A stretch of 64,000 bases of DNA from assembly GCF_011045115.1 (NCBI RefSeq), contig NZ_JAAKZG010000005.1, positions 186,001 to 250,000 on the forward strand, written 5' to 3'. Under the pieces are notes generated by a model. The model saw nothing but the letters and a program-made list of their open reading frames with translations. It did no database searches and was not told the DNA's origin. Source of the DNA: Mesorhizobium zhangyense (lineage in GTDB: Bacteria; Pseudomonadota; Alphaproteobacteria; Rhizobiales; Rhizobiaceae). Below are positions 1 to 64,000 of the stretch, piece by piece. Both the position numbers and the translations under genes were made by a program. The first letter of the stretch is position 1. The number at the start of each line of letters is the position of its first letter.

Positions 1-171
1 CGCCAACGAATACGTGCCTGGCCAAGGCATCAGCGCGCATGTCGATTGCGTGCCTTGCTTTTCCGAACGGATAGCTTCTCTGAGTTTGCTTTCCAGCTGC
101 GAAATGATCTTCCGGAACGTGAAGAGCCGCGAAACTATTTCCTTAATGCTCGAGCCGCGTTCATTGCTCAT
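1..171 (-). CDS. Partial hypothetical protein, cut by the left edge
   Basis: An open frame starts at an ATG (complement of 169-171) and runs 57 codons without a stop to base 1. It begins MSNERGSS and continues with a charged, helix-prone stretch (KEIVSRLF, QLESKLREAI). It lies downstream of the 3' end of the tRNA-Ser gene on the same strand. I recognise no family, and 57 codons is too short to prove coding. Base composition is less GC-rich than most of the window. A plus-strand open frame over 14-304 competes with it and looks no more convincing. Confidence 0.25.
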   Translation of the reverse strand, partial: MSNERGSSIKEIVSRLFTFRKIISQLESKLREAIRSEKQGTQSTCALMPWPGTYSLA

Positions 172-352
172 TATGTCGGGCGCGGCACGTTATGAATGGA
201 CGCATGAGATTCCATCCCGCAAGACCGATACGGTCGCGGGCGAAAAACGACAGCGCGAAAGGCGGGTTTCGCTGACTTTCAGGAAGGTGGTGAGAGCAGT
301 GTGATCCGCGCCGATGGCGTAAGACCCCGAGTATATACTTGCAAAGGCAAAC

Positions 353-442
353 TGGCGGAGAGGGAGGGATTCGAACCCCCGATGGGCTTGCACCCATGCC
401 GCATTTCGAGTGCGGTGCATTCGACCACTCTGCCACCTCTCC
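353..442 (-). tRNA. tRNA-Ser (anticodon CGA)
   Basis: The reverse complement folds as a class II tRNA. The acceptor stem is GGAGAGG/CCTCTCC with discriminator G. The anticodon stem CCGCA/TGCGG encloses loop CTCGAAA, giving anticodon CGA, which reads UCG serine codons. A long variable arm follows, and the T arm contains GGTTCGAATCC. The 3' CCA is encoded (complement of 353-355). Length is 90 nt, normal for tRNA-Ser. Confidence 0.95.
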
Positions 443-561
443 GCGGTGTTACTGGTCGGGCCGTTGCCGGCGCGGCGCTCTAGATAACGGCTGATGGGGC
501 CTTGCACAAGGCCCTGTTGCACGCTTTATGCAGTTTCGGTTGCGGGTTTTGTCGGTTCGGC

Positions 562-589
562 TTGACACGTTGAAGGCCATTGGCTAAAC
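562..589 (+). promoter_or_regulatory. Probable promoter of the rplU-rpmA operon
   Basis: TTGACA (562-567) is followed after 15-16 bases by GCTAAAC (583-589), a plausible -35/-10 pair. It would give a leader of roughly 120 nt before the rplU start at 716. The assignment is by eye only. Confidence 0.5.
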
Positions 590-599
590 GCGCACCATT

Positions 600-626
600 C
601 CGGCGTGGGGTCTTTCTCCGCGCCGG
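600..626 (+). promoter_or_regulatory. Strong hairpin in the rplU leader
   Basis: CCGGCG (600-605) pairs with CGCCGG (621-626), and the inner GGGG/CTCC pairs extend the stem. It sits in the untranslated leader between the predicted promoter and rplU. Ribosomal-protein leaders often carry autoregulatory structures, so this is a candidate, but I cannot match it to a described L21 leader. Confidence 0.35.
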
Positions 627-715
627 TCGTACTTTGAACCCCGCAGACTGACAAAAAGACGGCCCGACCGCTTCCAAGTGGTCAAAAAGCCGGACCGAAC
701 AGCGAAAGGCAAAAA

Positions 716-1150
716 ATGTTCGCAGTCATTAAAACGGGTGGCAAGCAGTATCGCGTTGCCGCCAATGACGTACTAAAAATCGGAAAGCTCGTCGCCGAAG
801 CCGGCGATGTTGTCGAATTCGGTGAAGTTCTCGCTGTCGGCGAGGGCGAGAATGCAACGATCGGCGCTCCCTTCGTGGAAGGCGCTGTCGTGACGGCAGA
901 AGTGGTCGTACAGGGCCGCGCACGCACCGTCATCGCGTTCAAGAAGCGCCGCCGCCAGAACTCGCGCCGCACCCGCGGCCACCGCCAGCATGAAACCACC
1001 ATCCGGATCTCCGAGATCCTGACCGGTGGCGCCAAGCCGGCGAAGAAGGCCGCAGCAAAGCCGGAAGCTACCGCCACGGCGGAAGTTGCCGAAAAGCCCG
1101 CCAAGAAGGCCGCGCCGAAAAAGGCTGCAGCCGCGGCGGAAACCGAATAA
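716..1150 (+). CDS. rplU: 50S ribosomal protein L21
   Basis: This is a 144-residue protein beginning [14 protein letters not shown], the conserved L21 N-terminus. The core runs to about residue 103 and includes the RNA-binding segment [18 protein letters not shown] roughly 40-residue Ala/Lys/Pro-rich tail (residues ~104-144, many KKAA units) follows, longer than the ~103 residues of E. coli L21. Extended L21 tails are known in rhizobia. As I recall, some Rhizobiaceae L21 proteins end in a small helix-hairpin-helix-like domain, which is absent here. It is the first gene of a two-gene operon with rpmA, 24 bases downstream. L21 binds 23S rRNA in the large subunit. Confidence 0.97.
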
Positions 1151-1174
1151 GACTGAGCACGAAGGAGAACAGCA

Positions 1175-1444
1175 ATGGCACATAAGAAAGCTGGCGGTTC
1201 GTCGCGCAACGGTCGCGATTCAGAATCCAAGCGCCTCGGCGTGAAGAAGTTCGGTGGCGAAGCCGTCATTCCGGGCAACATCATCATCCGTCAACGCGGC
1301 ACCCAGTGGCATCCCGGCGTCAATGTCGGCATGGGCACTGATCATACGCTTTTTGCGATGGCAACCGGCGCGGTCGCGTTCCGCAAAAAAGCCAATGGCC
1401 GTACCTACGTATCGGTCAACCCAATTACCAAAGCAGCGGAATAG
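1175..1444 (+). CDS. rpmA: 50S ribosomal protein L27
   Basis: The 89-residue product begins [20 protein letters not shown], the canonical L27 N-terminus, which reaches toward the peptidyl-transferase centre. GVKKFGGE and [14 protein letters not shown] follow as in the family. A good ribosome-binding site (GAAGGAGA) precedes the ATG. It is co-transcribed with rplU, and a strong rho-independent terminator lies about 70 bases downstream, closing the operon. Length is typical (85-90 residues). Confidence 0.98.
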
Positions 1445-1513
1445 CCGGATCCGCGAGACAACACCGGCGCCCCATCTCGGGACCGGTGTCTGGCAAAATC
1501 CAGAAAAAGGAAC

Positions 1514-1543
1514 AGGGGAGATGGGTCGCCATCTCCCCTTTTT
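1514..1543 (+). terminator. Rho-independent terminator after rpmA
   Basis: AGGGGAGATGG pairs with CCATCTCCCCT around a short loop and is followed by TTTTTC. It falls 70 bases past the rpmA stop and just before the ribosome-binding site of the next gene. Confidence 0.85.
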
Positions 1544-1562
1544 CTTTGCCTGGAGGACTGAA

Positions 1563-2153
1563 ATGGTTGCCGAATCGGAAGATTTTGAAGACGAGAGTCT
1601 GGCGATAGAGTGCCCGGTGCTGGTTACCGAGCGCCTGGTGATGCGTCCGCCGCATGCCGACGACATTCCCGAGCTGGCGATGCTCGCCAACAACCGCCGG
1701 GTGGCCGAGATGCTGTCGCGCATGCCGCACCCTTATGGCGAGGCCGAGGCGCGTTCGTTCCTCGCCATGTCGGGGCAGAAGCGTGTGGCCGGCTGCGTCT
1801 ATGCGCTGACGCTGGCCGATACCGGCACCTTCATCGGTTGCGCCGGTCTCAACGGCACGGATCGCGGCCTCGAGCTCGGCTACTGGATCGGCGAACCCTA
1901 CTGGAAGCGTGGGTTTGCCACTGAGGCAGCACACGCTCTGGTGGATCTTGCTTTCCGGGCGACCCAGATCAACGTGCTGCACGTCTCGTGCCGGGTCATC
2001 AACCCGTCGTCGCGGCGGGTGATCCACAAGTGCGGCTTCCAGTATGCGGGGCAGGGCATGCTGAACTCGATCGTCGCCGGGCAGGTGCCGGTGGAACGCT
2101 ACCGGCTGGACCGCAAGACCTGGGTCAGCCTGCGGACGTGGCCGAAGTACTGA
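1563..2153 (+). CDS. GNAT-family N-acetyltransferase (RimJ/RimL type)
   Basis: The open frame extends upstream to 1254 through rpmA, but the ATG at 1563 follows GGAGG at a suitable distance and gives a 196-residue protein. VTERLVMRPPHADD near residue 20 is the usual RimJ/RimL opening. ELGYWIGEPYWKRGFATEAA is the acetyl-CoA binding region (motif A with its Q/R-x-x-G-x-A loop in the RGFATEA form), and NPSSRRVIHKCGF is the C-terminal motif B. It probably acetylates an amine of a protein or small molecule with acetyl-CoA; the substrate cannot be read from sequence. It is separated from the ribosomal operon by a terminator and converges with the EEP hydrolase gene. Confidence 0.9.
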   Translation: MVAESEDFEDESLAIECPVLVTERLVMRPPHADDIPELAMLANNRRVAEMLSRMPHPYGEAEARSFLAMSGQKRVAGCVYALTLADTGTFIGCAGLNGTDRGLELGYWIGEPYWKRGFATEAAHALVDLAFRATQINVLHVSCRVINPSSRRVIHKCGFQYAGQGMLNSIVAGQVPVERYRLDRKTWVSLRTWPKY

Positions 2154-2182
2154 CGATTGAGCGGCCGGTTGAGGCCGGCCGC

Positions 2183-2189
<7 letters not shown>
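2154..2189. terminator. 15-bp perfect hairpin between convergent genes
   Basis: CGATTGAGCGGCCGG (2154-2168) is exactly complementary to 2175-2189, leaving a six-base loop. It lies between the acetyltransferase stop and the convergent EEP hydrolase gene, whose last codons and stop are inside the right arm. No long U-tract follows on either strand, so efficiency as an intrinsic terminator is uncertain. Confidence 0.6.
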
Positions 2190-4191
<2,002 letters not shown>

Positions 4192-4226
4192 CAAAGAACC
4201 GGACAGCAGTTTGATGTTTATGCCTT

Positions 4227-4393
4227 ACGTTGCCCCCCTCTGTCCTGCCGGACATCTCCCCCACAGGTGGGGAGATCAGGCCGTCATTAAGGCTTCCGCC
4301 AATCTCCTGCATTGCAGAAGGGGGACCGGCATCGCCACTGCTAATCTCCCCACCTGTGGGGGAGATGTCCGGCAGGACAGAGGGGGGCAACGT
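4227..4393. repeat. Perfect 50-bp inverted repeat, MITE-like or palindromic intergenic element
   Basis: Bases 4227-4276 and 4344-4393 are exact reverse complements over 50 bases, enclosing a 67-base spacer. Each arm contains its own smaller palindrome (CTCCCCCACAGGTGGGGAG). The element fills most of the obgE-proB gap. Arms of this kind (GTCCTGCCGGACATCTCCCCC) resemble intergenic repeats I remember from Mesorhizobium genomes. There is no transposase inside. It could form a long stem in a read-through transcript. Confidence 0.9.
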
Positions 4394-4437
4394 AGAGCAC
4401 AAACCTGGGCATCTAAGTACGCCTCTGGGATTTCGAC

Positions 4438-5589
4438 ATGACCTCGCATTCCCTGAAAAAATACCGGCGCATCACGGTGAAAATCGGCTCGGCCTTGCTG
4501 GTCGACCGCTCGGCCGGGTTGAAGCGCGACTGGCTGGCTTCGATCGCTGATGACATCGCTGTGCTTGCGGCAGGTGGGGCTGAGGTGCTGGTGGTGTCTT
4601 CCGGCGCCATTGCCCTCGGCCGCACCGTGCTCGGCCTCGGCAAGCGGGTGCTGAAGCTGGAGGAAAGCCAGGCATGTGCCGCCGTCGGCCAGATCGCGCT
4701 TGCCGGCGCGTGGTCGGACGAGCTTGGGCGCAACGGGCTCAAATCCGGGCAGGTGTTGGTGACGCTCGGCGACACCGAGGAGCGCCGGCGCTATCTCAAC
4801 GCGCGCGCGACCATTTCGACGCTGCTCAAGATGAAGGCGGTGCCGGTCATCAACGAGAACGACACGGTGGCGACCTCCGAAATCCGCTATGGCGACAACG
4901 ACCGTCTGGCCGCCCGCGTGGCGACGATGATGGGCGCGGACCTGCTGATCCTGCTGTCCGATATCGATGGTCTCTACACCGCGCCGCCGGCGCTCGATCC
5001 CGCAGCAAAATTCATTCCGCTGGTCGAACGCATCACACCCGACATCGAGGCAATGGCAGGGGCTGCGGCCTCGGAGCTGTCGCGCGGCGGCATGCGTACG
5101 AAGCTTGATGCCGGCAAGATCGCGACCGCGGCGGGCACGGCGATGATCATCACCTCCGGCACGCGGCTGAACCCGCTCAGCGCCATCGAGCGCGGCGAGC
5201 GTGCCACCTTCTTCAAGCCCAGCGCCAACCCGGTGAAGGGCTACAAGACCTGGATTGCGGGCCAGCTCGAGCCGGCTGGCCGGCTGACGGTCGATGCCGG
5301 CGCGGTCGGCGCGCTGCTTTCGGGCAAGTCGCTGCTGCCGGCAGGCGTCAGGAACGTCAGCGGCAACTTTTCGCGGGGCGACACGGTTGCGATCGTCAGC
5401 CCGGAGGGCCGGGAGATTGCGCGTGGCCTAATTGCCTATGACGCCGCCGATGCCGTAAGGATCGCTGGGCTGAAGACGAATGAAATTGCCGCCGTGCTTG
5501 GCTATGAAGGACGGTCGGCTATGATCCATCGCGACGATCTGGTGGTGAGCCATTCGGGCATGATGGAAACGGTGCAGGCGGAAGGATGA
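4438..5589 (+). CDS. proB: Glutamate 5-kinase
   Basis: The 383-residue product catalyses ATP-dependent phosphorylation of glutamate, the first step of proline synthesis. The amino-acid kinase domain (~1-270) shows KIGSALLV (nucleotide site), [19 protein letters not shown] and [12 protein letters not shown]-terminal PUA domain (~290-370) begins around [10 protein letters not shown], as in bacterial ProB of about 370 residues. It is followed three bases later by proA, so the two are translationally linked. In this family proline feedback acts through the kinase domain. Confidence 0.97.
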
Positions 5590-5592
5590 ACC

Positions 5593-6879
5593 ATGCTGAC
5601 GACGCATGAAAAATCCGGTGAAGACACGATCTCCCTGATGGCCGATATCGGCCGCAAGGCGCGCGCGGCTGCGCGACCGTTGGCCATTGCAAGCACCGAG
5701 CGCAAGAATGCCGCCCTGATCGGCATGGCTGAGGCCATCATCCGCGGCGAGCAGGCGATTCTGGATGCCAACGCCATCGACGTGCAGAACGGCGAAGAAT
5801 CGGGGATCAGCGGCTCCTTCATGGACCGGTTGAAGCTCGATCCGAAGCGAATTCGTGACATGGCTGACGGCATCCGGGCGATTGCCGAACTGCGCGATCC
5901 GGTCGGCGAGGTCATTGCCGAATGGGACCGTCCCAATGGCCTTCATATCGAGCGCGTGCGCACGCCGCTCGGCGTTGTCGGCGTCATCTATGAGAGCCGC
6001 CCGAATGTGACGGCGGATGCCGGCGCGCTGTGCCTGAAGGCCGGCAATCCCGTCATCCTGCGCGGCGGCTCGGATTCGCTCAATTCGTCGGCTGCGATCC
6101 ATGCCTGCCTCGTCGAGGGGCTGAAGGCGGCGAACCTGCCGGCAGAGGCGATCCAGCTCGTGCCGACGACGGATCGCGCGGCGGTCGGTGAAATGCTGAA
6201 AGGGCTTTCCGGCAATCTCGACGTTATCATTCCGCGCGGCGGGCGCAGCCTGGTCGAGCGCGTGCAGACCGAGGCGCGTGTACCGGTCTTTGCCCATCTC
6301 GAAGGCATCTGCCATCTCTACATCGACAAGTCGGCCAAGCTCGACATGGCGGTGGGAATCGCCGTCAATGCCAAGATGCGCCGCACTGGCATTTGCGGGG
6401 CGGCCGAGACGCTGCTGGTCGACCGTGCGGTGGCGTCCACGCATCTGGTGCCGATCCTCGAGGCGCTGCGGGCGGCAGGCTGCGAAATCCATGCCGACGA
6501 GGAGGTTTTGAAGGCCTTCTCCGATGCAAAGCCGGCAACCGATGCCGACTGGGTGACGGAGTATCTCGACGCGATCATCGCGGTGAAGCTGGTCGAGGGC
6601 GTCTCGGGCGCGATCGAGCATATCGAGACCTTTTCCTCGCATCATACCGAGGCGATTGTCGCCGAGGATGCGGTGGCGGTTGAGCGCTTTTTCAACGAGA
6701 TCGACTCGGCGATCCTGCTGCACAACGCCTCGACGCAATTCGCCGATGGCGGCGAGTTCGGCATGGGCGCCGAGATCGGCATCGCCACCGGCAAGATGCA
6801 TGCGCGAGGCCCGGTCGGCGTCGAGCAGCTGACCTCCTTCAAGTACCGCGTGCGCGGGGCCGGGCAGGTGCGGCCGTGA
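5593..6879 (+). CDS. proA: Gamma-glutamyl phosphate reductase
   Basis: The 428-residue aldehyde-dehydrogenase-fold enzyme reduces glutamyl 5-phosphate to glutamate 5-semialdehyde with NADPH. Diagnostic segments are [28 protein letters not shown], the catalytic-Cys region [14 protein letters not shown] and the C-terminal [13 protein letters not shown]. Length is typical (~415-430). It overlaps no neighbour but starts three bases after proB, completing a proBA operon. proC is not in the window. Confidence 0.97.
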
Positions 6880-6894
6880 GCAAGCTTGCGTCTT

Positions 6895-7098
6895 ACCCTC
6901 CCCCTTGCGGGGAGGGTCGGCGAACCAATGCCGCGAAGCGGCATTTGCGAGCCGGGGTGGGGGTGGAGACGATGTGCTCCATTCCGACCTGACAGTGCCG
7001 GTTTCACCACCCCCACCCCGCTCCGCTACGCGGATCGACTCGCCAGGGCGAGCCGCGGGTCTCGCCCGTCCTTCGGACCCCCGCAAGGGGGAGGGTGA
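6895..7098. repeat. Nested inverted-repeat element between proA and nadD
   Basis: The outer arms near 6895-6917 and 7077-7098 share ACCCTCCCCCTTGCGGG in inverted orientation. Inner arms at 6953-6966 and 7007-7020 (CGGGGTGGGGGTGG and its exact complement) sit inside. This is the same architectural class as the elements at 4227, 19932 and 46301: G/C-rich, palindromic, intergenic and without coding capacity. Confidence 0.75.
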
Positions 7099-7123
7099 GA
7101 GCGTCGCGTCCCATTATCTCCGT

Positions 7124-7714
7124 ATGCCGCATGTCGAGAAGGGCATGCAGGTCGGCCTGTTCGGCGGCTCGTTCAATCCGCCCCATGGCGGTCATGCGTT
7201 GGTTGCCGAAATCGCGCTGCGGCGGCTGCGGCTCGACCAGCTTTGGTGGATGGTGACGCCGGGCAACCCGCTGAAAAGTTCGCGCATGCAGGCCCCGCTG
7301 GCCGAGCGCATCGGCCTTTCGGAGAAGATCGCCAAGGACCCGCGCATAAAAGTCACCGCCTTCGAGGCGGCGCATCATGTGCGCTACACCGCCGATACGC
7401 TGGCACTGATCAAGGCGCGCAATCCGGGCGTCGATTTCGTCTGGATCATGGGCGCCGACAATCTGCGCGATTTTCACCGCTGGCAGCGCTGGCGACAGAT
7501 CGTCATGACTTTTCCAATCGCGGTGATCGACCGGCCTGGCGCGACCCTGTCGTTCCTGTCGTCGGCGGTGGCCAAGACCTTCGACTATGCCCGCGTCGAC
7601 GAGGCGGATGCGCCGCGTCTGGCGCGCATGAAGGCGCCGGCCTGGACCTTCATCCATGGCCCGCGCTCGTCGCTGTCGTCCACAGCCATCCGCAAGGCGA
7701 ATGGCGGCGGCTGA
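7124..7714 (+). CDS. nadD: Nicotinate-nucleotide adenylyltransferase
   Basis: The frame is open from 6905, but that stretch is the intergenic repeat. The ATG at 7124 gives MPHVEKGMQVGLFGGSFNPPHGGH and a 196-residue protein of normal length. GGSFNPPHGGH is the nucleotidyltransferase signature; WIMGADNLRDFHRW and the C-terminal SSLSSTAIRK (the ISSTxIR motif) confirm NadD. The enzyme makes nicotinate adenine dinucleotide from NaMN and ATP in NAD synthesis. proBA-nadD-rsfS-rlmH is a familiar rhizobial order, here interrupted by a convergent mscS gene. Confidence 0.95.
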   Translation: MPHVEKGMQVGLFGGSFNPPHGGHALVAEIALRRLRLDQLWWMVTPGNPLKSSRMQAPLAERIGLSEKIAKDPRIKVTAFEAAHHVRYTADTLALIKARNPGVDFVWIMGADNLRDFHRWQRWRQIVMTFPIAVIDRPGATLSFLSSAVAKTFDYARVDEADAPRLARMKAPAWTFIHGPRSSLSSTAIRKANGGG

Positions 7715-7724
7715 CCGCCGTTTT
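7705..7724 (+). terminator. Terminator at the nadD 3' end
   Basis: CGGCGG CTGA CCGCCG TTTT forms a short stem whose loop contains the nadD stop codon, between nadD and the convergent mscS gene. Confidence 0.6.
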
Positions 7725-7728
7725 GGTT

Positions 7729-8538
7729 CTACTTGTTCGATATCCCCTTGGCCTCGAACGCCAGTATTGCCTTCTTGGTCAGGTCGAGCTTGGTGGCGAA
7801 GAAATCGGCGGCGGACGTCCAGTATCTCAAGGTGATTGCGACGGTGCTGTCGCCCAGCTCGTTGACGAAAGCGGCCGGTGCGGTGTCCTTTTTCACACGG
7901 CTGTCGGCCTTCGCCAGATCCATGAATGTCGATTGCGCCAGGTCGATATCGGCGTCGTAGCCGATGTCGATGGTGATGTCGTTGCGCCGGACGCCGTTGC
8001 GCGTGAGGTTGCGCACCGGCTGGTTCCACAGCGTGGAATTGGGCGCCAGAACGAAAATGCCGTCGGCGGCGCGCAGGCGGGTGGCGAACAGGCCGATCTC
8101 CTCGATCGTGCCGGTAACCGCACCGATCTCGACATATTCGCCGATGCGGAAGGGCCGGAGAACGAGCAGCATGATGCCGGCTGCGATATTCTGCAGCGTG
8201 CCCTGAAGCGCAAGGCCGACGGCGAGGCCGATCGCGCCGATGGCGGCAATGATGGAAGCCGTCTGGACGCCGAACTGGCCCAGCACCATGACGGTGACCA
8301 GCACGAGGATCGCGTAGCGCGCGATCTTCGAGAAGAACTGGCAAAGGGTCGGGTCGAAGCCGCGAATGCGGCTAAGGCCGGCGAATATGGCGCGCTCGAT
8401 CATACCGGCGACAAGATAGCCGACGATCAGCAGGATGATCGCGCCAAGCACCGAGAAGGAATAGGTTACGGCGAGTGCGCTTGCCTGGCTCACCCCGGCC
8501 TGAACGGCGGCCATAGCTTCCTGGGTGTCGAGTTCCAT
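7729..8538 (-). CDS. Small-conductance mechanosensitive channel, MscS family
   Basis: The 269-residue membrane protein has three predicted transmembrane helices in the first ~120 residues. The third is the Gly/Ala-rich pore helix (AIGAIGLAVGLALQGTLQN) typical of MscS TM3. It continues with LRPFRIGEYVEIG and GTIEEIGLFATRL, the beta domain of MscS. It lacks the extra N-terminal helices of larger paralogues. MscS channels release solutes on osmotic downshock. It is monocistronic, convergent with nadD and divergent from rsfS. Confidence 0.92.
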   Translation of the reverse strand: MELDTQEAMAAVQAGVSQASALAVTYSFSVLGAIILLIVGYLVAGMIERAIFAGLSRIRGFDPTLCQFFSKIARYAILVLVTVMVLGQFGVQTASIIAAIGAIGLAVGLALQGTLQNIAAGIMLLVLRPFRIGEYVEIGAVTGTIEEIGLFATRLRAADGIFVLAPNSTLWNQPVRNLTRNGVRRNDITIDIGYDADIDLAQSTFMDLAKADSRVKKDTAPAAFVNELGDSTVAITLRYWTSAADFFATKLDLTKKAILAFEAKGISNK

Positions 8539-8693
8539 AAGGGGCTCCTTTCACGTCTGCGAAACGAATAAGCCGCCCCGCCCACCGGTTCCTGCTCGAA
8601 AGATTTCATGATGGCAGCTTCGGACGGGTGATCGCAACCCGTGCCTGTTCAGCCACTGTCGGCGGCCGATTGAGGCTCATGCATTTGTGCGTC

Positions 8694-8722
8694 TTGAAAG
8701 TGTTGCACGACTCTGCCTATCT
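8694..8722 (+). promoter_or_regulatory. Probable promoter of rsfS-rlmH
   Basis: TTGAAA (8694-8699), a 17-base spacer and CTATCT (8717-8722) form a good alphaproteobacterial sigma-70-like promoter about 95 bases upstream of rsfS. A small CCTGC/GCAGG hairpin follows in the leader. Confidence 0.5.
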
Positions 8723-8817
8723 ATGAGGTGTCCTGCGATTAAAAAGCAGGGCGTTTCGTTGTTCTTGTTTCGGAAGGAAAGACACTGAGAACAGCACTGC
8801 GGAAGAAGGCAACCATC

Positions 8818-9195
8818 ATGCCTTCGCCGGCCGGGATGAGCGGAAACGACTCCGTGTCCCGCGCCTTAGAAACTGTCCTTGCCAGTCTGGAAGACTCCAA
8901 GGCTGAAAACATCGTCCCTATCGATCTTTACGGGAAGTCTAGCCTCGCCGATCACATGGTGATCGCATCGGGCCGGTCGCACCGTCATGTCGCGGCGGTG
9001 GCCGATCAACTCCTGAAGGCGCTGAAGGAAGCCGGTCTCGGCACCGCGCGCGTCGAGGGGCTTGAGGGCGCCGACTGGGTCCTGATCGATTCAGGCGATA
9101 TCATCGTCCACGTCTTCCGCCCCGAAGTCCGCGACTTCTACAATCTTGAAAAGATGTGGCAGGCGCCGGATCTCGACGGAGAAACGGTTCACTAA
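8818..9195 (+). CDS. rsfS: Ribosomal silencing factor RsfS
   Basis: The 125-residue protein belongs to the iojap/RsfS family. Conserved features are VPIDLYGKSSLADHMVIASG (family block), GLEGADWVLIDSGDIIVHVF and RDFYNLEKMW near the C-terminus. RsfS binds L14 and blocks 30S-50S joining under starvation. It is followed 48 bases later by rlmH, a pairing conserved across many bacteria. Confidence 0.96.
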   Translation: MPSPAGMSGNDSVSRALETVLASLEDSKAENIVPIDLYGKSSLADHMVIASGRSHRHVAAVADQLLKALKEAGLGTARVEGLEGADWVLIDSGDIIVHVFRPEVRDFYNLEKMWQAPDLDGETVH

Positions 9196-9243
9196 GGTCC
9201 AGCGTCCCGAAGGATCGGGACAGGGCTTTAGGGTCAGGACAGG

Positions 9244-9726
9244 ATGAAGATTGCTGTACATGCCGTGGGCCGGATGAAGGCCGGCCCCGACAAGGAGCTG
9301 GCCGACCGTTATTTGGACCGCTTCGCCAAGAGCGGTCCGGCCATAGGGCTGGAGTTCACCGGCGTCGTCGAGACGCCGGAAAGCCGCGCGCAGACCGCTG
9401 CCGAACGCAAGCGCGAGGAAGCGGAGAAGCTTCGCGCGCAACTGGCCTCCGGTGCTGCACTTATCCTGCTCGACGAGCGCGGCAGGAACATTTCATCGGA
9501 AGATTTCGCCGGCAAGATCGGCACCTTGCGCGACGGCGGCCAGCGCAATCTTGTCGTCGCCATCGGCGGGCCGGACGGTCATGATGCCGAGTTGCGGGAA
9601 AGTGCAGCTCTCGTGCTGTCCTTCGGGGCGCTGACATGGCCGCATCAGCTTGTGCGCATCATGCTGGCCGAGCAGCTTTATCGTGTCGCGACCATTCTCT
9701 CCGGCCACCCCTATCACCGCTCCTGA
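9244..9726 (+). CDS. rlmH: 23S rRNA pseudouridine-1915 N3-methyltransferase RlmH
   Basis: The 160-residue SPOUT methyltransferase contains LDERGRNISSEDFA, VVAIGGPDGH (SAM-binding knot) and the C-terminal block LTWPHQLVRIMLAEQLYRV ending in GHPYHRS, all diagnostic for RlmH. It methylates pseudouridine 1915 in helix 69 of 23S rRNA. The order rsfS-rlmH-envC-ctpA continues downstream. Confidence 0.97.
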   Translation: MKIAVHAVGRMKAGPDKELADRYLDRFAKSGPAIGLEFTGVVETPESRAQTAAERKREEAEKLRAQLASGAALILLDERGRNISSEDFAGKIGTLRDGGQRNLVVAIGGPDGHDAELRESAALVLSFGALTWPHQLVRIMLAEQLYRVATILSGHPYHRS

Positions 9727-9858
9727 TTTTGGCACGCCGCGCGAAAATTCGACAAAATCCACCGTGGGTTTGCGCATCCATCCAACCTTCACGACATGGT
9801 TGATGGTTCGTTAACGAAGAGATCGCTAAGGTCAGGCCGGAACACACGGCGCATTGGA

Positions 9859-11190
9859 ATGTCTGGGACAGTGGTTGGGAGAGCAGGGTTTTGGCGGTTG
9901 CGCCGCGGCGTCTTCGCCGTGGCAGCGCTTGTGCTCGCCGTTGCCGTCGCCCAGGCCCAGGACGCCGACGCGATCGTCGCCGATCAGGCAGCACGCCAGG
10001 CCGAATACGAGAGCGTGTCGCAGGACATGACGCTTTCGGCCGCCAGACTGGAGCAGCTTTCCGCCGATATCGCCAAGGTCCGCAAGGATCATGCGACGAT
10101 CACCGCAGCCCTTATCCAATCAGCCAAGACCGAAAAGAAGCTCAGCGAGGATATCGACGAGATCACCGGCCGGCTCGAGGGGCTGAAGGATCAGGAAGAC
10201 GGCATCCGGCAGTCTCTGGCGGCGCGGCGCGGCGTTCTCGCGGAGGTTCTGGGCGCATTGGAGCGCATGGGGCTGAACCCGCCGCCGGCGATCCTTGTTA
10301 AGCCGGAGGATGCGCTGTCTTCGGTGCGCAGCGCCATTCTGCTCGGCGCCGTCGTGCCCGAACTGCGCTCGGAGACGGAAATTCTTCTTGCCGACATGAA
10401 GGAAATGTCGCGCGTCACCGCCTCGATCGACGCCGAGCGCCAGCGGCTGGTGGCGTCGGTCGCCGATCAATTGACGGAAAAGAAGCGGCTCAGCTTGCTG
10501 CTCGAGCAGAAGCAGCGCCTGCAGGGCGAGACCGAGACGGCGCTGAAGGAAGAGCAGAGCAATTCGGAAAAGCTTGCCGCGAAGGCAGGCAGCCTGCAGG
10601 GGCTTATCGCTTCGCTGGAAAAGCAGGCTGACGACAGCCGCAAGCAGGCGGAAGCGGAAAAAAAGGCGGAAGAACAACGCCTTGCCAGCGAGGCCGAGCG
10701 CACCGCGCCGCCCGAGGCCAATCGCCTGACCGCGACCGCGCCCTTTTCGGCCCTGCGCGGGCAGGTTTCACTGCCGGTCACCGGCCGGATCAAGAAGCGA
10801 TTCGGCGCCAAGGACGATAACGGCGGCGTGATGCATGGCGACATGGTTGCGACACAATCGGGCGCCATCGTCACCGCGCCGGCCGATGGAAGCGTATTGT
10901 ATGCGGGGCCTTTCCGTTCTTATGGACAACTCTTGATCCTGAACGCGGGCGACGGTTATCATGTCGTTCTGGCGGGCATGAGCAGAATCAGCGTCTCGCT
11001 GGGTCAGTCCGTGCTCGCGGGCGAACCGATCGGCGCGATGGGAGAGGCCAGGGTGGCTAGCACCGCGGCTTCGCCAAGTGGAAATATTGGTCCGGAGCTC
11101 TATGTTGAGTTCCGCAAGGATGGAAAACCGGTCGATCCGACCCCATGGTGGGCGGAGCGTCTTTCTGGAAGGACAGGAAATGATACGTAA
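9859..11190 (+). CDS. EnvC-like murein hydrolase activator (degenerate LytM domain)
   Basis: The ATG at 9859 gives about 443 residues with a signal sequence (RRGVFAVAALVLAVAVAQAQ). Residues ~30-310 are long Lys/Glu/Ala-rich coiled coils. A C-terminal LytM/M23-like domain runs from about residue 325 (LPVTGRIKKRFG). The zinc motifs are degenerate: the first reads MHGDMVAT without the HxxxD pattern, and the HxH site reads HVVL. This fits EnvC-type proteins, which activate amidases rather than cut peptidoglycan. Its stop overlaps the start of ctpA by 11 bases, so the two are co-translated. It is likely periplasmic and active at division. Confidence 0.85.
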   Translation: MSGTVVGRAGFWRLRRGVFAVAALVLAVAVAQAQDADAIVADQAARQAEYESVSQDMTLSAARLEQLSADIAKVRKDHATITAALIQSAKTEKKLSEDIDEITGRLEGLKDQEDGIRQSLAARRGVLAEVLGALERMGLNPPPAILVKPEDALSSVRSAILLGAVVPELRSETEILLADMKEMSRVTASIDAERQRLVASVADQLTEKKRLSLLLEQKQRLQGETETALKEEQSNSEKLAAKAGSLQGLIASLEKQADDSRKQAEAEKKAEEQRLASEAERTAPPEANRLTATAPFSALRGQVSLPVTGRIKKRFGAKDDNGGVMHGDMVATQSGAIVTAPADGSVLYAGPFRSYGQLLILNAGDGYHVVLAGMSRISVSLGQSVLAGEPIGAMGEARVASTAASPSGNIGPELYVEFRKDGKPVDPTPWWAERLSGRTGNDT

Positions 11191-12508
11191 ATTGTCGCTT
11201 CTGTTTGCAGGTGCGCTCATGGGCGCTTCTGCAATGACGCTCGTCTATGGGGCGCCGGGCTCGACAGCCAATGCGGCAGGGTCCGAGACCTATCGCCAAC
11301 TGGCGATCTTCGGCGACATTTTCGAGCGCGTGCGGGCGCAGTATGTGACGCCGCCGGATGAGAAGTCGCTGGTCGAAAGCGCCGTCAACGGCATGCTGAC
11401 CTCCCTCGATCCGCATTCGTCCTACATGAACGCGGAAGCCGCCAAGGACATGCGCGTCCAGACCAAGGGCGAGTTCGGCGGCCTCGGCATCGAAGTGACG
11501 ATGGAAAACGATCTGGTCAAGGTCATCACCCCGATCGACGACACGCCCGCAGCCAAGGCCGGTGTGCTTGCCGGCGATTTCATTGCCAAGATCGATGGCG
11601 AGGAAGTGCGCGGCCTGACGCTCAACGACGCGGTCGAGAAGATGCGCGGGCCGGTCGGCACGCCGATCAAGCTGACGATCCTGCGCGAAGGCGCCGACAA
11701 GCCGATCGAGCTGTCGGTCACGCGCGACATCATCAAGGTCAAGGCGGTGAAGTACCGCGTCGAGAACGACGTCGGCTACATGAAGATCACCTCCTTCACC
11801 GAAAAGACCTTCGACGACCTGCAGAACGCCATCGACACGATCAAGAAGCAGGTGCCGAACGACAAGCTCAAGGGTTACGTGCTCGACCTGCGCCTGAACC
11901 CGGGCGGCCTGCTCGACCAGGCGGTGAGCGTGTCCGACACGTTCCTGGACAAGGGCGAGATCGTCTCGACCCGTGGCCGCGATCCGAAGGACATCACCCG
12001 CTTTGATGCCCGTCCAGGCGACCTGATCGACGGCAAGCCGCTGATCGTGCTCGTCAATGGCGGTTCGGCCAGCGCCTCGGAAATCGTTGCCGGTGCGCTG
12101 CAGGATCATCGCCGCGCCACCGTGGTCGGCACGCAGTCCTTCGGCAAGGGTTCGGTGCAGACCATCATCCCGCTCGCCGAGAACGGCGCGCTGCGGCTGA
12201 CGACGGCGCTCTATTACACGCCGTCGGGCAAATCGATCCAGGGCAAGGGCATCACGCCTGACATCAAGGTCGACCAGCCGCTGCCGGACGACCTGAAGGG
12301 CCGCGATCTGACGCGCGGCGAGTCAGACCTGAAGGGCCATATCAAGGGCGTGGAAGAGAGCGACCAGGGTTCCGGCTCGTCGGCCTATGTGCCGCCGGAA
12401 GCCAAGGACGACATCCAGCTCAACTATGCGCTGGACCTGCTCCGTGGCAACAAGACCGACCCGGCTTTCCCGCCGAGCCCTGAAAAGGCAGTCATGAACA
12501 ACCAGTAA
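11180..12508 (+). CDS. ctpA: C-terminal processing peptidase, S41 family
   Basis: The ATG at 11180 gives 442 residues beginning MIRKLSLLFAGALMGASAMT, a signal sequence. A PDZ domain lies at ~90-170 (FGGLGIEVTMENDLVKVI, GLTLNDAVEKMRG). The S41 catalytic domain carries the nucleophile in GGSASASEIVAGALQD and the general-base Lys in SFGKGSVQT. Length matches CtpA/CtpB proteases, which act in the periplasm. Coupling to the EnvC-like gene suggests control of division or cell-wall proteins by proteolysis. A terminator follows at 12551. Confidence 0.95.
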   Translation: MIRKLSLLFAGALMGASAMTLVYGAPGSTANAAGSETYRQLAIFGDIFERVRAQYVTPPDEKSLVESAVNGMLTSLDPHSSYMNAEAAKDMRVQTKGEFGGLGIEVTMENDLVKVITPIDDTPAAKAGVLAGDFIAKIDGEEVRGLTLNDAVEKMRGPVGTPIKLTILREGADKPIELSVTRDIIKVKAVKYRVENDVGYMKITSFTEKTFDDLQNAIDTIKKQVPNDKLKGYVLDLRLNPGGLLDQAVSVSDTFLDKGEIVSTRGRDPKDITRFDARPGDLIDGKPLIVLVNGGSASASEIVAGALQDHRRATVVGTQSFGKGSVQTIIPLAENGALRLTTALYYTPSGKSIQGKGITPDIKVDQPLPDDLKGRDLTRGESDLKGHIKGVEESDQGSGSSAYVPPEAKDDIQLNYALDLLRGNKTDPAFPPSPEKAVMNNQ

Positions 12509-12550
12509 GCGCTGCCGGGCAGACGCCATCTGCTGCAGTGTTTGAAATGC

Positions 12551-12582
12551 AAATCCGCCGGAAATTTCCGGCGGATTTTTTT
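12551..12582 (+). terminator. Rho-independent terminator after ctpA
   Basis: AAATCCGCCGGAAA and TTTCCGGCGGATTT form a near-perfect stem followed by a T-run of seven. It lies 43 bases past the ctpA stop and is one of the clearest terminators in the window. Confidence 0.9.
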
Positions 12583-12718
12583 ATGGCGCGGCTTCTCGCC
12601 GATATCCCTCTGAGCAAACGAAAAACGGGGTTTCTCAAGCAGCACGCTCTTTAGTTGGGCGGCGGATTCTGCGACAACGGATATCCGTTGTCCGGTCCGA
12701 TTCTCTAAGGAATACGGC

Positions 12719-13882
12719 TTGTCCGATAAGGAAATCGATCGCCCGCTAGGTCAGGCTGCCGCTGTGTCGCGCCGGTCATCGCGCGGCTTTTCGCTGCGCG
12801 CCGGTCCAGCCGTGCTGGTGCTGGCGGCAATCGCGATCGTTGCCGGCTCCAGTTTGATCGCCTTTCGGGAACGGCCGTTCCGCAATCCGTCGCTGGTTGC
12901 CGTTTCGACGCCGCAGGTGACAGAGCCGGCAAAGGTGGAGGCTGCTGCTCCGGCAGCACCCGAGAACACGGCTAGCCAGCCCACCGATGGCCCATCCATC
13001 ATTCATGTCGAACCGCCGCAGGGGGCTTCGAACGGCGTCGTCGTCATCCGCGACCCCTCCGCACTGGGCCAGAACCTGCGCGTTGCGCATCTGCCCGACA
13101 AGGCGCTGATCGAGCAGAGCGAAACGGGGCCCCTGCCGATCCGCGCTGCTGACGGCCGGCGGCCGTTCGATGTCTATGCGCGGCCATGGTCCGGCGCGCG
13201 CGGCGCGCGTGTGGCGATCGTCATCGGCGGTCTTGGCCTGTCGCAGACCGGCACGCAGCAGGCAATCGCCAAGCTGCCGCCGGAAGTCACGCTGGCCTTT
13301 GCGCCGGGGGGCAACAGCATCAGCCGCTGGATGCAGGAAGGCCGCCGCAAGGGCCACGAGATCGTCATGCAGGTGGCGCTGGAGCCTTTCGATTATCCCA
13401 ACGTCAATCCGGGCCGCAACACGCTGACTGTGGCGGCACCCGCCGCCGAGAATTTGAAGAACCTGCGCTGGACCCTGTCGCGCACGACCAACTACACCGG
13501 CGTGATGAACTATATGGGCGCGCGGTTTGCCGCCGACGCGGCAGCGATGGGGCCGGTCATGGCCGAACTCGGCAAGCGCGGCCTGCTCTATCTCGACGAT
13601 GGCTCGACGGCGCGCAGCGTGGCGCCGGAACTGGCGCTGAAGAACCGCGTGCCGGTCGCCGTCGCCGATGCCACGATCGATGCGGTGCGCGACCGTGGCG
13701 AAATCCTGAAGAAACTCGACCAACTCGAAAGCACGGCGCGCGCCAAGGGCTTTGCCATCGGCACGGGATCGGCCTTCGACATGACAGTCGATGCCGTCTC
13801 CTCCTGGGTCGAGGAAGCAAAGCGGCGCGGCATCGAAATCGTGCCGATCTCGGCACTCGCCACCGACCCGGAACGCGGCTGA
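12719..13882 (+). CDS. Divergent polysaccharide deacetylase family protein
   Basis: The frame opens at TTG 12719 ([11 protein letters not shown]) after AAGGAA and encodes 387 residues. One N-terminal transmembrane/signal segment ([18 protein letters not shown], ~35-55) is followed by a Pro/Ala-rich linker. The divergent deacetylase domain covers ~160-387: [45 protein letters not shown] and [10 protein letters not shown]. These match the YibQ-like family found beside envC-ctpA in many Proteobacteria. Substrate and activity are unproven in the family; position suggests a periplasmic role in envelope remodelling. rppH starts nine bases after its stop. Confidence 0.88.
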
Positions 13883-13890
13883 AGGACATC

Positions 13891-14409
13891 ATGGCAAAGA
13901 AGAAAATCGATCCGGAATCACTGCCCTATCGCCCTTGCGTCGGCATCATGGTGCTGAATGGCGACGGGCTGGTCTGGTCCGGCCATCGCATCGCCGAACC
14001 GGACAGCGAGATGGCGGGCGCCGACAAGCTCTGGCAGATGCCGCAGGGCGGCATCGACAAGGGTGAGGACCCGCTGCCGGCGGCCCTGCGCGAGCTCTAC
14101 GAGGAAACCGGCATGCGCAGCGTCTCGCTGCTGGCCGAAGCGCCGCGTTGGATCAATTACGACCTGCCCGCCGACAAGCTCGGCATCGCATTCAAGGGCA
14201 AATATCGCGGCCAGACGCAAAGATGGTTCGCCTTCCGCTTCGAAGGCAACGAAAGCGAAATCGCCATCAACCCGCCGCCTGGCGGGCATGAGCCGGAATT
14301 CGACGACTGGGCGTGGAAGCCGATGACCGACCTGCCCGAGCTGATCGTGCCGTTCAAGCGCAAGCTCTATGAGGAGGTCGTCGCGGCCTTCCGCCATCTG
14401 GCGCCGTGA
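13891..14409 (+). CDS. rppH: RNA pyrophosphohydrolase (Nudix)
   Basis: The ATG at 13891 gives 172 residues starting [20 protein letters not shown], typical of alphaproteobacterial RppH. The Nudix box reads [20 protein letters not shown] followed by TG, with all the key Glu residues. [10 protein letters not shown] and [21 protein letters not shown] match RppH C-terminal motifs. RppH converts 5'-triphosphate RNA to monophosphate and triggers RNase E decay. It is the last gene of the envC-ctpA-deacetylase-rppH order. Confidence 0.95.
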
Positions 14410-14611
14410 TAGGCGCGGGCTGAGGCCTCCGCCGACACCTCTGATAAATTCCCCGCGCGCGCGGCGTTTCGCCGTCGCCTGATCCAACGTAAGCTGCGCT
14501 TTCGCTGCAAGCTGATGTTGCAGTGCAACCTTGTTTGCATTATGGGAGGTTTACGCACGATCCTCGAAGAATACACAGTTTATTGAAAGGATTTGGCGTA
14601 ATTTTGGTATA

Positions 14612-14643
14612 TTGCGCAAACAATCATCTAAAGTTGATGATTG
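14612..14643 (+). promoter_or_regulatory. Palindromes upstream of alr, possible Lrp/AsnC-type site
   Basis: TTGCGCAA (14612-14619) is a perfect palindrome. CAATCATC (14621-14628) and GATGATTG (14636-14643) form a second dyad with a seven-base spacer. They lie in an A/T-rich stretch 30-60 bases before alr, just after a promoter-like TATATT. Alanine-catabolic alr-dadA operons are usually under Lrp-type control, but no such regulator is encoded nearby, so this is inference. Confidence 0.4.
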
Positions 14644-14672
14644 CGCGCTGAAATCTGAGGATTTCGAGCGGA

Positions 14673-15806
14673 ATGGACCGGGACGACGCAAGAAAATGCG
14701 AAACATCGCAGCCGAGCCTCGCGGAGGCGGGTGCGTTGCTGACGATCGACCTCTCGGCGTTGCGCGAAAACTACCGGCTGCTGAAGAGCCATCTCGGAGC
14801 AACGCGCTGCGCCGGCGTGGTCAAGGCCGATGGCTATGGGCTGGGTGCGGCCGAAGTGGCGAAGGCACTGCTTGCCGAGGGATGCGACACGTTCTTCGTT
14901 GCGCATCTCGGCGAAGGGCTGACCCTGCGCGCCGTGCTCAGTGATGGTCCCGAAATCTACATCCTGAACGGCACGCCGCCCGGCGCGGAAGCTGAAGCTG
15001 CCGCCGCTGATCTGATCACGATAGCCAACAGCCTCGAGCAACTTGCCGCCTGGGCTGCCGCGGCGAGGGCACTCGGCAGGAAGCTGCCGGTGGCGCTTCA
15101 GGTCGACAGCGGCATGTCGCGGCTCGGCATGATGCCGGGAGAGGTCGAGACGCTGGCGCGGAATCCGGGCCTGCTGGAAGGCGTCGAGGTCAGACTGGTG
15201 ATGAGCCATCTCGCCTGCGCCGACGAGCCGGAGCATCCGGCCAATGCCGCGCAGAAAAAGGCGTTCGATCTCCTGCGTTCGCTGCTGCCGGCGGCACCTG
15301 CTTCGCTCACCAATTCGTCGGGCATATTTCTCGGGCCGGACTATCATTACGATCTCGCTCGGCCGGGTGCGGCGCTCTACGGCATCAATCCGACGCCGGG
15401 CAAGCCGAACCCGATGCGCGAGGTCATCCGGCTTTCGGCAAAGGTGATCCAGACGCGCACGCTGGAGGCCGATATCGGCGTCGGCTACGGCCACACCTTC
15501 CGTACCACCGGGCCGCTGCGGGCCGCGACGATCTCGCTCGGCTATGCCGATGGCTGGCACCGCCGCGCGGCGGCGGGTGCTTTCTTCAACGGCGTCAGGC
15601 TGCCCTTCGTCGGCCGCGTCTCGATGGACAGCATCATCATCGACATCTCGGCGCTGCCCGAAGGCGCGCTGAAGGCCGGCGATCTGGTCGAGATGATCGG
15701 CAGCCACCAGACGGTGGACGACGTTGCCGGTCATGCCGGCACCATCGGCTACGAGGTGCTGACCGGGCTCGGCCATCGTTTTCATCGGATTTACGAAGGC
15801 GGCTGA
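14673..15806 (+). CDS. alr: Alanine racemase
   Basis: This 377-residue PLP enzyme has the cofactor lysine in [11 protein letters not shown] (~residue 50), [28 protein letters not shown], the catalytic-Tyr block [12 protein letters not shown] and the C-terminal [11 protein letters not shown]. It interconverts L- and D-alanine. Coupling to dadA 41 bases downstream suggests the catabolic isozyme (dadX role) rather than the one dedicated to cell-wall supply. It follows a 263-base gap holding the dyads described separately. Confidence 0.95.
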
Positions 15807-15847
15807 GGGGGCTCTCCCGCCGCAGGCAATTTTCAAGGGGTTCTGCA

Positions 15848-17101
15848 ATGAAGGTTCTTGTTCTGGGAAGCGGCGTGGTGGGTATCACCAGCGCGCATTA
15901 TCTGGCGGAAGCCGGCCATGAGGTCGAGGTGGTGGACCGCCAGAGCGGCCCGGCGCTGGAAACCAGCTTCGCCAATGCCGGCGAAGTGTCGCCCGGCTAC
16001 TCCTCGCCCTGGGCCGGGCCCGGCATTCCGATGAAGGCGATCAAATGGCTGCTGATGCGCCATGGCCCGCTGGTCGTTCGCCCGAAATTCGATCCGGCGA
16101 TGTGGTTGTGGCTGTTGAAGATGCTCGGCAACTGCACCTCGGCGCGCTACGCCGTCAACAAGGCGCGCATGGTGCCGATTGCCGAATACAGCCGCGACAT
16201 GCTGATGGCGTTGCGCGCCTCGACCGGCATCGCCTATGACGAGCGCAGCCAGGGCACGCTGCAGCTTTTCCGCACGCAGAAGCAGCTCGACGGCATTGGC
16301 GGCGACGTCGAGGTGCTGAAGCAGTTCGGCGTGCCGTTCGAGGTGCTGGACCCTGCCGGCTGCATCGGCGCTGAGCCGGCGCTGGCCGCCGTGAAAGGAA
16401 AATTCGTCGGCGGCCTGCGGCTGCCGGGCGACGAGACGGGTGACTGCCAGATGTTCACCGAGCGTCTGGCCGCGCATTGCGCCGGGCGCGGCGTGAGCTT
16501 CCGTTTCAACACGAAGATCGAGAAGATCATCACCGAAGGCGGGCGGATCACCGGCGTCGCCACCAGCGCCGGGGTGCTGACCGCCGACGCCTATGTCGTG
16601 GCGCTTGGCAGCTATTCGCCGATCATTTTGAAGCCGCTAGGGCTTTCCGTGCCGGTTTATCCCGTAAAGGGCTATTCCATCACCGTGCCGATCACCAATG
16701 CTGACGGCGCTCCGGTCTCGACGGTCATGGACGAAACCTACAAGGTCGCGATCACGCGTCTCGGCGACCGCATCCGCGTCGGCGGCACCGCGGAAATCTC
16801 GGGCTACGACCTCAGCCTGCACCAGGCGCGGCGCGACACGCTGGAACATTCGGTCTCCGACCTGTTCCCGAATGGCGGCGCGGTGAAGGAAGCGAGCTTC
16901 TGGTGCGGCCTGCGCCCGATGACGCCGGACGGCCCGCCGATCATCGGCAAGACGCGCTATGACAATCTCTTCCTCAACACCGGCCACGGCACACTCGGCT
17001 GGACCATGTCCTGCGGCTCGGGCCGTGTGCTTGCCGATATCGTCTCCGGCAAGACGCCGGAGATCGATACGGGCGCACTCAACCTCAGCCGCTACGGCTA
17101 A
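15848..17101 (+). CDS. dadA: D-amino acid dehydrogenase (D-alanine dehydrogenase)
   Basis: The 417-residue FAD enzyme begins [20 protein letters not shown], the Rossmann GxGxxG dinucleotide site. [19 protein letters not shown] is the DadA signature after the FAD site, and [18 protein letters not shown] with [17 protein letters not shown] forms the C-terminal FAD-binding end. It oxidises D-alanine and other D-amino acids to keto acids and ammonia, passing electrons to the respiratory chain at the inner membrane. With alr it gives an L-Ala to D-Ala to pyruvate route. It converges with the LysR gene. Confidence 0.95.
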
Positions 17102-17116
17102 ACTGTCCCCGGTGCA

Positions 17117-17998
17117 TTACACGAACAGCGCGCGCTCCGCTTCCACCGCCTTGGTGATGTAGCCGGCGACAGTCTGGATGCGGCGCAACGGGCGAACGGA
17201 TTCGTGGTAGACGAGCCAATAGGCGCGGCGGATTGGTTTTGCCGCTGGCACCGGCACGAGTTCGGGCAGCGAGCGAGCAATGAAGGTGTGTAGCATGCCG
17301 ATGCCCGCACCCGCCCGCACTGCCTCGGTCTGGCCGAGGCTCGACGAGATGGAAAAGCCGGCGTTCCATTCGGGGCTGAATTCTGCGGCGTAGTCGAGCG
17401 AGGGGCTGACGACGAGGTCCGGCACATAGCCGACGAGGCGATGGTTTGCGAGTTCAGCCACTGTTTGCGGCAGGCCGTTTTCCTCGGCATAGGCGCGCGA
17501 GGCGAAGAGGCCGAGCGTGTAGTCGACCAGCTTGCCGGCAACGAGGCGGCCTTCGCTCGGCCGCTCGACGGTGATGGCGATGTCGGCCTCGCGCCGCGAC
17601 AGCGAGAAGGAGCGCGGCACCGGCACCAGCTGGATCTTCAGGTCGCGGTGCATTGCGGTGAGTTTTCCGAGGCGCGATGCAAGGAACGCAACGCCGATGC
17701 CGTCCGGCGCGCCGATGCGCACGGTGCCCGAAACCGCGTCGCCTTCGCCGGCGATCTCGGCACGTGCGGAGATCATGTCGGCTTCCATGCGCTCGGCGAC
17801 TTCCAGAAAACGCTCGCCGGCGGGCGTCAACTCGCTGCCGGTGGTCAGCCGCCGAAACAGCTTTGTATTGAGCGCTTCCTCAAGAGCGACGACTCGGCGC
17901 GACACGGTGGCGTGGTTGAGTTCCAGCCGGCGTGCAGCACCGAGGATCTGGCCGGCGCGGGCGACCGCGAGGAATATTCTGACATCGTCCCAGTTCAT
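17117..17998 (-). CDS. LysR-family transcriptional regulator
   Basis: The ATG at 17998, preceded by GGAGG, gives 293 residues; the frame extends to 18022 without a better start. The winged HTH (MNWDDVRIFLAVARAGQILG, LNHATVSRRVVALEEAL) is N-terminal and the rest is a LysR effector domain. It lacks the common QPALS variant of the recognition helix, using HATVSRR as in VtlR/GbpR-like rhizobial regulators. It is divergent from mmsA with about 200 bases between them, so control of mmsA is likely but unproven. Confidence 0.88.
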   Translation of the reverse strand: MNWDDVRIFLAVARAGQILGAARRLELNHATVSRRVVALEEALNTKLFRRLTTGSELTPAGERFLEVAERMEADMISARAEIAGEGDAVSGTVRIGAPDGIGVAFLASRLGKLTAMHRDLKIQLVPVPRSFSLSRREADIAITVERPSEGRLVAGKLVDYTLGLFASRAYAEENGLPQTVAELANHRLVGYVPDLVVSPSLDYAAEFSPEWNAGFSISSSLGQTEAVRAGAGIGMLHTFIARSLPELVPVPAAKPIRRAYWLVYHESVRPLRRIQTVAGYITKAVEAERALFV

Positions 17999-18022
17999 GG
18001 TTCCTCCGTTGCGGCAAGCCAT

Positions 18023-18046
18023 CTTCTCCCCGTGAACAGGGAGAAG
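18023..18046. repeat. Short CTTCTCCCC palindrome (single copy)
   Basis: CTTCTCCCCGTGAACAGGGAGAAG is nearly identical to one arm of the element at 46301-46430. It lies just upstream of the LysR start and may extend transcripts with a hairpin. It appears to be one unit of a dispersed rhizobial intergenic repeat. Confidence 0.6.
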
Positions 18047-18202
18047 GAAGTGCCGGCGCGTCCTCTTATTTGCATTAAATCATATTCAGCACCGCTCTGT
18101 ACTCTACTTTCTGCACAACGGTTGGTTTTTCGCTCGCGTTGCAATGCGCGCGACAAAGCGGGAAGATGGCCCCACTGAACAAAATCCCCAGGGAGAGAAA
18201 TC

Positions 18203-19699
18203 ATGGTCGACTACGGTCATTTCATCGGCGGCAAGCATGTCGCGGGAGCCAGCGGGCGCAAGCAGGACGTGATGCAGCCGATGGATGGCACGGTGCGCGG
18301 CACGGTGGCGCTGGCATCGGCTGCCGAACTGCGCGCAGCCGTCGAGAACGCCAAGGCCGCTCAGGTCGGCTGGGCCGCGACCAACCCGCAGCGCCGCGCG
18401 CGCGTGCTGATGAAATTCCTCGAACTGGCCAACCGCGAATATGATTCACTGGCCGAACTTCTGGCCCGCGAGCATGGCAAGACCATTGCCGACGCCAAGG
18501 GCGACATCCAGCGCGGCCTCGAAGTGATCGAGGTCTGCATCGGCGCGCCGCATATGATGAAGGGCGAATTCACCGACAATGCCGGCACCGGCATCGATGT
18601 TTACTCGATGCGCCAGCCGCTCGGCGTCGTTGCCGGCATCACCCCGTTCAACTTCCCGGCCATGATCCCGCTGTGGAAGATCGGCCCGGCGCTCGCCTGC
18701 GGCAACGCCTTCATCCTCAAGCCTTCCGAGCGTGATCCGGGCGTGCCGCTGCGCATTGCCGAACTGTTCCTCGAGGCCGGCCTGCCGGCTGGCGTGCTCA
18801 ACGTCGTCAATGGCGACAAGACGGTGGTCGACGCCATTCTCGACGATCCTGACATCAAGGCCATCGGGTTCGTCGGCTCGACGCCGATCGCGCAGTACAT
18901 CTATTCGCGCGGCTGCGCCAACGGCAAGCGCGTGCAGTGCTTCGGCGGTGCCAAGAACCACATGATCATCATGCCCGACGCCGACATGGACCAGACCGTC
19001 GACGCCCTCATCGGCGCCGGCTACGGCTCGGCCGGCGAGCGTTGCATGGCCATCTCGGTTGCCGTTCCCGTCGGTGAGGATACCGCCAACCGCCTGATGG
19101 AAAAGCTGGTTCCCCGCGTCGAAAGCCTGAAGGTCGGCCCCTCGACAGATTCCTCGGCCGATTTCGGTCCTGTCGTGACAGCGCAGGCGCTGGAGCGTAT
19201 CAAGGGTTACGTCGACATCGGCGTGAAAGAAGGCGCCAAGCTCGTCGTCGACGGACGCGGCTTCAAGATGCAGGGCTATGAGAACGGCTACTACATGGGC
19301 GGCTGCCTGTTCGACAATGTTACCGCCGACATGCGCATCTACAAGGAAGAAATCTTTGGGCCTGTGCTCTCGGTCGTCCGCGCGCCGACCTACGAAAACG
19401 CCATCAAGCTCGCCAACGATCATGAAATGGGCAATGGCGTCGCCATCTTCACCCGCGACGGCGATGCGGCACGCGATTTTGCATCCCGCGTTCAGGTCGG
19501 CATGGTCGGCGTGAACGTGCCGATCCCGGTGCCGATCGCCTACTACACCTTCGGCGGCTGGAAGGCTTCGTCCTTCGGTGACCTCAACCAGCACGGCGCG
19601 GACGCCTTCCGCTTCTACACCAAGACCAAGACGGTCACCTCGCGTTGGCCTTCGGGTGTGAAGGATGGGGCTGAGTTCGTCATTCCGACGATGAACTAG
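18203..19699 (+). CDS. mmsA: CoA-acylating methylmalonate-semialdehyde dehydrogenase
   Basis: The 498-residue aldehyde dehydrogenase has NAD-site GITPFNFPAMIPLWKIGPAL, FVGSTPIAQYIY and the catalytic-Cys block GYGSAGERCMAISVAVPVG, which is diagnostic of MmsA. The C-terminus SLNQHG-like segment (FGDLNQHGADAFRFYTKTKT) also fits. The enzyme converts methylmalonate or malonate semialdehyde to propionyl- or acetyl-CoA in valine, thymine and inositol breakdown. GAGAGAAATC precedes the ATG. It faces a LysR gene. It is not the ketoglutarate-semialdehyde dehydrogenase that the adjacent hydroxyproline pathway needs, judging by the MmsA motifs. Confidence 0.95.
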   Translation: MVDYGHFIGGKHVAGASGRKQDVMQPMDGTVRGTVALASAAELRAAVENAKAAQVGWAATNPQRRARVLMKFLELANREYDSLAELLAREHGKTIADAKGDIQRGLEVIEVCIGAPHMMKGEFTDNAGTGIDVYSMRQPLGVVAGITPFNFPAMIPLWKIGPALACGNAFILKPSERDPGVPLRIAELFLEAGLPAGVLNVVNGDKTVVDAILDDPDIKAIGFVGSTPIAQYIYSRGCANGKRVQCFGGAKNHMIIMPDADMDQTVDALIGAGYGSAGERCMAISVAVPVGEDTANRLMEKLVPRVESLKVGPSTDSSADFGPVVTAQALERIKGYVDIGVKEGAKLVVDGRGFKMQGYENGYYMGGCLFDNVTADMRIYKEEIFGPVLSVVRAPTYENAIKLANDHEMGNGVAIFTRDGDAARDFASRVQVGMVGVNVPIPVPIAYYTFGGWKASSFGDLNQHGADAFRFYTKTKTVTSRWPSGVKDGAEFVIPTMN

Positions 19700-19830
19700 A
19701 GACCGCCCGCTAACTCTACCCTGCTGGCCATCTGACGCGGTTTTCTGCGCTTCCGGTGCTCACGTACTTAAATGTACGCTTCGCTCCGGTTCTCGAAAAC
19801 CACCCCATATGACTCAGCAGGGCGAGTTAT
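19698..19830 (+). repeat. Structured 3' element after mmsA (two-part repeat)
   Basis: Immediately after the mmsA stop, CTAACTCTACCCTGCTG (19710-19726) pairs imperfectly with CAGCAGGGCGAGTTAT (19815-19830). Enclosed at 19741-19804 is a 64-base unit that recurs inverted at 57010-57074. The outer left part recurs after pyc at 34764. The whole could fold as a long branched hairpin. Confidence 0.7.
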
Positions 19831-19865
19831 CAAGCAGCCTCCGGGCCTGCGATGAATTGATTTCA

Positions 19866-19896
19866 AAGAGCGCGGCATCGTCCGCGCTCTTTTTGT
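19866..19896 (+). terminator. Rho-independent terminator downstream of mmsA
   Basis: AGAGCGCGG (19867-19875), a six-base loop, CCGCGCTCT (19882-19890) and a T-rich run form a clean intrinsic terminator. Confidence 0.85.
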
Positions 19897-19931
19897 TTGT
19901 TTGTGGGCGCGCGCGGGGTTGGCGATTGGCG

Positions 19932-20117
19932 TTTCCTCGCCCCTACGAAGTGGGGGAGAGGTGGCTCGGGCGAAGCCCGAGACGGAGAGGGGGATCTCGT
20001 TGATCTCGGCAACCCCGATATGATCGACGCCCCTCCGCCAGCCTACCGCGCTTCATCCTCCCCCTATCCGGTTTGCTTCGCAAACCACCTCTCCCCCGCA
20101 AGAGCGGGGGCGAGGAA
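19932..20117. repeat. Inverted-repeat intergenic element upstream of the hydroxyproline regulator 3' end
   Basis: TTTCCTCGCCCC...GGGGGAGAGGTGG (19932-19964) is complementary, with a few mismatches, to 20085-20117. Smaller palindromes (CTCGGGCGAAGCCCGAG, GGTTTGCTTCGCAAACC) lie inside. With the preceding elements it fills the 438-base gap between mmsA and the GntR gene; no gene is visible in that gap. Confidence 0.75.
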
Positions 20118-20137
20118 CCGCAGCTTCGGCGTAGGAA

Positions 20138-20809
20138 TCACCGCATCGCAGCGGCCTGCGCGTGCAAGCGCAGGAGCGCCATCAGCCGGTCGGCTTCGAT
20201 GCCGGCGGCTTCCTCGTCGCGTTCGAGGATGGCGCGGATGAGTGAGACGTGGTTGCCGGCGGCCTCGGCGAGGCCCGTTCCGCTCTGGAAGCGGAACCAG
20301 AAACGGCGGCTATGCGTCTGCAGGGGCGCGACGAGCTGGGCGGCGAAACGGTTGTCGGCGGCGAGCGCCATGGCCTCGTCGAGCGACTTGTCGGCCTCGA
20401 GATAGCCGGCGACGTCGTTGGTCAGCACGGCATCGTGCATGGCCATCGCCGTCTCCTGGAAACGGCTGGACATTTCAGCGGTGGCGAAGCGCGCGGCCGA
20501 ACGGGCCAGAATCACCTCCACGCCACGGCGTGCATCGAGCACGCGCAGCCAGTCGCCGGCATGCAGCGGTGCGATCTCGAGGCCGGCGCGCGGACGCACC
20601 GAGACCAGCCCTTCCCATGCCAGGCGCTGGATCGCCTCGCGAACGGGGGTGCGCCCGAGCGACAGTTTTTCGATCAGCGCCTTCTCGGTGGTGACGCTGC
20701 CGGGTGCCAGTTCGAGCGTGACGATCATTTTTTCGAGCACGCGATAGGCTTTCGCGCTGGCGGATTCGGCGATGTCCACGCGTTCCGGCTTGCTGTCGAC
20801 GGTATTCAA
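20138..20809 (-). CDS. GntR-family (FCD) regulator of the hydroxyproline cluster
   Basis: The 223-residue protein has an N-terminal winged HTH (LELAPGSVTTEKALIEKLSL then GRTPVREAIQRLAWEGLVSV, with the family's RTPVREA) and a helical FCD effector domain (~90-215). It is transcribed divergently from the deaminase gene, with 109 bases between the two starts. That gap holds three palindromes centred on TATA (20838-20903). By analogy with HypR of Sinorhizobium it should repress the downstream catabolic genes until hydroxyproline is present; this is inference from position and family. Confidence 0.88.
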   Translation of the reverse strand: MNTVDSKPERVDIAESASAKAYRVLEKMIVTLELAPGSVTTEKALIEKLSLGRTPVREAIQRLAWEGLVSVRPRAGLEIAPLHAGDWLRVLDARRGVEVILARSAARFATAEMSSRFQETAMAMHDAVLTNDVAGYLEADKSLDEAMALAADNRFAAQLVAPLQTHSRRFWFRFQSGTGLAEAAGNHVSLIRAILERDEEAAGIEADRLMALLRLHAQAAAMR

Positions 20810-20837
20810 GGCTGCTCATTCCGGTTAATATATTTTT

Positions 20838-20903
20838 TGATATATCAGGCTGCAAAGCCAATTGACAGAAGGAATTCTTTACAGATATATCTGTGGTATA
20901 TCA
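20838..20903 (+). promoter_or_regulatory. GntR operator array and promoter of the hydroxyproline operon
   Basis: TGATATATCA (20838-20847) and ACAGATATATCTGT (20881-20894) are perfect palindromes, and TGGTATATCA (20894-20903) is a near copy. TTGACA (20862-20867) and TATATC (20886-20891) fit -35/-10 boxes, so the second palindrome covers the -10. The arrangement is what an FCD-type GntR repressor would use to control both divergent genes. Confidence 0.7.
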
Positions 20904-20918
20904 GATGGAGCGACCGAT

Positions 20919-21812
20919 ATGTGGACCGGAGTCTTTCCCGCCGTAACGACCAAATTCACCGAGGACGACCGCCTCGACCATGCCGAGATGGAGCGCTGCT
21001 TTACGCTGCAGATGGAAGCGGGTTGCGACGGCATCATCGTCGCCGGTTCGCTGGGCGAGGGGCCGATGCTGTCGGTCGAGGAAAAGCTTTCGGTGCTGAA
21101 GACGGCGCAGGGCGTTGCCAACGGCAAGCCGGTGCTTCTGACCATCAACGAGGCGGGAACGCGTGAGGGCGCCGCGATTGCCAAGCAGGCGGCTAAAGCA
21201 GGGGCCGACGGCCTGATGATCGTGCCGAGCCCGATCTACCACACCAACCCGCAGGAGACGGTCGCCACGCTGAAGGCGATGGCCGCTGGCGGCGGCTTGC
21301 CGGTGATGATCTATTCCAACCGCGTCGCCTACCGCGTCGATGTCACCATCGAGGTAATGGAGGAGCTGGCTTCCGATCCGCTGTTCGTCGCGGTCAAGGA
21401 ATCGTCAGATGACATCCGCCGCTCGACCGAGATCATCAACCGCTTCGGCGACCGTTTTGATCTTTTCACCGGCGTCGACAATCTGGCCTTCGAGGCGCTC
21501 AGCGTTGGCGCCATTGGTTGGGTTGCCGGTCTTGTCACGGCCTTTCCGCGCGAGACGGTGGCGATCTACCAGCTCATGAAGCAGGGTCGCCGGGAAGAGG
21601 CGCTCGCCATCTATCGCTGGTTCCGCCCGCTGCTAGACCTCGACGTCTCGAGCTATCTGGTCCAGAACATCAAGCTTGCCGAGGTTCACGCCATCGGCAC
21701 AAATGACCGCGTACGCATGCCGCGCCAGCCGCTTTCGGGCGAGCGCCGCAACGCGGTCGAGAAGATCGTCAAGGATGCACTTGCAGTCAGGCCTGTATTG
21801 CCGTCTTTCTGA
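20919..21812 (+). CDS. hypD: Pyrroline-4-hydroxy-2-carboxylate deaminase (DHDPS family)
   Basis: The ATG at 20919, after GGAG, gives 297 residues starting MWTGVFPAVTTKF; the upstream open frame crosses the operators. This is a DapA-fold TIM barrel: GCDGIIVAGSLGEGPMLS, IVPSPIYHTNP, IYSNRVAYR and the Schiff-base lysine K160 in VAVKESSDD. True DapA normally has YNVP where this has YSNR. Placed between a GntR regulator and hydroxyproline oxidase/epimerase genes, it most likely deaminates pyrroline-4-hydroxy-2-carboxylate to 2-ketoglutarate semialdehyde. Another DHDPS-family lyase remains possible if context misleads. Confidence 0.88.
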   Translation: MWTGVFPAVTTKFTEDDRLDHAEMERCFTLQMEAGCDGIIVAGSLGEGPMLSVEEKLSVLKTAQGVANGKPVLLTINEAGTREGAAIAKQAAKAGADGLMIVPSPIYHTNPQETVATLKAMAAGGGLPVMIYSNRVAYRVDVTIEVMEELASDPLFVAVKESSDDIRRSTEIINRFGDRFDLFTGVDNLAFEALSVGAIGWVAGLVTAFPRETVAIYQLMKQGRREEALAIYRWFRPLLDLDVSSYLVQNIKLAEVHAIGTNDRVRMPRQPLSGERRNAVEKIVKDALAVRPVLPSF

Positions 21813-21842
21813 TCGCTGAAATCAGAGACGGCGGGAGGCGTC

Positions 21843-23099
21843 ATGAGTGGAAGCAGTTCAGGCGAGGTGGAAGTGGCCATCATAGGTGCCGGCATCGTCG
21901 GCATCTGTGCTGCGGCTCATCTCGCTGAGGCCGGGCTCAAGGTGACGGTGTTCGACCGCACCGGCATCTGCGAAGAAACCAGTTCCGGCAATGCTGCAGC
22001 ACTCGCCTTTTCCGATGTGCTGCCGCTGGCGCATAAGGGCATGCTGGCGCAGGTGCCGAAATGGCTTCTCGATCCGCTCGGGCCGCTCGCCATCCCGCCG
22101 GCATACTTCCCCAAGCTTATGCCCTGGCTCTATCGTTTCTGGCGCGCGGGTGCGGCTGGAAATTACGAGGGCGGGCTGGTCGCGCAGGCCAGCCTGATGA
22201 GTCTCGCCGAGACTGCCTGGGCCGGACTGATGCAGCGTTCCGGCACGAAATCCATGCTGCGCGAGGACGGTTCGCTGGAACTCTATGAGAGCGAGCAGGA
22301 ATTTCGCGATTCACTGCCCGGCTGGGCGGCGCGCGACCGCTTCGGCATCGGCTATCGCCATCTCGAGAGGGATGAAATTTCAGCCTACCAGCCCGGCCTC
22401 TCGCCGCATCTGGTACGCGGCACTTTCGTGCCGGGCTGGAAGACCGTTTCGGATCCGAAACTGCTCGGTAAGGCGATCTGGAAATATGCTGAGAGCAGAG
22501 GCGCGAAGTTCGTCCAGGGCGATGTCGCGCTCGCCTTGCCGTCGAACGAAAAGATCGCGATACAGCTGAAGCAGGGCCGCACGATCCTGGCGGACAAACT
22601 CGTCGTCGCGGCGGGTGCGTGGTCGCATCTTCTGGCGCGGCAGTTTGGCGACCGCATCCCGCTGGAGACCGAGCGCGGCTACAACACGACGCTGCCGACA
22701 ACCGCCTTCGACGTGAAGCGCCAGCTCATCTTCTCCCATCAGGGTTTTGTCGTCACGCCGCTGGAAACCGGCATTCGTGTCGGTGGCGCGGTGGAACTCG
22801 GCGGGCTCAATCGGGCGCCGAATTTCGCCCGCGCAAAAGCGATGATGAAAAAGGCGCAGAAATTCATGCCGGGGCTCGATCCATCGGGCGGGCGCGAATG
22901 GATGGGCTATCGCCCGTCGCTGCCGGATTCGCTGCCGGTCATCGGCCGTGCCAGCGGCCGCGACAATGTCTTCTACGCTTTCGGCCACGGCCATCTTGGC
23001 CTGACGCAATCGGCGGCCACTGGCGCCTTGATCCGCGACCTTGTTCTGCGGCAGGCTCCGGAAATCGACCTGTCACCTTTTTCCGCGCAACGCTTCTGA
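21843..23099 (+). CDS. hypO: FAD-dependent D-hydroxyproline dehydrogenase/oxidase
   Basis: The 418-residue DAO-type flavoprotein begins with VEVAIIGAGIVGICAAAHLA (FAD-binding GxGxxG) and has EETSSGNAAALAFSDVLPLA, related to DadA. C-terminal blocks are MGYRPSLPDSLPVIGRA and FGHGHLGLTQSAATG. In the hydroxyproline pathway this enzyme oxidises cis-4-hydroxy-D-proline to pyrroline-4-hydroxy-2-carboxylate. It starts 30 bases after hypD and ends six bases before the epimerase gene, so the three form one operon. Confidence 0.87.
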   Translation: MSGSSSGEVEVAIIGAGIVGICAAAHLAEAGLKVTVFDRTGICEETSSGNAAALAFSDVLPLAHKGMLAQVPKWLLDPLGPLAIPPAYFPKLMPWLYRFWRAGAAGNYEGGLVAQASLMSLAETAWAGLMQRSGTKSMLREDGSLELYESEQEFRDSLPGWAARDRFGIGYRHLERDEISAYQPGLSPHLVRGTFVPGWKTVSDPKLLGKAIWKYAESRGAKFVQGDVALALPSNEKIAIQLKQGRTILADKLVVAAGAWSHLLARQFGDRIPLETERGYNTTLPTTAFDVKRQLIFSHQGFVVTPLETGIRVGGAVELGGLNRAPNFARAKAMMKKAQKFMPGLDPSGGREWMGYRPSLPDSLPVIGRASGRDNVFYAFGHGHLGLTQSAATGALIRDLVLRQAPEIDLSPFSAQRF

Positions 23100-23105
23100 G
23101 GCATC

Positions 23106-24107
23106 ATGGCTCGGCATTCCTTCTTCTGCATCGACGGTCACACCTGCGGCAACCCGGTCCGGCTCGTCGCCGGCGGCGGGCCGCAGCTTCAGGGCTCGAC
23201 CATGATGGAGCGGCGCGCGCATTTTCTGGCCGAGTACGACTGGATCCGCACCGGGTTGATGTTCGAGCCGCGCGGCCACGACGTCATGTCCGGCTCGATC
23301 CTTTATCCGCCGACGCGCGAGGATTGCGACATCGCCATCCTGTTCATCGAGACCTCAGGCTGCCTGCCGATGTGCGGCCACGGCACCATCGGTACGGTGA
23401 CGATGGCGATCGAGCATGGGCTGGTGAAGCCGAAGACGCCGGGCACGCTGCGCCTCGACACACCGGCCGGGCTGGTTATTGCCGAATACAAACAGGTTGG
23501 CGAATATGTCGAGGAGGTTCGCATCACCAACGTGCCGTCCTTCCTCTATGCCGAGGGGCTGACGGTGGAGTGCCCGGTGCTCGGCGAGCTCAAGGTCGAT
23601 GTCGCCTATGGCGGCAATTTCTACGCCATCGTCGAGCCGCAGGACAACTACCGCGACATGGCCGATCATTCGGCCGGCGACCTCATCGCCTGGAGCCCGG
23701 TGGTGCGCCAGCGGCTGAACGAGAAATACACCTTCGTGCATCCCGAAAATCCCGGCATCAACCGGCTGTCGCACATGCTGTGGACCGGCGCGCCGAAACA
23801 CGAGGAAGCGGATGCGCGCAATGCCGTCTTCTACGGCGACAAGGCGATCGACCGCTCGCCTTGCGGCACCGGCACCTCGGCGCGCATGGCGCAACTCCAT
23901 GCCAAGGGCAGGCTGAAGACCGGGGACGATTTCATCCACGAATCGATCATCGGCTCGCTGTTCAAGGGCCGGGTCGAAAGCGAAACGCGCGTTGCCGAAA
24001 AGCCGGCGATCATTCCCTCGATCGGCGGATGGGCGCGGATGACGGGATTGAATACAATCTTCATAGATGATCGCGATCCCTTCGCGCATGGCTTCGTCGT
24101 TAGTTGA
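23106..24107 (+). CDS. hypRE: 4-hydroxyproline 2-epimerase (proline racemase family)
   Basis: The 333-residue protein carries both catalytic cysteines of the epimerase class: C90 in LPMCGHGTIG and C253 in DRSPCGTGTSAR. The start MARHSFFCIDGHTCGNPVRL is typical of hydroxyproline epimerases, and the length matches them. The Cys/Cys pair separates it from trans-3-hydroxyproline dehydratases, which replace one Cys with Thr. It converts trans-4-hydroxy-L-proline to cis-4-hydroxy-D-proline, the first pathway step, and is the last gene of the operon. The final enzyme, ketoglutarate-semialdehyde dehydrogenase, and a dedicated transporter are not recognised nearby. Confidence 0.93.
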   Translation: MARHSFFCIDGHTCGNPVRLVAGGGPQLQGSTMMERRAHFLAEYDWIRTGLMFEPRGHDVMSGSILYPPTREDCDIAILFIETSGCLPMCGHGTIGTVTMAIEHGLVKPKTPGTLRLDTPAGLVIAEYKQVGEYVEEVRITNVPSFLYAEGLTVECPVLGELKVDVAYGGNFYAIVEPQDNYRDMADHSAGDLIAWSPVVRQRLNEKYTFVHPENPGINRLSHMLWTGAPKHEEADARNAVFYGDKAIDRSPCGTGTSARMAQLHAKGRLKTGDDFIHESIIGSLFKGRVESETRVAEKPAIIPSIGGWARMTGLNTIFIDDRDPFAHGFVVS

Positions 24108-24435
24108 AAAGGGCTGCGGCACGCAATGGTTGCCGAAACAATGCTACCGCGCTTGATGCAACAATTCGTCGTGATTTGCCTATTGGGCGCATGATTGTAC
24201 GATAGAATGGAAAAGGTATCACAAATTCAGCAAGGACATTGCGTTGGGCCAATGCTAGCTTTCGCTATAGTCCAGTAAGCCAGGATCAAAAACAAGCAGC
24301 TTGGACGCATGCCTGAAGCCTTTCCGCCCGGTCGCGAAAATTGACGTTGCAATCCGGGTGCGAGGCTTTAGGACTAGGGGAAATACGAAAAGGAATGCGA
24401 CCCAAAAGGCGACATTCCAGGGGAGCCGCAGCTAG
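24108..24435 (+). promoter_or_regulatory. 328-base gap with the probable liv operon promoter
   Basis: There is no coding sequence. It is A/T-richer than its flanks. CTATAG (24265-24270) is a good -10 candidate, with weak -35 options around 24243. GGGGAGCC about ten bases before the livH ATG is a strong ribosome-binding site. The leader would be about 150 nt; I see no riboswitch in it. Confidence 0.4.
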
Positions 24436-25338
<903 letters not shown>

Positions 25339-25342
25339 CATC

Positions 25343-26911
25343 ATGGTTCAAACCGTCTCCACCAGCCGGGAAGAGGTCGCAAACCCCTTCCCGCAGGCTA
25401 TCCGTGAAGCGCTCTATGCCGGCGCGATCTCCTTTGGCCTGTTCGTGCTGTTCATCGGCCTCAAGAGCGACCAGAACATCCGCAACGAACTGATCCTCGT
25501 CCAGCGCTGGGGCCTGCTCGCCATCGTCGTGGCGCTCGTCATGATCGGGCGTTTCGTCGCCGTCGCCTATATCCGCCCGTTCGTGGCGAACCAAAAAATC
25601 GCCAACATCGCGACCGGCCTGTTTCCCGACAGTGCTGCGACGCGCTTCTTCCGGCTTCCCTATTTCATCGCCGCCGTCGTCATTGCCGCCGTTCTGCTGT
25701 TCTTCAGCGGCACGCTGGCGGGTGCTCTCAGCCCGCAGTCGGCCGCCTATGTCGGCCTGCTGCGCGGCGTCGCCATCATCTACGCGCTGGCGTCGGTTCT
25801 GTTCTATTTCCGCAGCTTCATCCTGGCGCATTTTTCGCTGCTGTCGGTCATTCTCCTGGTGCTCTACCCGGTCGCCATGGTGCTTATGTTCGGCTTCCAG
25901 GGTTCGCTCAAATGGGTGGACAATTTCGGCATCCAGATCCTGATCTATGTGATGCTGGCATGGGGCCTCAACATCGTCGTCGGCCTCGCCGGCCTGCTCG
26001 ATCTGGGCTATGTCGCCTTCTATGCGGTGGGCGCCTATTCCTATGCGCTGCTCGGTACGCATTTCGGCTGGTCGTTCTGGATATTGCTGCCGGCTGCCGG
26101 CCTGATGGCCGCCTTCTGGGGCGTCATCCTCGGCTTTCCGGTTCTGCGCCTGCGCGGCGACTATCTGGCGATCGTCACATTGGCCTTCGGCGAGATCATC
26201 CGCCTCGTGCTGATCAACTGGCGCGAAGTCACCAACGGATCGGCCGGCATCTCCGGTATTCCCAAGGTCAGCTTCTTCGGCCTGTTCTCGTTCAACGTCA
26301 GCGATCCGAACTATATCGCCAAGGTCTTCAACATCGCCCAGTCCGGCGCCTATTATAAGATCTTCCTCTATTACCTGATCCTTGCACTGGCGCTGCTCAC
26401 CGCCTTCGTCACCATCAGGCTGCGCCGCATGCCGGTCGGCCGTGCATGGGAAGCATTGCGCGAAGACGAGATCGCCTGCCGCTCGCTCGGCATCAACACC
26501 ACCACCACCAAGCTTACCGCCTTTGCCACCGGCGCGATGTTCGGCGGCTTTGCCGGCTCGTTCTTCGCGGCGCGGCAAGGCTTCGTCAGCCCGGAATCCT
26601 TCGTGTTCCTGGAATCGGCGATCATCCTCGCCATCGTCGTCCTTGGCGGCATGGGCTCGCTCACCGGCATCGCCATCGCGGCGCTGGTGATGATCGGCGG
26701 CACCGAGATCCTGCGTGAAATGCAGTTCCTGAAGGCGATCTTCGGCGACAGCTTCACGCCGGAACTCTACCGCATGCTGCTGTTCGGCTGCGCCATGGTG
26801 ATCGTCATGCTGTGGAAGCCGCGCGGCTTCGTCGGCAGCCGCGAACCCACCGCATTCCTGCATGAACGAAAATCCGTTTCAGCTTCCTTCACCAAGGAAG
26901 GGCACGGCTGA
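25343..26911 (+). CDS. livM: Branched-chain amino acid ABC transporter permease LivM
   Basis: The ATG at 25343 gives 522 residues. The C-terminal ~320 residues are LivM proper: [62 protein letters not shown] and [20 protein letters not shown]. The N-terminal ~190 residues hold extra hydrophobic helices, longer than E. coli LivM (425) but common in alphaproteobacteria. Its TGA overlaps the livG ATG by one base. The substrate class is inferred from family. Confidence 0.95.
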
Positions 26912-28725
26912 TGGCTACGGGAACAGACATGAGCAAACCGATACTTTCGGTCGAGCATCTTTCGATGAAGTTCGGCGGACTGGTCGCCATCGGCGACCTG
27001 TCCTTCGAAGCCAAGCGCGGCGAGATCACCGCGCTGATCGGGCCGAACGGCGCTGGCAAGACGACCGTGTTCAACTGCATCACCGGCTTCTACAAGCCGT
27101 CGGAAGGCATGATCCGGCTGAGCGGGCATGACGGCAAGGAGTTCTTGCTGGAGCGCATGCCGGATTTCCGCATCACGGCGCAGGCCAAGGTGGCGCGAAC
27201 CTTCCAGAATATCCGCCTGTTTTCGGGCATGACGCTTCTGGAAAACCTGCTCGTTGCCCAGCACAACAAGCTCATGAAGGCCTCGGGCTACACGGTGCTC
27301 GGCCTGCTCGGCATTGGCGGTTATCGCAAGGCTTCGGCCGAATCCGTCGATCTGGCGAAGTTCTGGCTCGAAAAAGCCGAACTGATCGACCGTGCCGACG
27401 ATCCGGCCGGCGACCTGCCCTATGGCGCGCAGCGGCGCCTGGAGATCGCACGCGCCATGTGCACGGGGCCGGAGCTTCTGTGCCTGGATGAGCCGGCAGC
27501 CGGCCTCAATCCCAAGGAATCGCTGGCGCTGAATACGCTGCTAATCGACATCAAGGACAATACCGGCACGTCGATCCTTCTGATCGAGCACGACATGTCG
27601 GTGGTCATGCAAATTTCCGACCATGTCGTCGTTCTCGAATATGGCCGCAAGATTTCCGACGGCAATCCGGAATCGGTCCGCAACGACCCGCGCGTCATCG
27701 CCGCCTATCTCGGCGTCGACGACGAGGAGGTAGAGGACGTCCTGATAGCGGTCGGCGACGATCACGTCATCGAGCAGCTGGATGTTGGTCCGGACTCAGC
27801 GCATGGCCCCGGCTCGTCCTCTTCCATGCTCGCCGGGCCGGTAAGCGACACGATCGGCCATAGCGAAGGCGAGCGGATCACGGTGGCTGACGGCGCGTCG
27901 AAGGCCTCGCAGGTCGATGCCCGGGCGGCGAGAGCCGCTTCCGCGTCTGCGGCGCTGGCGGCCGTCCCGGCAGCAGCGCCCAAAGCGGCTCCGGCCAAGC
28001 CTGTCGCCAGGAAGCCTGCTGCAAAGCCGGTCGAGGCGAAACCTGCTTCCACTGCGGCAAAGGCAAAGCCCGAAGCAAAGGCGGCCAAGCCGAAAGCTGC
28101 CGTGGTATCTGGTGCGGCGGTGAAGCCGGCGGCTTCGACCAAGCCGGTGGCGACAGCGAAACCTGCTGCTACGACGGCGAAAGCTCCAACCAAGCCAACT
28201 GCCGCTTCTGCCGGCAAGGCCTCGGCCAAAAGCACCGCTCCCGCCAAGGCATCAGCCAAGCCTGTGGCCAAGGCCGTTGCTCCGGCCAAGGCCGCCACCA
28301 GCAAGCCAGTGAAGGCAGCACCCAAGCCAGCCAGTGCCAAGCCAGCCGCCAAGGCCGCGCCTGCGCCCAAGGCAGCCGGTGTTTCCAATCGGCTCGCAGC
28401 ACCCCGCGGCAACAGGCCCGACAACCTGACCCGCATCAAGGGCATCGGCCTCGTCAACGAGAAGAAGCTCAACGAGCATGGCATCTTCCATTTCGACCAG
28501 ATCGCGGCGTGGAAGAAAGCCGATGTGGTTGCGGCGGAAGCCTATCTCGCCTTCGACGGGCGCATAGCGCGTGAGGAATGGGTGAAACAGGCAGCGTTGC
28601 TGGACAAGGGCAAGGAGACGGAGTTCTCGAAGCGCGTCGACGCCGGCAAGGTCGCGACGAGCCATCCTTCGCAGAAGCCCAAGAGCGCCGCGCCGAAAGC
28701 GGCCAAGAGCGGGGAGCGTAAATAA
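26911..28725 (+). CDS. livG: LivG ATPase fused to a low-complexity linker and HhH-like domain
   Basis: Residues 1-270 are a complete LivG: Walker A GPNGAGKT (44-51), signature LPYGAQRRLEIARAM (169-183), Walker B LLCLDEP (189-195) and switch His in EHD (H227). An acidic segment (~270-330) follows, then about 150 residues made almost only of Ala, Lys, Pro, Ser and Thr (340-490). A compact folded region (503-565) begins PDNLTRIKGIGLVNEKKL and includes HFDQIAAWKK and FDGRIAREEW. Normal LivG is about 255 residues, so the extension more than doubles it. The end domain resembles the helix-hairpin-helix-like tails of rhizobial NuoE and some L21 proteins. The gene overlaps livM and livF by one base each, so the fusion is not an assembly end. 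The function of the tail is unknown. Confidence 0.93.
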   Translation: MATGTDMSKPILSVEHLSMKFGGLVAIGDLSFEAKRGEITALIGPNGAGKTTVFNCITGFYKPSEGMIRLSGHDGKEFLLERMPDFRITAQAKVARTFQNIRLFSGMTLLENLLVAQHNKLMKASGYTVLGLLGIGGYRKASAESVDLAKFWLEKAELIDRADDPAGDLPYGAQRRLEIARAMCTGPELLCLDEPAAGLNPKESLALNTLLIDIKDNTGTSILLIEHDMSVVMQISDHVVVLEYGRKISDGNPESVRNDPRVIAAYLGVDDEEVEDVLIAVGDDHVIEQLDVGPDSAHGPGSSSSMLAGPVSDTIGHSEGERITVADGASKASQVDARAARAASASAALAAVPAAAPKAAPAKPVARKPAAKPVEAKPASTAAKAKPEAKAAKPKAAVVSGAAVKPAASTKPVATAKPAATTAKAPTKPTAASAGKASAKSTAPAKASAKPVAKAVAPAKAATSKPVKAAPKPASAKPAAKAAPAPKAAGVSNRLAAPRGNRPDNLTRIKGIGLVNEKKLNEHGIFHFDQIAAWKKADVVAAEAYLAFDGRIAREEWVKQAALLDKGKETEFSKRVDAGKVATSHPSQKPKSAAPKAAKSGERK

Positions 28726-29453
28726 TGACCGGCAAAACCCTGCTTCAGGTCGAGGGCGTTGAGACCTATTACGGTAACATTCGCGCGCTCAACGGCGTCA
28801 ACGTGTCGGTCAAGGAGGGCGAGATTGTTGCCCTGATCGGCGCCAATGGCGCCGGCAAGTCTACGCTGATGATGACCATCTTCGGTTCGCCGCGTGCGCG
28901 CGCCGGCAAGATCACGTTTGCCGGAACCGACATCACCGAAATGCCGACGCATGAGATCGCGCGGCTGAGGATTGCGCAGTCGCCGGAGGGACGCCGCATC
29001 TTTCCGCGCATGACGGTGCTGGAAAATCTTCAGATGGGCGCGAGCCTCGACAATCTGAAGCATTACGACGAGGACGCCGAAAAGGTGTTCACGCTGTTTC
29101 CGCGCCTGAAGGAACGCATCAGCCAGCGCGGCGGCACGCTGTCGGGCGGCGAGCAGCAGATGCTGTCGATCGCGCGCGCTCTGATGGCGCGGCCGAAGCT
29201 CCTACTTCTGGACGAGCCGTCGCTAGGCCTGGCGCCGCTGATTGTCAAGCAGATCTTCGACGCCATCCGCGTGCTTAACAAGACGCAGGGGCTGACGGTG
29301 TTCCTGGTCGAGCAGAATGCGTTCGGCGCGCTGAAGCTGGCCACCCGCGGCTATGTGATGGTCAACGGCAATGTGACGATGAGCGGCACCGGCAAGGAAC
29401 TGCTCGCCAATCCTGAAGTGCGCGCCGCCTATCTGGAAGGCGGGCGTCATTGA
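28725..29453 (+). CDS. livF: Branched-chain amino acid ABC transporter ATPase LivF
   Basis: The 242-residue ATPase has Walker A GANGAGKST, signature LSGGEQQMLSIARALM, Walker B LLLLDEPSLGLAP and switch His replaced in context VEQNAFG, as is normal for LivF. It begins LLQVEGVETYYGNIRALNGV. Length is standard, so only LivG of the pair carries an extension. The start overlaps the livG stop (TAATG). It pairs with LivG to power the LivHM permease at the cytoplasmic face. Confidence 0.96.
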   Translation: MTGKTLLQVEGVETYYGNIRALNGVNVSVKEGEIVALIGANGAGKSTLMMTIFGSPRARAGKITFAGTDITEMPTHEIARLRIAQSPEGRRIFPRMTVLENLQMGASLDNLKHYDEDAEKVFTLFPRLKERISQRGGTLSGGEQQMLSIARALMARPKLLLLDEPSLGLAPLIVKQIFDAIRVLNKTQGLTVFLVEQNAFGALKLATRGYVMVNGNVTMSGTGKELLANPEVRAAYLEGGRH

Positions 29454-29535
29454 TCGATACTGTCACTGCGGTCGGTGTTTGAGGCAGTGAAGAAAAGGAG
29501 ACGGACCCTTCAAGGTCTGTCCGGAGGGAAGCAAA

Positions 29536-29883
29536 ATGCAGGGCATTCTTTATGAAGAACCCTCGATCTGGCAGTTCTTCTTCGTCACCTGCCTGCTTGG
29601 CGGGTGGGCGGCGTGGATGACGGGACGCGCCTGCGCGCAGACCTGGCGCAACTATGTCGCGCTGGTGTTTTATCTGCTGCTGCTCGGCATCGCGATCCGC
29701 TTCATCCATCATGCGCTGTTCAACGGTACGATGTTTTCGCTGCATTTCTACATCGTCGACACGATCATCCTTCTGGTCCTGGGATCGATCGGCTTTCGAT
29801 ACACGCGCACCAACCAAATGGTGACGCAATATAATTGGCTCTACGAGAGAGCTTCACTGTTGAGCTGGAAGCCGAAAGGTTGA
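29536..29883 (+). CDS. DUF6867 family small membrane protein in the liv operon
   Basis: The 115-residue protein has three or four hydrophobic helices (FFFVTCLLGGWAAWMTG, YVALVFYLLLLGIAIRF, FYIVDTIILLVLGSIGFRYT) and a conserved-looking end QYNWLYERASLLSWKPK. It matches what I remember as DUF6867, a family found inside rhizobial liv operons. GGAGGGAAGCAAAATG supplies a strong ribosome-binding site. Its position between livF and the binding protein suggests an accessory subunit or assembly factor of this transporter, but no function is established. Confidence 0.8.
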   Translation: MQGILYEEPSIWQFFFVTCLLGGWAAWMTGRACAQTWRNYVALVFYLLLLGIAIRFIHHALFNGTMFSLHFYIVDTIILLVLGSIGFRYTRTNQMVTQYNWLYERASLLSWKPKG

Positions 29884-30018
29884 CGTTCATGATTAACGCC
29901 GCGTCCTCGTGAAACGGCGTGACAACGGCCGGAAAATCGGCAAACTCATCTTTCTGCGATAGGGTGGGCATCGCATGAAAGCATCATCCACGCCCACTCA
30001 GTTAATGGGAGTGTTTCA

Positions 30019-31137
30019 ATGAGAAAATCACTTTTGTCCGCAGTTGCACTGACCGCTCTCGTGGCGTTCAGCGGCAGCGCATGGGCGGACGTCCTGATCG
30101 GCGTTGCCGGTCCGATGACGGGACCTAACGCCGCCTTCGGCGCGCAGCTCCAGAAGGGCGCCGAACAGGCGGCCGCCGACATCAATGCGGCTGGCGGCAT
30201 CAACGGCGAGCAGATCAAGATCGCGATCGGCGACGACGTCTCCGATCCGAAGCAGGGCATCTCGGTCGCCAACAAGTTCGTCGCCGATGGCGTCAAATTC
30301 GTTGTCGGTCACTTCAACTCGGGCGTTTCGATCCCGGCGTCGGAAGTCTATGCCGAAAACGGCATCCTGGAGATCACGCCTGCAGCGACCAACCCGGTCT
30401 TCACCGAGCGTGGCCTGTGGAATGTGTTCCGTACCTGCGGCCGTGACGACCAGCAGGGCGGCATCGCCGGCGCTTATTTGGCGGCAAAGTTCAAGGACGG
30501 CAAGATTGCCGTAATCCATGACAAGACGCCTTATGGCCAGGGCCTTGCCGACGAAACCAAGAAGGCGATGAATGCCGCCGGCGTCACCGAAGTGATGTAT
30601 GAAGGCATCAATGTCGGCGACAAGGATTTCGGCGCGCTGATCGCCAAGATGAAGGAAGCCGGCGTTACCATCATCTATTGGGGCGGCCTGCACACCGAAG
30701 CCGGCCTGATCATCCGCCAGGCGGCTGACCAGGGCCTGAAGGCGACGCTGGTTTCGGGCGACGGCATCGTCTCCAACGAACTGGCCTCGATCGCCGGCGA
30801 CGCAGTCGCGGGTACGCTGAACACGTTCGGCCCCGATCCGCGCCTGAACCCGGCCAACAAGGAACTGGTGGACAAGTTCCGCGCCGCGGGCTTCGAACCG
30901 GAAGCCTATACGCTGTACTCCTACGCTGCCATGCAGTCGCTGGCTGCCGGCGCCGCCGCCGCCAAGTCGGTCGATCCGCAGGAAGTTGCGAAAGCCATGA
31001 AGGGCCTCGCTCCGTTCCCGACGGTGCTCGGCGACATGTCGTTCGACGAGAAGGGCGACCCGAAGCTGCCGGGCTACATCATGTATGAGTGGGTCAAGGG
31101 CGACGACGGCAAGTACACCTACAAGCCACAGATGTAA
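30019..31137 (+). CDS. Branched-chain amino acid ABC transporter substrate-binding protein
   Basis: The 372-residue protein starts with a signal peptide ([19 protein letters not shown], cleavage near SAWA-D) and continues [20 protein letters not shown], the LivJ/LivK N-lobe start. [20 protein letters not shown] and [14 protein letters not shown] line the binding cleft, and the C-terminus [20 protein letters not shown] is typical. It is the periplasmic receptor that delivers ligand to LivHM. A strong terminator follows at 31168, closing the operon. Ligand range cannot be read from sequence. Confidence 0.95.
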
Positions 31138-31167
31138 GCCGACTAGCTTCAGACTGTCTTGAACAGA

Positions 31168-31195
31168 TGCCCGGCGCTTGCGTCGGGCATTTTTC
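31168..31195 (+). terminator. Rho-independent terminator of the liv operon
   Basis: ATGCCCGGCG, loop CTTG, CGTCGGGCAT, then TTTTT. It lies 30 bases past the binding-protein stop. Confidence 0.9.
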
Positions 31196-31205
31196 CTGCT
31201 GCAAA

Positions 31206-31219
31206 TTAAATCGATTGAA
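31206..31219 (+). promoter_or_regulatory. LacI-like operator upstream of pyc
   Basis: TTAAATCGATTGAA is a near-palindrome with the central CG typical of LacI-family sites. A closely related site, TTAAACCGATTTAA, lies before the MFS gene at 34916. It sits about 90 bases upstream of the pyc start, just after the liv terminator. Confidence 0.45.
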
Positions 31220-31305
31220 ATTAGTTCTTCGATTTGGGTTGCACTGCAGCAATTTCCCGCTAATCATGCGCCGGCCAATTTCCCTCGGTGTATGGAGCCT
31301 TGCTA

Positions 31306-34300
31306 GTGCCCATTTCGAAGATCCTCGTCGCCAACCGTTCCGAGATTGCCATTCGCGTGTTTCGCGCCGCCAATGAACTCGGGCTGAAAACGGTCGCGAT
31401 CTGGGCCGAGGAAGACAAATATTCGCTGCACCGCTTCAAGGCAGACGAGAGTTATCAGGTCGGGCGCGGGCCGCATCTCGCCAAGGACATGGGCCCGATC
31501 GAGAGCTATCTGTCGATCGAGGAGGTGATCCGGGTCGCCAGGCAGTCCGGCGCGGATGCCATCCATCCCGGCTACGGCCTGCTTTCGGAAAGCCCGGAAT
31601 TCGCCGACGCCTGTGCCGAGGCAGGCATTACCTTCATCGGCCCGAAGCCGGAGACGATGCGCCGCCTCGGCAACAAGGTGGCGGCGCGCAATCTTGCCAT
31701 CGAGGTCGGCGTGCCGGTGGTACCTGCAACCGAGCCGCTGCCCGACGACATGGAGGCGGTGAAGAAGCTTGCCGCCGGGATCGGCTACCCGGTGATGCTC
31801 AAGGCATCCTGGGGCGGCGGCGGGCGCGGCATGCGCGCGATCCGCTCGGAGGCCGATCTCGCCCGCGAAGTCGTGGAAGGCAAGCGCGAGGCCAAGGCCG
31901 CCTTCGGCAAGGACGAGGTCTATCTCGAAAAGCTGATCGAGCGCGCGCGCCATGTCGAGGTGCAGGTGCTGGGCGACACGCATGGCAATGCGGTCCATCT
32001 GTTCGAGCGCGACTGCTCGATCCAGCGCCGCAATCAGAAGGTCGTCGAGCGTGCGCCGGCGCCTTATCTCGACGCCATCCAGCGCGGCGAGCTTTGCGAC
32101 TACGCGCTGAAGATCGCGCGTGCCACGAATTATCTCGGCGCGGGCACCGTCGAGTTCCTGATGGATGCCGACAGCGGCAAATTCTATTTCATCGAGGTCA
32201 ATCCGCGCATCCAGGTCGAGCACACGGTTACCGAGCAGGTAACCGGCATCGACATCGTCAAGGCGCAGATCCACATCCTGGACGGCTTCGAGATCGGCAA
32301 GCCGGAATCGGGAGTGCCGTCGCAGTCGGAAATCCGGCTGAATGGCCATGCCATGCAATGCCGCATCACGACGGAAGACCCGGAGCACAATTTCATCCCC
32401 GACTATGGCCGCATCACCGCCTATCGGGGTGCTACCGGCTTCGGTATTCGCCTCGATGGTGGCACGGCCTATTCGGGCGCGGTCATCACCCGCTTCTATG
32501 ACCCGCTGCTCGAGAAGATCACTGCCTGGGCGCCGACGCCGACCGAGGTTATCGCCCGCATGCACCGGGCGTTGCGCGAGTTCCGCATTCGTGGCGTGGC
32601 AACCAACCTGACCTTCCTCGAAGCGATCATCACGCATCCGAGTTTCCACGACAATTCCTACACCACCCGCTTCATCGACACGACGCCGGAACTGTTCGCG
32701 CAGGTGAAGCGGCAGGACCGCGCCACCAAGCTGCTCAACTATCTGGCCGATGTGTCGGTCAACGGTCATCCCGAAACGCGGGGCCGTCCCGCACCGAAGG
32801 ATGATGCGGCAGCCCCGATCGTGCCCTATCTCAACGGCAAGGTTCCGGACGGCAGCAAGCAGCGACTCGATGCGCTCGGGCCTGAAAAGTTCGCGGCCTG
32901 GATGCGCGATCAGAAGCAGGTTCTCGTTACCGACACAACGATGCGGGACGGCCACCAGTCGCTGCTCGCGACGCGCATGCGCACCCACGACATTGCCCGC
33001 ATTGCCGGCACCTATGCCCGCGCCCTGCCGCAGCTTCTGTCGCTGGAGTGCTGGGGCGGTGCGACCTTCGACGTCTCCATGCGCTTCCTGACCGAAGATC
33101 CGTGGGAACGGCTGTCGCTGGTGCGCGAGGCGGCCCCGAACCTGCTTCTGCAGATGCTGCTGCGCGGTGCAAACGGCGTCGGCTACACCAACTATCCCGA
33201 CAATGTCGTCCAGCACTTCGTCAAACAGGCAGCTGATGGCGGCATCGACCTGTTCCGCGTCTTCGACTGCCTGAACTGGGTCGAGAACATGCGCGTCGCC
33301 ATGGACGCCGTGCGCACCGAGGGCAAGCTCTGCGAGGCGGCGATCTGCTATACCGGCGATATCCTCGACCCGGCGCGCACGAAGTACGATCTCAAATATT
33401 ATGTCGGCCTGGCCGGCGAACTGGAAAAGGCCGGCGCGCATATCATCGCCGTCAAGGACATGGCCGGCCTGCTCAAGCCGGCAGCGGCGCGGGTGCTGTT
33501 CAAGGCGCTGCGCGAGGCGACCGACCTGCCGATCCATTTCCACACGCATGACACTTCCGGCCTGTCGGCAGCGACAGTGCTTGCTGCCGTGGAAAGCGGC
33601 GTTGATGCGATCGATGCGGCGATGGATTCGGTGTCCGGCAACACCTCGCAGCCTTGTCTCGGCTCGATCGTCGAGGCGCTGAAGGGCGATCCTCGCGATC
33701 CCGGCCTCGACCCGGAATGGATCCGCCGCATCTCCTTCTACTGGGAAGCGGTGCGCAACCAGTATGCCGCCTTCGAAAGCGACCTCAAGGGTCCCGCCTC
33801 GGAAGTCTATCTGCATGAAATGCCGGGTGGCCAGTTCACCAACCTCAAGGAGCAGGCGCGTTCGCTCGGCCTTGAGACGCGCTGGCACGAGGTGGCGCAG
33901 GCCTATCACGACGTCAATCTGATGTTCGGCGATATCGTCAAGGTGACGCCGTCGTCCAAGGTGGTCGGCGACATGGCGCTGATGATGGTCAGCCAGGACC
34001 TGACGGTGGCCGATGTCGAGAATCCCGACAAGGACATTGCCTTCCCGGACTCGGTCGTGTCGATGCTGCGCGGCGATCTCGGACAGTCGCCGGGCGGCTG
34101 GCCGGCGGCGTTGCAGAAGAAGGCGCTGAAGGGCGAGAAGCCGATCACCGTTCGGCCGGGTTCGCTGCTCAAGCCCGCCGATCTCAAAGCCGACCGCAAG
34201 GAGATCGAGGAAAGGCTTGGCCGCGAACTCAGCGAATTCGAGTTCTCGTCCTGGCTGATGTACCCCAAGGTCTTCACCGATTTCGCCGGTGCGCAGGACA

Positions 34301-34764
34301 CTTATGGTCCGGTCAGCGTGCTGCCGACGCCGGTCTATTTCTACGGCATGGCGTCCGAGGACGAGATCTTCGTCGACATTGAAAAGGGCAAGACGCTGGT
34401 CATTCGTTGCCTCGCCATCGGCGATGTCGATGAAAAGGGCATGGTCACGGTCTTCTTCGAGCTCAACGGCCAGCCGCGCCGCGTCAAGGTACCGGATCGC
34501 GCCCATGGCGCTTCTGCAGCCAAGGCCCGCCGCAAGGCCGAGCCGGGCAACGAGGCCCATGTCGGCGCGCCGATGCCGGGTGTCGTCTCGACGCTGGCCG
34601 TCGCGGCAGGGCAGGCGGTGAAGGCCGGCGACGTGCTTCTGTCGATCGAGGCGATGAAGATGGAAACCGCGCTCCATGCCGAGCGCGACGGCACGATAGT
34701 CGAAGTGCTGGTCAAGGCGGGCGACCAGATCGACGCCAAGGATCTGCTGGTGGTCTTCGGCTGA
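31306..34764 (+). CDS. pyc: Pyruvate carboxylase
   Basis: The GTG at 31306, eight bases after GGAG, gives MPISKILVANRSEIAIRVFR and 1152 residues, the length of the rhizobial enzyme; a GTG at 31288 is less likely. The biotin carboxylase domain (~1-460) has KASWGGGGRGMR and FIEVNPRIQVEHTVTEQ. The carboxyltransferase domain (~540-830) starts TDTTMRDGHQSLLATRMRT and has the lysine in VKDMAGLLKP. The biotinyl domain carries K1118 in EAMKMETA. The enzyme makes oxaloacetate from pyruvate, bicarbonate and ATP to refill the TCA cycle. It stands alone, with a LacI-like site upstream. Confidence 0.98.
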   Translation: MPISKILVANRSEIAIRVFRAANELGLKTVAIWAEEDKYSLHRFKADESYQVGRGPHLAKDMGPIESYLSIEEVIRVARQSGADAIHPGYGLLSESPEFADACAEAGITFIGPKPETMRRLGNKVAARNLAIEVGVPVVPATEPLPDDMEAVKKLAAGIGYPVMLKASWGGGGRGMRAIRSEADLAREVVEGKREAKAAFGKDEVYLEKLIERARHVEVQVLGDTHGNAVHLFERDCSIQRRNQKVVERAPAPYLDAIQRGELCDYALKIARATNYLGAGTVEFLMDADSGKFYFIEVNPRIQVEHTVTEQVTGIDIVKAQIHILDGFEIGKPESGVPSQSEIRLNGHAMQCRITTEDPEHNFIPDYGRITAYRGATGFGIRLDGGTAYSGAVITRFYDPLLEKITAWAPTPTEVIARMHRALREFRIRGVATNLTFLEAIITHPSFHDNSYTTRFIDTTPELFAQVKRQDRATKLLNYLADVSVNGHPETRGRPAPKDDAAAPIVPYLNGKVPDGSKQRLDALGPEKFAAWMRDQKQVLVTDTTMRDGHQSLLATRMRTHDIARIAGTYARALPQLLSLECWGGATFDVSMRFLTEDPWERLSLVREAAPNLLLQMLLRGANGVGYTNYPDNVVQHFVKQAADGGIDLFRVFDCLNWVENMRVAMDAVRTEGKLCEAAICYTGDILDPARTKYDLKYYVGLAGELEKAGAHIIAVKDMAGLLKPAAARVLFKALREATDLPIHFHTHDTSGLSAATVLAAVESGVDAIDAAMDSVSGNTSQPCLGSIVEALKGDPRDPGLDPEWIRRISFYWEAVRNQYAAFESDLKGPASEVYLHEMPGGQFTNLKEQARSLGLETRWHEVAQAYHDVNLMFGDIVKVTPSSKVVGDMALMMVSQDLTVADVENPDKDIAFPDSVVSMLRGDLGQSPGGWPAALQKKALKGEKPITVRPGSLLKPADLKADRKEIEERLGRELSEFEFSSWLMYPKVFTDFAGAQDTYGPVSVLPTPVYFYGMASEDEIFVDIEKGKTLVIRCLAIGDVDEKGMVTVFFELNGQPRRVKVPDRAHGASAAKARRKAEPGNEAHVGAPMPGVVSTLAVAAGQAVKAGDVLLSIEAMKMETALHAERDGTIVEVLVKAGDQIDAKDLLVVFG

Positions 34765-34817
34765 GAGACCGCTCGCTAATTCTACCCTGCCGCCAAATGT
34801 ATCGGCAGGGAGAAGTT
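34764..34817 (+). repeat. 3' element after pyc, related to the mmsA 3' element
   Basis: GAGACCGCTCGCTAATTCTACCCTGC directly after the stop matches GAGACCGCCCGCTAACTCTACCCTGC after mmsA (19699-19724). Here CCCTGCCG pairs with CGGCAGGG around a ten-base loop, forming a short terminator-like hairpin without a T-run. Confidence 0.65.
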
Positions 34818-34904
34818 TCAACGACTTCCTACTCTTGCCGCATTGGCGCGAAATAAGCGGGCTGGACAACGCGGCTGGCCCAATATTTCGCCGGGCTTTA
34901 TGCG

Positions 34905-34931
34905 TTGACAAGCAATTAAACCGATTTAATT
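34905..34931 (+). promoter_or_regulatory. Promoter and operator of the MFS gene
   Basis: TTGACA (34905-34910) and TTAATT (34926-34931) make a plausible promoter. The perfect dyad AATTAAA-CCGA-TTTAATT (34914-34931) overlaps its -10, as a repressor site would. It contains TTAAACCGATTTAA, which resembles the site before pyc. Confidence 0.55.
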
Positions 34932-34966
34932 GTCGGTAAATCGTAAATCCGGACGCAGAATCGCCT

Positions 34967-36148
34967 ATGAACGCATCGAACACGATCGCTGCCGCGAAGA
35001 AAGGCCGCTGGGCAGTTGCCGCCGCCTTCTTCGCCAATGGCTTCGTCACCGGAAGCTGGGCGCCGCAGATTCCCGTTTTCCTGACGCGGCTCGAGATCAG
35101 CGAATTCACGCTTGGCCTGCTGATCCTCGTGTTCGGCATCGGCGCCATCGCCTTCATGTCGTGGTGCGGTCATCTTATCGCGCGTCACGGCTCGCGCAGC
35201 GTCATGCGCTGGTTCGGCATTGCGGCCGCCTTCGGCCTGCTGATCGTGGCACTCGCGCCCAATGTGCCTCTGGCCGCACTCTCGATGCTGCTGTTCGGCG
35301 GGGTCATCGGCGGCATGGATGTGGCGATGAATTCCAATGCGGTTGCCGTCGAGAAGAAGCTTTCGCGGGCGATCATGTCGTCCTCGCACGGCTTCTGGAG
35401 CCTTGGCGGTTTCGTCGGCGGCGGCATCGGCGGCATCGCGATCCAGACCTATGGCTATCTCGCCCATGCGGCGGGTGTCACCGTGGTGGCGCTTGTCATC
35501 CTTGGATTTGCGCTGCGCCACCTCATCGTAGAGGACAGGCATGTCGCGGCCGAGCACCGCAAGTTCTCGCTGCCGAGAAATCCGGCGATCTACCTGGTCG
35601 GCGTGATGGCCCTGTTCTCGATGATCCCGGAGGGTACCGTGCTCGACTGGGCAGCGCTTTACCTGCAGCAGGAATTTGGTGCGGATATCGCTACGGCCGG
35701 TTTCGCCTTCGGTTGCTTCGCCGGCACCATGGCGCTGGTACGGTTTTTGGGTGATGCCATCAGGAACCGCTATGGTGCCGTGACCACGCTCAGGGTCTCG
35801 AGCCTGATCGCGGCTGCCGGCATGCTTGTCGCGGGCTTTGCGCCGACGCCGTGGGTTGCCATCGCCGCCTTGGCCTTCTGCGGCCTTGGCATTGCCAACA
35901 TGGTGCCGATCGCCTTTTCGGCTGCCGGCAATCAGCCCGGCATGTCGGCGGGTGCCGGCATGAGCGTCGTCACCACCATGGGCTATTCTGGTATATTGGT
36001 GGCGCCGTCCGCCATAGGCTTCATCGGCGGGCACACCGGTTTTGCGCCGGTTTTCGTGGCGGTTTCGGCGCTGCTGGTCGTGGTGTTCCTGCTTGCCGGG
36101 TTGGCGCGCTCTGCCGATTTCGTGCCTGTGGCGCAGCCTGCCGAATAG
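34967..36148 (+). CDS. MFS transporter
   Basis: The 393-residue protein has about twelve hydrophobic helices. It starts KKGRWAVAAAFFANGFVTGS and contains the A-type loop GHLIARHGSRSVMR between helices 2 and 3 and the second-half equivalent FLGDAIRNRYGAVTTLR. It resembles the YbjJ/fucose-permease-like branch of MFS. The substrate is unknown. The promoter overlaps a LacI-like dyad, which hints at a sugar or sugar acid. A bidirectional terminator separates it from the convergent DUF3309 gene. Confidence 0.9.
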   Translation: MNASNTIAAAKKGRWAVAAAFFANGFVTGSWAPQIPVFLTRLEISEFTLGLLILVFGIGAIAFMSWCGHLIARHGSRSVMRWFGIAAAFGLLIVALAPNVPLAALSMLLFGGVIGGMDVAMNSNAVAVEKKLSRAIMSSSHGFWSLGGFVGGGIGGIAIQTYGYLAHAAGVTVVALVILGFALRHLIVEDRHVAAEHRKFSLPRNPAIYLVGVMALFSMIPEGTVLDWAALYLQQEFGADIATAGFAFGCFAGTMALVRFLGDAIRNRYGAVTTLRVSSLIAAAGMLVAGFAPTPWVAIAALAFCGLGIANMVPIAFSAAGNQPGMSAGAGMSVVTTMGYSGILVAPSAIGFIGGHTGFAPVFVAVSALLVVVFLLAGLARSADFVPVAQPAE

Positions 36149-36178
36149 CAGCTGGCCGGGGTTTCAACCCTCATAAAC

Positions 36179-36215
36179 AAAAAAGCGCGCCGCGTGATGC
36201 GGCGCGCTTTTTTGT
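36179..36215. terminator. Bidirectional terminator
   Basis: AAAAAAGCGCGCCGC, a short loop, then GCGGCGCGCTTTTTT. A-run and T-run on both sides let it serve the MFS gene and the convergent DUF3309 gene. Confidence 0.9.
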
Positions 36216-36232
36216 TGCAGGCAGGCTGCCTG

Positions 36233-36391
36233 TCAAATCCGTCCCATCAGAAGCAGGACGAGCAGCACGACGAGGATGATGCCGACGATGCCGGATGGGC
36301 CATAACCCCAGGCGCGCGAATGCGGCCAGGCGGGAACCGCGCCAATCAGGATCAGAATGAGAATGATGATCAGAAGTGTTGTCAGCGTCAT
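36233..36391 (-). CDS. DUF3309 family small membrane protein
   Basis: The 52-residue product starts MTLTTLLIIILILILIGAVP and ends VGIILVVLLVLLLMGRI: two hydrophobic stretches around a central WPHSRAWGYGPSG. This is the DUF3309 pattern, widespread and often multicopy in rhizobia. GAGGGAATTGCC precedes the ATG. Function is unknown; such peptides are often reported as stress-associated membrane proteins. The frame extends upstream to 36448, but the ATG at 36391 has the ribosome-binding site. Confidence 0.85.
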   Translation of the reverse strand: MTLTTLLIIILILILIGAVPAWPHSRAWGYGPSGIVGIILVVLLVLLLMGRI

Positions 36392-36468
36392 GGCAATTCC
36401 CTCGTGTGGAGTGTTGCAATGAACTGACAATGCGCAATCGCGCCACATTGTTCCGCCGGCTACGAAAC

Positions 36469-36504
36469 AGCGGCCGTCCCGATTGCCCGGGACGGCCGCT
36501 TTTG
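36469..36504. terminator. Hairpin terminator at the RND operon end
   Basis: AGCGGCCGTCCC and GGGACGGCCGCT form a 12-bp perfect stem with an eight-base loop. TTTT follows on the plus strand and GTTTCG on the minus strand. It closes the RND pump gene, which ends at 36513. Confidence 0.75.
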
Positions 36505-36512
36505 TGTCGAAT

Positions 36513-39500
36513 TTACTCGGCGGCCTTGGGGTAGGTGACCGGTTCGGCAGTGGTCACCGCGGGAGCCGCCTCGGCTGCGTCGGCCTTCTTGCCGCGCCGG
36601 AACAGCCGGCTGAACCAGTTGCGCTGCGCGCCGGGCTGGCGCTTTGCGCGGGTGAACACCATCAGCATGGCCGGCGTCACCACCAGTGTCAGCACGGTGG
36701 CAAACGACAGGCCGAAGACGATGGCGCTGGACAGCGAAATCCACCACTGGGTCGACGGCGCATTGATCGTCGTCTCGTGGTGGAAGATTTCGAGGCCGAG
36801 GCCGAAGGCGATCGGCAGAACGCCGAGGATGGCCGACACGGCCGTCAGCACCACCGGCCGCGCACGTTCGCGGCAGGTTTGAAGGACGGCTTCGGTCTTG
36901 TCCCAGCCTTCCTCGCGCAGTCGGTCATAGGTGTCGATCAGCACGATGTTGTTGTTCACCACCACGCCGGCCAGCGCGATGACGCCGATGCCGGACATGA
37001 CGATACCGAAAGCCCCGCCGGTCAGGAGCAGGCCGAGGAACACGCCGATCGTCGCCATGACCACGCAGGACAGCACCAGCCAGACGCTGGTGAACTTGTT
37101 GAACTGCGCCAGAAGCACGAGGAAGATCAGGAAGATCGCGGCACCGAAGGCCTTGCTGAGGAAAGCGCTGGCCTCCTCGCTGTCCTCGTTGGAGCCCGCA
37201 AGCTTCCAGCGCACGCCTTCCAGTTTCATGTCGGTGACCGCCTGCGAAACCTGTGCCTGCACCGCGGCGACCTGCTGGCCGGCAGCGACGTTTGCCTGCA
37301 CTACCACTGTGCGGGCGCCGTCGATGCGGTGGAGGATGCCGGTGGTCGGTTCCGGCTTGCGAACGACGAAGTTGGAGATCGGCACGGAGCCCTGGCTTGT
37401 CTGGACCCGAAGTTCGTCGAGCGCCGACAGGGTGCGCCGGTCTTCCGGCAGGCGCAGGCGGATGTCGACCGCGTCGTCGGCGCCGGCGGGCCGGTACTCG
37501 CTGAGCTTCAGGCCGTTGGTCACCAGCTGGACGACGGTTCCGACCGAAGTCGGGCTGATGCCGTATTGTGCGGCCTTGGCCCGATCGACCGTCAGCGCCC
37601 AATCGACGCCGGGCGGCGGCAGGCCGTCCGAAATGTCGATGACGCCGGGTACCTGGGCAATGCGGGCGGCGACGTCGCGCGCCTTCTGTTCGAGGCCGGC
37701 CGGGTCGGCGGCAGAAAGCCTGATCTGCACCGGTTTGCCGGTTGGCGGGCCGGCGTCAGGCACGCGGACTTCCACGTCGACGCCCGGAATACCGGCCATC
37801 ACGCCACGCAGGTCGTCGAGGATGCTGTTGGCCGACTTGCGTTCGCGCCAGTCGACGAACTCGTACTGGATCACGCCGACGACGTCTTCCGGTATGTCCT
37901 GGCCGCCGCCCTGCGTCTTGCCGACACGGGTGTAGACCGACTTGATGCCGGGCCATCCGAGCAGCCTGTTCTCGGCAGCCTTGGTGGCGGCGTCCATTTC
38001 AGCGAGCGACAGGTTGCCGCGCGCATGGACGTAGAGAAGGCCGTAGTCGGGCTCGACATTGGGGAAGAATTCGACGCCGGCGCCGTATTTGCCATAGGCC
38101 ATGAACACGCCCACGAGCAGCGCCACGGTCAGCAGGCAGACGGTAATCGGATATTTCACGGCCTGCTTGACGATGGCCATGTAGCGGCCGTCGCGGTGCT
38201 CCTCCTCGTGGACGGGCGCCTTGGCGAAGATGGCCCCGAGCGTCGGCGCGAACACCAATGCGTAGAGCATCGACGCTGCAAGCGTGACGATCAGCGTGAT
38301 CGGCAGGTATTTCATGAAATCGCCGATGATGCCGGGCCAGAACAGCAGCGGCGAGAAGGCGGCGATGCGGGTCATGGTGGCGGCGATGACCGGGCCGGCC
38401 ATGCGCTGCGCGGCCAGCGCGAAAGCCTCTTCCTTCGGCATGCCTTCGCTCATGCGTCGCTCGGCGAATTCGGTGACGATGATGGCATCGTCGACCAGCA
38501 TGCCGACCGCCAGGATCAGGCTGAACAGCACGATCATGTTGATCGTGAAGCCCATCATGGCAAGCAGCAGGATGCCCATCAGGAACGATGACGGGATCGC
38601 CAGGCCGATAAGCAGCGAAGCGCGGCCGGACAGCGCATAGAGGATGACGATGAACACCAGGATCACGGCGATCATGACGTGGTTCTGCAGGTCGCCCAGC
38701 AACTGGTTGACGAAGACCGACTTGTCCTGCGTGTAGGTCACGTTCATGCCTTGCGGCATGACCTTGATATAGGCGTCGGCCACTTCCTTCACATGGCCGA
38801 TCGTATCGATAAGATTGGAGCCGATACGCTTCTTGACCTCGATGGCGATGGCCGGCTTGCCGTTAAGCCGGGTGATCGTCTCTGCGTCGGCGAAGGTCGA
38901 TCGCACCGTGGCGATGTCCTTGGCCTGGACTACAGCGTTCGGGCCGGCGACGATCGGGAGTGAGGCCACATCCTCGGGCGTCTCGATCAGGGACGGTACC
39001 TTGACCGCGTATTTGCCTTCTGAACCTTCGATGTTGCCGGCGGCGACAAGGCTGTTGGACGCCGCAACGCCCTGGATCAGCTGGTCGAGCTGCAGGCCGT
39101 AGGACGACAGCTTCATCGGGTCGATAAGCACCTCGACGAGGTCGTCGCGGGCGCCCTGCAGCGAGCCTTCGAGCACGCCGGGGATCTCTTCGATGCGGTC
39201 GCGCAGTTCGCGCGCGGCAGCGGTCAGCACGCGCTCCGGCACGTCGCCCGACAGCGTCACGACAAGGACGGGAAACTCCGAGATATTGACTTCGTTGACC
39301 GTCGGTTCCTCGGCCGCCTGCGGCAGGTCGGCCTTGGCGTCCTGCACCTTGGAGCGGGTGTCCTGCAAGGCTGTCGCCAGGTCGATCTGCGGCTGGAATT
39401 CGACCAGCACGTAGCCGCCGCCCTGGAAGGCGGCAGAGCGCATTTCCTTCAGGCCCTTGAGGCTTTTCAGCTTGCTTTCCATCGGCCGGAGCAGAAGGCG

Positions 39501-39680
39501 CTCCGAATCTTCCGGCGAAATGCCCTGGTAGATCAGGCTGACATACATGATCGGAATCGGAACGTCGGGTTCCGCTTCCTTGGGCGTGGACTCATAGGCA
39601 ATGGCGCCTGCCAGCACGAGGAAGAACAGCACCGATATTGTTAGGCGCGCGTTGTTTATTGCGAGCTTGACGATATTCAT
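36513..39680 (-). CDS. RND efflux transporter, AcrB-type inner-membrane subunit
   Basis: The 1055-residue protein has the RND layout: one N-terminal helix, a large periplasmic loop, a helix bundle (~335-540), a second loop and a second bundle (~860-1025). PDVPIPIMYVSLIYQGISPE is the family N-terminus; AVGMLVDDAIIVTEFAERRM carries the conserved Asp pair of TM4; GVVVNNNIVLIDTYDRLREE is the TM10 block. The ratio of porter motifs suggests the multidrug (HAE1-like) class. The fusion-protein gene lies 15 bases upstream in the same operon. No TolC-type outer-membrane gene or local regulator is visible. Confidence 0.93.
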   Translation of the reverse strand: MNIVKLAINNARLTISVLFFLVLAGAIAYESTPKEAEPDVPIPIMYVSLIYQGISPEDSERLLLRPMESKLKSLKGLKEMRSAAFQGGGYVLVEFQPQIDLATALQDTRSKVQDAKADLPQAAEEPTVNEVNISEFPVLVVTLSGDVPERVLTAAARELRDRIEEIPGVLEGSLQGARDDLVEVLIDPMKLSSYGLQLDQLIQGVAASNSLVAAGNIEGSEGKYAVKVPSLIETPEDVASLPIVAGPNAVVQAKDIATVRSTFADAETITRLNGKPAIAIEVKKRIGSNLIDTIGHVKEVADAYIKVMPQGMNVTYTQDKSVFVNQLLGDLQNHVMIAVILVFIVILYALSGRASLLIGLAIPSSFLMGILLLAMMGFTINMIVLFSLILAVGMLVDDAIIVTEFAERRMSEGMPKEEAFALAAQRMAGPVIAATMTRIAAFSPLLFWPGIIGDFMKYLPITLIVTLAASMLYALVFAPTLGAIFAKAPVHEEEHRDGRYMAIVKQAVKYPITVCLLTVALLVGVFMAYGKYGAGVEFFPNVEPDYGLLYVHARGNLSLAEMDAATKAAENRLLGWPGIKSVYTRVGKTQGGGQDIPEDVVGVIQYEFVDWRERKSANSILDDLRGVMAGIPGVDVEVRVPDAGPPTGKPVQIRLSAADPAGLEQKARDVAARIAQVPGVIDISDGLPPPGVDWALTVDRAKAAQYGISPTSVGTVVQLVTNGLKLSEYRPAGADDAVDIRLRLPEDRRTLSALDELRVQTSQGSVPISNFVVRKPEPTTGILHRIDGARTVVVQANVAAGQQVAAVQAQVSQAVTDMKLEGVRWKLAGSNEDSEEASAFLSKAFGAAIFLIFLVLLAQFNKFTSVWLVLSCVVMATIGVFLGLLLTGGAFGIVMSGIGVIALAGVVVNNNIVLIDTYDRLREEGWDKTEAVLQTCRERARPVVLTAVSAILGVLPIAFGLGLEIFHHETTINAPSTQWWISLSSAIVFGLSFATVLTLVVTPAMLMVFTRAKRQPGAQRNWFSRLFRRGKKADAAEAAPAVTTAEPVTYPKAAE

Positions 39681-39695
39681 GCTCTGTGGTCCCGC

Positions 39696-40829
39696 TTATT
39701 GCGTGCTGCCGGTAGTTTCGCCCATCAGCTTGCGCAAGGTTTCCTGGTCGGCATCGACGGGCTTGACCACGTCGCCTTCCTTCACCAGTTCCTGGCCAGC
39801 TACGATAATCCGCGCGTCACTTGGAATGCCGCCGAGCACGAGGCCTTTCGGCGAATCATCGACGAGGTCGATCGGGAAGAAGGTGACCTTGTCGTCCTTG
39901 TCGACCGAACGAATGCCGAGATCGCCCTTGTCGCCCAGCGTCACCACCGAGCGCGGCAGCATCACTGCGTCGGTCGGCTGTGCGCTCAGCGCGATTTCGG
40001 CGGTCATGCCGGCCGGAATGGCGCCGTCGGCATTGGGGATGGCGATTTCGATGCGGAAGGTGCGGGTCGCCGACGACGCATCGCGGCTGATGTAGCGCAC
40101 CTTGCCCTTGACCGTCTGGTCGTTGACCATGCGCACATCGGCCTCGTCGCCGATCTTGATGTAGCGCAGGTCGCGCTCGCTGATTTCGCCGCGCGCGATC
40201 ACCGGGTCGAGCGCGAGGATGGTCGCGACCTCGCCGCCCTGCATGACCGCGCTGCCGAGTTCCACCGGAACCCGGTCGATGACGCCGTCGAACGGGGCCT
40301 TCACTTCGTTGCGGTCGAGTTCGGCCTGGGCCGTGTCGAGCAGGGACTGGGCGGAGGACAGATTGGAGCGCGCCGTATCGAGCAGGAGCTTTGCCAGGTT
40401 GCCGGTCTTGGCCAGCCGCTCGGCTGCGTCCAGCTCTGCCTTGCGCTGCACCAGGACCTGCTTGGCGTTGGCTACCGCCGACAGTTTTTCCTCAGCCGCC
40501 AGCATCAGCACGAGATCGCCGGTCTTGATGCGGTCGCCCTGCTTGACCGGCAGTTTGTCGATGACGCCGGCGACGCGGGTCGCCAGAACGGCGCGCTTGT
40601 CGGCCTCGGTCAATCCGGAAATGCGGATGACGCGCGCATAGGTGCGCTGCGGCGGCGTGATGACGGCGACGGTGCGGGGCGGAGCCTTTGGCACCTCGGT
40701 CTCGGCCTTCTTCTTGTCGGCTTCAGTAGCCGCGCTGCCGACGGAGGAGAACTCGCCCGTGCCCATCCAGGCGGCGAAGCCGATGAGCACAATGATAGCG
40801 GCAAGCTTGTGGAACCTAATCTTGGCCAT
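39696..40829 (-). CDS. Membrane fusion protein of the RND pump (HlyD/AcrA family)
   Basis: The ATG at 40829 (MAKIRFHKLAAIIVLIGFAA) or the one six bases earlier gives 377-379 residues with a single N-terminal membrane anchor. VAGVIDKLPVKQGDRIKTGD is the first half of the lipoyl motif, followed by a helical hairpin (~100-165) and DGVIDRVPVELGSAVMQGGE, the second half. A beta-barrel and membrane-proximal domain complete it. It bridges the RND pump to an outer-membrane channel. It is the first gene of the two-gene operon. Confidence 0.92.
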   Translation of the reverse strand: MAKIRFHKLAAIIVLIGFAAWMGTGEFSSVGSAATEADKKKAETEVPKAPPRTVAVITPPQRTYARVIRISGLTEADKRAVLATRVAGVIDKLPVKQGDRIKTGDLVLMLAAEEKLSAVANAKQVLVQRKAELDAAERLAKTGNLAKLLLDTARSNLSSAQSLLDTAQAELDRNEVKAPFDGVIDRVPVELGSAVMQGGEVATILALDPVIARGEISERDLRYIKIGDEADVRMVNDQTVKGKVRYISRDASSATRTFRIEIAIPNADGAIPAGMTAEIALSAQPTDAVMLPRSVVTLGDKGDLGIRSVDKDDKVTFFPIDLVDDSPKGLVLGGIPSDARIIVAGQELVKEGDVVKPVDADQETLRKLMGETTGSTQ

Positions 40830-41006
40830 GACCATTTCCAATGTGAGGGCCCCGGCGAGGCCACTCTCGTGCTTGAGGCGCGCCGCCGGATATGGGTGCG
40901 CCTATCGCCGGGTTCAATCGGTTCGTTCGCGAAAAGTTGAACGGTGTGCGCCTTTTATCGCAAGTTTGTGACGCAAAATAGTCAGAAAAATTCATAGGTC
41001 GCCCAA

Positions 41007-41028
41007 TCCTGACAATGGGTTGTCAGGA
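41007..41028. promoter_or_regulatory. 9-bp inverted repeat between the ior operon and the RND operon
   Basis: TCCTGACAA-TGGG-TTGTCAGGA is perfect. It lies 60 bases past the cytochrome stop and 180 bases before the fusion-protein start, on the same transcription direction. It could be an operator for the pump or a weak hairpin ending the upstream operon; no T-run follows. The remaining bases of this gap show no gene. Confidence 0.45.
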
Positions 41029-41088
41029 GCTCTGGTTAACCGGCGAAGATGACGTCAGCCTTGCATATCCAGGCCGACGGTTTGCAGA

Positions 41089-41682
41089 TTACGGGCAGGG
41101 CGCGCCGGCGGCCGCCCATTTCTCGATTGCCTGATAGGTTTCCTCGGCCGATCCGGGAGCCGGTTCGCGCCCAGGCCCGGGGCTCCAGCCCCAGCCGACG
41201 AGTTTGTCGCTGCGCACATGCTCGGCGACTTCGGCGAGCGTCCTGCCACCATTGCGCGCTGGGTCCTTGATCTGGGCGCAGATTTCGCCGGACGACTTTC
41301 CGAACCAGACCATTTCGGCTGGTGCCAGATGCCAGTTCTCGGCACCGGGCGGGCCGTGCAGCACGGCGGAGTTGGTCTCAAAATGGCAGGTCATGCAGCG
41401 CAACCCCGGATTGCCCAAGCCCGAACCGTCAATGCCGCGCTGAACGTTGAAGGCGTGGAAGCGGGTCTTGCCGTAATGCGCGCCCGACCAGCGCGGATGA
41501 TCGTCCTCGACATGGCAGTTGGCACAGCGCGGATGCGAAAACACCGCGTAGATCTTTTCCCATTCCGGCAATCCCGCCGCTGCATCGACAGTCGCCGGCG
41601 TCTGGGTTTCCTGCGCCAGAACCCATGTCGCCATGGCAAAGACCATGATGGCCGAGGTCGCGATGACGATGAATGCCCTCAT
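41089..41682 (-). CDS. Di-haem c-type cytochrome-like protein of the ior operon
   Basis: The 197-residue protein has a signal peptide (FIVIATSAIMVFAMATWVLA-Q) and two haem c motifs, CANCH (53-57) and CMTCH (96-100). Its ATG overlaps the stop of the molybdenum subunit gene (ATGA), so it is translationally coupled. Periplasmic oxidoreductases of this family commonly hand electrons to a cytochrome c, and this is the likely acceptor here. It lacks the standard class I cytochrome length and fold cues, so the exact family is uncertain. Confidence 0.85.
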   Translation of the reverse strand: MRAFIVIATSAIMVFAMATWVLAQETQTPATVDAAAGLPEWEKIYAVFSHPRCANCHVEDDHPRWSGAHYGKTRFHAFNVQRGIDGSGLGNPGLRCMTCHFETNSAVLHGPPGAENWHLAPAEMVWFGKSSGEICAQIKDPARNGGRTLAEVAEHVRSDKLVGWGWSPGPGREPAPGSAEETYQAIEKWAAAGAPCP

Positions 41683-43952
41683 GCGAAACTCACTTCCTTC
41701 GAGAGCGGAAGGCTGCGTATGCGCTTGCCTGTCAGTGCGAAGACGGCGTTGGCGAGTGCGGGAATGGCCGGGGGCGTGGCGACCTCACCGACGCCTCCCA
41801 TCTTCTTGGCGTTCTCCAGAATGGCGACCTCGAAGGTCGGGCACTGGAAGATGCGCATGGCGTCGAAATCGTGGAAGTTCGATTGCTCCACCATGCCGTC
41901 GGCAAAGGTGATCTCCTGGCCCATCGCCGCCGACAGGCCGTAGATCGCGCCGGAGACCAGTTGTGCCTCGATGATGCCGGGATCGATCGCCGTGCCGACG
42001 TCGGCGGCGATCCAGACCTTTTCGATGCGGATGCCGGCCGGCGTGTCGGCAACTTGGACGACCTCACCGACCCAACTGCCGAAGCTCAGCGTGAAGGCAA
42101 AACCCTTGGCCTTGCCGGCTGGCAGCGTCTCGCCCCATTTCGACATCTCGGCGACTTTCTCGACAACCTTCAGTGCGGTCGGGTGCGTCGTCATCAGCTT
42201 CCGGCGCAGCTCGACCGGGTCGGTTTTTCCGGCGGTCGCGATCTCGTCCATGAAGGCTTCGTGGAAGAAGCCGTTGTAGGAATTGCCGACGGAGCGCCAG
42301 AAGCCGACGGGCACCGAAATCTGCGCAGGGATCGCGGCGACGCGATAGTTCGGCACGACATAGGGCTGGTCGAACGAGCCCTCGGCGATGGTCTTGTCCG
42401 GCCCGACGGGCGACAGCGACGGAAACGTCCGCCGCAGCACGCTGGCGATGATCGAGGGGGAGGCGATCTTCATGTCGATGGCCACCGGAAGGCCGTCATC
42501 GCCGAGCCGGGCCTGGAATTTTCCGGCTGCCGCAGGGCGGTAGACATCGTGGCGGGTGTCCTCCTCGCGTGTCCAGATGACCTTCACGGGTTTCCCGCCG
42601 GCTTCCTTCGCCAGAAGGGCGGCATAGATGGAAAAATCCATCTCGCCGCGCCTACCGAAGCCGCCGCCGAGGAAAGTCGTGTGGACATTGACCTTGTCCT
42701 GCTCGATACCGGCGGCACCGGCGCAAAGCTGGCGGGTGATGGTCGGCATCTGGTTGGGCGACCAGATATCGAGCACGCCGTCCTTCAGCCGTGCCGTGGC
42801 ATTCATCGGCTCCATGCAGGCATGGGCCAGATAGGGCACTGCATAATCGGCCTCGACGATCTTTTCGCGCGGCGCATCGGCGAAGGCGGTGTCGACATTG
42901 CCATCGTCGCGCAGCGCCGAGCCTTGCGTTGCAAGCGCGTCGGTCAGCGCCCTGGAGATTGCGGCGCTGTCGGCGGGATATTCAGCATCGGCCCATTCGA
43001 CCTCGATGGCGTCGGCCGCCTTGAACGCCGCCCAGGTATTTTCGGCAATCACGCCGAAGCCGTGGCCGTAGGTGGTGTCGAGCGGCACGATCTTGATCAC
43101 GCCGGGCATCTTCTCGGCCTTGGAGAGATCGGATTTCACCGGCTTCGACCAGAAGCGCGGGCTCATCTTCACCGTGCCGTGCAGCATGTCGGGCAAGGTG
43201 ACATCGACGCCGAAGATCGGCGCACCGGTGACCTTGGCCAGCATGTCGGTGCGCATCTGCGGCTTGCCGAGTAGCTTCCACTCGGCCTTTTCCCTGAGCT
43301 TCAGCATTGCCGGCGGCTCGATCTGCGCGGCTGCAACTGCAACCTCGCCATAGGTCAGGCTCTTGCCTGACGCCTTGTGGGTGATGGTTGCGTCGGCCGT
43401 CTCCAGTTCGGAAGCCGGCACGCCAAGTTTCTTCGCTGCTGCTTCCACCAGGACATGGCGGGTTGCGGCGCCGGCCTGGCGCATCTTGTCGAAACCGTCG
43501 CGGATCGAGGAGGAACCGCCGGTGCCCTGGAAGCCGAGAATCTTGCCGAGCGCGCCCATGGCTCCACGCGCCGTCTCGGCGAAGAGGCCGTCATTGTAGA
43601 AGGCGAAGGGGCCGCCTTCGGCCAGCATTTCGGAATTGTAGTAGGCGTAGGCAGCCGGGCCGTGCTCGACCTTGATCCTGTCGAGGCCGACATCCAGTTC
43701 CTCGGCCACCAATGCGGCAAGCGAGGTTGAAACGCCCTGTCCCATCTCGGCGCGTGGAGCGATCACGGTGATGGTGTTGTCGGAGGCAACCTTCACATAG
43801 GGGTTGAAGGTGGCTTCGCCCTCGGCAAGCTCTCCTTCGAGCGGGTTGGGGTAGGGCTTGCGATAATAGTAATAGCCGATGGCGACACCGCCGGCGATGG
43901 CGGCTGCGCCGATCAGGAATGTGCGGCGGGCGATCTTGCCAACGCTGGCCAT
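41679..43952 (-). CDS. iorB: Molybdenum hydroxylase large subunit (isoquinoline 1-oxidoreductase beta/aldehyde dehydrogenase type)
   Basis: The ATG at 43952 gives 757 residues with a Tat signal (KIARRTFLIGAAAIAGG; twin Arg then FL). The Moco domains include VTVIAPRAEMGQGVSTSLAA, GGFGRRGEMDF, SVGNSYNGFFHEAFMDE and VWIAADVGTAIDPG near the C-terminus. These are hallmarks of the IorB/AorB family of xanthine-oxidase-like enzymes that oxidise N-heterocycles or aldehydes with water as oxygen donor. It pairs with the 2Fe-2S subunit two bases upstream and a cytochrome downstream. The substrate is not determinable. A copy of the catalytic Glu region lies near the end of the sequence. Confidence 0.92.
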   Translation of the reverse strand: MASVGKIARRTFLIGAAAIAGGVAIGYYYYRKPYPNPLEGELAEGEATFNPYVKVASDNTITVIAPRAEMGQGVSTSLAALVAEELDVGLDRIKVEHGPAAYAYYNSEMLAEGGPFAFYNDGLFAETARGAMGALGKILGFQGTGGSSSIRDGFDKMRQAGAATRHVLVEAAAKKLGVPASELETADATITHKASGKSLTYGEVAVAAAQIEPPAMLKLREKAEWKLLGKPQMRTDMLAKVTGAPIFGVDVTLPDMLHGTVKMSPRFWSKPVKSDLSKAEKMPGVIKIVPLDTTYGHGFGVIAENTWAAFKAADAIEVEWADAEYPADSAAISRALTDALATQGSALRDDGNVDTAFADAPREKIVEADYAVPYLAHACMEPMNATARLKDGVLDIWSPNQMPTITRQLCAGAAGIEQDKVNVHTTFLGGGFGRRGEMDFSIYAALLAKEAGGKPVKVIWTREEDTRHDVYRPAAAGKFQARLGDDGLPVAIDMKIASPSIIASVLRRTFPSLSPVGPDKTIAEGSFDQPYVVPNYRVAAIPAQISVPVGFWRSVGNSYNGFFHEAFMDEIATAGKTDPVELRRKLMTTHPTALKVVEKVAEMSKWGETLPAGKAKGFAFTLSFGSWVGEVVQVADTPAGIRIEKVWIAADVGTAIDPGIIEAQLVSGAIYGLSAAMGQEITFADGMVEQSNFHDFDAMRIFQCPTFEVAILENAKKMGGVGEVATPPAIPALANAVFALTGKRIRSLPLSKEVSFA

Positions 43953-43954
43953 GG

Positions 43955-44416
43955 TCAGATCCCCGCCGTCTTGAGTGCTGCCGCTTTCTTGATCGCGGCG
44001 CGGATGCGCGGATAGGTGCCGCAGCGGCAGAGATTGCCGCCCATGGCGTTGTCGATGTCCTCGTCGCTCGGGTTGTCGATCTCGTCGAGCAGCGCCACCG
44101 CGCTCATGATCTGGCCGGCCTGGCAGTAGCCGCATTGGGCGACCTGCTCTTCCAGCCATGCCTGCTGCACCGGGTGCAGCTTGCCGTCGGTCGAGATGCC
44201 TTCGATGGTGGTGATTTCGCCCTGCACCTCTCGGAGCGGCAGGATGCAGGAGCGGACGGGCGTGCCGTCCATATGCACGGTGCACGCACCGCAGGCGGCG
44301 ATGCCGCAGCCGAATTTCGGCCCGGTCTTGCCGGCGAGGTCGCGCAGCGCCCACAGCAGAGGCATCTCCGGATCGGCTTCGATGTCGATTGGTTTTCCGT
44401 CGACGATGAGGTGCAT
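43955..44416 (-). CDS. iorA: 2Fe-2S subunit of the molybdenum hydroxylase
   Basis: The ATG at 44416 gives 153 residues. Eight cysteines form the two classic clusters: CGIAACGAC with a later C (plant-type ferredoxin domain), and CGYCQAGQ with CRCGTY (helical domain). [17 protein letters not shown] is diagnostic of the IorA/CoxS/XdhA small-subunit family. No signal peptide is present; it would be exported with the Tat-tagged large subunit as a folded complex. It is the first gene of the iorA-iorB-cytochrome operon, divergent from tetR. Confidence 0.93.
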
Positions 44417-44480
44417 GGGGATACCCTTTGTTGTCGTCCACAGCCTGCCGCGAAGCTTGCGCTTCGTGCATTTCGACATC

Positions 44481-44505
44481 TTGACAAATTCCGTCATTTT
44501 GTCAA
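44481..44505. promoter_or_regulatory. TetR operator between iorA and tetR
   Basis: TTGACAAA (44481-44488) and TTTGTCAA (44498-44505) are exact inverted arms around a nine-base centre (TTCCGTCAT). It lies about 30 bases before the TetR start and 65 before iorA, where one repressor could control both genes. Confidence 0.75.
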
Positions 44506-44532
44506 TACAGGCTTTGCCAGGATAGATTTGCC

Positions 44533-45129
44533 GTGCTTGAGACCACAGAAACCGCCACCGACCCGAAACGCGCCCGTATCCTCGATGGGGCGTTGAAGAT
44601 GTTTCTCGCCTACGGTTTCTCGCGCACGACCATGGATGACATTGCCCGCGCCGCCGAGGTTTCACGCCCGGCGCTCTATCTCCTGTTCAAGAACAAGACG
44701 GATATCTACCGCGCGCTGGCTTCCGTCGTGTTCGAGGAATCGATCGCCAAAGCGCGCGCCGAACTGGCAGGCGACGCACCGCTTGGCGAGCGGCTGTTTC
44801 AGGTGATCGATACGGCGCTGATCTCCGTCATGGCAAAGATCGCGGAATCGCCGCACGGTGCCGAAATCCTCGACATGAAGGGTAGCCTCGCCGGCGATGT
44901 GGTCGAGGGGTGGCGCGCCGCGATGGTCGGTCAATTCACCGCGGCGATCGGGGAAGAAGCCAGGGCCACGGGCGTTGACCTCGCAGCGCGCGACCTGTCG
45001 CCGGTAATGCTCGCTGACGTGCTGTTTGACGGGCTGGAGGGCATGAAGATGCGGGTCAGCGGCGCTGAAGAGCAGCGCAAGGCAGTGCGCGGACTCGTCA
45101 AAATGGTAGAGCTCGCTATCCGGCCTTAA
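44533..45129 (+). CDS. TetR-family regulator of the ior operon
   Basis: The GTG at 44533 gives 198 residues. The N-terminal HTH reads [20 protein letters not shown] then [20 protein letters not shown], the classic TetR pattern with YLLFKNK. The C-terminal helical domain is unassigned. It is divergent from iorA across a perfect dyad and so is the probable local repressor. Its TAA overlaps the TTA of the convergent patatin gene by two of three bases. Confidence 0.9.
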
Positions 45130-46256
45130 GCTTGGGGCCGGGCGCCAGCCGGTTTCTTGCGGGTCGCAAGGAATTCGCGCACGCGCTTGCCTGGGTCCCT
45201 GCGATGCAGCGGGCCGAAGCGGCCCTCGAACTCGTCGGTCAGGTCGAGCGTTGCGCGTTTCCCGACGGCGTCGAAATTCTCTTCCAGCCAGTCGCCAGCG
45301 GCATTGCGGCCGAGGTCGCGCAGATATTCGAGGAAGGCCCATTCGGCATTGATCTTCGATGACGCCGAAAGGTTTTTGAAGGCCTCGTCCGCATCGATGC
45401 GGTGCATGCGGATGTCGCGATACTCGCCATGCGGCAGCCGGCCGGAGGCGATCATCTCCTTGATGAAGGCGATGGCGCGGAATTCGCGCAGCAGGGCTGC
45501 GTTGAAGGTGATCTCGTCGATGCGGTTCTGAATTTCGTTGGCGGTTTTGGGCGTCTCCTCGCGCACCACCGGGTTGATCTGCACGAGCAGAACATCTTCG
45601 GTCGCGGCCTGATCGAAGAACGGAAAGATCGCCGGATTGCCGCCATAGCCGCCATCCCAGTAAGGCTTTCCCTCGATCTCCACCGCCTGGAAAATCTGCG
45701 GCAGGCAGGCCGAGGCCATGACGACGTCGAGGGTGATCTCATTGTGGTCGAAGACCCGCAGCTGGCCGGTCTCGACATTGGTTGCCGAGATGAACAGCTT
45801 GATCGCCTTGCGGGAGCGGACATTGTCGAAGTCGATCTCGGCCTCGACCACGTCGCGCAGCGGATTGACGTTGAGCGGATTGGCGAGATAGGGCGACAAC
45901 GAGCGAGACATCATGTCGTACCAGATGTAGCCCGGCGTGTTCTCGATCGACCAGTTGCCCCAAAACACGTCCCAGGGTGCGCGCTGCACCGGGCTGAAGC
46001 GGCCCTTCCGCGCAATCGCCCGCCACAGGTCGTGAAGCTTCTGGCGCGCGCCGTCAGCGCCGTCGCGCACCCAGCCGTCGGCGAGTGCCACCGCATTCAT
46101 GGCGCCGGCGCTGGTACCGGATACGGCCGCGATATCAAGCCGGCCATCTTCCAGCAGGCGGTCGAGCACACCCCAGGAAAAAGCGCCATGCGAGCCGCCG
46201 CCCTGAAGCGCGACATTGATCGGTTTTTTGTCTTCCGCCTTGCCGTTTGTGGTCAT
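45126..46256 (-). CDS. Patatin-like phospholipase/hydrolase
   Basis: The 376-residue protein contains the full patatin triad set: oxyanion loop LQGGGSHGAFSWGVL, nucleophile Ser in GTSAG, and catalytic Asp in DGGYGGNP. A C-terminal ~80-residue region (FLEYLRDLGRNAAGDWLEEN and on) resembles DUF3734. No signal peptide is seen. It precedes, in the opposite order of transcription, the 3-hydroxybutyrate dehydrogenase gene on the same strand with a repeat element between. That context suggests a lipid or polyhydroxybutyrate-related esterase, but this is inference. Confidence 0.9.
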   Translation of the reverse strand: MTTNGKAEDKKPINVALQGGGSHGAFSWGVLDRLLEDGRLDIAAVSGTSAGAMNAVALADGWVRDGADGARQKLHDLWRAIARKGRFSPVQRAPWDVFWGNWSIENTPGYIWYDMMSRSLSPYLANPLNVNPLRDVVEAEIDFDNVRSRKAIKLFISATNVETGQLRVFDHNEITLDVVMASACLPQIFQAVEIEGKPYWDGGYGGNPAIFPFFDQAATEDVLLVQINPVVREETPKTANEIQNRIDEITFNAALLREFRAIAFIKEMIASGRLPHGEYRDIRMHRIDADEAFKNLSASSKINAEWAFLEYLRDLGRNAAGDWLEENFDAVGKRATLDLTDEFEGRFGPLHRRDPGKRVREFLATRKKPAGARPQA

Positions 46257-46300
46257 GGCGTTGTCCTTCGTTGTTGTCGTGCGTGCGTTGAAACTGCCTG

Positions 46301-46430
46301 CTTCTCCCCGTCCCTATACGGGGAGAAGATGCCGGCAGGCAGATGAGGGGCGGAGCCAGCTTTTTCGGCTTTGGTGCTGCCCTCATCCGACCCTTCGGGC
46401 CACCTTCTCCCCGTGAACGGGGAGAAGGAA
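46301..46430. repeat. Inverted palindromic repeat pair upstream of the patatin gene
   Basis: CTTCTCCCCGTCCCTATACGGGGAGAAG (28 bases, described as two halves: CTTCTCCCCG and CGGGGAGAAG) at 46301-46328 and a related palindrome at 46404-46427 bracket GGCAGATGAGGGG and GCCCTCATCC, which are complementary. A single unit of the same palindrome occurs at 18023. The element fills the 185-base gap between bdhA and the patatin gene. Confidence 0.75.
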
Positions 46431-46441
46431 GAATCGCGCTG

Positions 46442-47224
46442 TCACTCGGCCGTCCAGCCGCCATCGACGGAGATGTGCGTTCCGTTGATCTGGGCGGCGG
46501 CGTCGGAGCAGAGGAAGGCGGCGGTGGCGCCGATCTGCTCGACGGTGACGAATTCCTTGGTCGGCTGCTTGTCGAGCATGACCTCGCGGATCACCGTCTC
46601 GCGATCCATGTTGTGCGCCTTCATCTGGTCGGGAATCTGGGCTTCGACCAGCGGCGTCAGCACATAGCCGGGGCAGATGGCGTTGCAGGTTATGCCGTCG
46701 GTGGCGACTTCGAGCGCTACCGTCTTGGTCAGGCCCATGATGCCGTGCTTGGCCGAGACATAGGCCGACTTGAACGGCGAGGCGACAAGGCCGTGGGCAG
46801 AGGCGATGTTGACGATGCGGCCATAGCGGGCCTTCTTCATCAGCGGAAGGGCTGCGGCTGTGGTGTGGAAGGCCGACGACAGGTTGATGGCGATGATCGC
46901 ATCCCATTTGTCGATCGGGAAATCCTCGACCGGCGCGACATGCTGGATGCCGGCATTGTTGACCAGGATATCGACCGTGCCGAATTTTTCCGCAGCCTTG
47001 GTAACGAGCGCGCGGCACTCTGCCGGCTTTGACATGTCGGCCTGCACATAGATCGTCTTGACCGAGTGATCCCTGGCGATCTTGTCCGCGATGGCGTGAT
47101 CGTCAGACGTGTCGGAGAAGGAATTGACAACGATGTTGCAGCCTTGTGCTGCAAGCGCATGGGCAATCGCCAGGCCGATGCCGGAGGTAGAGCCGGTGAC
47201 GATTGCTGTTCTTGTGGCGGCCAT
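46442..47224 (-). CDS. bdhA: 3-hydroxybutyrate dehydrogenase (SDR)
   Basis: The ATG at 47224, with AAAGGACA upstream, gives 260 residues. The NAD site is TAIVTGSTSGIGLAIAHALA; NNAGIQHVAPVEDFP is the conserved NNAG block; the catalytic residues are S in NIASAHG and Y/K in SAYVSAKHG. The C-terminal VEQIGATAAFLCSDAAAQIN matches BdhA from rhizobia. It oxidises (R)-3-hydroxybutyrate to acetoacetate in polyhydroxybutyrate breakdown. It is divergent from a MarR-GNAT regulator with a 15-bp palindrome between, and lies upstream of the patatin gene. Confidence 0.92.
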   Translation of the reverse strand: MAATRTAIVTGSTSGIGLAIAHALAAQGCNIVVNSFSDTSDDHAIADKIARDHSVKTIYVQADMSKPAECRALVTKAAEKFGTVDILVNNAGIQHVAPVEDFPIDKWDAIIAINLSSAFHTTAAALPLMKKARYGRIVNIASAHGLVASPFKSAYVSAKHGIMGLTKTVALEVATDGITCNAICPGYVLTPLVEAQIPDQMKAHNMDRETVIREVMLDKQPTKEFVTVEQIGATAAFLCSDAAAQINGTHISVDGGWTAE

Positions 47225-47340
47225 GGCAAAATGTCCTTTGTCCAGAATGGTGCGGCGCACTCTATATATTGCATTGCAGCAAAATTGCGAATGTGGTGCG
47301 ACAGGACGGCACGGAAGGACGGGCCACAAGCCGCAAATTG

Positions 47341-47355
47341 CTTGACTAAGTCAAG
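47341..47355. promoter_or_regulatory. Palindromic operator between bdhA and the MarR-GNAT gene
   Basis: CTTGACTAAGTCAAG is a perfect 15-bp palindrome 14 bases upstream of the first candidate MarR start and about 115 bases upstream of bdhA. MarR regulators usually bind such sites in their own promoter, so autoregulation and control of bdhA are plausible. Confidence 0.65.
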
Positions 47356-47368
47356 TAATTTGACGAGG

Positions 47369-48325
47369 ATGGACGCTTTCCATGGTGCTCCAATGCTCAA
47401 AATTCTCGCTCCCACCGACGATCAGATCACTGCCGTCCGGAACTTCAACCGCTTCTACACGCGCCAGATCGGTCTGCTGACAGAGGGGTTGCTCAAGAGC
47501 GATTTCTCGCTGACTGAGGCGCGGGTTCTCTATGAACTGGCGAATCGCGACAGCCTGACGGCGAGCGACCTGACGCGTGAGCTCGGGCTCGATGCCGGCT
47601 ACCTTAGCCGGCTGCTGAAGAAATTCGAGACCCGCCGTCTTTTGACGCGCGCACCGTCCACGCTCGACGGCCGCCAGACGGTTCTGTCGCTGACCATTGC
47701 CGGCTGCGCAGCTTTCGCGCCGCTGAACCGTGCATCCGCAGAAGAGGTCGCCACGCTGCTGGGGCGTCTGTCCGTCGAGGATCGGGAAAAGGCGGTGAAG
47801 GCGATGCAGACAATGCAGCGCCTGCTTGGCGGTGCGGAACCGAAGGAACCCTATAGCCTGCGGCCATTGCAGGTCGGCGACATCGGCTGGATTACGCACC
47901 GGCAGGGCGTGCTTTATGCGCAGGAATATGGTTTCGACGGAACCTATGAGGCGCTGGTGGCGGAAATCCTCAGCACCTTCGTCAGGGATTTCGATCCTGA
48001 ATGGGAGCGTGCCTGGATCGCAGAGCGTGATGGCGAGGTGGTCGGCTCGGTCTTCATCGTGCGCAAATCCGACACCGTCGCCAAGCTCAGGCTGCTCTAT
48101 GTCGATCCCTCGGCGCGTGGTCTCGGCATCGGGCGCAGGCTGGTCGAGGAATGCATCGGCTTTGCCCGCGCCAAGGGCTACAAGACCATGACGCTATGGA
48201 CCAACGACATACTCCTGGCTGCCCGGCACATCTATCAGACGGCGGGGTTCAAGCTGGTCGAGGAAGACCGTCACCACTCCTTCGGCCAGGATCTGGTCGG
48301 CCAGACCTGGGAGCTTGAGCTTTGA
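47369..48325 (+). CDS. MarR-family HTH and GNAT acetyltransferase fusion
   Basis: The start at 47369 gives 318 residues; an in-frame ATG at 47393 giving 310 is equally possible, as neither has an ideal ribosome-binding site. Residues ~10-150 form a MarR domain: LTEARVLYELANRD, LGLDAGYLSRLLKKFETRR and LDGRQTVLSLT. Residues ~160-310 form a GNAT domain with LRLLYVDPSARGLGIGRRLV (acetyl-CoA loop) and AARHIYQTAGFKLVEE. This bifunctional architecture is known in proteobacteria, but its acceptor substrates are mostly unknown. The adjacent palindrome suggests autoregulation. Confidence 0.9.
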   Translation: MDAFHGAPMLKILAPTDDQITAVRNFNRFYTRQIGLLTEGLLKSDFSLTEARVLYELANRDSLTASDLTRELGLDAGYLSRLLKKFETRRLLTRAPSTLDGRQTVLSLTIAGCAAFAPLNRASAEEVATLLGRLSVEDREKAVKAMQTMQRLLGGAEPKEPYSLRPLQVGDIGWITHRQGVLYAQEYGFDGTYEALVAEILSTFVRDFDPEWERAWIAERDGEVVGSVFIVRKSDTVAKLRLLYVDPSARGLGIGRRLVEECIGFARAKGYKTMTLWTNDILLAARHIYQTAGFKLVEEDRHHSFGQDLVGQTWELEL

Positions 48326-48360
48326 AGCTCAGCTCGCTTCGCTGGTGAGTTTTATCAGGA

Positions 48361-48714
48361 TCACGGCTTTTCTCCCTGCTTCTGTTCGTCCTCGGCCCGC
48401 AATATGGCTTCGAGCGTGTCGAGCCGGTCCAGCCAGTAATTCTCGTAGAAACGCAGCCATTGGTCGGCGGCCTTTAGCGGCGCCGGTTCGATGCGGCAGA
48501 CATGCGAGCGGCCCTGAACACTGCGCCGCACCAGCCCTGCCGCTTCCAGCACGCGGATATGCTTTGAGGCCGCGGCAAACGACATGTCGAAGGGCGCGGC
48601 GAGCTCGCCGATATTTTGCTGCCCGGTCGTCAGGCTGCGCAGCATCGCCCGCCGCGTCGGATCGGACAGAGCGTGGAAAATACCATCCAGGGCAGGAGCA
48701 TCATCTAAAACCAT
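48361..48714 (-). CDS. ArsR-family transcriptional regulator
   Basis: The 117-residue winged-helix protein reads ALDGIFHALSDPTRRAMLRS, then IGELAAPFDMSFAAASKHIR and VLEAAGLVRRSVQGRSHVCR. This is the branch that often sits in operon with an SRPBCC (AHSA1) protein, with the C-terminal WLRFYENYWLDRLDTLEAIL tail. No SRPBCC gene follows here; the next gene is convergent. No metal-binding Cys pair (ELCVCDL) is present, so it is not an arsenic sensor. Two AACC-N4-GGTT dyads lie at its start (48709-48759). Confidence 0.9.
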   Translation of the reverse strand: MVLDDAPALDGIFHALSDPTRRAMLRSLTTGQQNIGELAAPFDMSFAAASKHIRVLEAAGLVRRSVQGRSHVCRIEPAPLKAADQWLRFYENYWLDRLDTLEAILRAEDEQKQGEKP

Positions 48715-48759
48715 ATGGTTTAATTATCAGGCGTTCAAAAAACTGTAAACCCTTTGGTT
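48709..48759. promoter_or_regulatory. Paired AACC-N4-GGTT dyads at the ArsR start
   Basis: AACCATATGGTT (48709-48720) covers the start codon, and AACCCTTTGGTT (48748-48759) lies 39 bases upstream in the gene's direction. The longer form AAACCATATGGTTT (48708-48721) is a perfect 14-bp palindrome. This arrangement fits autorepression and possibly control of ispG, which starts at 48874 on the other strand. Confidence 0.6.
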
Positions 48760-48873
48760 CAATAATGGCGCTCGATATAGGCTGACGGATGAGCGAAACG
48801 TCGCGGCCATTGACATCGGGCGCGGCGTCCTCCACGTCAGGCACGACTACCTTTCGCAAAGAGGCTGCCGGCA

Positions 48874-50124
48874 ATGACCGGATATTTTTCCTCCCCCTTT
48901 CCCCGCCGTCATTCGGTCGGCGTCGATGTCGGTGGTGTCATCGTAGGTGGCGGTGCGCCGGTCGTCGTGCAGTCGATGACCAATACGGACACCGCCGATA
49001 TCGACCAGACGGTGGCGCAGGTTGCCGCGCTCCATCGCGCCGGCTCCGAGATCGTGCGCATCACCGTCGACCGCGACGAATCGGCTGCCGCCGTACCGGC
49101 GATCCGCGAGCGGCTGGAGCGGCTCGGCATCAATGTGCCGCTGGTCGGCGACTTCCATTATATCGGCCACAAGCTGCTTGCCGATCATCCGGCCTGTGCC
49201 GAGGCGCTGGCGAAATACCGCATCAATCCCGGCAATGTCGGGTTCAAGGACAAGAAGGACAAGCAATTCGCGGCGATCGTCGAAATGGCGATCAAGTATG
49301 ACAAGCCGGTGCGCATCGGCGTCAACTGGGGTTCCCTCGACCAGGAGCTTCTGACGAAGCTGATGGACGAGAACCAGAACAGCGGCTCGCCGCTGACGGC
49401 GCAAGAAGTGACGCGCGAGGCGATCGTGCAGTCGGCGCTGATCTCGGCCGACCTCGCCGAAGAAATCGGCCTGCCGCGGGAGAAAATAATCCTGTCGGCC
49501 AAGGTCAGCCAGGTGCAGGATTTGATCGCGGTCTATACGATGCTGGCGCAGCGCTCCGACCACGCGCTGCATCTCGGCCTCACCGAAGCCGGCATGGGCT
49601 CCAAGGGCATCGTCGCCTCGTCGGCGGCCATGGGTATCCTCTTGCAGCAGGGCATCGGCGACACGATCCGCATCTCGCTGACGCCGGAGCCGAATGGCGA
49701 CCGCACCCGCGAGGTGCAGGTATCGCAGGAACTTCTGCAGACGATGGGTTTCAGGCAGTTCGTGCCGATCGTGGCGGCGTGCCCCGGCTGTGGCCGCACG
49801 ACCTCGACGGTGTTTCAGGAACTGGCCCAGAACATCCAGGCAGACCTGCGCAAGAACATGCCGGTGTGGCGCGAGAAATATCCGGGCGTCGAAGAGCTCA
49901 AGGTCGCGGTCATGGGCTGCATCGTCAACGGACCGGGGGAGTCGAAACATGCCGATATCGGCATATCGCTGCCCGGTACCGGCGAGATGCCGGCGGCCCC
50001 CGTCTTCATCGACGGCAAGAAGGCGATGACGCTGCGTGGTCCGGCCATCGCCGAGGATTTCGAAAGGCTGGTCGCCGACTATATCGAGCAGCGCTTCGGC
50101 CGCGGTAAGCAGGCAGCAGAGTAG
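48874..50124 (+). CDS. ispG: (E)-4-hydroxy-3-methylbut-2-enyl-diphosphate synthase
   Basis: The 416-residue protein begins [20 protein letters not shown] and contains [29 protein letters not shown] and the iron-sulfur cluster cysteines in [11 protein letters not shown] and [17 protein letters not shown]. It makes HMBPP in the MEP route to isoprenoids, which also feeds the prenyl synthase at 57115. The ATG at 48874 is favoured; a start further upstream is not supported. The transglycosylase gene begins three bases after the stop. Confidence 0.96.
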
Positions 50125-50127
50125 CGC

Positions 50128-50979
50128 ATGCGCAGCCTCGCAAAAGCAGCCCTGCTCTTTTGCGCGATCGCCTGGAGCGAGACGGCCCTTGCCGACCCGC
50201 CCGGAAGAACAAAACCGGCGACTGTCGGCCGCATCTGCAATCTCATCGACACCCATGCCGGCCGCTTCGGCGTGCCGCGCGATTTCTTTGCCCGCCTGAT
50301 CTGGAAGGAAAGCCGCTTCGACGCCAATGCGGTGAGCCCGGCTGGCGCGGAAGGCATTGCCCAGTTCATGCCCGGCACGGCCAGGATACGCGGGCTGGCC
50401 GACCCGTTCGACATCGAGCAGGCGATCGAGGCATCGGCCAAATATCTCGGTGAGCTGAAAACAGGTTTCGGCAATCTCGGCCTGGCGGCGGCTGCCTACA
50501 ATGCCGGCGAGACCCGGGTGTCGCGCTGGCTCTCTTCCGGCGGCTTCCTGCCAATGGAAACAGAAAACTACGTGCTCGACATCATGGGCGAGCCGGCGGA
50601 CAATTTCACCAACACTTCCTATGCCGGCACGATCCATCCGCTCGACAAGAAGCAGGATTTTTCCGAAGCCTGCCGACGACTGCCGATCGTCAAAGCCGCG
50701 ACGATCCCCATGGCCCGCATCAACGTCAAGCCGTGGGGCATTCAGGTGGCGGGCAATTTCCGCCAGTCGGCGGCGATCCGCCAATGGCAGCGCGAGAGGG
50801 CGAAATTTCCGGCGCTGTTGCGTGGCTATGATCCGGTGGTCAGCCGCATACGCTCGCCCATCGGCCGGCGCGGCATCTATGCTGTTAGGATAGGCGCCGA
50901 CAACCGCGCCACGGCCGACATCATCTGTCAGAAATTGCGCGGCGCCGGCGGCGCCTGCGTGGTGATGCGAAACCGGTAG
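50128..50979 (+). CDS. Lytic transglycosylase (SLT domain)
   Basis: The 283-residue protein has a signal peptide (SLAKAALLFCAIAWSETALA-D). The SLT domain (~35-150) shows IWKESRFDANAVSPAGAEGI with the catalytic Glu in ES, AQFMPGTARIRGL and GLAAAAYNAGETRVSRWL. The C-terminal ~120 residues (FRQSAAIRQWQRERAKFPAL and on) resemble a SPOR-like peptidoglycan-binding extension. It cleaves peptidoglycan glycan strands in the periplasm. It appears co-transcribed with ispG, which is a positional rather than functional link. Confidence 0.92.
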   Translation: MRSLAKAALLFCAIAWSETALADPPGRTKPATVGRICNLIDTHAGRFGVPRDFFARLIWKESRFDANAVSPAGAEGIAQFMPGTARIRGLADPFDIEQAIEASAKYLGELKTGFGNLGLAAAAYNAGETRVSRWLSSGGFLPMETENYVLDIMGEPADNFTNTSYAGTIHPLDKKQDFSEACRRLPIVKAATIPMARINVKPWGIQVAGNFRQSAAIRQWQRERAKFPALLRGYDPVVSRIRSPIGRRGIYAVRIGADNRATADIICQKLRGAGGACVVMRNR

Positions 50980-51145
50980 GCCAGATCTTTCCGGTGTGGT
51001 TCCGGTAACGCGTGGCTATGTCTGATTCGCGACATCCGACGTGACAACAGCATCTTGCGGTTGCAAGCGCGATGTGATCGAGTTGCGGGATGGGAAGCAG
51101 TGGGAAGGTGGAGGCGCCGCACGCTTACGCTGCCGCGCCGTGCCT

Positions 51146-52012
51146 ATGAACAGCAAGACGGCGGAAGAGATTCTGGCTCATCCTCGTTTTGCTGAGGCTC
51201 GGCGCGCCCATATTGATGCCCTGGTCGGGTTGTTTGCCGACAACCGCTTCGTCACCCGGCTGATGATCGACTCCAGCACGATCATGCTGAGGGCGCTGCT
51301 CGTCGGCTTTCATGTCTCCCATGACGAGGACGACCGCACGACCTGGGCAACGCTCGGGCAAATTCAAAATGTCCTTGTAGAGCGTGGCCTGGCAAGTGCG
51401 CGCCGTGTCGAGGATCTCGTCGCCCGCTTTCGTCAGGTGGGCTACGTCGTTTCTGTTGAATCCCCATCCGATATCAGGGTCCGCATCCTCAAGCCGACCG
51501 AGCAGTTGCTGGCGCATGATCGCGATCATCTCGCCGTCTACCATCGCTTCCTGCACGATCTTTATCCCGACCGCGGCTACGACTGGGCCTTGCGGCAGGA
51601 CCCCCGCGTGCATTTCGAAATACGCAAAGCGATGTTTCTGGCACTCGACAAGGCCACGGTTTTCACGCGCCATCAACCGATTATGACCTTTCTCACCCGC
51701 AATGCCGGCTACTGCGCGTTCCTGCTCGTGGCGCAGGCCGCACTCTCGCGCTACCCCCGCGAACAGAGTTTCGGCTCCATCGCGGATCGTCTTGGCGTCT
51801 CGCGAACGCATATCCGCAATATATTTGTCGATGCGGAGGCCGCGGGGTTTGTCAGCTGCGAAGGCAAGCCGGGCAGTCCGGTCGAGATCATGCAGCCTCT
51901 CTGGCAGGATTATGACAATTTCCTTGCCGATATGCAGGCGGGTCAGGACGCCATTGCGCAGGCCGCCTTCGCCACTCTGCGGGCGGATTGCGGCGCCGAT
52001 CACCCAGCCTGA
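51146..52012 (+). CDS. Winged-helix protein of unknown family
   Basis: The ATG at 51146 gives 288 residues (MNSKTAEEILAHPRFAEARR); the earlier frame opening at 51041 has no ribosome-binding site. An N-terminal helical segment (~1-70) is followed by TWATLGQIQNVLVERGLASA, which could be a first winged helix, and a second HTH near ~225-255: SFGSIADRLGVSRTHIRNIF. This suggests a DNA-binding regulator with two HTH modules and a middle domain. I recognise no named family. It lies 112 bases upstream of ggt on the same strand, so it may regulate that gene. Confidence 0.65.
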   Translation: MNSKTAEEILAHPRFAEARRAHIDALVGLFADNRFVTRLMIDSSTIMLRALLVGFHVSHDEDDRTTWATLGQIQNVLVERGLASARRVEDLVARFRQVGYVVSVESPSDIRVRILKPTEQLLAHDRDHLAVYHRFLHDLYPDRGYDWALRQDPRVHFEIRKAMFLALDKATVFTRHQPIMTFLTRNAGYCAFLLVAQAALSRYPREQSFGSIADRLGVSRTHIRNIFVDAEAAGFVSCEGKPGSPVEIMQPLWQDYDNFLADMQAGQDAIAQAAFATLRADCGADHPA

Positions 52013-52124
52013 CACGGCATCATTCAACGTGTCCCTGAGCCGATGCTATCCGGTTCATTCGTGCTGGACACGGCCGGCGTGACGGGCTTGTCTGTCGGAG
52101 ATCAGAATCCTCGGAGGCAGCCAC

Positions 52125-53870
52125 ATGGAAAACTCCTTTTGCAGATCGATTGTCCTTGCCGTTGGCAGCGCGGTCGGCCTCATCCCGTTGTCACCCGCCT
52201 TCGCCGTATCGCCCGAGCCGCTGGAGGCAGAGCACGGCATGGTCGTCACCGCGCAGCATCTGGCGTCGGAGGTCGGCGTCGACGTGCTGAAGAAAGGCGG
52301 CAATGCCGTGGATGCGGCGGTCGCCGTCGGCTACGCGCTGGCTGTCGTCTATCCGACTGCCGGGAATATCGGCGGCGGCGGTTTCATGACCATCCGCCTG
52401 AAGGACGGCAAGACGACATTCCTGGATTTCCGCGAGCGCGCGCCGCTTGCCTCGACCAAGACCATGTATCTCGACGACAAGGGCGAATTCATAAAGGGCC
52501 TCAGCACCAGCGGTTATCTGGCCGTCGGCGTGCCGGGCTCGGTCATGGGCTTCGAGACGGCCCGGACCAGATATGGAAAACTGTCGCGCGAGGATCTGAT
52601 GGCGCCGGCCATTCGCCTGGCCAAGGAAGGTTTTGCGCTGGAGGAGGGTGACGCGGCCTCGCTGGAGGGTGGAGCCAAGAAGCTGGCCAAGGACCCTGCC
52701 GCTGCAGCGATTTTCCTCAAACCGGACGGCAAGCCCTACGCTGCCGGCGAGATGCTGGTGCAACCCGAACTCGCGGCCTCGCTTTCCAGCATTTCTGAAA
52801 AAGGGCCGGACGCGTTCTACAAGGGGCCGATCGCCGACGCGATCGTCAGTGCCAGCATGTCGATGAAGGGCATTCTGGCGAAGGAGGATTTCGAGCAGTA
52901 TTCGGTGCGCGAGCTGGAGCCAATCAAGTGCAATTATCGCGGCTATGAGATCGTGTCTTCGCCACCGCCGAGCTCGGGCGGGGTCATCATCTGCGAAATC
53001 CTCAACGTGCTGGAAGGCTATCCGCTTTCCTATCTCGGCTACGGTTCGGCCGACACGACGCATGTGATGATCGAGGCGATGCGCCATGCCTATGTCGACC
53101 GCAATACCGCACTTGGCGACCCTGACTTCGTTAAAAACCCGGTCGAAAAGCTGCTCGACAAGAACTACGCCAGGGAAATCCGCACCAAGATCAGCCCGTT
53201 CAAGGCAGGCGTTTCGCAGGATCTGAAGCCGGAGGGTTTTGGCGAGAGCAACGAGACGACGCATTACTCCATCGTCGACGACGAGGGCAATGCGGTGGCT
53301 GTCACCTATACGCTCAACGGCTCTTTCGGCGCCGGCGTGGTGGCGCCGGGCACCGGCATCCTGCTCAACAACGAGATGGACGACTTCACCGCCAAGCCCG
53401 GCGTGCCCAATCTCTATGGTCTGGTGCAGGGCGAGGCCAATGCGATCGAGCCGAAGAAGACGCCGCTGTCCTCGATGAGCCCGACCATTGTCTCGAAGGA
53501 CGGCAAGCCGTTCATGGTCATCGGCAGTCCCGGCGGCGCGCGCATCATCACGATTACGCTGGAAGCCATCGTCAACGTCATCGATCACGGCATGAACATC
53601 CAGGAAGCGATCGACGCCCCGCGCATCCATCACCAGTGGCTGCCGGACAAGGTCTATATGGAGCCCTACGCGCTGTCGCCCGACACGCGGCGGCTGCTCA
53701 CCGGCATGGGGCACGATGTCGATATCGACCCGGACTGGACGATATGGGGCCAGGCGGCGGGCATCCTCATCGGCGGCAAGAGCCTCGCCGAAATCGAGAA
53801 GGGTGGCGGTGCTCGCTACTACGGTGCGATGGACAGCCGTGCCGCCGCGGGAGCGCCTCGTGGCTATTAA
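52125..53870 (+). CDS. ggt: Gamma-glutamyltransferase, periplasmic
   Basis: The 581-residue protein has a signal peptide (IVLAVGSAVGLIPLSPAFA). GMVVTAQHLASEVGVDVLKK and GNAVDAAVAVGYALAVVYPT are the family start. The autoproteolytic nucleophile is the first Thr of TTHYSIVDDEGNAVAVTYTL (T378). SSMSPTIVSKDGKPFMVIGS and GGARIITITLEAIVNVIDHG complete the small subunit. It cleaves glutathione and other gamma-glutamyl compounds in the periplasm for amino-acid recovery. A second family member without a signal peptide lies at 61305. Confidence 0.96.
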   Translation: MENSFCRSIVLAVGSAVGLIPLSPAFAVSPEPLEAEHGMVVTAQHLASEVGVDVLKKGGNAVDAAVAVGYALAVVYPTAGNIGGGGFMTIRLKDGKTTFLDFRERAPLASTKTMYLDDKGEFIKGLSTSGYLAVGVPGSVMGFETARTRYGKLSREDLMAPAIRLAKEGFALEEGDAASLEGGAKKLAKDPAAAAIFLKPDGKPYAAGEMLVQPELAASLSSISEKGPDAFYKGPIADAIVSASMSMKGILAKEDFEQYSVRELEPIKCNYRGYEIVSSPPPSSGGVIICEILNVLEGYPLSYLGYGSADTTHVMIEAMRHAYVDRNTALGDPDFVKNPVEKLLDKNYAREIRTKISPFKAGVSQDLKPEGFGESNETTHYSIVDDEGNAVAVTYTLNGSFGAGVVAPGTGILLNNEMDDFTAKPGVPNLYGLVQGEANAIEPKKTPLSSMSPTIVSKDGKPFMVIGSPGGARIITITLEAIVNVIDHGMNIQEAIDAPRIHHQWLPDKVYMEPYALSPDTRRLLTGMGHDVDIDPDWTIWGQAAGILIGGKSLAEIEKGGGARYYGAMDSRAAAGAPRGY

Positions 53871-54019
53871 AAGGCCCTGACAGCTTATTGCCTTTTTCGA
53901 GCGTTAACGCTGTTCCTTCGAGGAAGAGGGATGTTCGTGGGTTTGAATTGAGTCCGCGAACAGGTTCGGTTTAGGCTGCCATGTCTGCGGGGCTGCCTGC
54001 GCTTTTGACGAGGATGAAA

Positions 54020-54481
54020 ATGACAGGAATGCGATCCATTGTTCTGGCTGCGGGTCTGACAGCTCTCATGATGCCGTTTTCGATGACCGCTTTCGCACAG
54101 GACTCGAAGACGACAAATCAGGCGATCGACGACGCACTCGGCAACCACGTCCAGTATGAAACCGCGATCAAGACGTTGCAGAAAGGCGTGAAGGACAAGG
54201 ACGCCAAGGCTGTCGCGGCGTTGGTCAGTTACCCGATCAGCGTTAAGATCGGCGGCAAGGACACGGAGATCAAATCCGAGAAGGATTTCGTCACCCACTA
54301 CGATGCCATCTTCACACCGAAGATCGCCAAGGCGGTCGAGGACCAGAAATATGAAGACCTGTTCGTGAACTATCAGGGCATCATGTTCGGCGACGGCCAA
54401 GTCTGGATCAACGGCATCTGCAAGGACAGCGCCTGCAAGGCTTTTGATGCGAAGATCGTCACCATTCAGGATGGCCCGTAA
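54020..54481 (+). CDS. Small secreted protein of unknown function
   Basis: The ATG at 54020, six bases after GACGAGG, gives 153 residues with a clean signal peptide (MRSIVLAAGLTALMMPFSMT, cleavage near AFA-Q). The mature part has charged helical stretches (KTLQKGVKDKDAKAVAALVS) and a central SYPISVKIGGKDTEIKS, with a pair of Cys near the end (GICKDSACKAF) that could form a disulfide. The shape recalls small NTF2-like periplasmic proteins, but I cannot name a family. It is isolated between ggt and a convergent kinase gene. Confidence 0.7.
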   Translation: MTGMRSIVLAAGLTALMMPFSMTAFAQDSKTTNQAIDDALGNHVQYETAIKTLQKGVKDKDAKAVAALVSYPISVKIGGKDTEIKSEKDFVTHYDAIFTPKIAKAVEDQKYEDLFVNYQGIMFGDGQVWINGICKDSACKAFDAKIVTIQDGP

Positions 54482-54508
54482 CAGGCTCTCGCCTACGGGC
54501 GCGTGGCG

Positions 54509-56866
54509 CTAAGCCGTCCGCGCCAGTTCCGTCGTTTCGCTGAGCCACGCGCCGATCTTGGTGCCGAGGCGGTCGGGCGAGATCGGCTTGGGCAGGTAGT
54601 CGTCCATGCCGGCCTCGATGCATTTCTCGCGGTCTCCCTTCAGCGCATGGGCGGTGACGCCGATGATCGGCGTATGCGCACCGATAGCGGCCTCAATGCT
54701 GCGAATGGCGCGCGTGGCTTCGTAGCCGTTCATCTCCGGCATGGACACGTCCATCAGGATCAGGCGCGGGCTGAAGGTGCGGTACATCTCCACCGCAGTG
54801 CGGCCATTGGCTGCGATCCTGTAGGATAGGCCGAGCCCGTCGAGGATCTGGCCGAAGACGAGCTGGTTCACCTCATTGTCCTCGGCGACGAGGATATCGA
54901 GCGGTACATTGGCCGAGGGCTGAGCCGTACCCTGCATGGGCGTCGCGGCAGCCGAGCCGCGCAAAACGGTGAAGGCGGGTGCTGCGGGTTTGGGTGCTGG
55001 CACTGCCGCGACAACAGGTGCGGCCTCGCGCACGAACTGCGCTTTCCCAAGCACGGTGCGCGCCTTCTGGATGGCGCCGATGACGGTACCGAGAAGTATC
55101 GCCGAGCGGGCCGGCTTGGTCAGGTGCGCGGCGATGCCGTAATCGAGCACGAGGCGGCCGAAATCGACCTGGTCGACGGAGGTGAGCAGCACGACCGGAA
55201 TGGAGGCAAGCCGGCTGTCGGACGACATCGCCTTGGCAACGTCAGCGCCGTTCATGCCGGGCATCTGGTAGTCGAGGATGACGCAGTCCACCGTCGCGCC
55301 AAGCTGGAAGGCGCGGTCGAGGAAGGCGAGGCCGACGGCGCCGGTCTCCGCGGCGGCGCAATCGAAGCCCCAGCTTCTGAGCTGTTCGAGCAGGATATCG
55401 CGGTTGACCGGATTGTCGTCGATGACCAGAACGCGTGCGCCGGTGACGTCGGTGGGCACGATTTCGGTCTGTGCTGGGGCCTCGTGCGCCGGCAGTGGCA
55501 CGGTGAACCAGAATACCGAGCCACGGCCGACCTCGCTCTCGATGCCGATCGTGCCGCCCATCAGGTCGACAAGGCGCGCGGCGATCGCGAGGCCAAGGCC
55601 GGTGCCTTCGTGGCGGCGGGTGGAAGAGTTGTCGACCTGCGCGAATTTCTCGAACACGCTCTGCAGCTTGTCGGCGGGAATGCCGATGCCGGTATCCTCG
55701 ACACGAACCCTCAACTGAACGGTGCCGTCCTCGACCGTGCCGGACACGTCGATGAGGACATGGCCCTTCTCGGTGAATTTCACCGCATTGCCGAGCATGT
55801 TGGTGATGATCTGGCGGAAGCGCCCGACATCGCCGACGACATGGGCCGGCAGGCGCGGATCGACGCGCACGATGAGCTCGAGGTTCTTTTCGGCGACGCG
55901 GGCTGAAACCAGCGTCGCGACGTCCTCGACCGCCTCCGAAAGCCGGAACGGGGCGGGGTCGAGCGTGAGCTGGCCGGCATTGATCTTCGAAAAATCGAGG
56001 ATGTCGTTGATGATGGTCAGCAGCGCGTTGCCGGATTTGACGATCACGTCGGTAAAGGTCTTCTGGCGCGGCGTCAGCTCGGTCTTGGCCAGAAGCTCGG
56101 CCATGCCGAGAACGCCGTTCATCGGCGTGCGGATTTCATGGCTCATATTGGCGAGGAATTCGGATTTGGCGCGATCTGCCGCCTCGGCCTGGAACAGCGA
56201 TTCCGCCGACTCGGCAAAAGCTTTGCGGATCGCCTTTTCCATCGGCCGGAATATCCACAGTGCGACCAGCCCAAGCACGGTGATCAGCGCCAGTCCGGCA
56301 TAGGACAGGAAGGTGTCGCTGCGCTGCTCGACGAATGCGCGCTCGCGATCGAGCGCGGTGCGCGCGCGGATCAGCAGCGGCTGGGCGAAAAGATCGTTCT
56401 GGTTGCGGATTTCGCGGTTGCCCCACTCGTCGATCTTCTGCGCGCCGGCAAGCACGCCGAGATTGCGCACGATATCGCGTGCCGACCAGAACAGGTCGCC
56501 ATTGACCGAAGCGGATTTGAGGTCTTCCAGGGTCATCGTCGAAAGATTGGGCCACACCGCCGTGAGATCGGCGGTCAGCGTGTCGATCCTTTCCTGGAGG
56601 CGGTTCGCATGGCCGGTCGCAGCATTGGAGAGGTCGGCGCGGGTTTCCGCGCGCCAGGCGGTGGTCGCGGTCTCGGAGAATGTCGTGGCGTTGCGCAGAT
56701 CGCGCCCGAGCGTGGTGAGGTTGCCGCCGATCTGGTCGATCGCGTTGCGCAGGTCGTTCATGCTGTTCAGTGTGTAGAAGATCGCGCCCGAGGTCAGCGC
56801 GAAAATCAGCAGACCCGACAGGTATCTGATCCGGATCGAACGGATGAACAGCGAATAATCAGGCAC
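54509..56866 (-). CDS. Hybrid sensor histidine kinase with two receiver domains
   Basis: A GTG at 56866, spaced seven bases from GGAG, gives 785 residues; the frame extends 27 bases further to TTG. TM1 (~17-33) and TM2 (~187-206) flank a ~150-residue helical sensor region. HisKA has H243 in [17 protein letters not shown]; HATPase has [20 protein letters not shown] and [18 protein letters not shown]. Two receiver domains follow: [12 protein letters not shown] with [13 protein letters not shown], and [14 protein letters not shown] with [13 protein letters not shown]. No HAMP or PAS domain is obvious. No response-regulator gene is adjacent, so the output may pass by phosphorelay to an Hpt protein elsewhere. 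Confidence 0.92.
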
Positions 56867-57009
56867 GCACACACTCCGGACACATACGCACAATTTTACA
56901 GAGCCGGATTACGCTTGATTTACATTAAAATTTCGTGATCGAGGTTTCCCGATTCTTCCGCAGGTTGCGCTAGGGTGTGTGCAGATTCAGGTCAGGACGA
57001 ACCGAAAAT

Positions 57010-57074
57010 GGTGGTTTTCGAGAACCGGAGCGGAGTGGACATTTGGGTCCATGAGCACCGGAAGCGCAGAAAAT
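57010..57074 (-). repeat. Copy of a 64-bp intergenic repeat
   Basis: The reverse complement matches 19741-19804 closely: TTTTCTGCGCTTCCGGTGCT at one end and CTCCGGTTCTCGAAAACCACC-type sequence at the other, diverging mainly in the central GTAC/TTAAAT hairpin. It lies in the 248-base gap between the kinase and prenyl synthase genes, which holds no gene otherwise. Confidence 0.75.
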
Positions 57075-57114
57075 TACCGTTTGCAGGTCGTCATGGCGTG
57101 AATATCCACATACC

Positions 57115-58032
57115 CTAGTTGCGCCGGTTGGCCACGAAGCTGGCCGCATCCTTCAAGAGGGCGGCGCGCTCGCCGTAGGGTTCAAGCAGAAGATGCGCCT
57201 GTTCCACCAGGCCGTGCAGCTGGTCCTGGGCCCAGTTCGCGCCATGCAGTCCGACCAGCGTCGCCTTGCCGGCGGCGGCGTCCTTGCCGGTCGCCTTGCC
57301 CATGGTCTCGGCGTTGGAGGTCAGGTCGAGCAGGTCGTCTGCAAGCTGGAAGGCAAGGCCGATGGCCGAGCCGAATTCGGCAAGCCGCTCGCGATCGGCG
57401 GGAGCTGCACCGGCAAGGACGGCGCCGGCCTCGCAGCCGTAGCGGATCAGCGCGCCGGTCTTCATCGCCTGAAGCGTGATGATGCCGGTCTCGTCGGGAC
57501 GCTTGCGCTCGGCTTCGAGGTCGAGCGCCTGGCCGCCGGCCATGCCACCGATGCCGGCTGCCCGCGAAAGGCCGAGCACGAGGTCGAGCTTACGCTGCGC
57601 CGGCAGTTCGGTTGCTTCATCGGCTATGATGTCGAAGGCGTAGGTCAAGAGGCTGTCGCCGGCCAGAATGGCGCTGGCTTCGTCGAAGGCGCGGTGCACT
57701 GTGGGCTGACCGCGGCGCAAATCGTCGTCGTCCATGGCCGGCAGGTCGTCATGGATCAGCGAATAGCAGTGCACGCATTCCAGCGCGGCGGCGACGCGAA
57801 GAGCCGCCTCACCGTCAGCGTCGAAAAGGGCTGCACTTTCCAGCACCAGAAAGGGCCGCAGGCGCTTGCCGCCGTTGAGCACGCCATGGCGCATGGCAGC
57901 CAGCAGCGTGCCTGGCCGGACAATCTCGCCGGGCAGGATGCGCTCGTCGAGCAGGCGTCGCAACAGCGCCTCGACAGACTGGGCGCGCAACTCAAGGTGG
58001 GCTTCGAAGGGCAAGGTTTCTTCCTCGATCAT
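57115..58032 (-). CDS. ispA: Short-chain polyprenyl synthetase (farnesyl/geranylgeranyl diphosphate synthase)
   Basis: An ATG at 58032 gives 305 residues (a GTG three codons earlier is possible). The first Asp-rich motif is LIHDDLPAMDDDDLRRG, whose longer DD spacing is typical of bacterial IspA-type enzymes. GKPTVHRAFDE-like PTVHRAFDEASA, GGMAGGQALDLEAE and the second motif FQLADDLLDLT follow. It condenses IPP with allylic diphosphates to C15 or C20, downstream of the MEP pathway to which ispG belongs. Chain length cannot be fixed from sequence alone. It is divergent from mtgA. Confidence 0.93.
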   Translation of the reverse strand: MIEEETLPFEAHLELRAQSVEALLRRLLDERILPGEIVRPGTLLAAMRHGVLNGGKRLRPFLVLESAALFDADGEAALRVAAALECVHCYSLIHDDLPAMDDDDLRRGQPTVHRAFDEASAILAGDSLLTYAFDIIADEATELPAQRKLDLVLGLSRAAGIGGMAGGQALDLEAERKRPDETGIITLQAMKTGALIRYGCEAGAVLAGAAPADRERLAEFGSAIGLAFQLADDLLDLTSNAETMGKATGKDAAAGKATLVGLHGANWAQDQLHGLVEQAHLLLEPYGERAALLKDAASFVANRRN

Positions 58033-58146
58033 GGCCGCCACGGTTTACGGCAATCGCAGCCGCGGTCAAGTTCGTCGCATTGAGACATTGCGCTGCCGGC
58101 CAAGCGCCATTATGCCGAAGGCAAGGAGCGCTGAGGGACAGAAGGC

Positions 58147-58896
58147 TTGGACGAACCAATAATCGATCCCGAGACGCGGGGGCTCGAAATGGCACCGAGG
58201 CGGAAGGCAAGATCGCTCGGCGATATGCGCGTGTGGGTTCGCCGCGCCGTTCTCGCGGCCATCACCCTTGCGCTGATTCCCGCTGTGCTGACGTTTCTCT
58301 ATATGCTGCCCTTCGTGCATCCAGTCTCGACCTTGATGCTGAAGGATCTGGCGACTTTTTCAGGCTACGACCGCCGCTGGGTTTCGATCGACGATGTCGC
58401 GCCGGTGCTGGCGCACTCCGTCATCATGTCGGAAGATGGCCAGTTCTGCTCGCACCGGGGCATCGACTGGGGCGAACTGCGGCTGGTGATCGACGATGCG
58501 CTGGCCGGGGAGGCGACGCGCGGGGCATCCACCATTCCCATGCAGACGGTGAAGAACCTCTATCTCTGGCAAGGCCGCTCGATGATCCGCAAGGGGCTGG
58601 AGGTGCCGCTGGCGGTTTACTTCGACGCGGTCCTGTCGAAGAAGCGGATCATGGAGATCTATCTCAACATCGCCGAGTGGGGACCGGGCATCTACGGCAT
58701 CGAGGCCGCCGCCCAGCATCATTTCGGCATCCCGGCCAAGCAGCTGACGGCACGGCAGGCGGCGCTGCTGGCGGTGACGCTACCCAATCCCATCGACCGC
58801 AATCCGGCGAAAGCCGGTGCCGGTTTGAAGCGGCTCGCCAACCTCGTCCAGCGGCGTGCCTCGCGGTCCGGCGCCTATGTCGGTTGCGTCGACTGA
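58147..58896 (+). CDS. mtgA: Monofunctional biosynthetic peptidoglycan transglycosylase
   Basis: A TTG start at 58147 gives 249 residues; an ATG at 58189 would remove 14. One N-terminal helix ([20 protein letters not shown]) anchors a GT51 domain with [15 protein letters not shown] (catalytic Glu), [40 protein letters not shown] and [19 protein letters not shown]. It polymerises lipid II into glycan strands at the inner membrane without a transpeptidase domain. It is followed by rpmF, as in many rhizobia. Confidence 0.95.
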
Positions 58897-59040
58897 GCGA
58901 GATTGAAAAAAATTCGCCGCGGTGCTGGTCAATCGCGGCTTTGCCGTGTATAGGCACGCCACTTATCTCAGATTACGGCCTGTTACGTGCGGCCCTTTAG
59001 CGAGGGCAGTCGGGGCTTTTACGATGGATGGAGCAATTCC

Positions 59041-59223
59041 ATGGCTGTGCCAAAACGAAAGACCTCGCCTTCCAAGCGTGGCATGCGCCGTTCGGCGGAT
59101 GCGCTGAAGGCTCCGACCTATGTCGAAGACAAGAACTCGGGCGAAATGCGCCGCCCGCACCACATCGACCTGAAGACCGGCATGTATCGCGGTCGTCAGG
59201 TTCTGACGCCCAAGGAAAGCTGA
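59041..59223 (+). CDS. rpmF: 50S ribosomal protein L32
   Basis: The 60-residue product begins [20 protein letters not shown], unmistakably L32, and ends QVLTPKES. It lacks the zinc-binding Cys pairs of some bacterial L32 proteins, which is normal in alphaproteobacteria. It sits 144 bases after mtgA. The upstream frame extension to 58987 has no start support. Confidence 0.97.
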
Positions 59224-59358
59224 GAAGCCTTCCTCGCGCCGTCATGCGGTGAAACGATCAAAGGACTGGCCGCGTGCCGGTCCTTTTTCGTTTGGTCCGC
59301 CCTAAGTCCGGCCATGTGATGATCCATCAGGCGTTCCGCCACCCTTTGCGAGAGAAAT

Positions 59359-59763
59359 ATGCTGTCCCTTGTGCCGCTGCTGATCATCCCCTTCATCCTG
59401 TTCAATCTCGGCCTTGCCGGCCTGTTCGGAACAGGTACCGGCGATCCATTCGCCACGCAGATGTTTTCCGTGCAGATGATGTCGGGCGGCATCTGGATGA
59501 TGACGGTCGGCGATCTTCTCATCGTCGTGGCGCTGCTTCTGCTCTTCGTCGAGATGATGAAATCGACGCGCACCTCCAATGCCTCGATCGTCGATCACCT
59601 GCTCTCGACCTTCGTCTTCGTCGCCTTCCTGGTCGAGTTCCTGCTGGTCAGGAGTGCCGCGCATCCCGTCTTCTTCACGCTGATGGTGATCGCGCTGATC
59701 GACGTGCTCGGCGGGTTTTCAGTCTCGCTGCGCTCGGCGGGGCGTGACGTCAATCTGAGCTGA
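59359..59763 (+). CDS. Small integral membrane protein
   Basis: The 134-residue protein has four hydrophobic helices: LSLVPLLIIPFILFNLGLAG, MMTVGDLLIVVALLLLFVEM, LLSTFVFVAFLVEFLLVRS and VFFTLMVIALIDVLGGFSVS. The first two are separated by a polar loop with GTGTGDPFATQMFSVQM. It resembles rhizobial conserved membrane proteins without an assigned function. AGAGAAAT precedes the ATG. It converges with the DUF1062 gene. Confidence 0.75.
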   Translation: MLSLVPLLIIPFILFNLGLAGLFGTGTGDPFATQMFSVQMMSGGIWMMTVGDLLIVVALLLLFVEMMKSTRTSNASIVDHLLSTFVFVAFLVEFLLVRSAAHPVFFTLMVIALIDVLGGFSVSLRSAGRDVNLS

Positions 59764-59768
59764 CGCAT

Positions 59769-60404
59769 TCAGCCGCTGTCGACGCCGGCAGCGGCTTTGG
59801 TGATGGGCAAGGCATCACTCTCGCCCGACAGATCGATAGCTATGCACATCCCGTCCTTCGCAGGCCGCCGCATAAACTGGCTGTCAGCCGAGGCGGTCAG
59901 GAACCCCTTGTCGTGCAATGCCTGGATGCGGCTTCGCGACAGGCCGAGTTCGCTCGCCAGCAGGCGGTCGACGCGCAAGCTGGTTTTGGACGGCGCGTGG
60001 AGACGGATTTCCATTTTCGCTGCGCAGTGCGGATTACCTGAGACAACGCTCTTTCGAACTTCAACGTTGCCGAACTCTTCGACCCGCTCGGCGCTGCGGC
60101 GCAGATCGTCGAGATCGAAGGCCAGACGCGCCGTCCATTCGGGGTCGTTCGTGCGCAGCGCGTGTAGCAGGTCCGGATCGATGGTGCGGACATTGCGGCG
60201 TTCCAGCAGCGGTCGGTTCCAGGTGCCGTCGCAATCGACGCAGCGATAGATCAGCCAGGCGTCGATGCGCTTGCCATTGGCGTTGACCCTGGCCTTGCCA
60301 GAGTTGCTGAAGGGCCTGATGTCGCCGCAGCGGCGGCAAGGGAGCCAGGGTTGCGGTGCGGTTTGGGAGATGATGGTCCATTGGACGCAGAGGAGGGCTG
60401 ACAT
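59769..60404 (-). CDS. DUF1062 family protein
   Basis: The 211-residue protein has a possible zinc ribbon formed by CRRC (23-26) and CVDC (55-58). RPFSNSGKARVNANGKRIDA and WLIYRCVDCDGTWN match DUF1062 as I remember it. A middle region ends in an S4-like segment, SLRVDRLLASELGLSRSRIQ and ALHDKGFL, suggesting RNA binding. Function is not established for the family. It is isolated, with a 344-base gap upstream. Confidence 0.82.
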   Translation of the reverse strand: MSALLCVQWTIISQTAPQPWLPCRRCGDIRPFSNSGKARVNANGKRIDAWLIYRCVDCDGTWNRPLLERRNVRTIDPDLLHALRTNDPEWTARLAFDLDDLRRSAERVEEFGNVEVRKSVVSGNPHCAAKMEIRLHAPSKTSLRVDRLLASELGLSRSRIQALHDKGFLTASADSQFMRRPAKDGMCIAIDLSGESDALPITKAAAGVDSG

Positions 60405-60748
60405 GCCGGCTTGATCTTCCTGGTCGGAAGTTCCTCAAGACGGCGGTGTCGGAGAGCCTCAGGCGAGGCACGGTTTGGCAGAAGTCGGTGCGGATCAAGG
60501 ACGAGCCGGCGGCGATGACACCGGCGGCGGTCCAGCCATGCCATCCCGGTCTCGATCCGCCACCTGAAGAACACGCAAATTCGCGATTGCGACAGGCCTG
60601 CGCCATGCCGCGTTTCTGGTGGAACTGACGAGACCGGAATTACAAAGGCAAGACGAGCCGAACCTGGGATTGTTGCGTTGGAGCGCCTTTTAGCGAAAGC
60701 CGTGCAAGTTGGGAAGTGGTCGCAGCGGCTCAAGATGTGGGGCTAAGA
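60405..60748. other. 344-base gap without a supported gene
   Basis: Two minus-strand frames (to 60606 and 60733) are open across part of it, but their translations are Arg/Pro-rich, show no family features and run into the DUF1062 gene in a different frame. The sequence is somewhat less GC-rich. It could hold promoters for DUF1062 or the remains of a decayed gene. Confidence 0.4.
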
Positions 60749-61177
60749 TCAGCCGCCGTCGGCTTCGAAACCAGCGGCCTGAATGCCGGCGATCGCGACC
60801 AGTTCGTCATTATCGGAGGTGTCGCCGGAAACGCCGACCGCGCCGATGACCTCGCCCTGCGAGCGGATCAGCACGCCGCCGGCAACCGGCACGACCTTGC
60901 CGCCGGAAACGCCGGACAGGCCCTGCATGAAATGCGGACGCTCCTTGGCCATCGCCTCGACCCGGCGCGAGCCTGCGCCTACCGCCAGCGCGCCATAGGC
61001 CTTGCCGGACGCGATCTCGAATCGCAAGAACGATGCGCCGTCCTGCTTCTGGAAGGCGACGACATGCCCGCCGGCATCGAACACGACAATGCCAAGCGGC
61101 TTGAGATTGATTTCCTTGGCCTTGGCAAAGGTGGCTTCGATGATTTCGTTGGTCTTGGCGAGTGTCAGGCTAGGCAT
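60749..61177 (-). CDS. HbpS/GlcG-like protein (haem-degrading domain)
   Basis: The ATG at 61177, after AGGAG, gives 142 residues. SLTLAKTNEIIEATFAKAKE and LKPLGIVVFDAGGHVVAFQK then GVLIRSQGEVIGAVGVSGDT are typical of the GlcG/HbpS (PF03928) family. Members bind haem, cobalamin or other ligands, or act as accessory proteins of glycolate and diol catabolism; the role here is not clear. It is divergent from the second gamma-glutamyltransferase-like gene, with 127 bases between starts. Confidence 0.85.
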   Translation of the reverse strand: MPSLTLAKTNEIIEATFAKAKEINLKPLGIVVFDAGGHVVAFQKQDGASFLRFEIASGKAYGALAVGAGSRRVEAMAKERPHFMQGLSGVSGGKVVPVAGGVLIRSQGEVIGAVGVSGDTSDNDELVAIAGIQAAGFEADGG

Positions 61178-61304
61178 GGTTTCTCCTGTGAGGCCGATTT
61201 GGCCCATTGCTTTTATGCGGCGGGACGTGAAATTTGTATGCCTTCCGGAAAAGAAGCTGTTTTGCCAAACCGGCCATGACCAGCCGCAAAGAGGGGATTG
61301 ACGC

Positions 61305-62891
61305 TTGAGAAGATTCGATGTGCCGGGGCGCTCGCCCGTCTACGCGGAAAACGGCATGGCCGCGACCTCGCATCCGCTGGCAACCGCTGCGGCAATCGCG
61401 GTGCTGAAGGAAGGCGGCAATGCCGTCGATGCGGCCATCGCCGCCTCCGCAACACTGACGGTGGTCGAGCCGCATATGACCGGCATCGGCGGCGACTGTT
61501 TTGTCATCCTTGCTGAGCCAGATGGCTCGATTCATGGCTTGAACGGCTCCGGCCGCGCGCCTGCCGGCGCCGATGCTGCACGCTTGCGTGATCTCGGCTA
61601 CAGTGCCGTGCCGGAAAGCGGGCCGCATTCGGTGACGGTGCCCGGCGCCATCAATGCCTGGGAAACCCTGCACGCCCGCTTCGGCAAACTGGCTTTCGAG
61701 CAGCTGTTTGCCGATGCGATCGGCTATGCCGAGAACGGCTATGCGGTGCATCCTCGCGTCGCCTCGGACTGGGCGGGTGTCGTCGAGGAACTCGCGACAG
61801 ACGAGGGTGCCGCCCGGCACTATCTGGTCGACGGCAAGGCGCCTGCTCTGGGCACACGCCACAAGGTTCCGGCGCTGGCGGCAACGCTGCGCAAGATCGC
61901 CACGCAGGGCGCGAAAGCTTTCTACGAGGGCGAGATCGCGGCTGAAATCGCTGCCACCATCCGCGCCAAGGGCGGCTTCATGACCGAGGGCGATCTTGCC
62001 GCCACCTCCGCCGATTGGGTCGAGCTGATCTCAACCCGCTACAATGGTTACGACATTCTCGAAATCCCGCCGAACGGGCAGGGTATCACCGCGCTCATCC
62101 TGCTCAATTTGATGGCCAAGGTCGGCACCGGCAAGCTCGCGCCCGACAGTGCCGAGCGCTACCATCTCGAGATCGAGGCAGCGCGGCTGGCCTATTCGGT
62201 GCGCGACCATCTGGTGGCCGATCCGAAGTCGATGACGGTCACGCCGGCGCAGCTTCTCTCGGACGCCTATACCGCCGCACTCGCCGAAGGAATCGATCCG
62301 GCGCGGCGCAACGCAAAGATTGTGCTGCCGAAGACGCCGGCCTCTGACACGGTCTACCTCACGGTGGTCGATCGCGACCGCCGCGCCGTCTCCTTCATCA
62401 ACTCGGTCTATGACAGTTTTGGCTCCAAGATCGTGACCCAGAAATCCGGTATCGCGCTGCAGAATCGCGGCGCCTGTTTTTCGCTGGAAGAGGGCCATCC
62501 CAACGAGCTCGGCCCGCGCAAGCGGCCTATGCACACCATCATTCCGGCCATGGCGCTGAAAAATGGCAAGGCTGCGGTGTCTTTCGGCGTCATGGGCGGT
62601 GCCTATCAGCCGATGGGCCACGCTCATGTCTTTTCCAACCTTGCCGACCACGGCATGGACCCGCAGGAAGCGCTCGACCATGCGCGGCTGTTCTGGGGCG
62701 AGGATGGCGTGCTCGACGCCGAGGCCGGTATCTCGGTGGACGTTCGCGAGACGCTGACTGATAAAGGCCACACGCTGCGCGACGCGGCCAAGCCGCATGG
62801 TGGCGGACAGGTCATCGTCATCGACGACAAGAACGGCTTTTTGATCGGCGGTTCGGACCCGCGCAAGGATGGGCTGGCGCTGGGCTGGTGA
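61305..62891 (+). CDS. Gamma-glutamyltransferase family protein, cytoplasmic type
   Basis: A TTG at 61305 after GAGGGGA gives 528 residues with no signal peptide. MAATSHPLATAAAIAVLKEG and GNAVDAAIAASATLTVVEPH are Ntn-hydrolase GGT starts, and the nucleophile is T349 in SDTVYLTVVDRDRRAVSFIN. FGVMGGAYQPMGHAHVFSNL matches the shorter GGT branch seen in Bacillus YwrD and proteobacterial relatives. Substrates of that branch are mostly unknown and may not be glutathione. It is distinct from the periplasmic Ggt at 52125 in start, size and catalytic context. Confidence 0.9.
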   Translation: MRRFDVPGRSPVYAENGMAATSHPLATAAAIAVLKEGGNAVDAAIAASATLTVVEPHMTGIGGDCFVILAEPDGSIHGLNGSGRAPAGADAARLRDLGYSAVPESGPHSVTVPGAINAWETLHARFGKLAFEQLFADAIGYAENGYAVHPRVASDWAGVVEELATDEGAARHYLVDGKAPALGTRHKVPALAATLRKIATQGAKAFYEGEIAAEIAATIRAKGGFMTEGDLAATSADWVELISTRYNGYDILEIPPNGQGITALILLNLMAKVGTGKLAPDSAERYHLEIEAARLAYSVRDHLVADPKSMTVTPAQLLSDAYTAALAEGIDPARRNAKIVLPKTPASDTVYLTVVDRDRRAVSFINSVYDSFGSKIVTQKSGIALQNRGACFSLEEGHPNELGPRKRPMHTIIPAMALKNGKAAVSFGVMGGAYQPMGHAHVFSNLADHGMDPQEALDHARLFWGEDGVLDAEAGISVDVRETLTDKGHTLRDAAKPHGGGQVIVIDDKNGFLIGGSDPRKDGLALGW

Positions 62892-62954
62892 GGGCTCTGG
62901 CCCGGCACATCGCGCCGCAGTGACTTCGCGGCGCGGTCATGTCATTGACGCTGC

Positions 62955-63362
62955 ATGAAGTTCATGCGGCACCTCCTGAAGGACAGGCTGTCGGTCGGCG
63001 CAATTGCTGCGCTGATCGGCTATATGCTGCTGCTTCAGGGGCTGGTCGCCGGCTTCTCGCAAGGGGCGATGGCGGCTTCGGCCCTCGATCCCTTGCATGT
63101 CATCTGTGCTTCGGACGGAACGATCTCTACCGCTGCGAAAGAGCCCGGCGGCTCGCCGGTGGACAAGGCGTTCCAGTGTCCTTGCGCGACGCTCTGCCAG
63201 CTTGCTGCGACCGCCACGCCGGCGGTTCTCGGTGAACTCGCGGTCTTTGCCTATGCCGCGCCGAAAGACACGAATGCGGTTCGTCTTGAACCGCTCGGAG
63301 TTTTCCAGCCGGCCTTCCGAGGCCTTCTCGCAGAAGCCCGGGCACCACCACTCTCCATGTGA
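62955..63362 (+). CDS. DUF2946 family membrane-associated protein
   Basis: The 135-residue protein has one N-terminal hydrophobic helix (LSVGAIAALIGYMLLLQGLV) that may be a signal anchor. Later cysteines (HVICASDG, QCPCATLCQ) could bind metal. DUF2946 genes commonly lie beside PepSY and TonB-dependent metal-uptake genes, and the PepSY gene here starts 62 bases downstream. GCATGAAGTTCATG gives the start. The family's role is unproven; copper or iron handling is the usual guess. Confidence 0.75.
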   Translation: MKFMRHLLKDRLSVGAIAALIGYMLLLQGLVAGFSQGAMAASALDPLHVICASDGTISTAAKEPGGSPVDKAFQCPCATLCQLAATATPAVLGELAVFAYAAPKDTNAVRLEPLGVFQPAFRGLLAEARAPPLSM

Positions 63363-63423
63363 CGTCGAACGATACGAAACCGGCCTGACAGGCCGTTCGA
63401 TATTTCACGCCTAGGAGATACTC

Positions 63424-64000
63424 ATGTCCGATCTGACCATCGGGCGGGAAAGTGCTGGCATTGCCGCGCAATCCGCGTCCGACCTCTACCGCGCTGTCTG
63501 GCGCTGGCATTTCTATGCGGGCCTGCTGGTCCTGCCCTTCATGATAACGCTTGCCGTCACCGGCGCGCTCTATCTGTTCAAGGATGAACTGGACGCTGTT
63601 ATTCATGCCGATTTGAAGCGCGTCGAAATCCAGCAAAGCGCTGTCAAAGTGGCGCCATCGGCGATGGTAGCTGCCGCACTTGCCGCGCATCCGGGCACGA
63701 CGCTCAAATATACCGATCCCACTTCTCCCGACGCATCCGTCGAGATCACCGTCAACACGCCGGCGGAGGGCAAGCTGGCGGTTTATGTCGACCCCTATGA
63801 CGGCAAGGTGCTGGGTTCGCTCCCCGATCGCGGCACGGTGATGTGGACCATCCGCTACCTGCACAGCCTGAAATATTTCGGCTCGACCGCCCGCATGGTG
63901 ATCGAGATCGCCGCAGGCTGGTCGATCCTGTTGGTCGGCACCGGCATCTATCTCTGGTGGCCGCGCCGGCAGACGGGCGGCGTCCTGAGTGTGCGCGGAA
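63424..64000 (+). CDS. PepSY-associated transmembrane protein, truncated by the right edge
   Basis: The frame opens at ATG 63424 after AGGAGAT and runs 192 codons to the window end without a stop. YRAVWRWHFYAGLLVLPFMI and TLAVTGALYLFKDELDAVIH form the first helix of the PepSY-TM/PiuB family. A periplasmic PepSY domain follows (VYVDPYDGKVLGSLPDRGTV), then MWTIRYLHSLKYFGSTARMV and ILLVGTGIYLWWPRR, the next helix and its RR end. Full-length members have three or four helices and are thought to reduce or handle metals. The gene continues past 64000. Confidence 0.9.
   Translation, partial: MSDLTIGRESAGIAAQSASDLYRAVWRWHFYAGLLVLPFMITLAVTGALYLFKDELDAVIHADLKRVEIQQSAVKVAPSAMVAAALAAHPGTTLKYTDPTSPDASVEITVNTPAEGKLAVYVDPYDGKVLGSLPDRGTVMWTIRYLHSLKYFGSTARMVIEIAAGWSILLVGTGIYLWWPRRQTGGVLSVRG

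Follow-up and report, generated by a model that had tools for sequence, protein, structure and literature searches.

The window, the 64,000-nucleotide stretch of Mesorhizobium zhangyense DNA that was analysed, carries a palindromic element in the spacer between obgE and proB (Table 1). The names of these two genes, and of proA and nadD considered below, were taken from the initial annotation or assigned by eye, without a family search. That annotation had drawn attention to a perfect inverted repeat in the spacer, and this is confirmed; the arms are exact reverse complements of each other over 51 bp, one base longer than had been noted, and they enclose a centre of 67 bases. When mismatches are allowed the arms extend to positions 4216-4279 and 4341-4404, 64 nt each, with 94% complementarity. 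With gaps of up to 200 allowed, none of 20 first-order Markov versions of the window contained a perfect inverted repeat longer than 16 bp, as opposed to the 51 bp observed.

Table 1. Features at the obgE-proB locus, in window coordinates
Feature	Position	Strand	Basis and remarks
obgE, upstream gene	3097..4191	+	Reading frame, GC3-based gene call
Whole element between obgE and proB	4216..4404		64-nt arms; conservation (54 arms, 27 copies) fades at weakly conserved ends
Left arm, perfect part	4226..4276	+	51 bp, reverse complement of 4344-4394
Outer G-run, left arm	4233..4238	-	Conserved across copies
hp2, left arm	4242..4253		GTCC GGCA GGAC on the - strand; second pair T-A, G-C or C-G across copies
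hp1, left arm	4254..4276		8-bp stem ATCTCCCC/GGGGAGAT, 7-nt loop; single-arm folding, pairing counts
Centre	4277..4343		67 bases; orientation varies among copies
Right arm, perfect part	4344..4394	+	51 bp, reverse complement of 4226-4276
hp1, right arm	4344..4366		Single-arm folding, pairing counts
hp2, right arm	4367..4378		GTCC GGCA GGAC; second pair T-A, G-C or C-G across copies
Outer G-run, right arm	4382..4387	+	Conserved across copies
End motif type A, CAACGTAGAGCAC	4388..4400	+	Left end 4220-4232 likewise type A
proB, downstream gene	4438..5589	+	Reading frame, GC3-based gene call; 80 relatives by tblastn

Each arm comprises two hairpins, hp1 and hp2, and an outer G-run, and the two arms face outwards around a centre of approximately 58 nt. 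The hp1 stem of 8 bp has A-T first pairs (ATCTCCCC/GGGGAGAT). Its 3′ flank in 50 arms is GGCC, GTCC or GCCC, all of which form part of hp2, and the 5′ flank is mostly GCTG or GCTA. Two types of end, occurring in several combinations, lie beyond the G-run; type A contains GTAG, and type B (CGCGAAGGAACGC), seen in other copies, does not. These outer ends are the least conserved portion of the arms. A strand of the whole element folds into a long arm-arm stem (z -14.5), and isolated arms fold into the two hairpins with a stability that is not above that of shuffled sequences (z -0.57 to -0.78). At the gathering score Rfam identifies nothing in the window except a tRNA, sub-threshold microRNA matches are taken as chance, and a scan for promoters and terminators was uninformative about the element.

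A blast search of the source genome with the element gives 77 matches, many of which are one copy read on both strands. A covariance model of the single arm (61 nt, built from 54 arms of 27 copies) finds at least 91 arm matches at E values up to 0.1, and we caution that these derive from 150 of 6174 candidates scored in a first look so that the counts are possibly low. Within a distance of 400 nt the arms form at least 38 pairs, 37 outward-facing and one inward-facing, and among the matches listed the spacing between the arm models is 57-59 nt in 35 of the 38. The element is a repeat of approximately 190 bp, of which the genome holds at least 35 evenly spaced copies, and the proposal in the initial annotation of a repeated, non-autonomous intergenic element, here numbering several dozen copies, is borne out. 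Fifteen arms among the matches listed are unpaired, only one of them high-scoring (C12:343949); they lie far apart, and there is no widely spaced arm pair among the matches from those 150 of 6174 candidates. Over the 27 copies the arms are nearly invariant and the centres variable. Identity of the two arms had been put forward as a possible sign of a recent copy, a reading that is not supported, as the two arms match at 641 out of 648 hairpin positions in the 27 copies although the centres differ.

Similar elements had also been reported at 6895, 19932 and 46301. These are real imperfect inverted repeats but belong to different sequence families; the arm model gives no match up to E 1 at the first two and scores weakly near the third, at 46297 (16.6 bits, E 0.027). 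The repeat at 6885-7105, which occupies the proA-nadD spacer, is represented by 24 genome matches, its own among them and most of them partial, and this other palindromic family also fills the proA-nadD spacer of Pseudaminobacter salicylatoxidans and M. ciceri WSM1271. At 19929-20121 the inverted repeat is imperfect, with arms of 13-15 nt, and apparently represents another family. The repeat at 46290-46440 is of like layout, with the hairpin CTTCTCCCCGT/ACGGGGAGAAGG, the sequences CCGGCAGG and GATGAGGGG and G-runs that face inwards; its 65 genome matches count its own locus and, at some sites, both strands, and many are of one unit of approximately 58 nt. In locus L113 a further repeat of approximately 125 bp (7273-7400) has many matches in the congener G001 and in G052 and G016.

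At E values of 1e-8 or below, arm matches are present in 31 of 61 sampled genomes of the family, the source genome counted in, and in 154 records of a plasmid collection, mostly Sinorhizobium (66) and Rhizobium (58). Among the relatives found by tblastn, which possibly do not include the record of the window itself, the window ProB is closest to that of P. salicylatoxidans (92%), then to Mesorhizobium. None of 80 named ProB relatives has an arm match up to E 0.1 in the obgE-proB spacer. The gap between the two genes in 79 of the 80 ranges from -4 to 84 bp, and 77 of these gaps are 11 bp or less; for the eightieth, L292, a gap of -4 was set by hand from the match start at 566. G001 lacks the element and has 7 nt between the two genes. 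The window spacer is 246 bp long, with 57 bp outside the element. A check of the site in relatives had been suggested at the outset, and it shows that the copy at obgE-proB was gained in this lineage. Part of the extra flank in the window may be older than the insertion, since P. salicylatoxidans has its 84-bp gap with no arm in it.

The proA-nadD spacer allows comparisons between species. At least 33 of the 80 relatives' loci have an arm there scoring 40 bits or above and 15 others have weaker matches only, counts for which some arms were possibly missed as the loci end shortly past the spacer. We aligned 27 of the 33 loci, each with two usable arms, and excluded six. The pairing test used 50 arms, excluding four right arms (L282, L289, L269 and L235, from four Mesorhizobium genomes) that have a common 15-nt insertion within hp2. 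Standard pairs make up 98.8% of hp1 and hp2 positions compared with 95.4% in shuffles, cells altered on both sides of hairpin pairs number 26 compared with 7.0, and the covariation score is 0.127 compared with 0.056; none of 500 shuffles reaches any of these values. Sliding the hairpins as a control lowers pairing to 34-66%. At proA-nadD the number of pairs changed on both sides is not above shuffles (65 of 500 reach it), and likewise the number of further pair types (266 of 500). Arms of the source genome display the same excess over shuffles and slid controls in pairing, both-sided change and covariation, and in them pairs changed on both sides and pair types are each reached by 500 of 500 shuffles. 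The covariation signal rests mainly on one hp2 pair, which at proA-nadD is C-G (20), T-A (19) or G-C (5).

Related sequences can exceed shuffles without any structure, and a comparison of this hp2 pair within and between arms is therefore the better test. The variable pair was compared in 22 Mesorhizobium copies at proA-nadD (of 23 given, L252 not being fitted). Of their 44 arms, 41 have a Watson-Crick pair there and one more has a wobble, and the two arms of a copy agree at it in six cases and disagree in 16. In Mesorhizobium the arms stay paired internally after they have ceased to be identical to each other. The feature that tends to be kept in related species is the two small hairpins of each arm rather than the long mirror image, and the perfect 51-bp match at obgE-proB is probably incidental, given that the hp2 pair is kept within arms though the arms disagree between themselves. 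Selection on structure, which the initial annotation had raised, finds support in part, for the two small hairpins per arm, and not for a long arm-arm stem.

Mean pairwise identity over the 22 copies is 0.914 and 0.926 for the arms, 0.663 for the centre, and 0.729 and 0.724 for the flanks; the values for comparison are 0.549 when one of the centres is shuffled and 0.889 for proB (20 pairs). Distances in the centre, left flank and right flank track proB distance (Spearman 0.45, 0.51 and 0.25; Mantel p 0.001, 0.001 and 0.027, respectively), as expected for descent of the proA-nadD copies. Arm distances in 23 copies show no such tracking (Spearman 0.09 and 0.07; Mantel p 0.219 and 0.298).

The centre can be inverted. 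Among seven copies at the hut site the centres of N6212 and TAL182 fit that of Rhizobium sp. N731 better inverted (0.78 and 0.80 as opposed to 0.58), and the remaining four fit it in the forward direction (0.76-0.83 as opposed to 0.58-0.61). At proA-nadD the centre of L252 is clearly inverted and those of L280 and L237 are ambiguous. Unlike ends are found in 14 of 32 scored copies of the source genome, with the centre one way in nine and the other way in five. Recombination or template switching between the arms would account for inversion of the centre and keep the arms alike.

Arms also get lost, which counts against strong constraint. Of eight G001 loci tested for arm loss, three have flanks that match a fetched copy of the source genome; the right arm is replaced or broken by a module in L049 and L041, and one arm is left in L050. 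A module close to GGGTCGAGCCGCGGGTCTCGACCCGTCCTTCGGA lies inside the arms of some Rhizobium and G001 copies and, with small changes, also occurs in the window near 7050. The palindromic repeats that carry such a module are mosaics. The occupant of a given spacer varies as well. The hutG-hutH spacer holds the element in Rhizobium sp. N731, another palindromic repeat in R. sophoriradicis and a version lacking the left arm in R. lentis, and the two genes are 1 nt apart in NZLR1 and R. johnstonii 3841. Three G001 sites contain, respectively, approximately 24 unrelated nt (nearly empty), a different palindromic family of like layout, and unrelated sequence, and no target duplication was found at these three. 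The phn site of S. meliloti was considered as an insertion polymorphism and set aside; the alignment reveals a deletion between two hp1 hairpins, one of which remains, and no insertion site. In Rm41 and AK21 (L197, L201 and L202) approximately 180 bp are missing between the two hp1 hairpins at 99.7% identity, and different hp1 loops are retained, indicative of palindrome-mediated deletion.

The gene pairs around 24 classified copies of the source genome are tandem in 15 cases, convergent in eight and divergent in one, which sits in a 607-nt gap. The 130 control gaps divide into 73, 24 and 33. The depletion of divergent spacers (1/24 against 33/130, two-sided p 0.029) places the element beside gene 3′ ends, the location by which REP/BIME repeats are recognized; the counts depend on a home-made gene caller, with three of 27 copies unclassified and with controls drawn from the same stretches, some copies included. 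The convergent excess by itself is not significant (p 0.107). Imperfect pairs at proA-nadD, read on the sense strand, are G-U in 10 cases, A-C in three and other in two (one-sided p 0.046, the cases not being independent and four right arms not being fitted); leaving out L252 the G-U to A-C count is 6 to 2. Gene context and the G-U excess lean towards a transcribed element and neither is proof, so that an RNA reading would rest on weak signs. Transcription of S. meliloti REP elements is reported in PMC2873474, and we do not equate those REPs with the obgE-proB element.

We consider the element likely to belong to the REP/BIME kind of repeat, palindromic, non-autonomous and dispersed between genes, with double hairpin plus G-run units inverted around a variable centre of approximately 58 nt. 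Short hairpin units present in many copies and paired in opposite orientation are what defines REP/BIME repeats broadly, and the element consists of such units. The observations behind this assignment are the multi-copy state, the gain at obgE-proB, within-arm pairing that outlasts arm identity in Mesorhizobium, and the turnover and inversion of the centre. Following insertion the hairpins may be kept as tolerated or useful in intergenic mRNA, where, by analogy with proposals for REPs, they might protect ends or take part in processing by RNase. The likeness of the arms would be maintained by inversion or by template switching between them, and the enzyme responsible for dispersal may act in trans or have been lost.

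How does the element compare with known systems? REPINs, associated with RAYTs, have two inverted conserved hairpin units flanking a variable insert. The element shares the inverted pair of hairpin units around a variable insert, but no RAYT was found. RIME1 and RIME2 (Rhizobium-specific intergenic mosaic elements) are 108-109 bp in length and occur in the chvI-chvG spacer; the element resembles them in being intergenic, palindromic, mosaic and present in Rhizobiaceae. In an S. meliloti record the chvI-chvG spacer is occupied by other palindromes, which we take to be RIMEs, and membership of RIME1/RIME2 by sequence was rejected because the arm model finds nothing at this locus. One of the records, L176 (CP090106.1), titled S. 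meliloti Ak57 pSymB, is 3.72 Mb long, carries both chvI and chvG and looks like a mislabelled chromosome.

REP/BIME repeats include the CGTC-tagged alphaproteobacterial REPs described in PMC3733652. These share with the element short, oppositely oriented hairpins with stems of 8-9 bp and A-T first pairs, an intergenic position between tandem or convergent genes, and the lack of a dedicated transposase. The differences are that the element has no CGTC, TGTC or CCTC tag beside hp1 (50 arms), and that each unit combines a double hairpin and a G-run, arranged around a centre of fixed length. The intergenic repeats of S. meliloti named in PMC2573895 and PMC1525189 include the Sm-repeats, the AB and C palindromes and REPs, and PMC2267715 describes Bru-RS of Brucella, an intergenic palindromic family of 103-105 bp; our comparison with all of these, like the element intergenic and in the case of Bru-RS likewise palindromic, is by description rather than by sequence. 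One S. meliloti replicon carries 18 arm matches. Within the literature searches made, no title or abstract opening describes the element. It would best be filed as a REP/BIME-like non-autonomous intergenic repeat, possibly overlapping the S. meliloti repeats.

Several other explanations merit consideration. The copies could be neutral debris, the hairpins of which look conserved as a result of template switching during replication that repairs quasi-palindromes. Strand switching is evident from centre inversion and module exchange, arm variants do not track phylogeny, some copies have lost arms, and compensatory changes could come from template-switch repair. Against this, the arm sequence at proA-nadD is, beyond pairing alone, more alike than the flanks and approximately as alike as proB, and we hold the explanation to be doubtful. 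It is conceivable, though we put it forward tentatively, that some spacers act as permanent sites for a module required by the host in RNA processing or at mRNA ends, where unrelated palindromic families take one another's place, the arms being host-selected, interchangeable cassettes with an invertible centre rather than selfish debris.

A MITE, derived by deletion from a DDE insertion sequence that bears long terminal inverted repeats and moved by a transposase elsewhere in the genome, would be compatible with the fixed length, inverted ends, many copies and presence or absence among relatives. The outer ends are, however, less conserved than any other part of the arms and of two types, arm pairs face inwards at some places, and unpaired arms of the source genome lie far apart among the matches listed. 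A target-site duplication, the lack of which the initial annotation had counted among the signs against its reading, was looked for across the 27 copies (lengths 2-9, 23 x 23 offsets) and none was found, with no excess over permuted pairings. We regard a MITE as unlikely. Selection for the 51-bp arm-arm duplex itself, as double-stranded RNA for RNase III or as a cruciform, is in keeping with the folding of the strand into this duplex and with the almost full agreement of arms in the source genome, yet the Mesorhizobium arms mostly disagree at an hp2 pair that is maintained internally, making a functional long stem distinctly improbable. Least credible is mobilization of the element, as a REPIN, by a RAYT (Y1 tyrosine transposase). 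The two inverted hairpin units, variable insert, intergenic position and the GTAG of type A ends would suit it, but GTAG is missing from type B ends, the source genome gives no match to PF01797, six of 61 family genomes do, and no arms lie beside those six loci.

Repeats of the REP/BIME kind favoured here are commonly set aside as annotation noise. The orthologous proA-nadD copies let hypotheses that concern pairing within arms be distinguished from those that concern pairing between arms. The copy at obgE-proB separates two genes that lie almost end to end in most of the relatives examined and so provides a natural test of the role of such a repeat inside a gene cluster.
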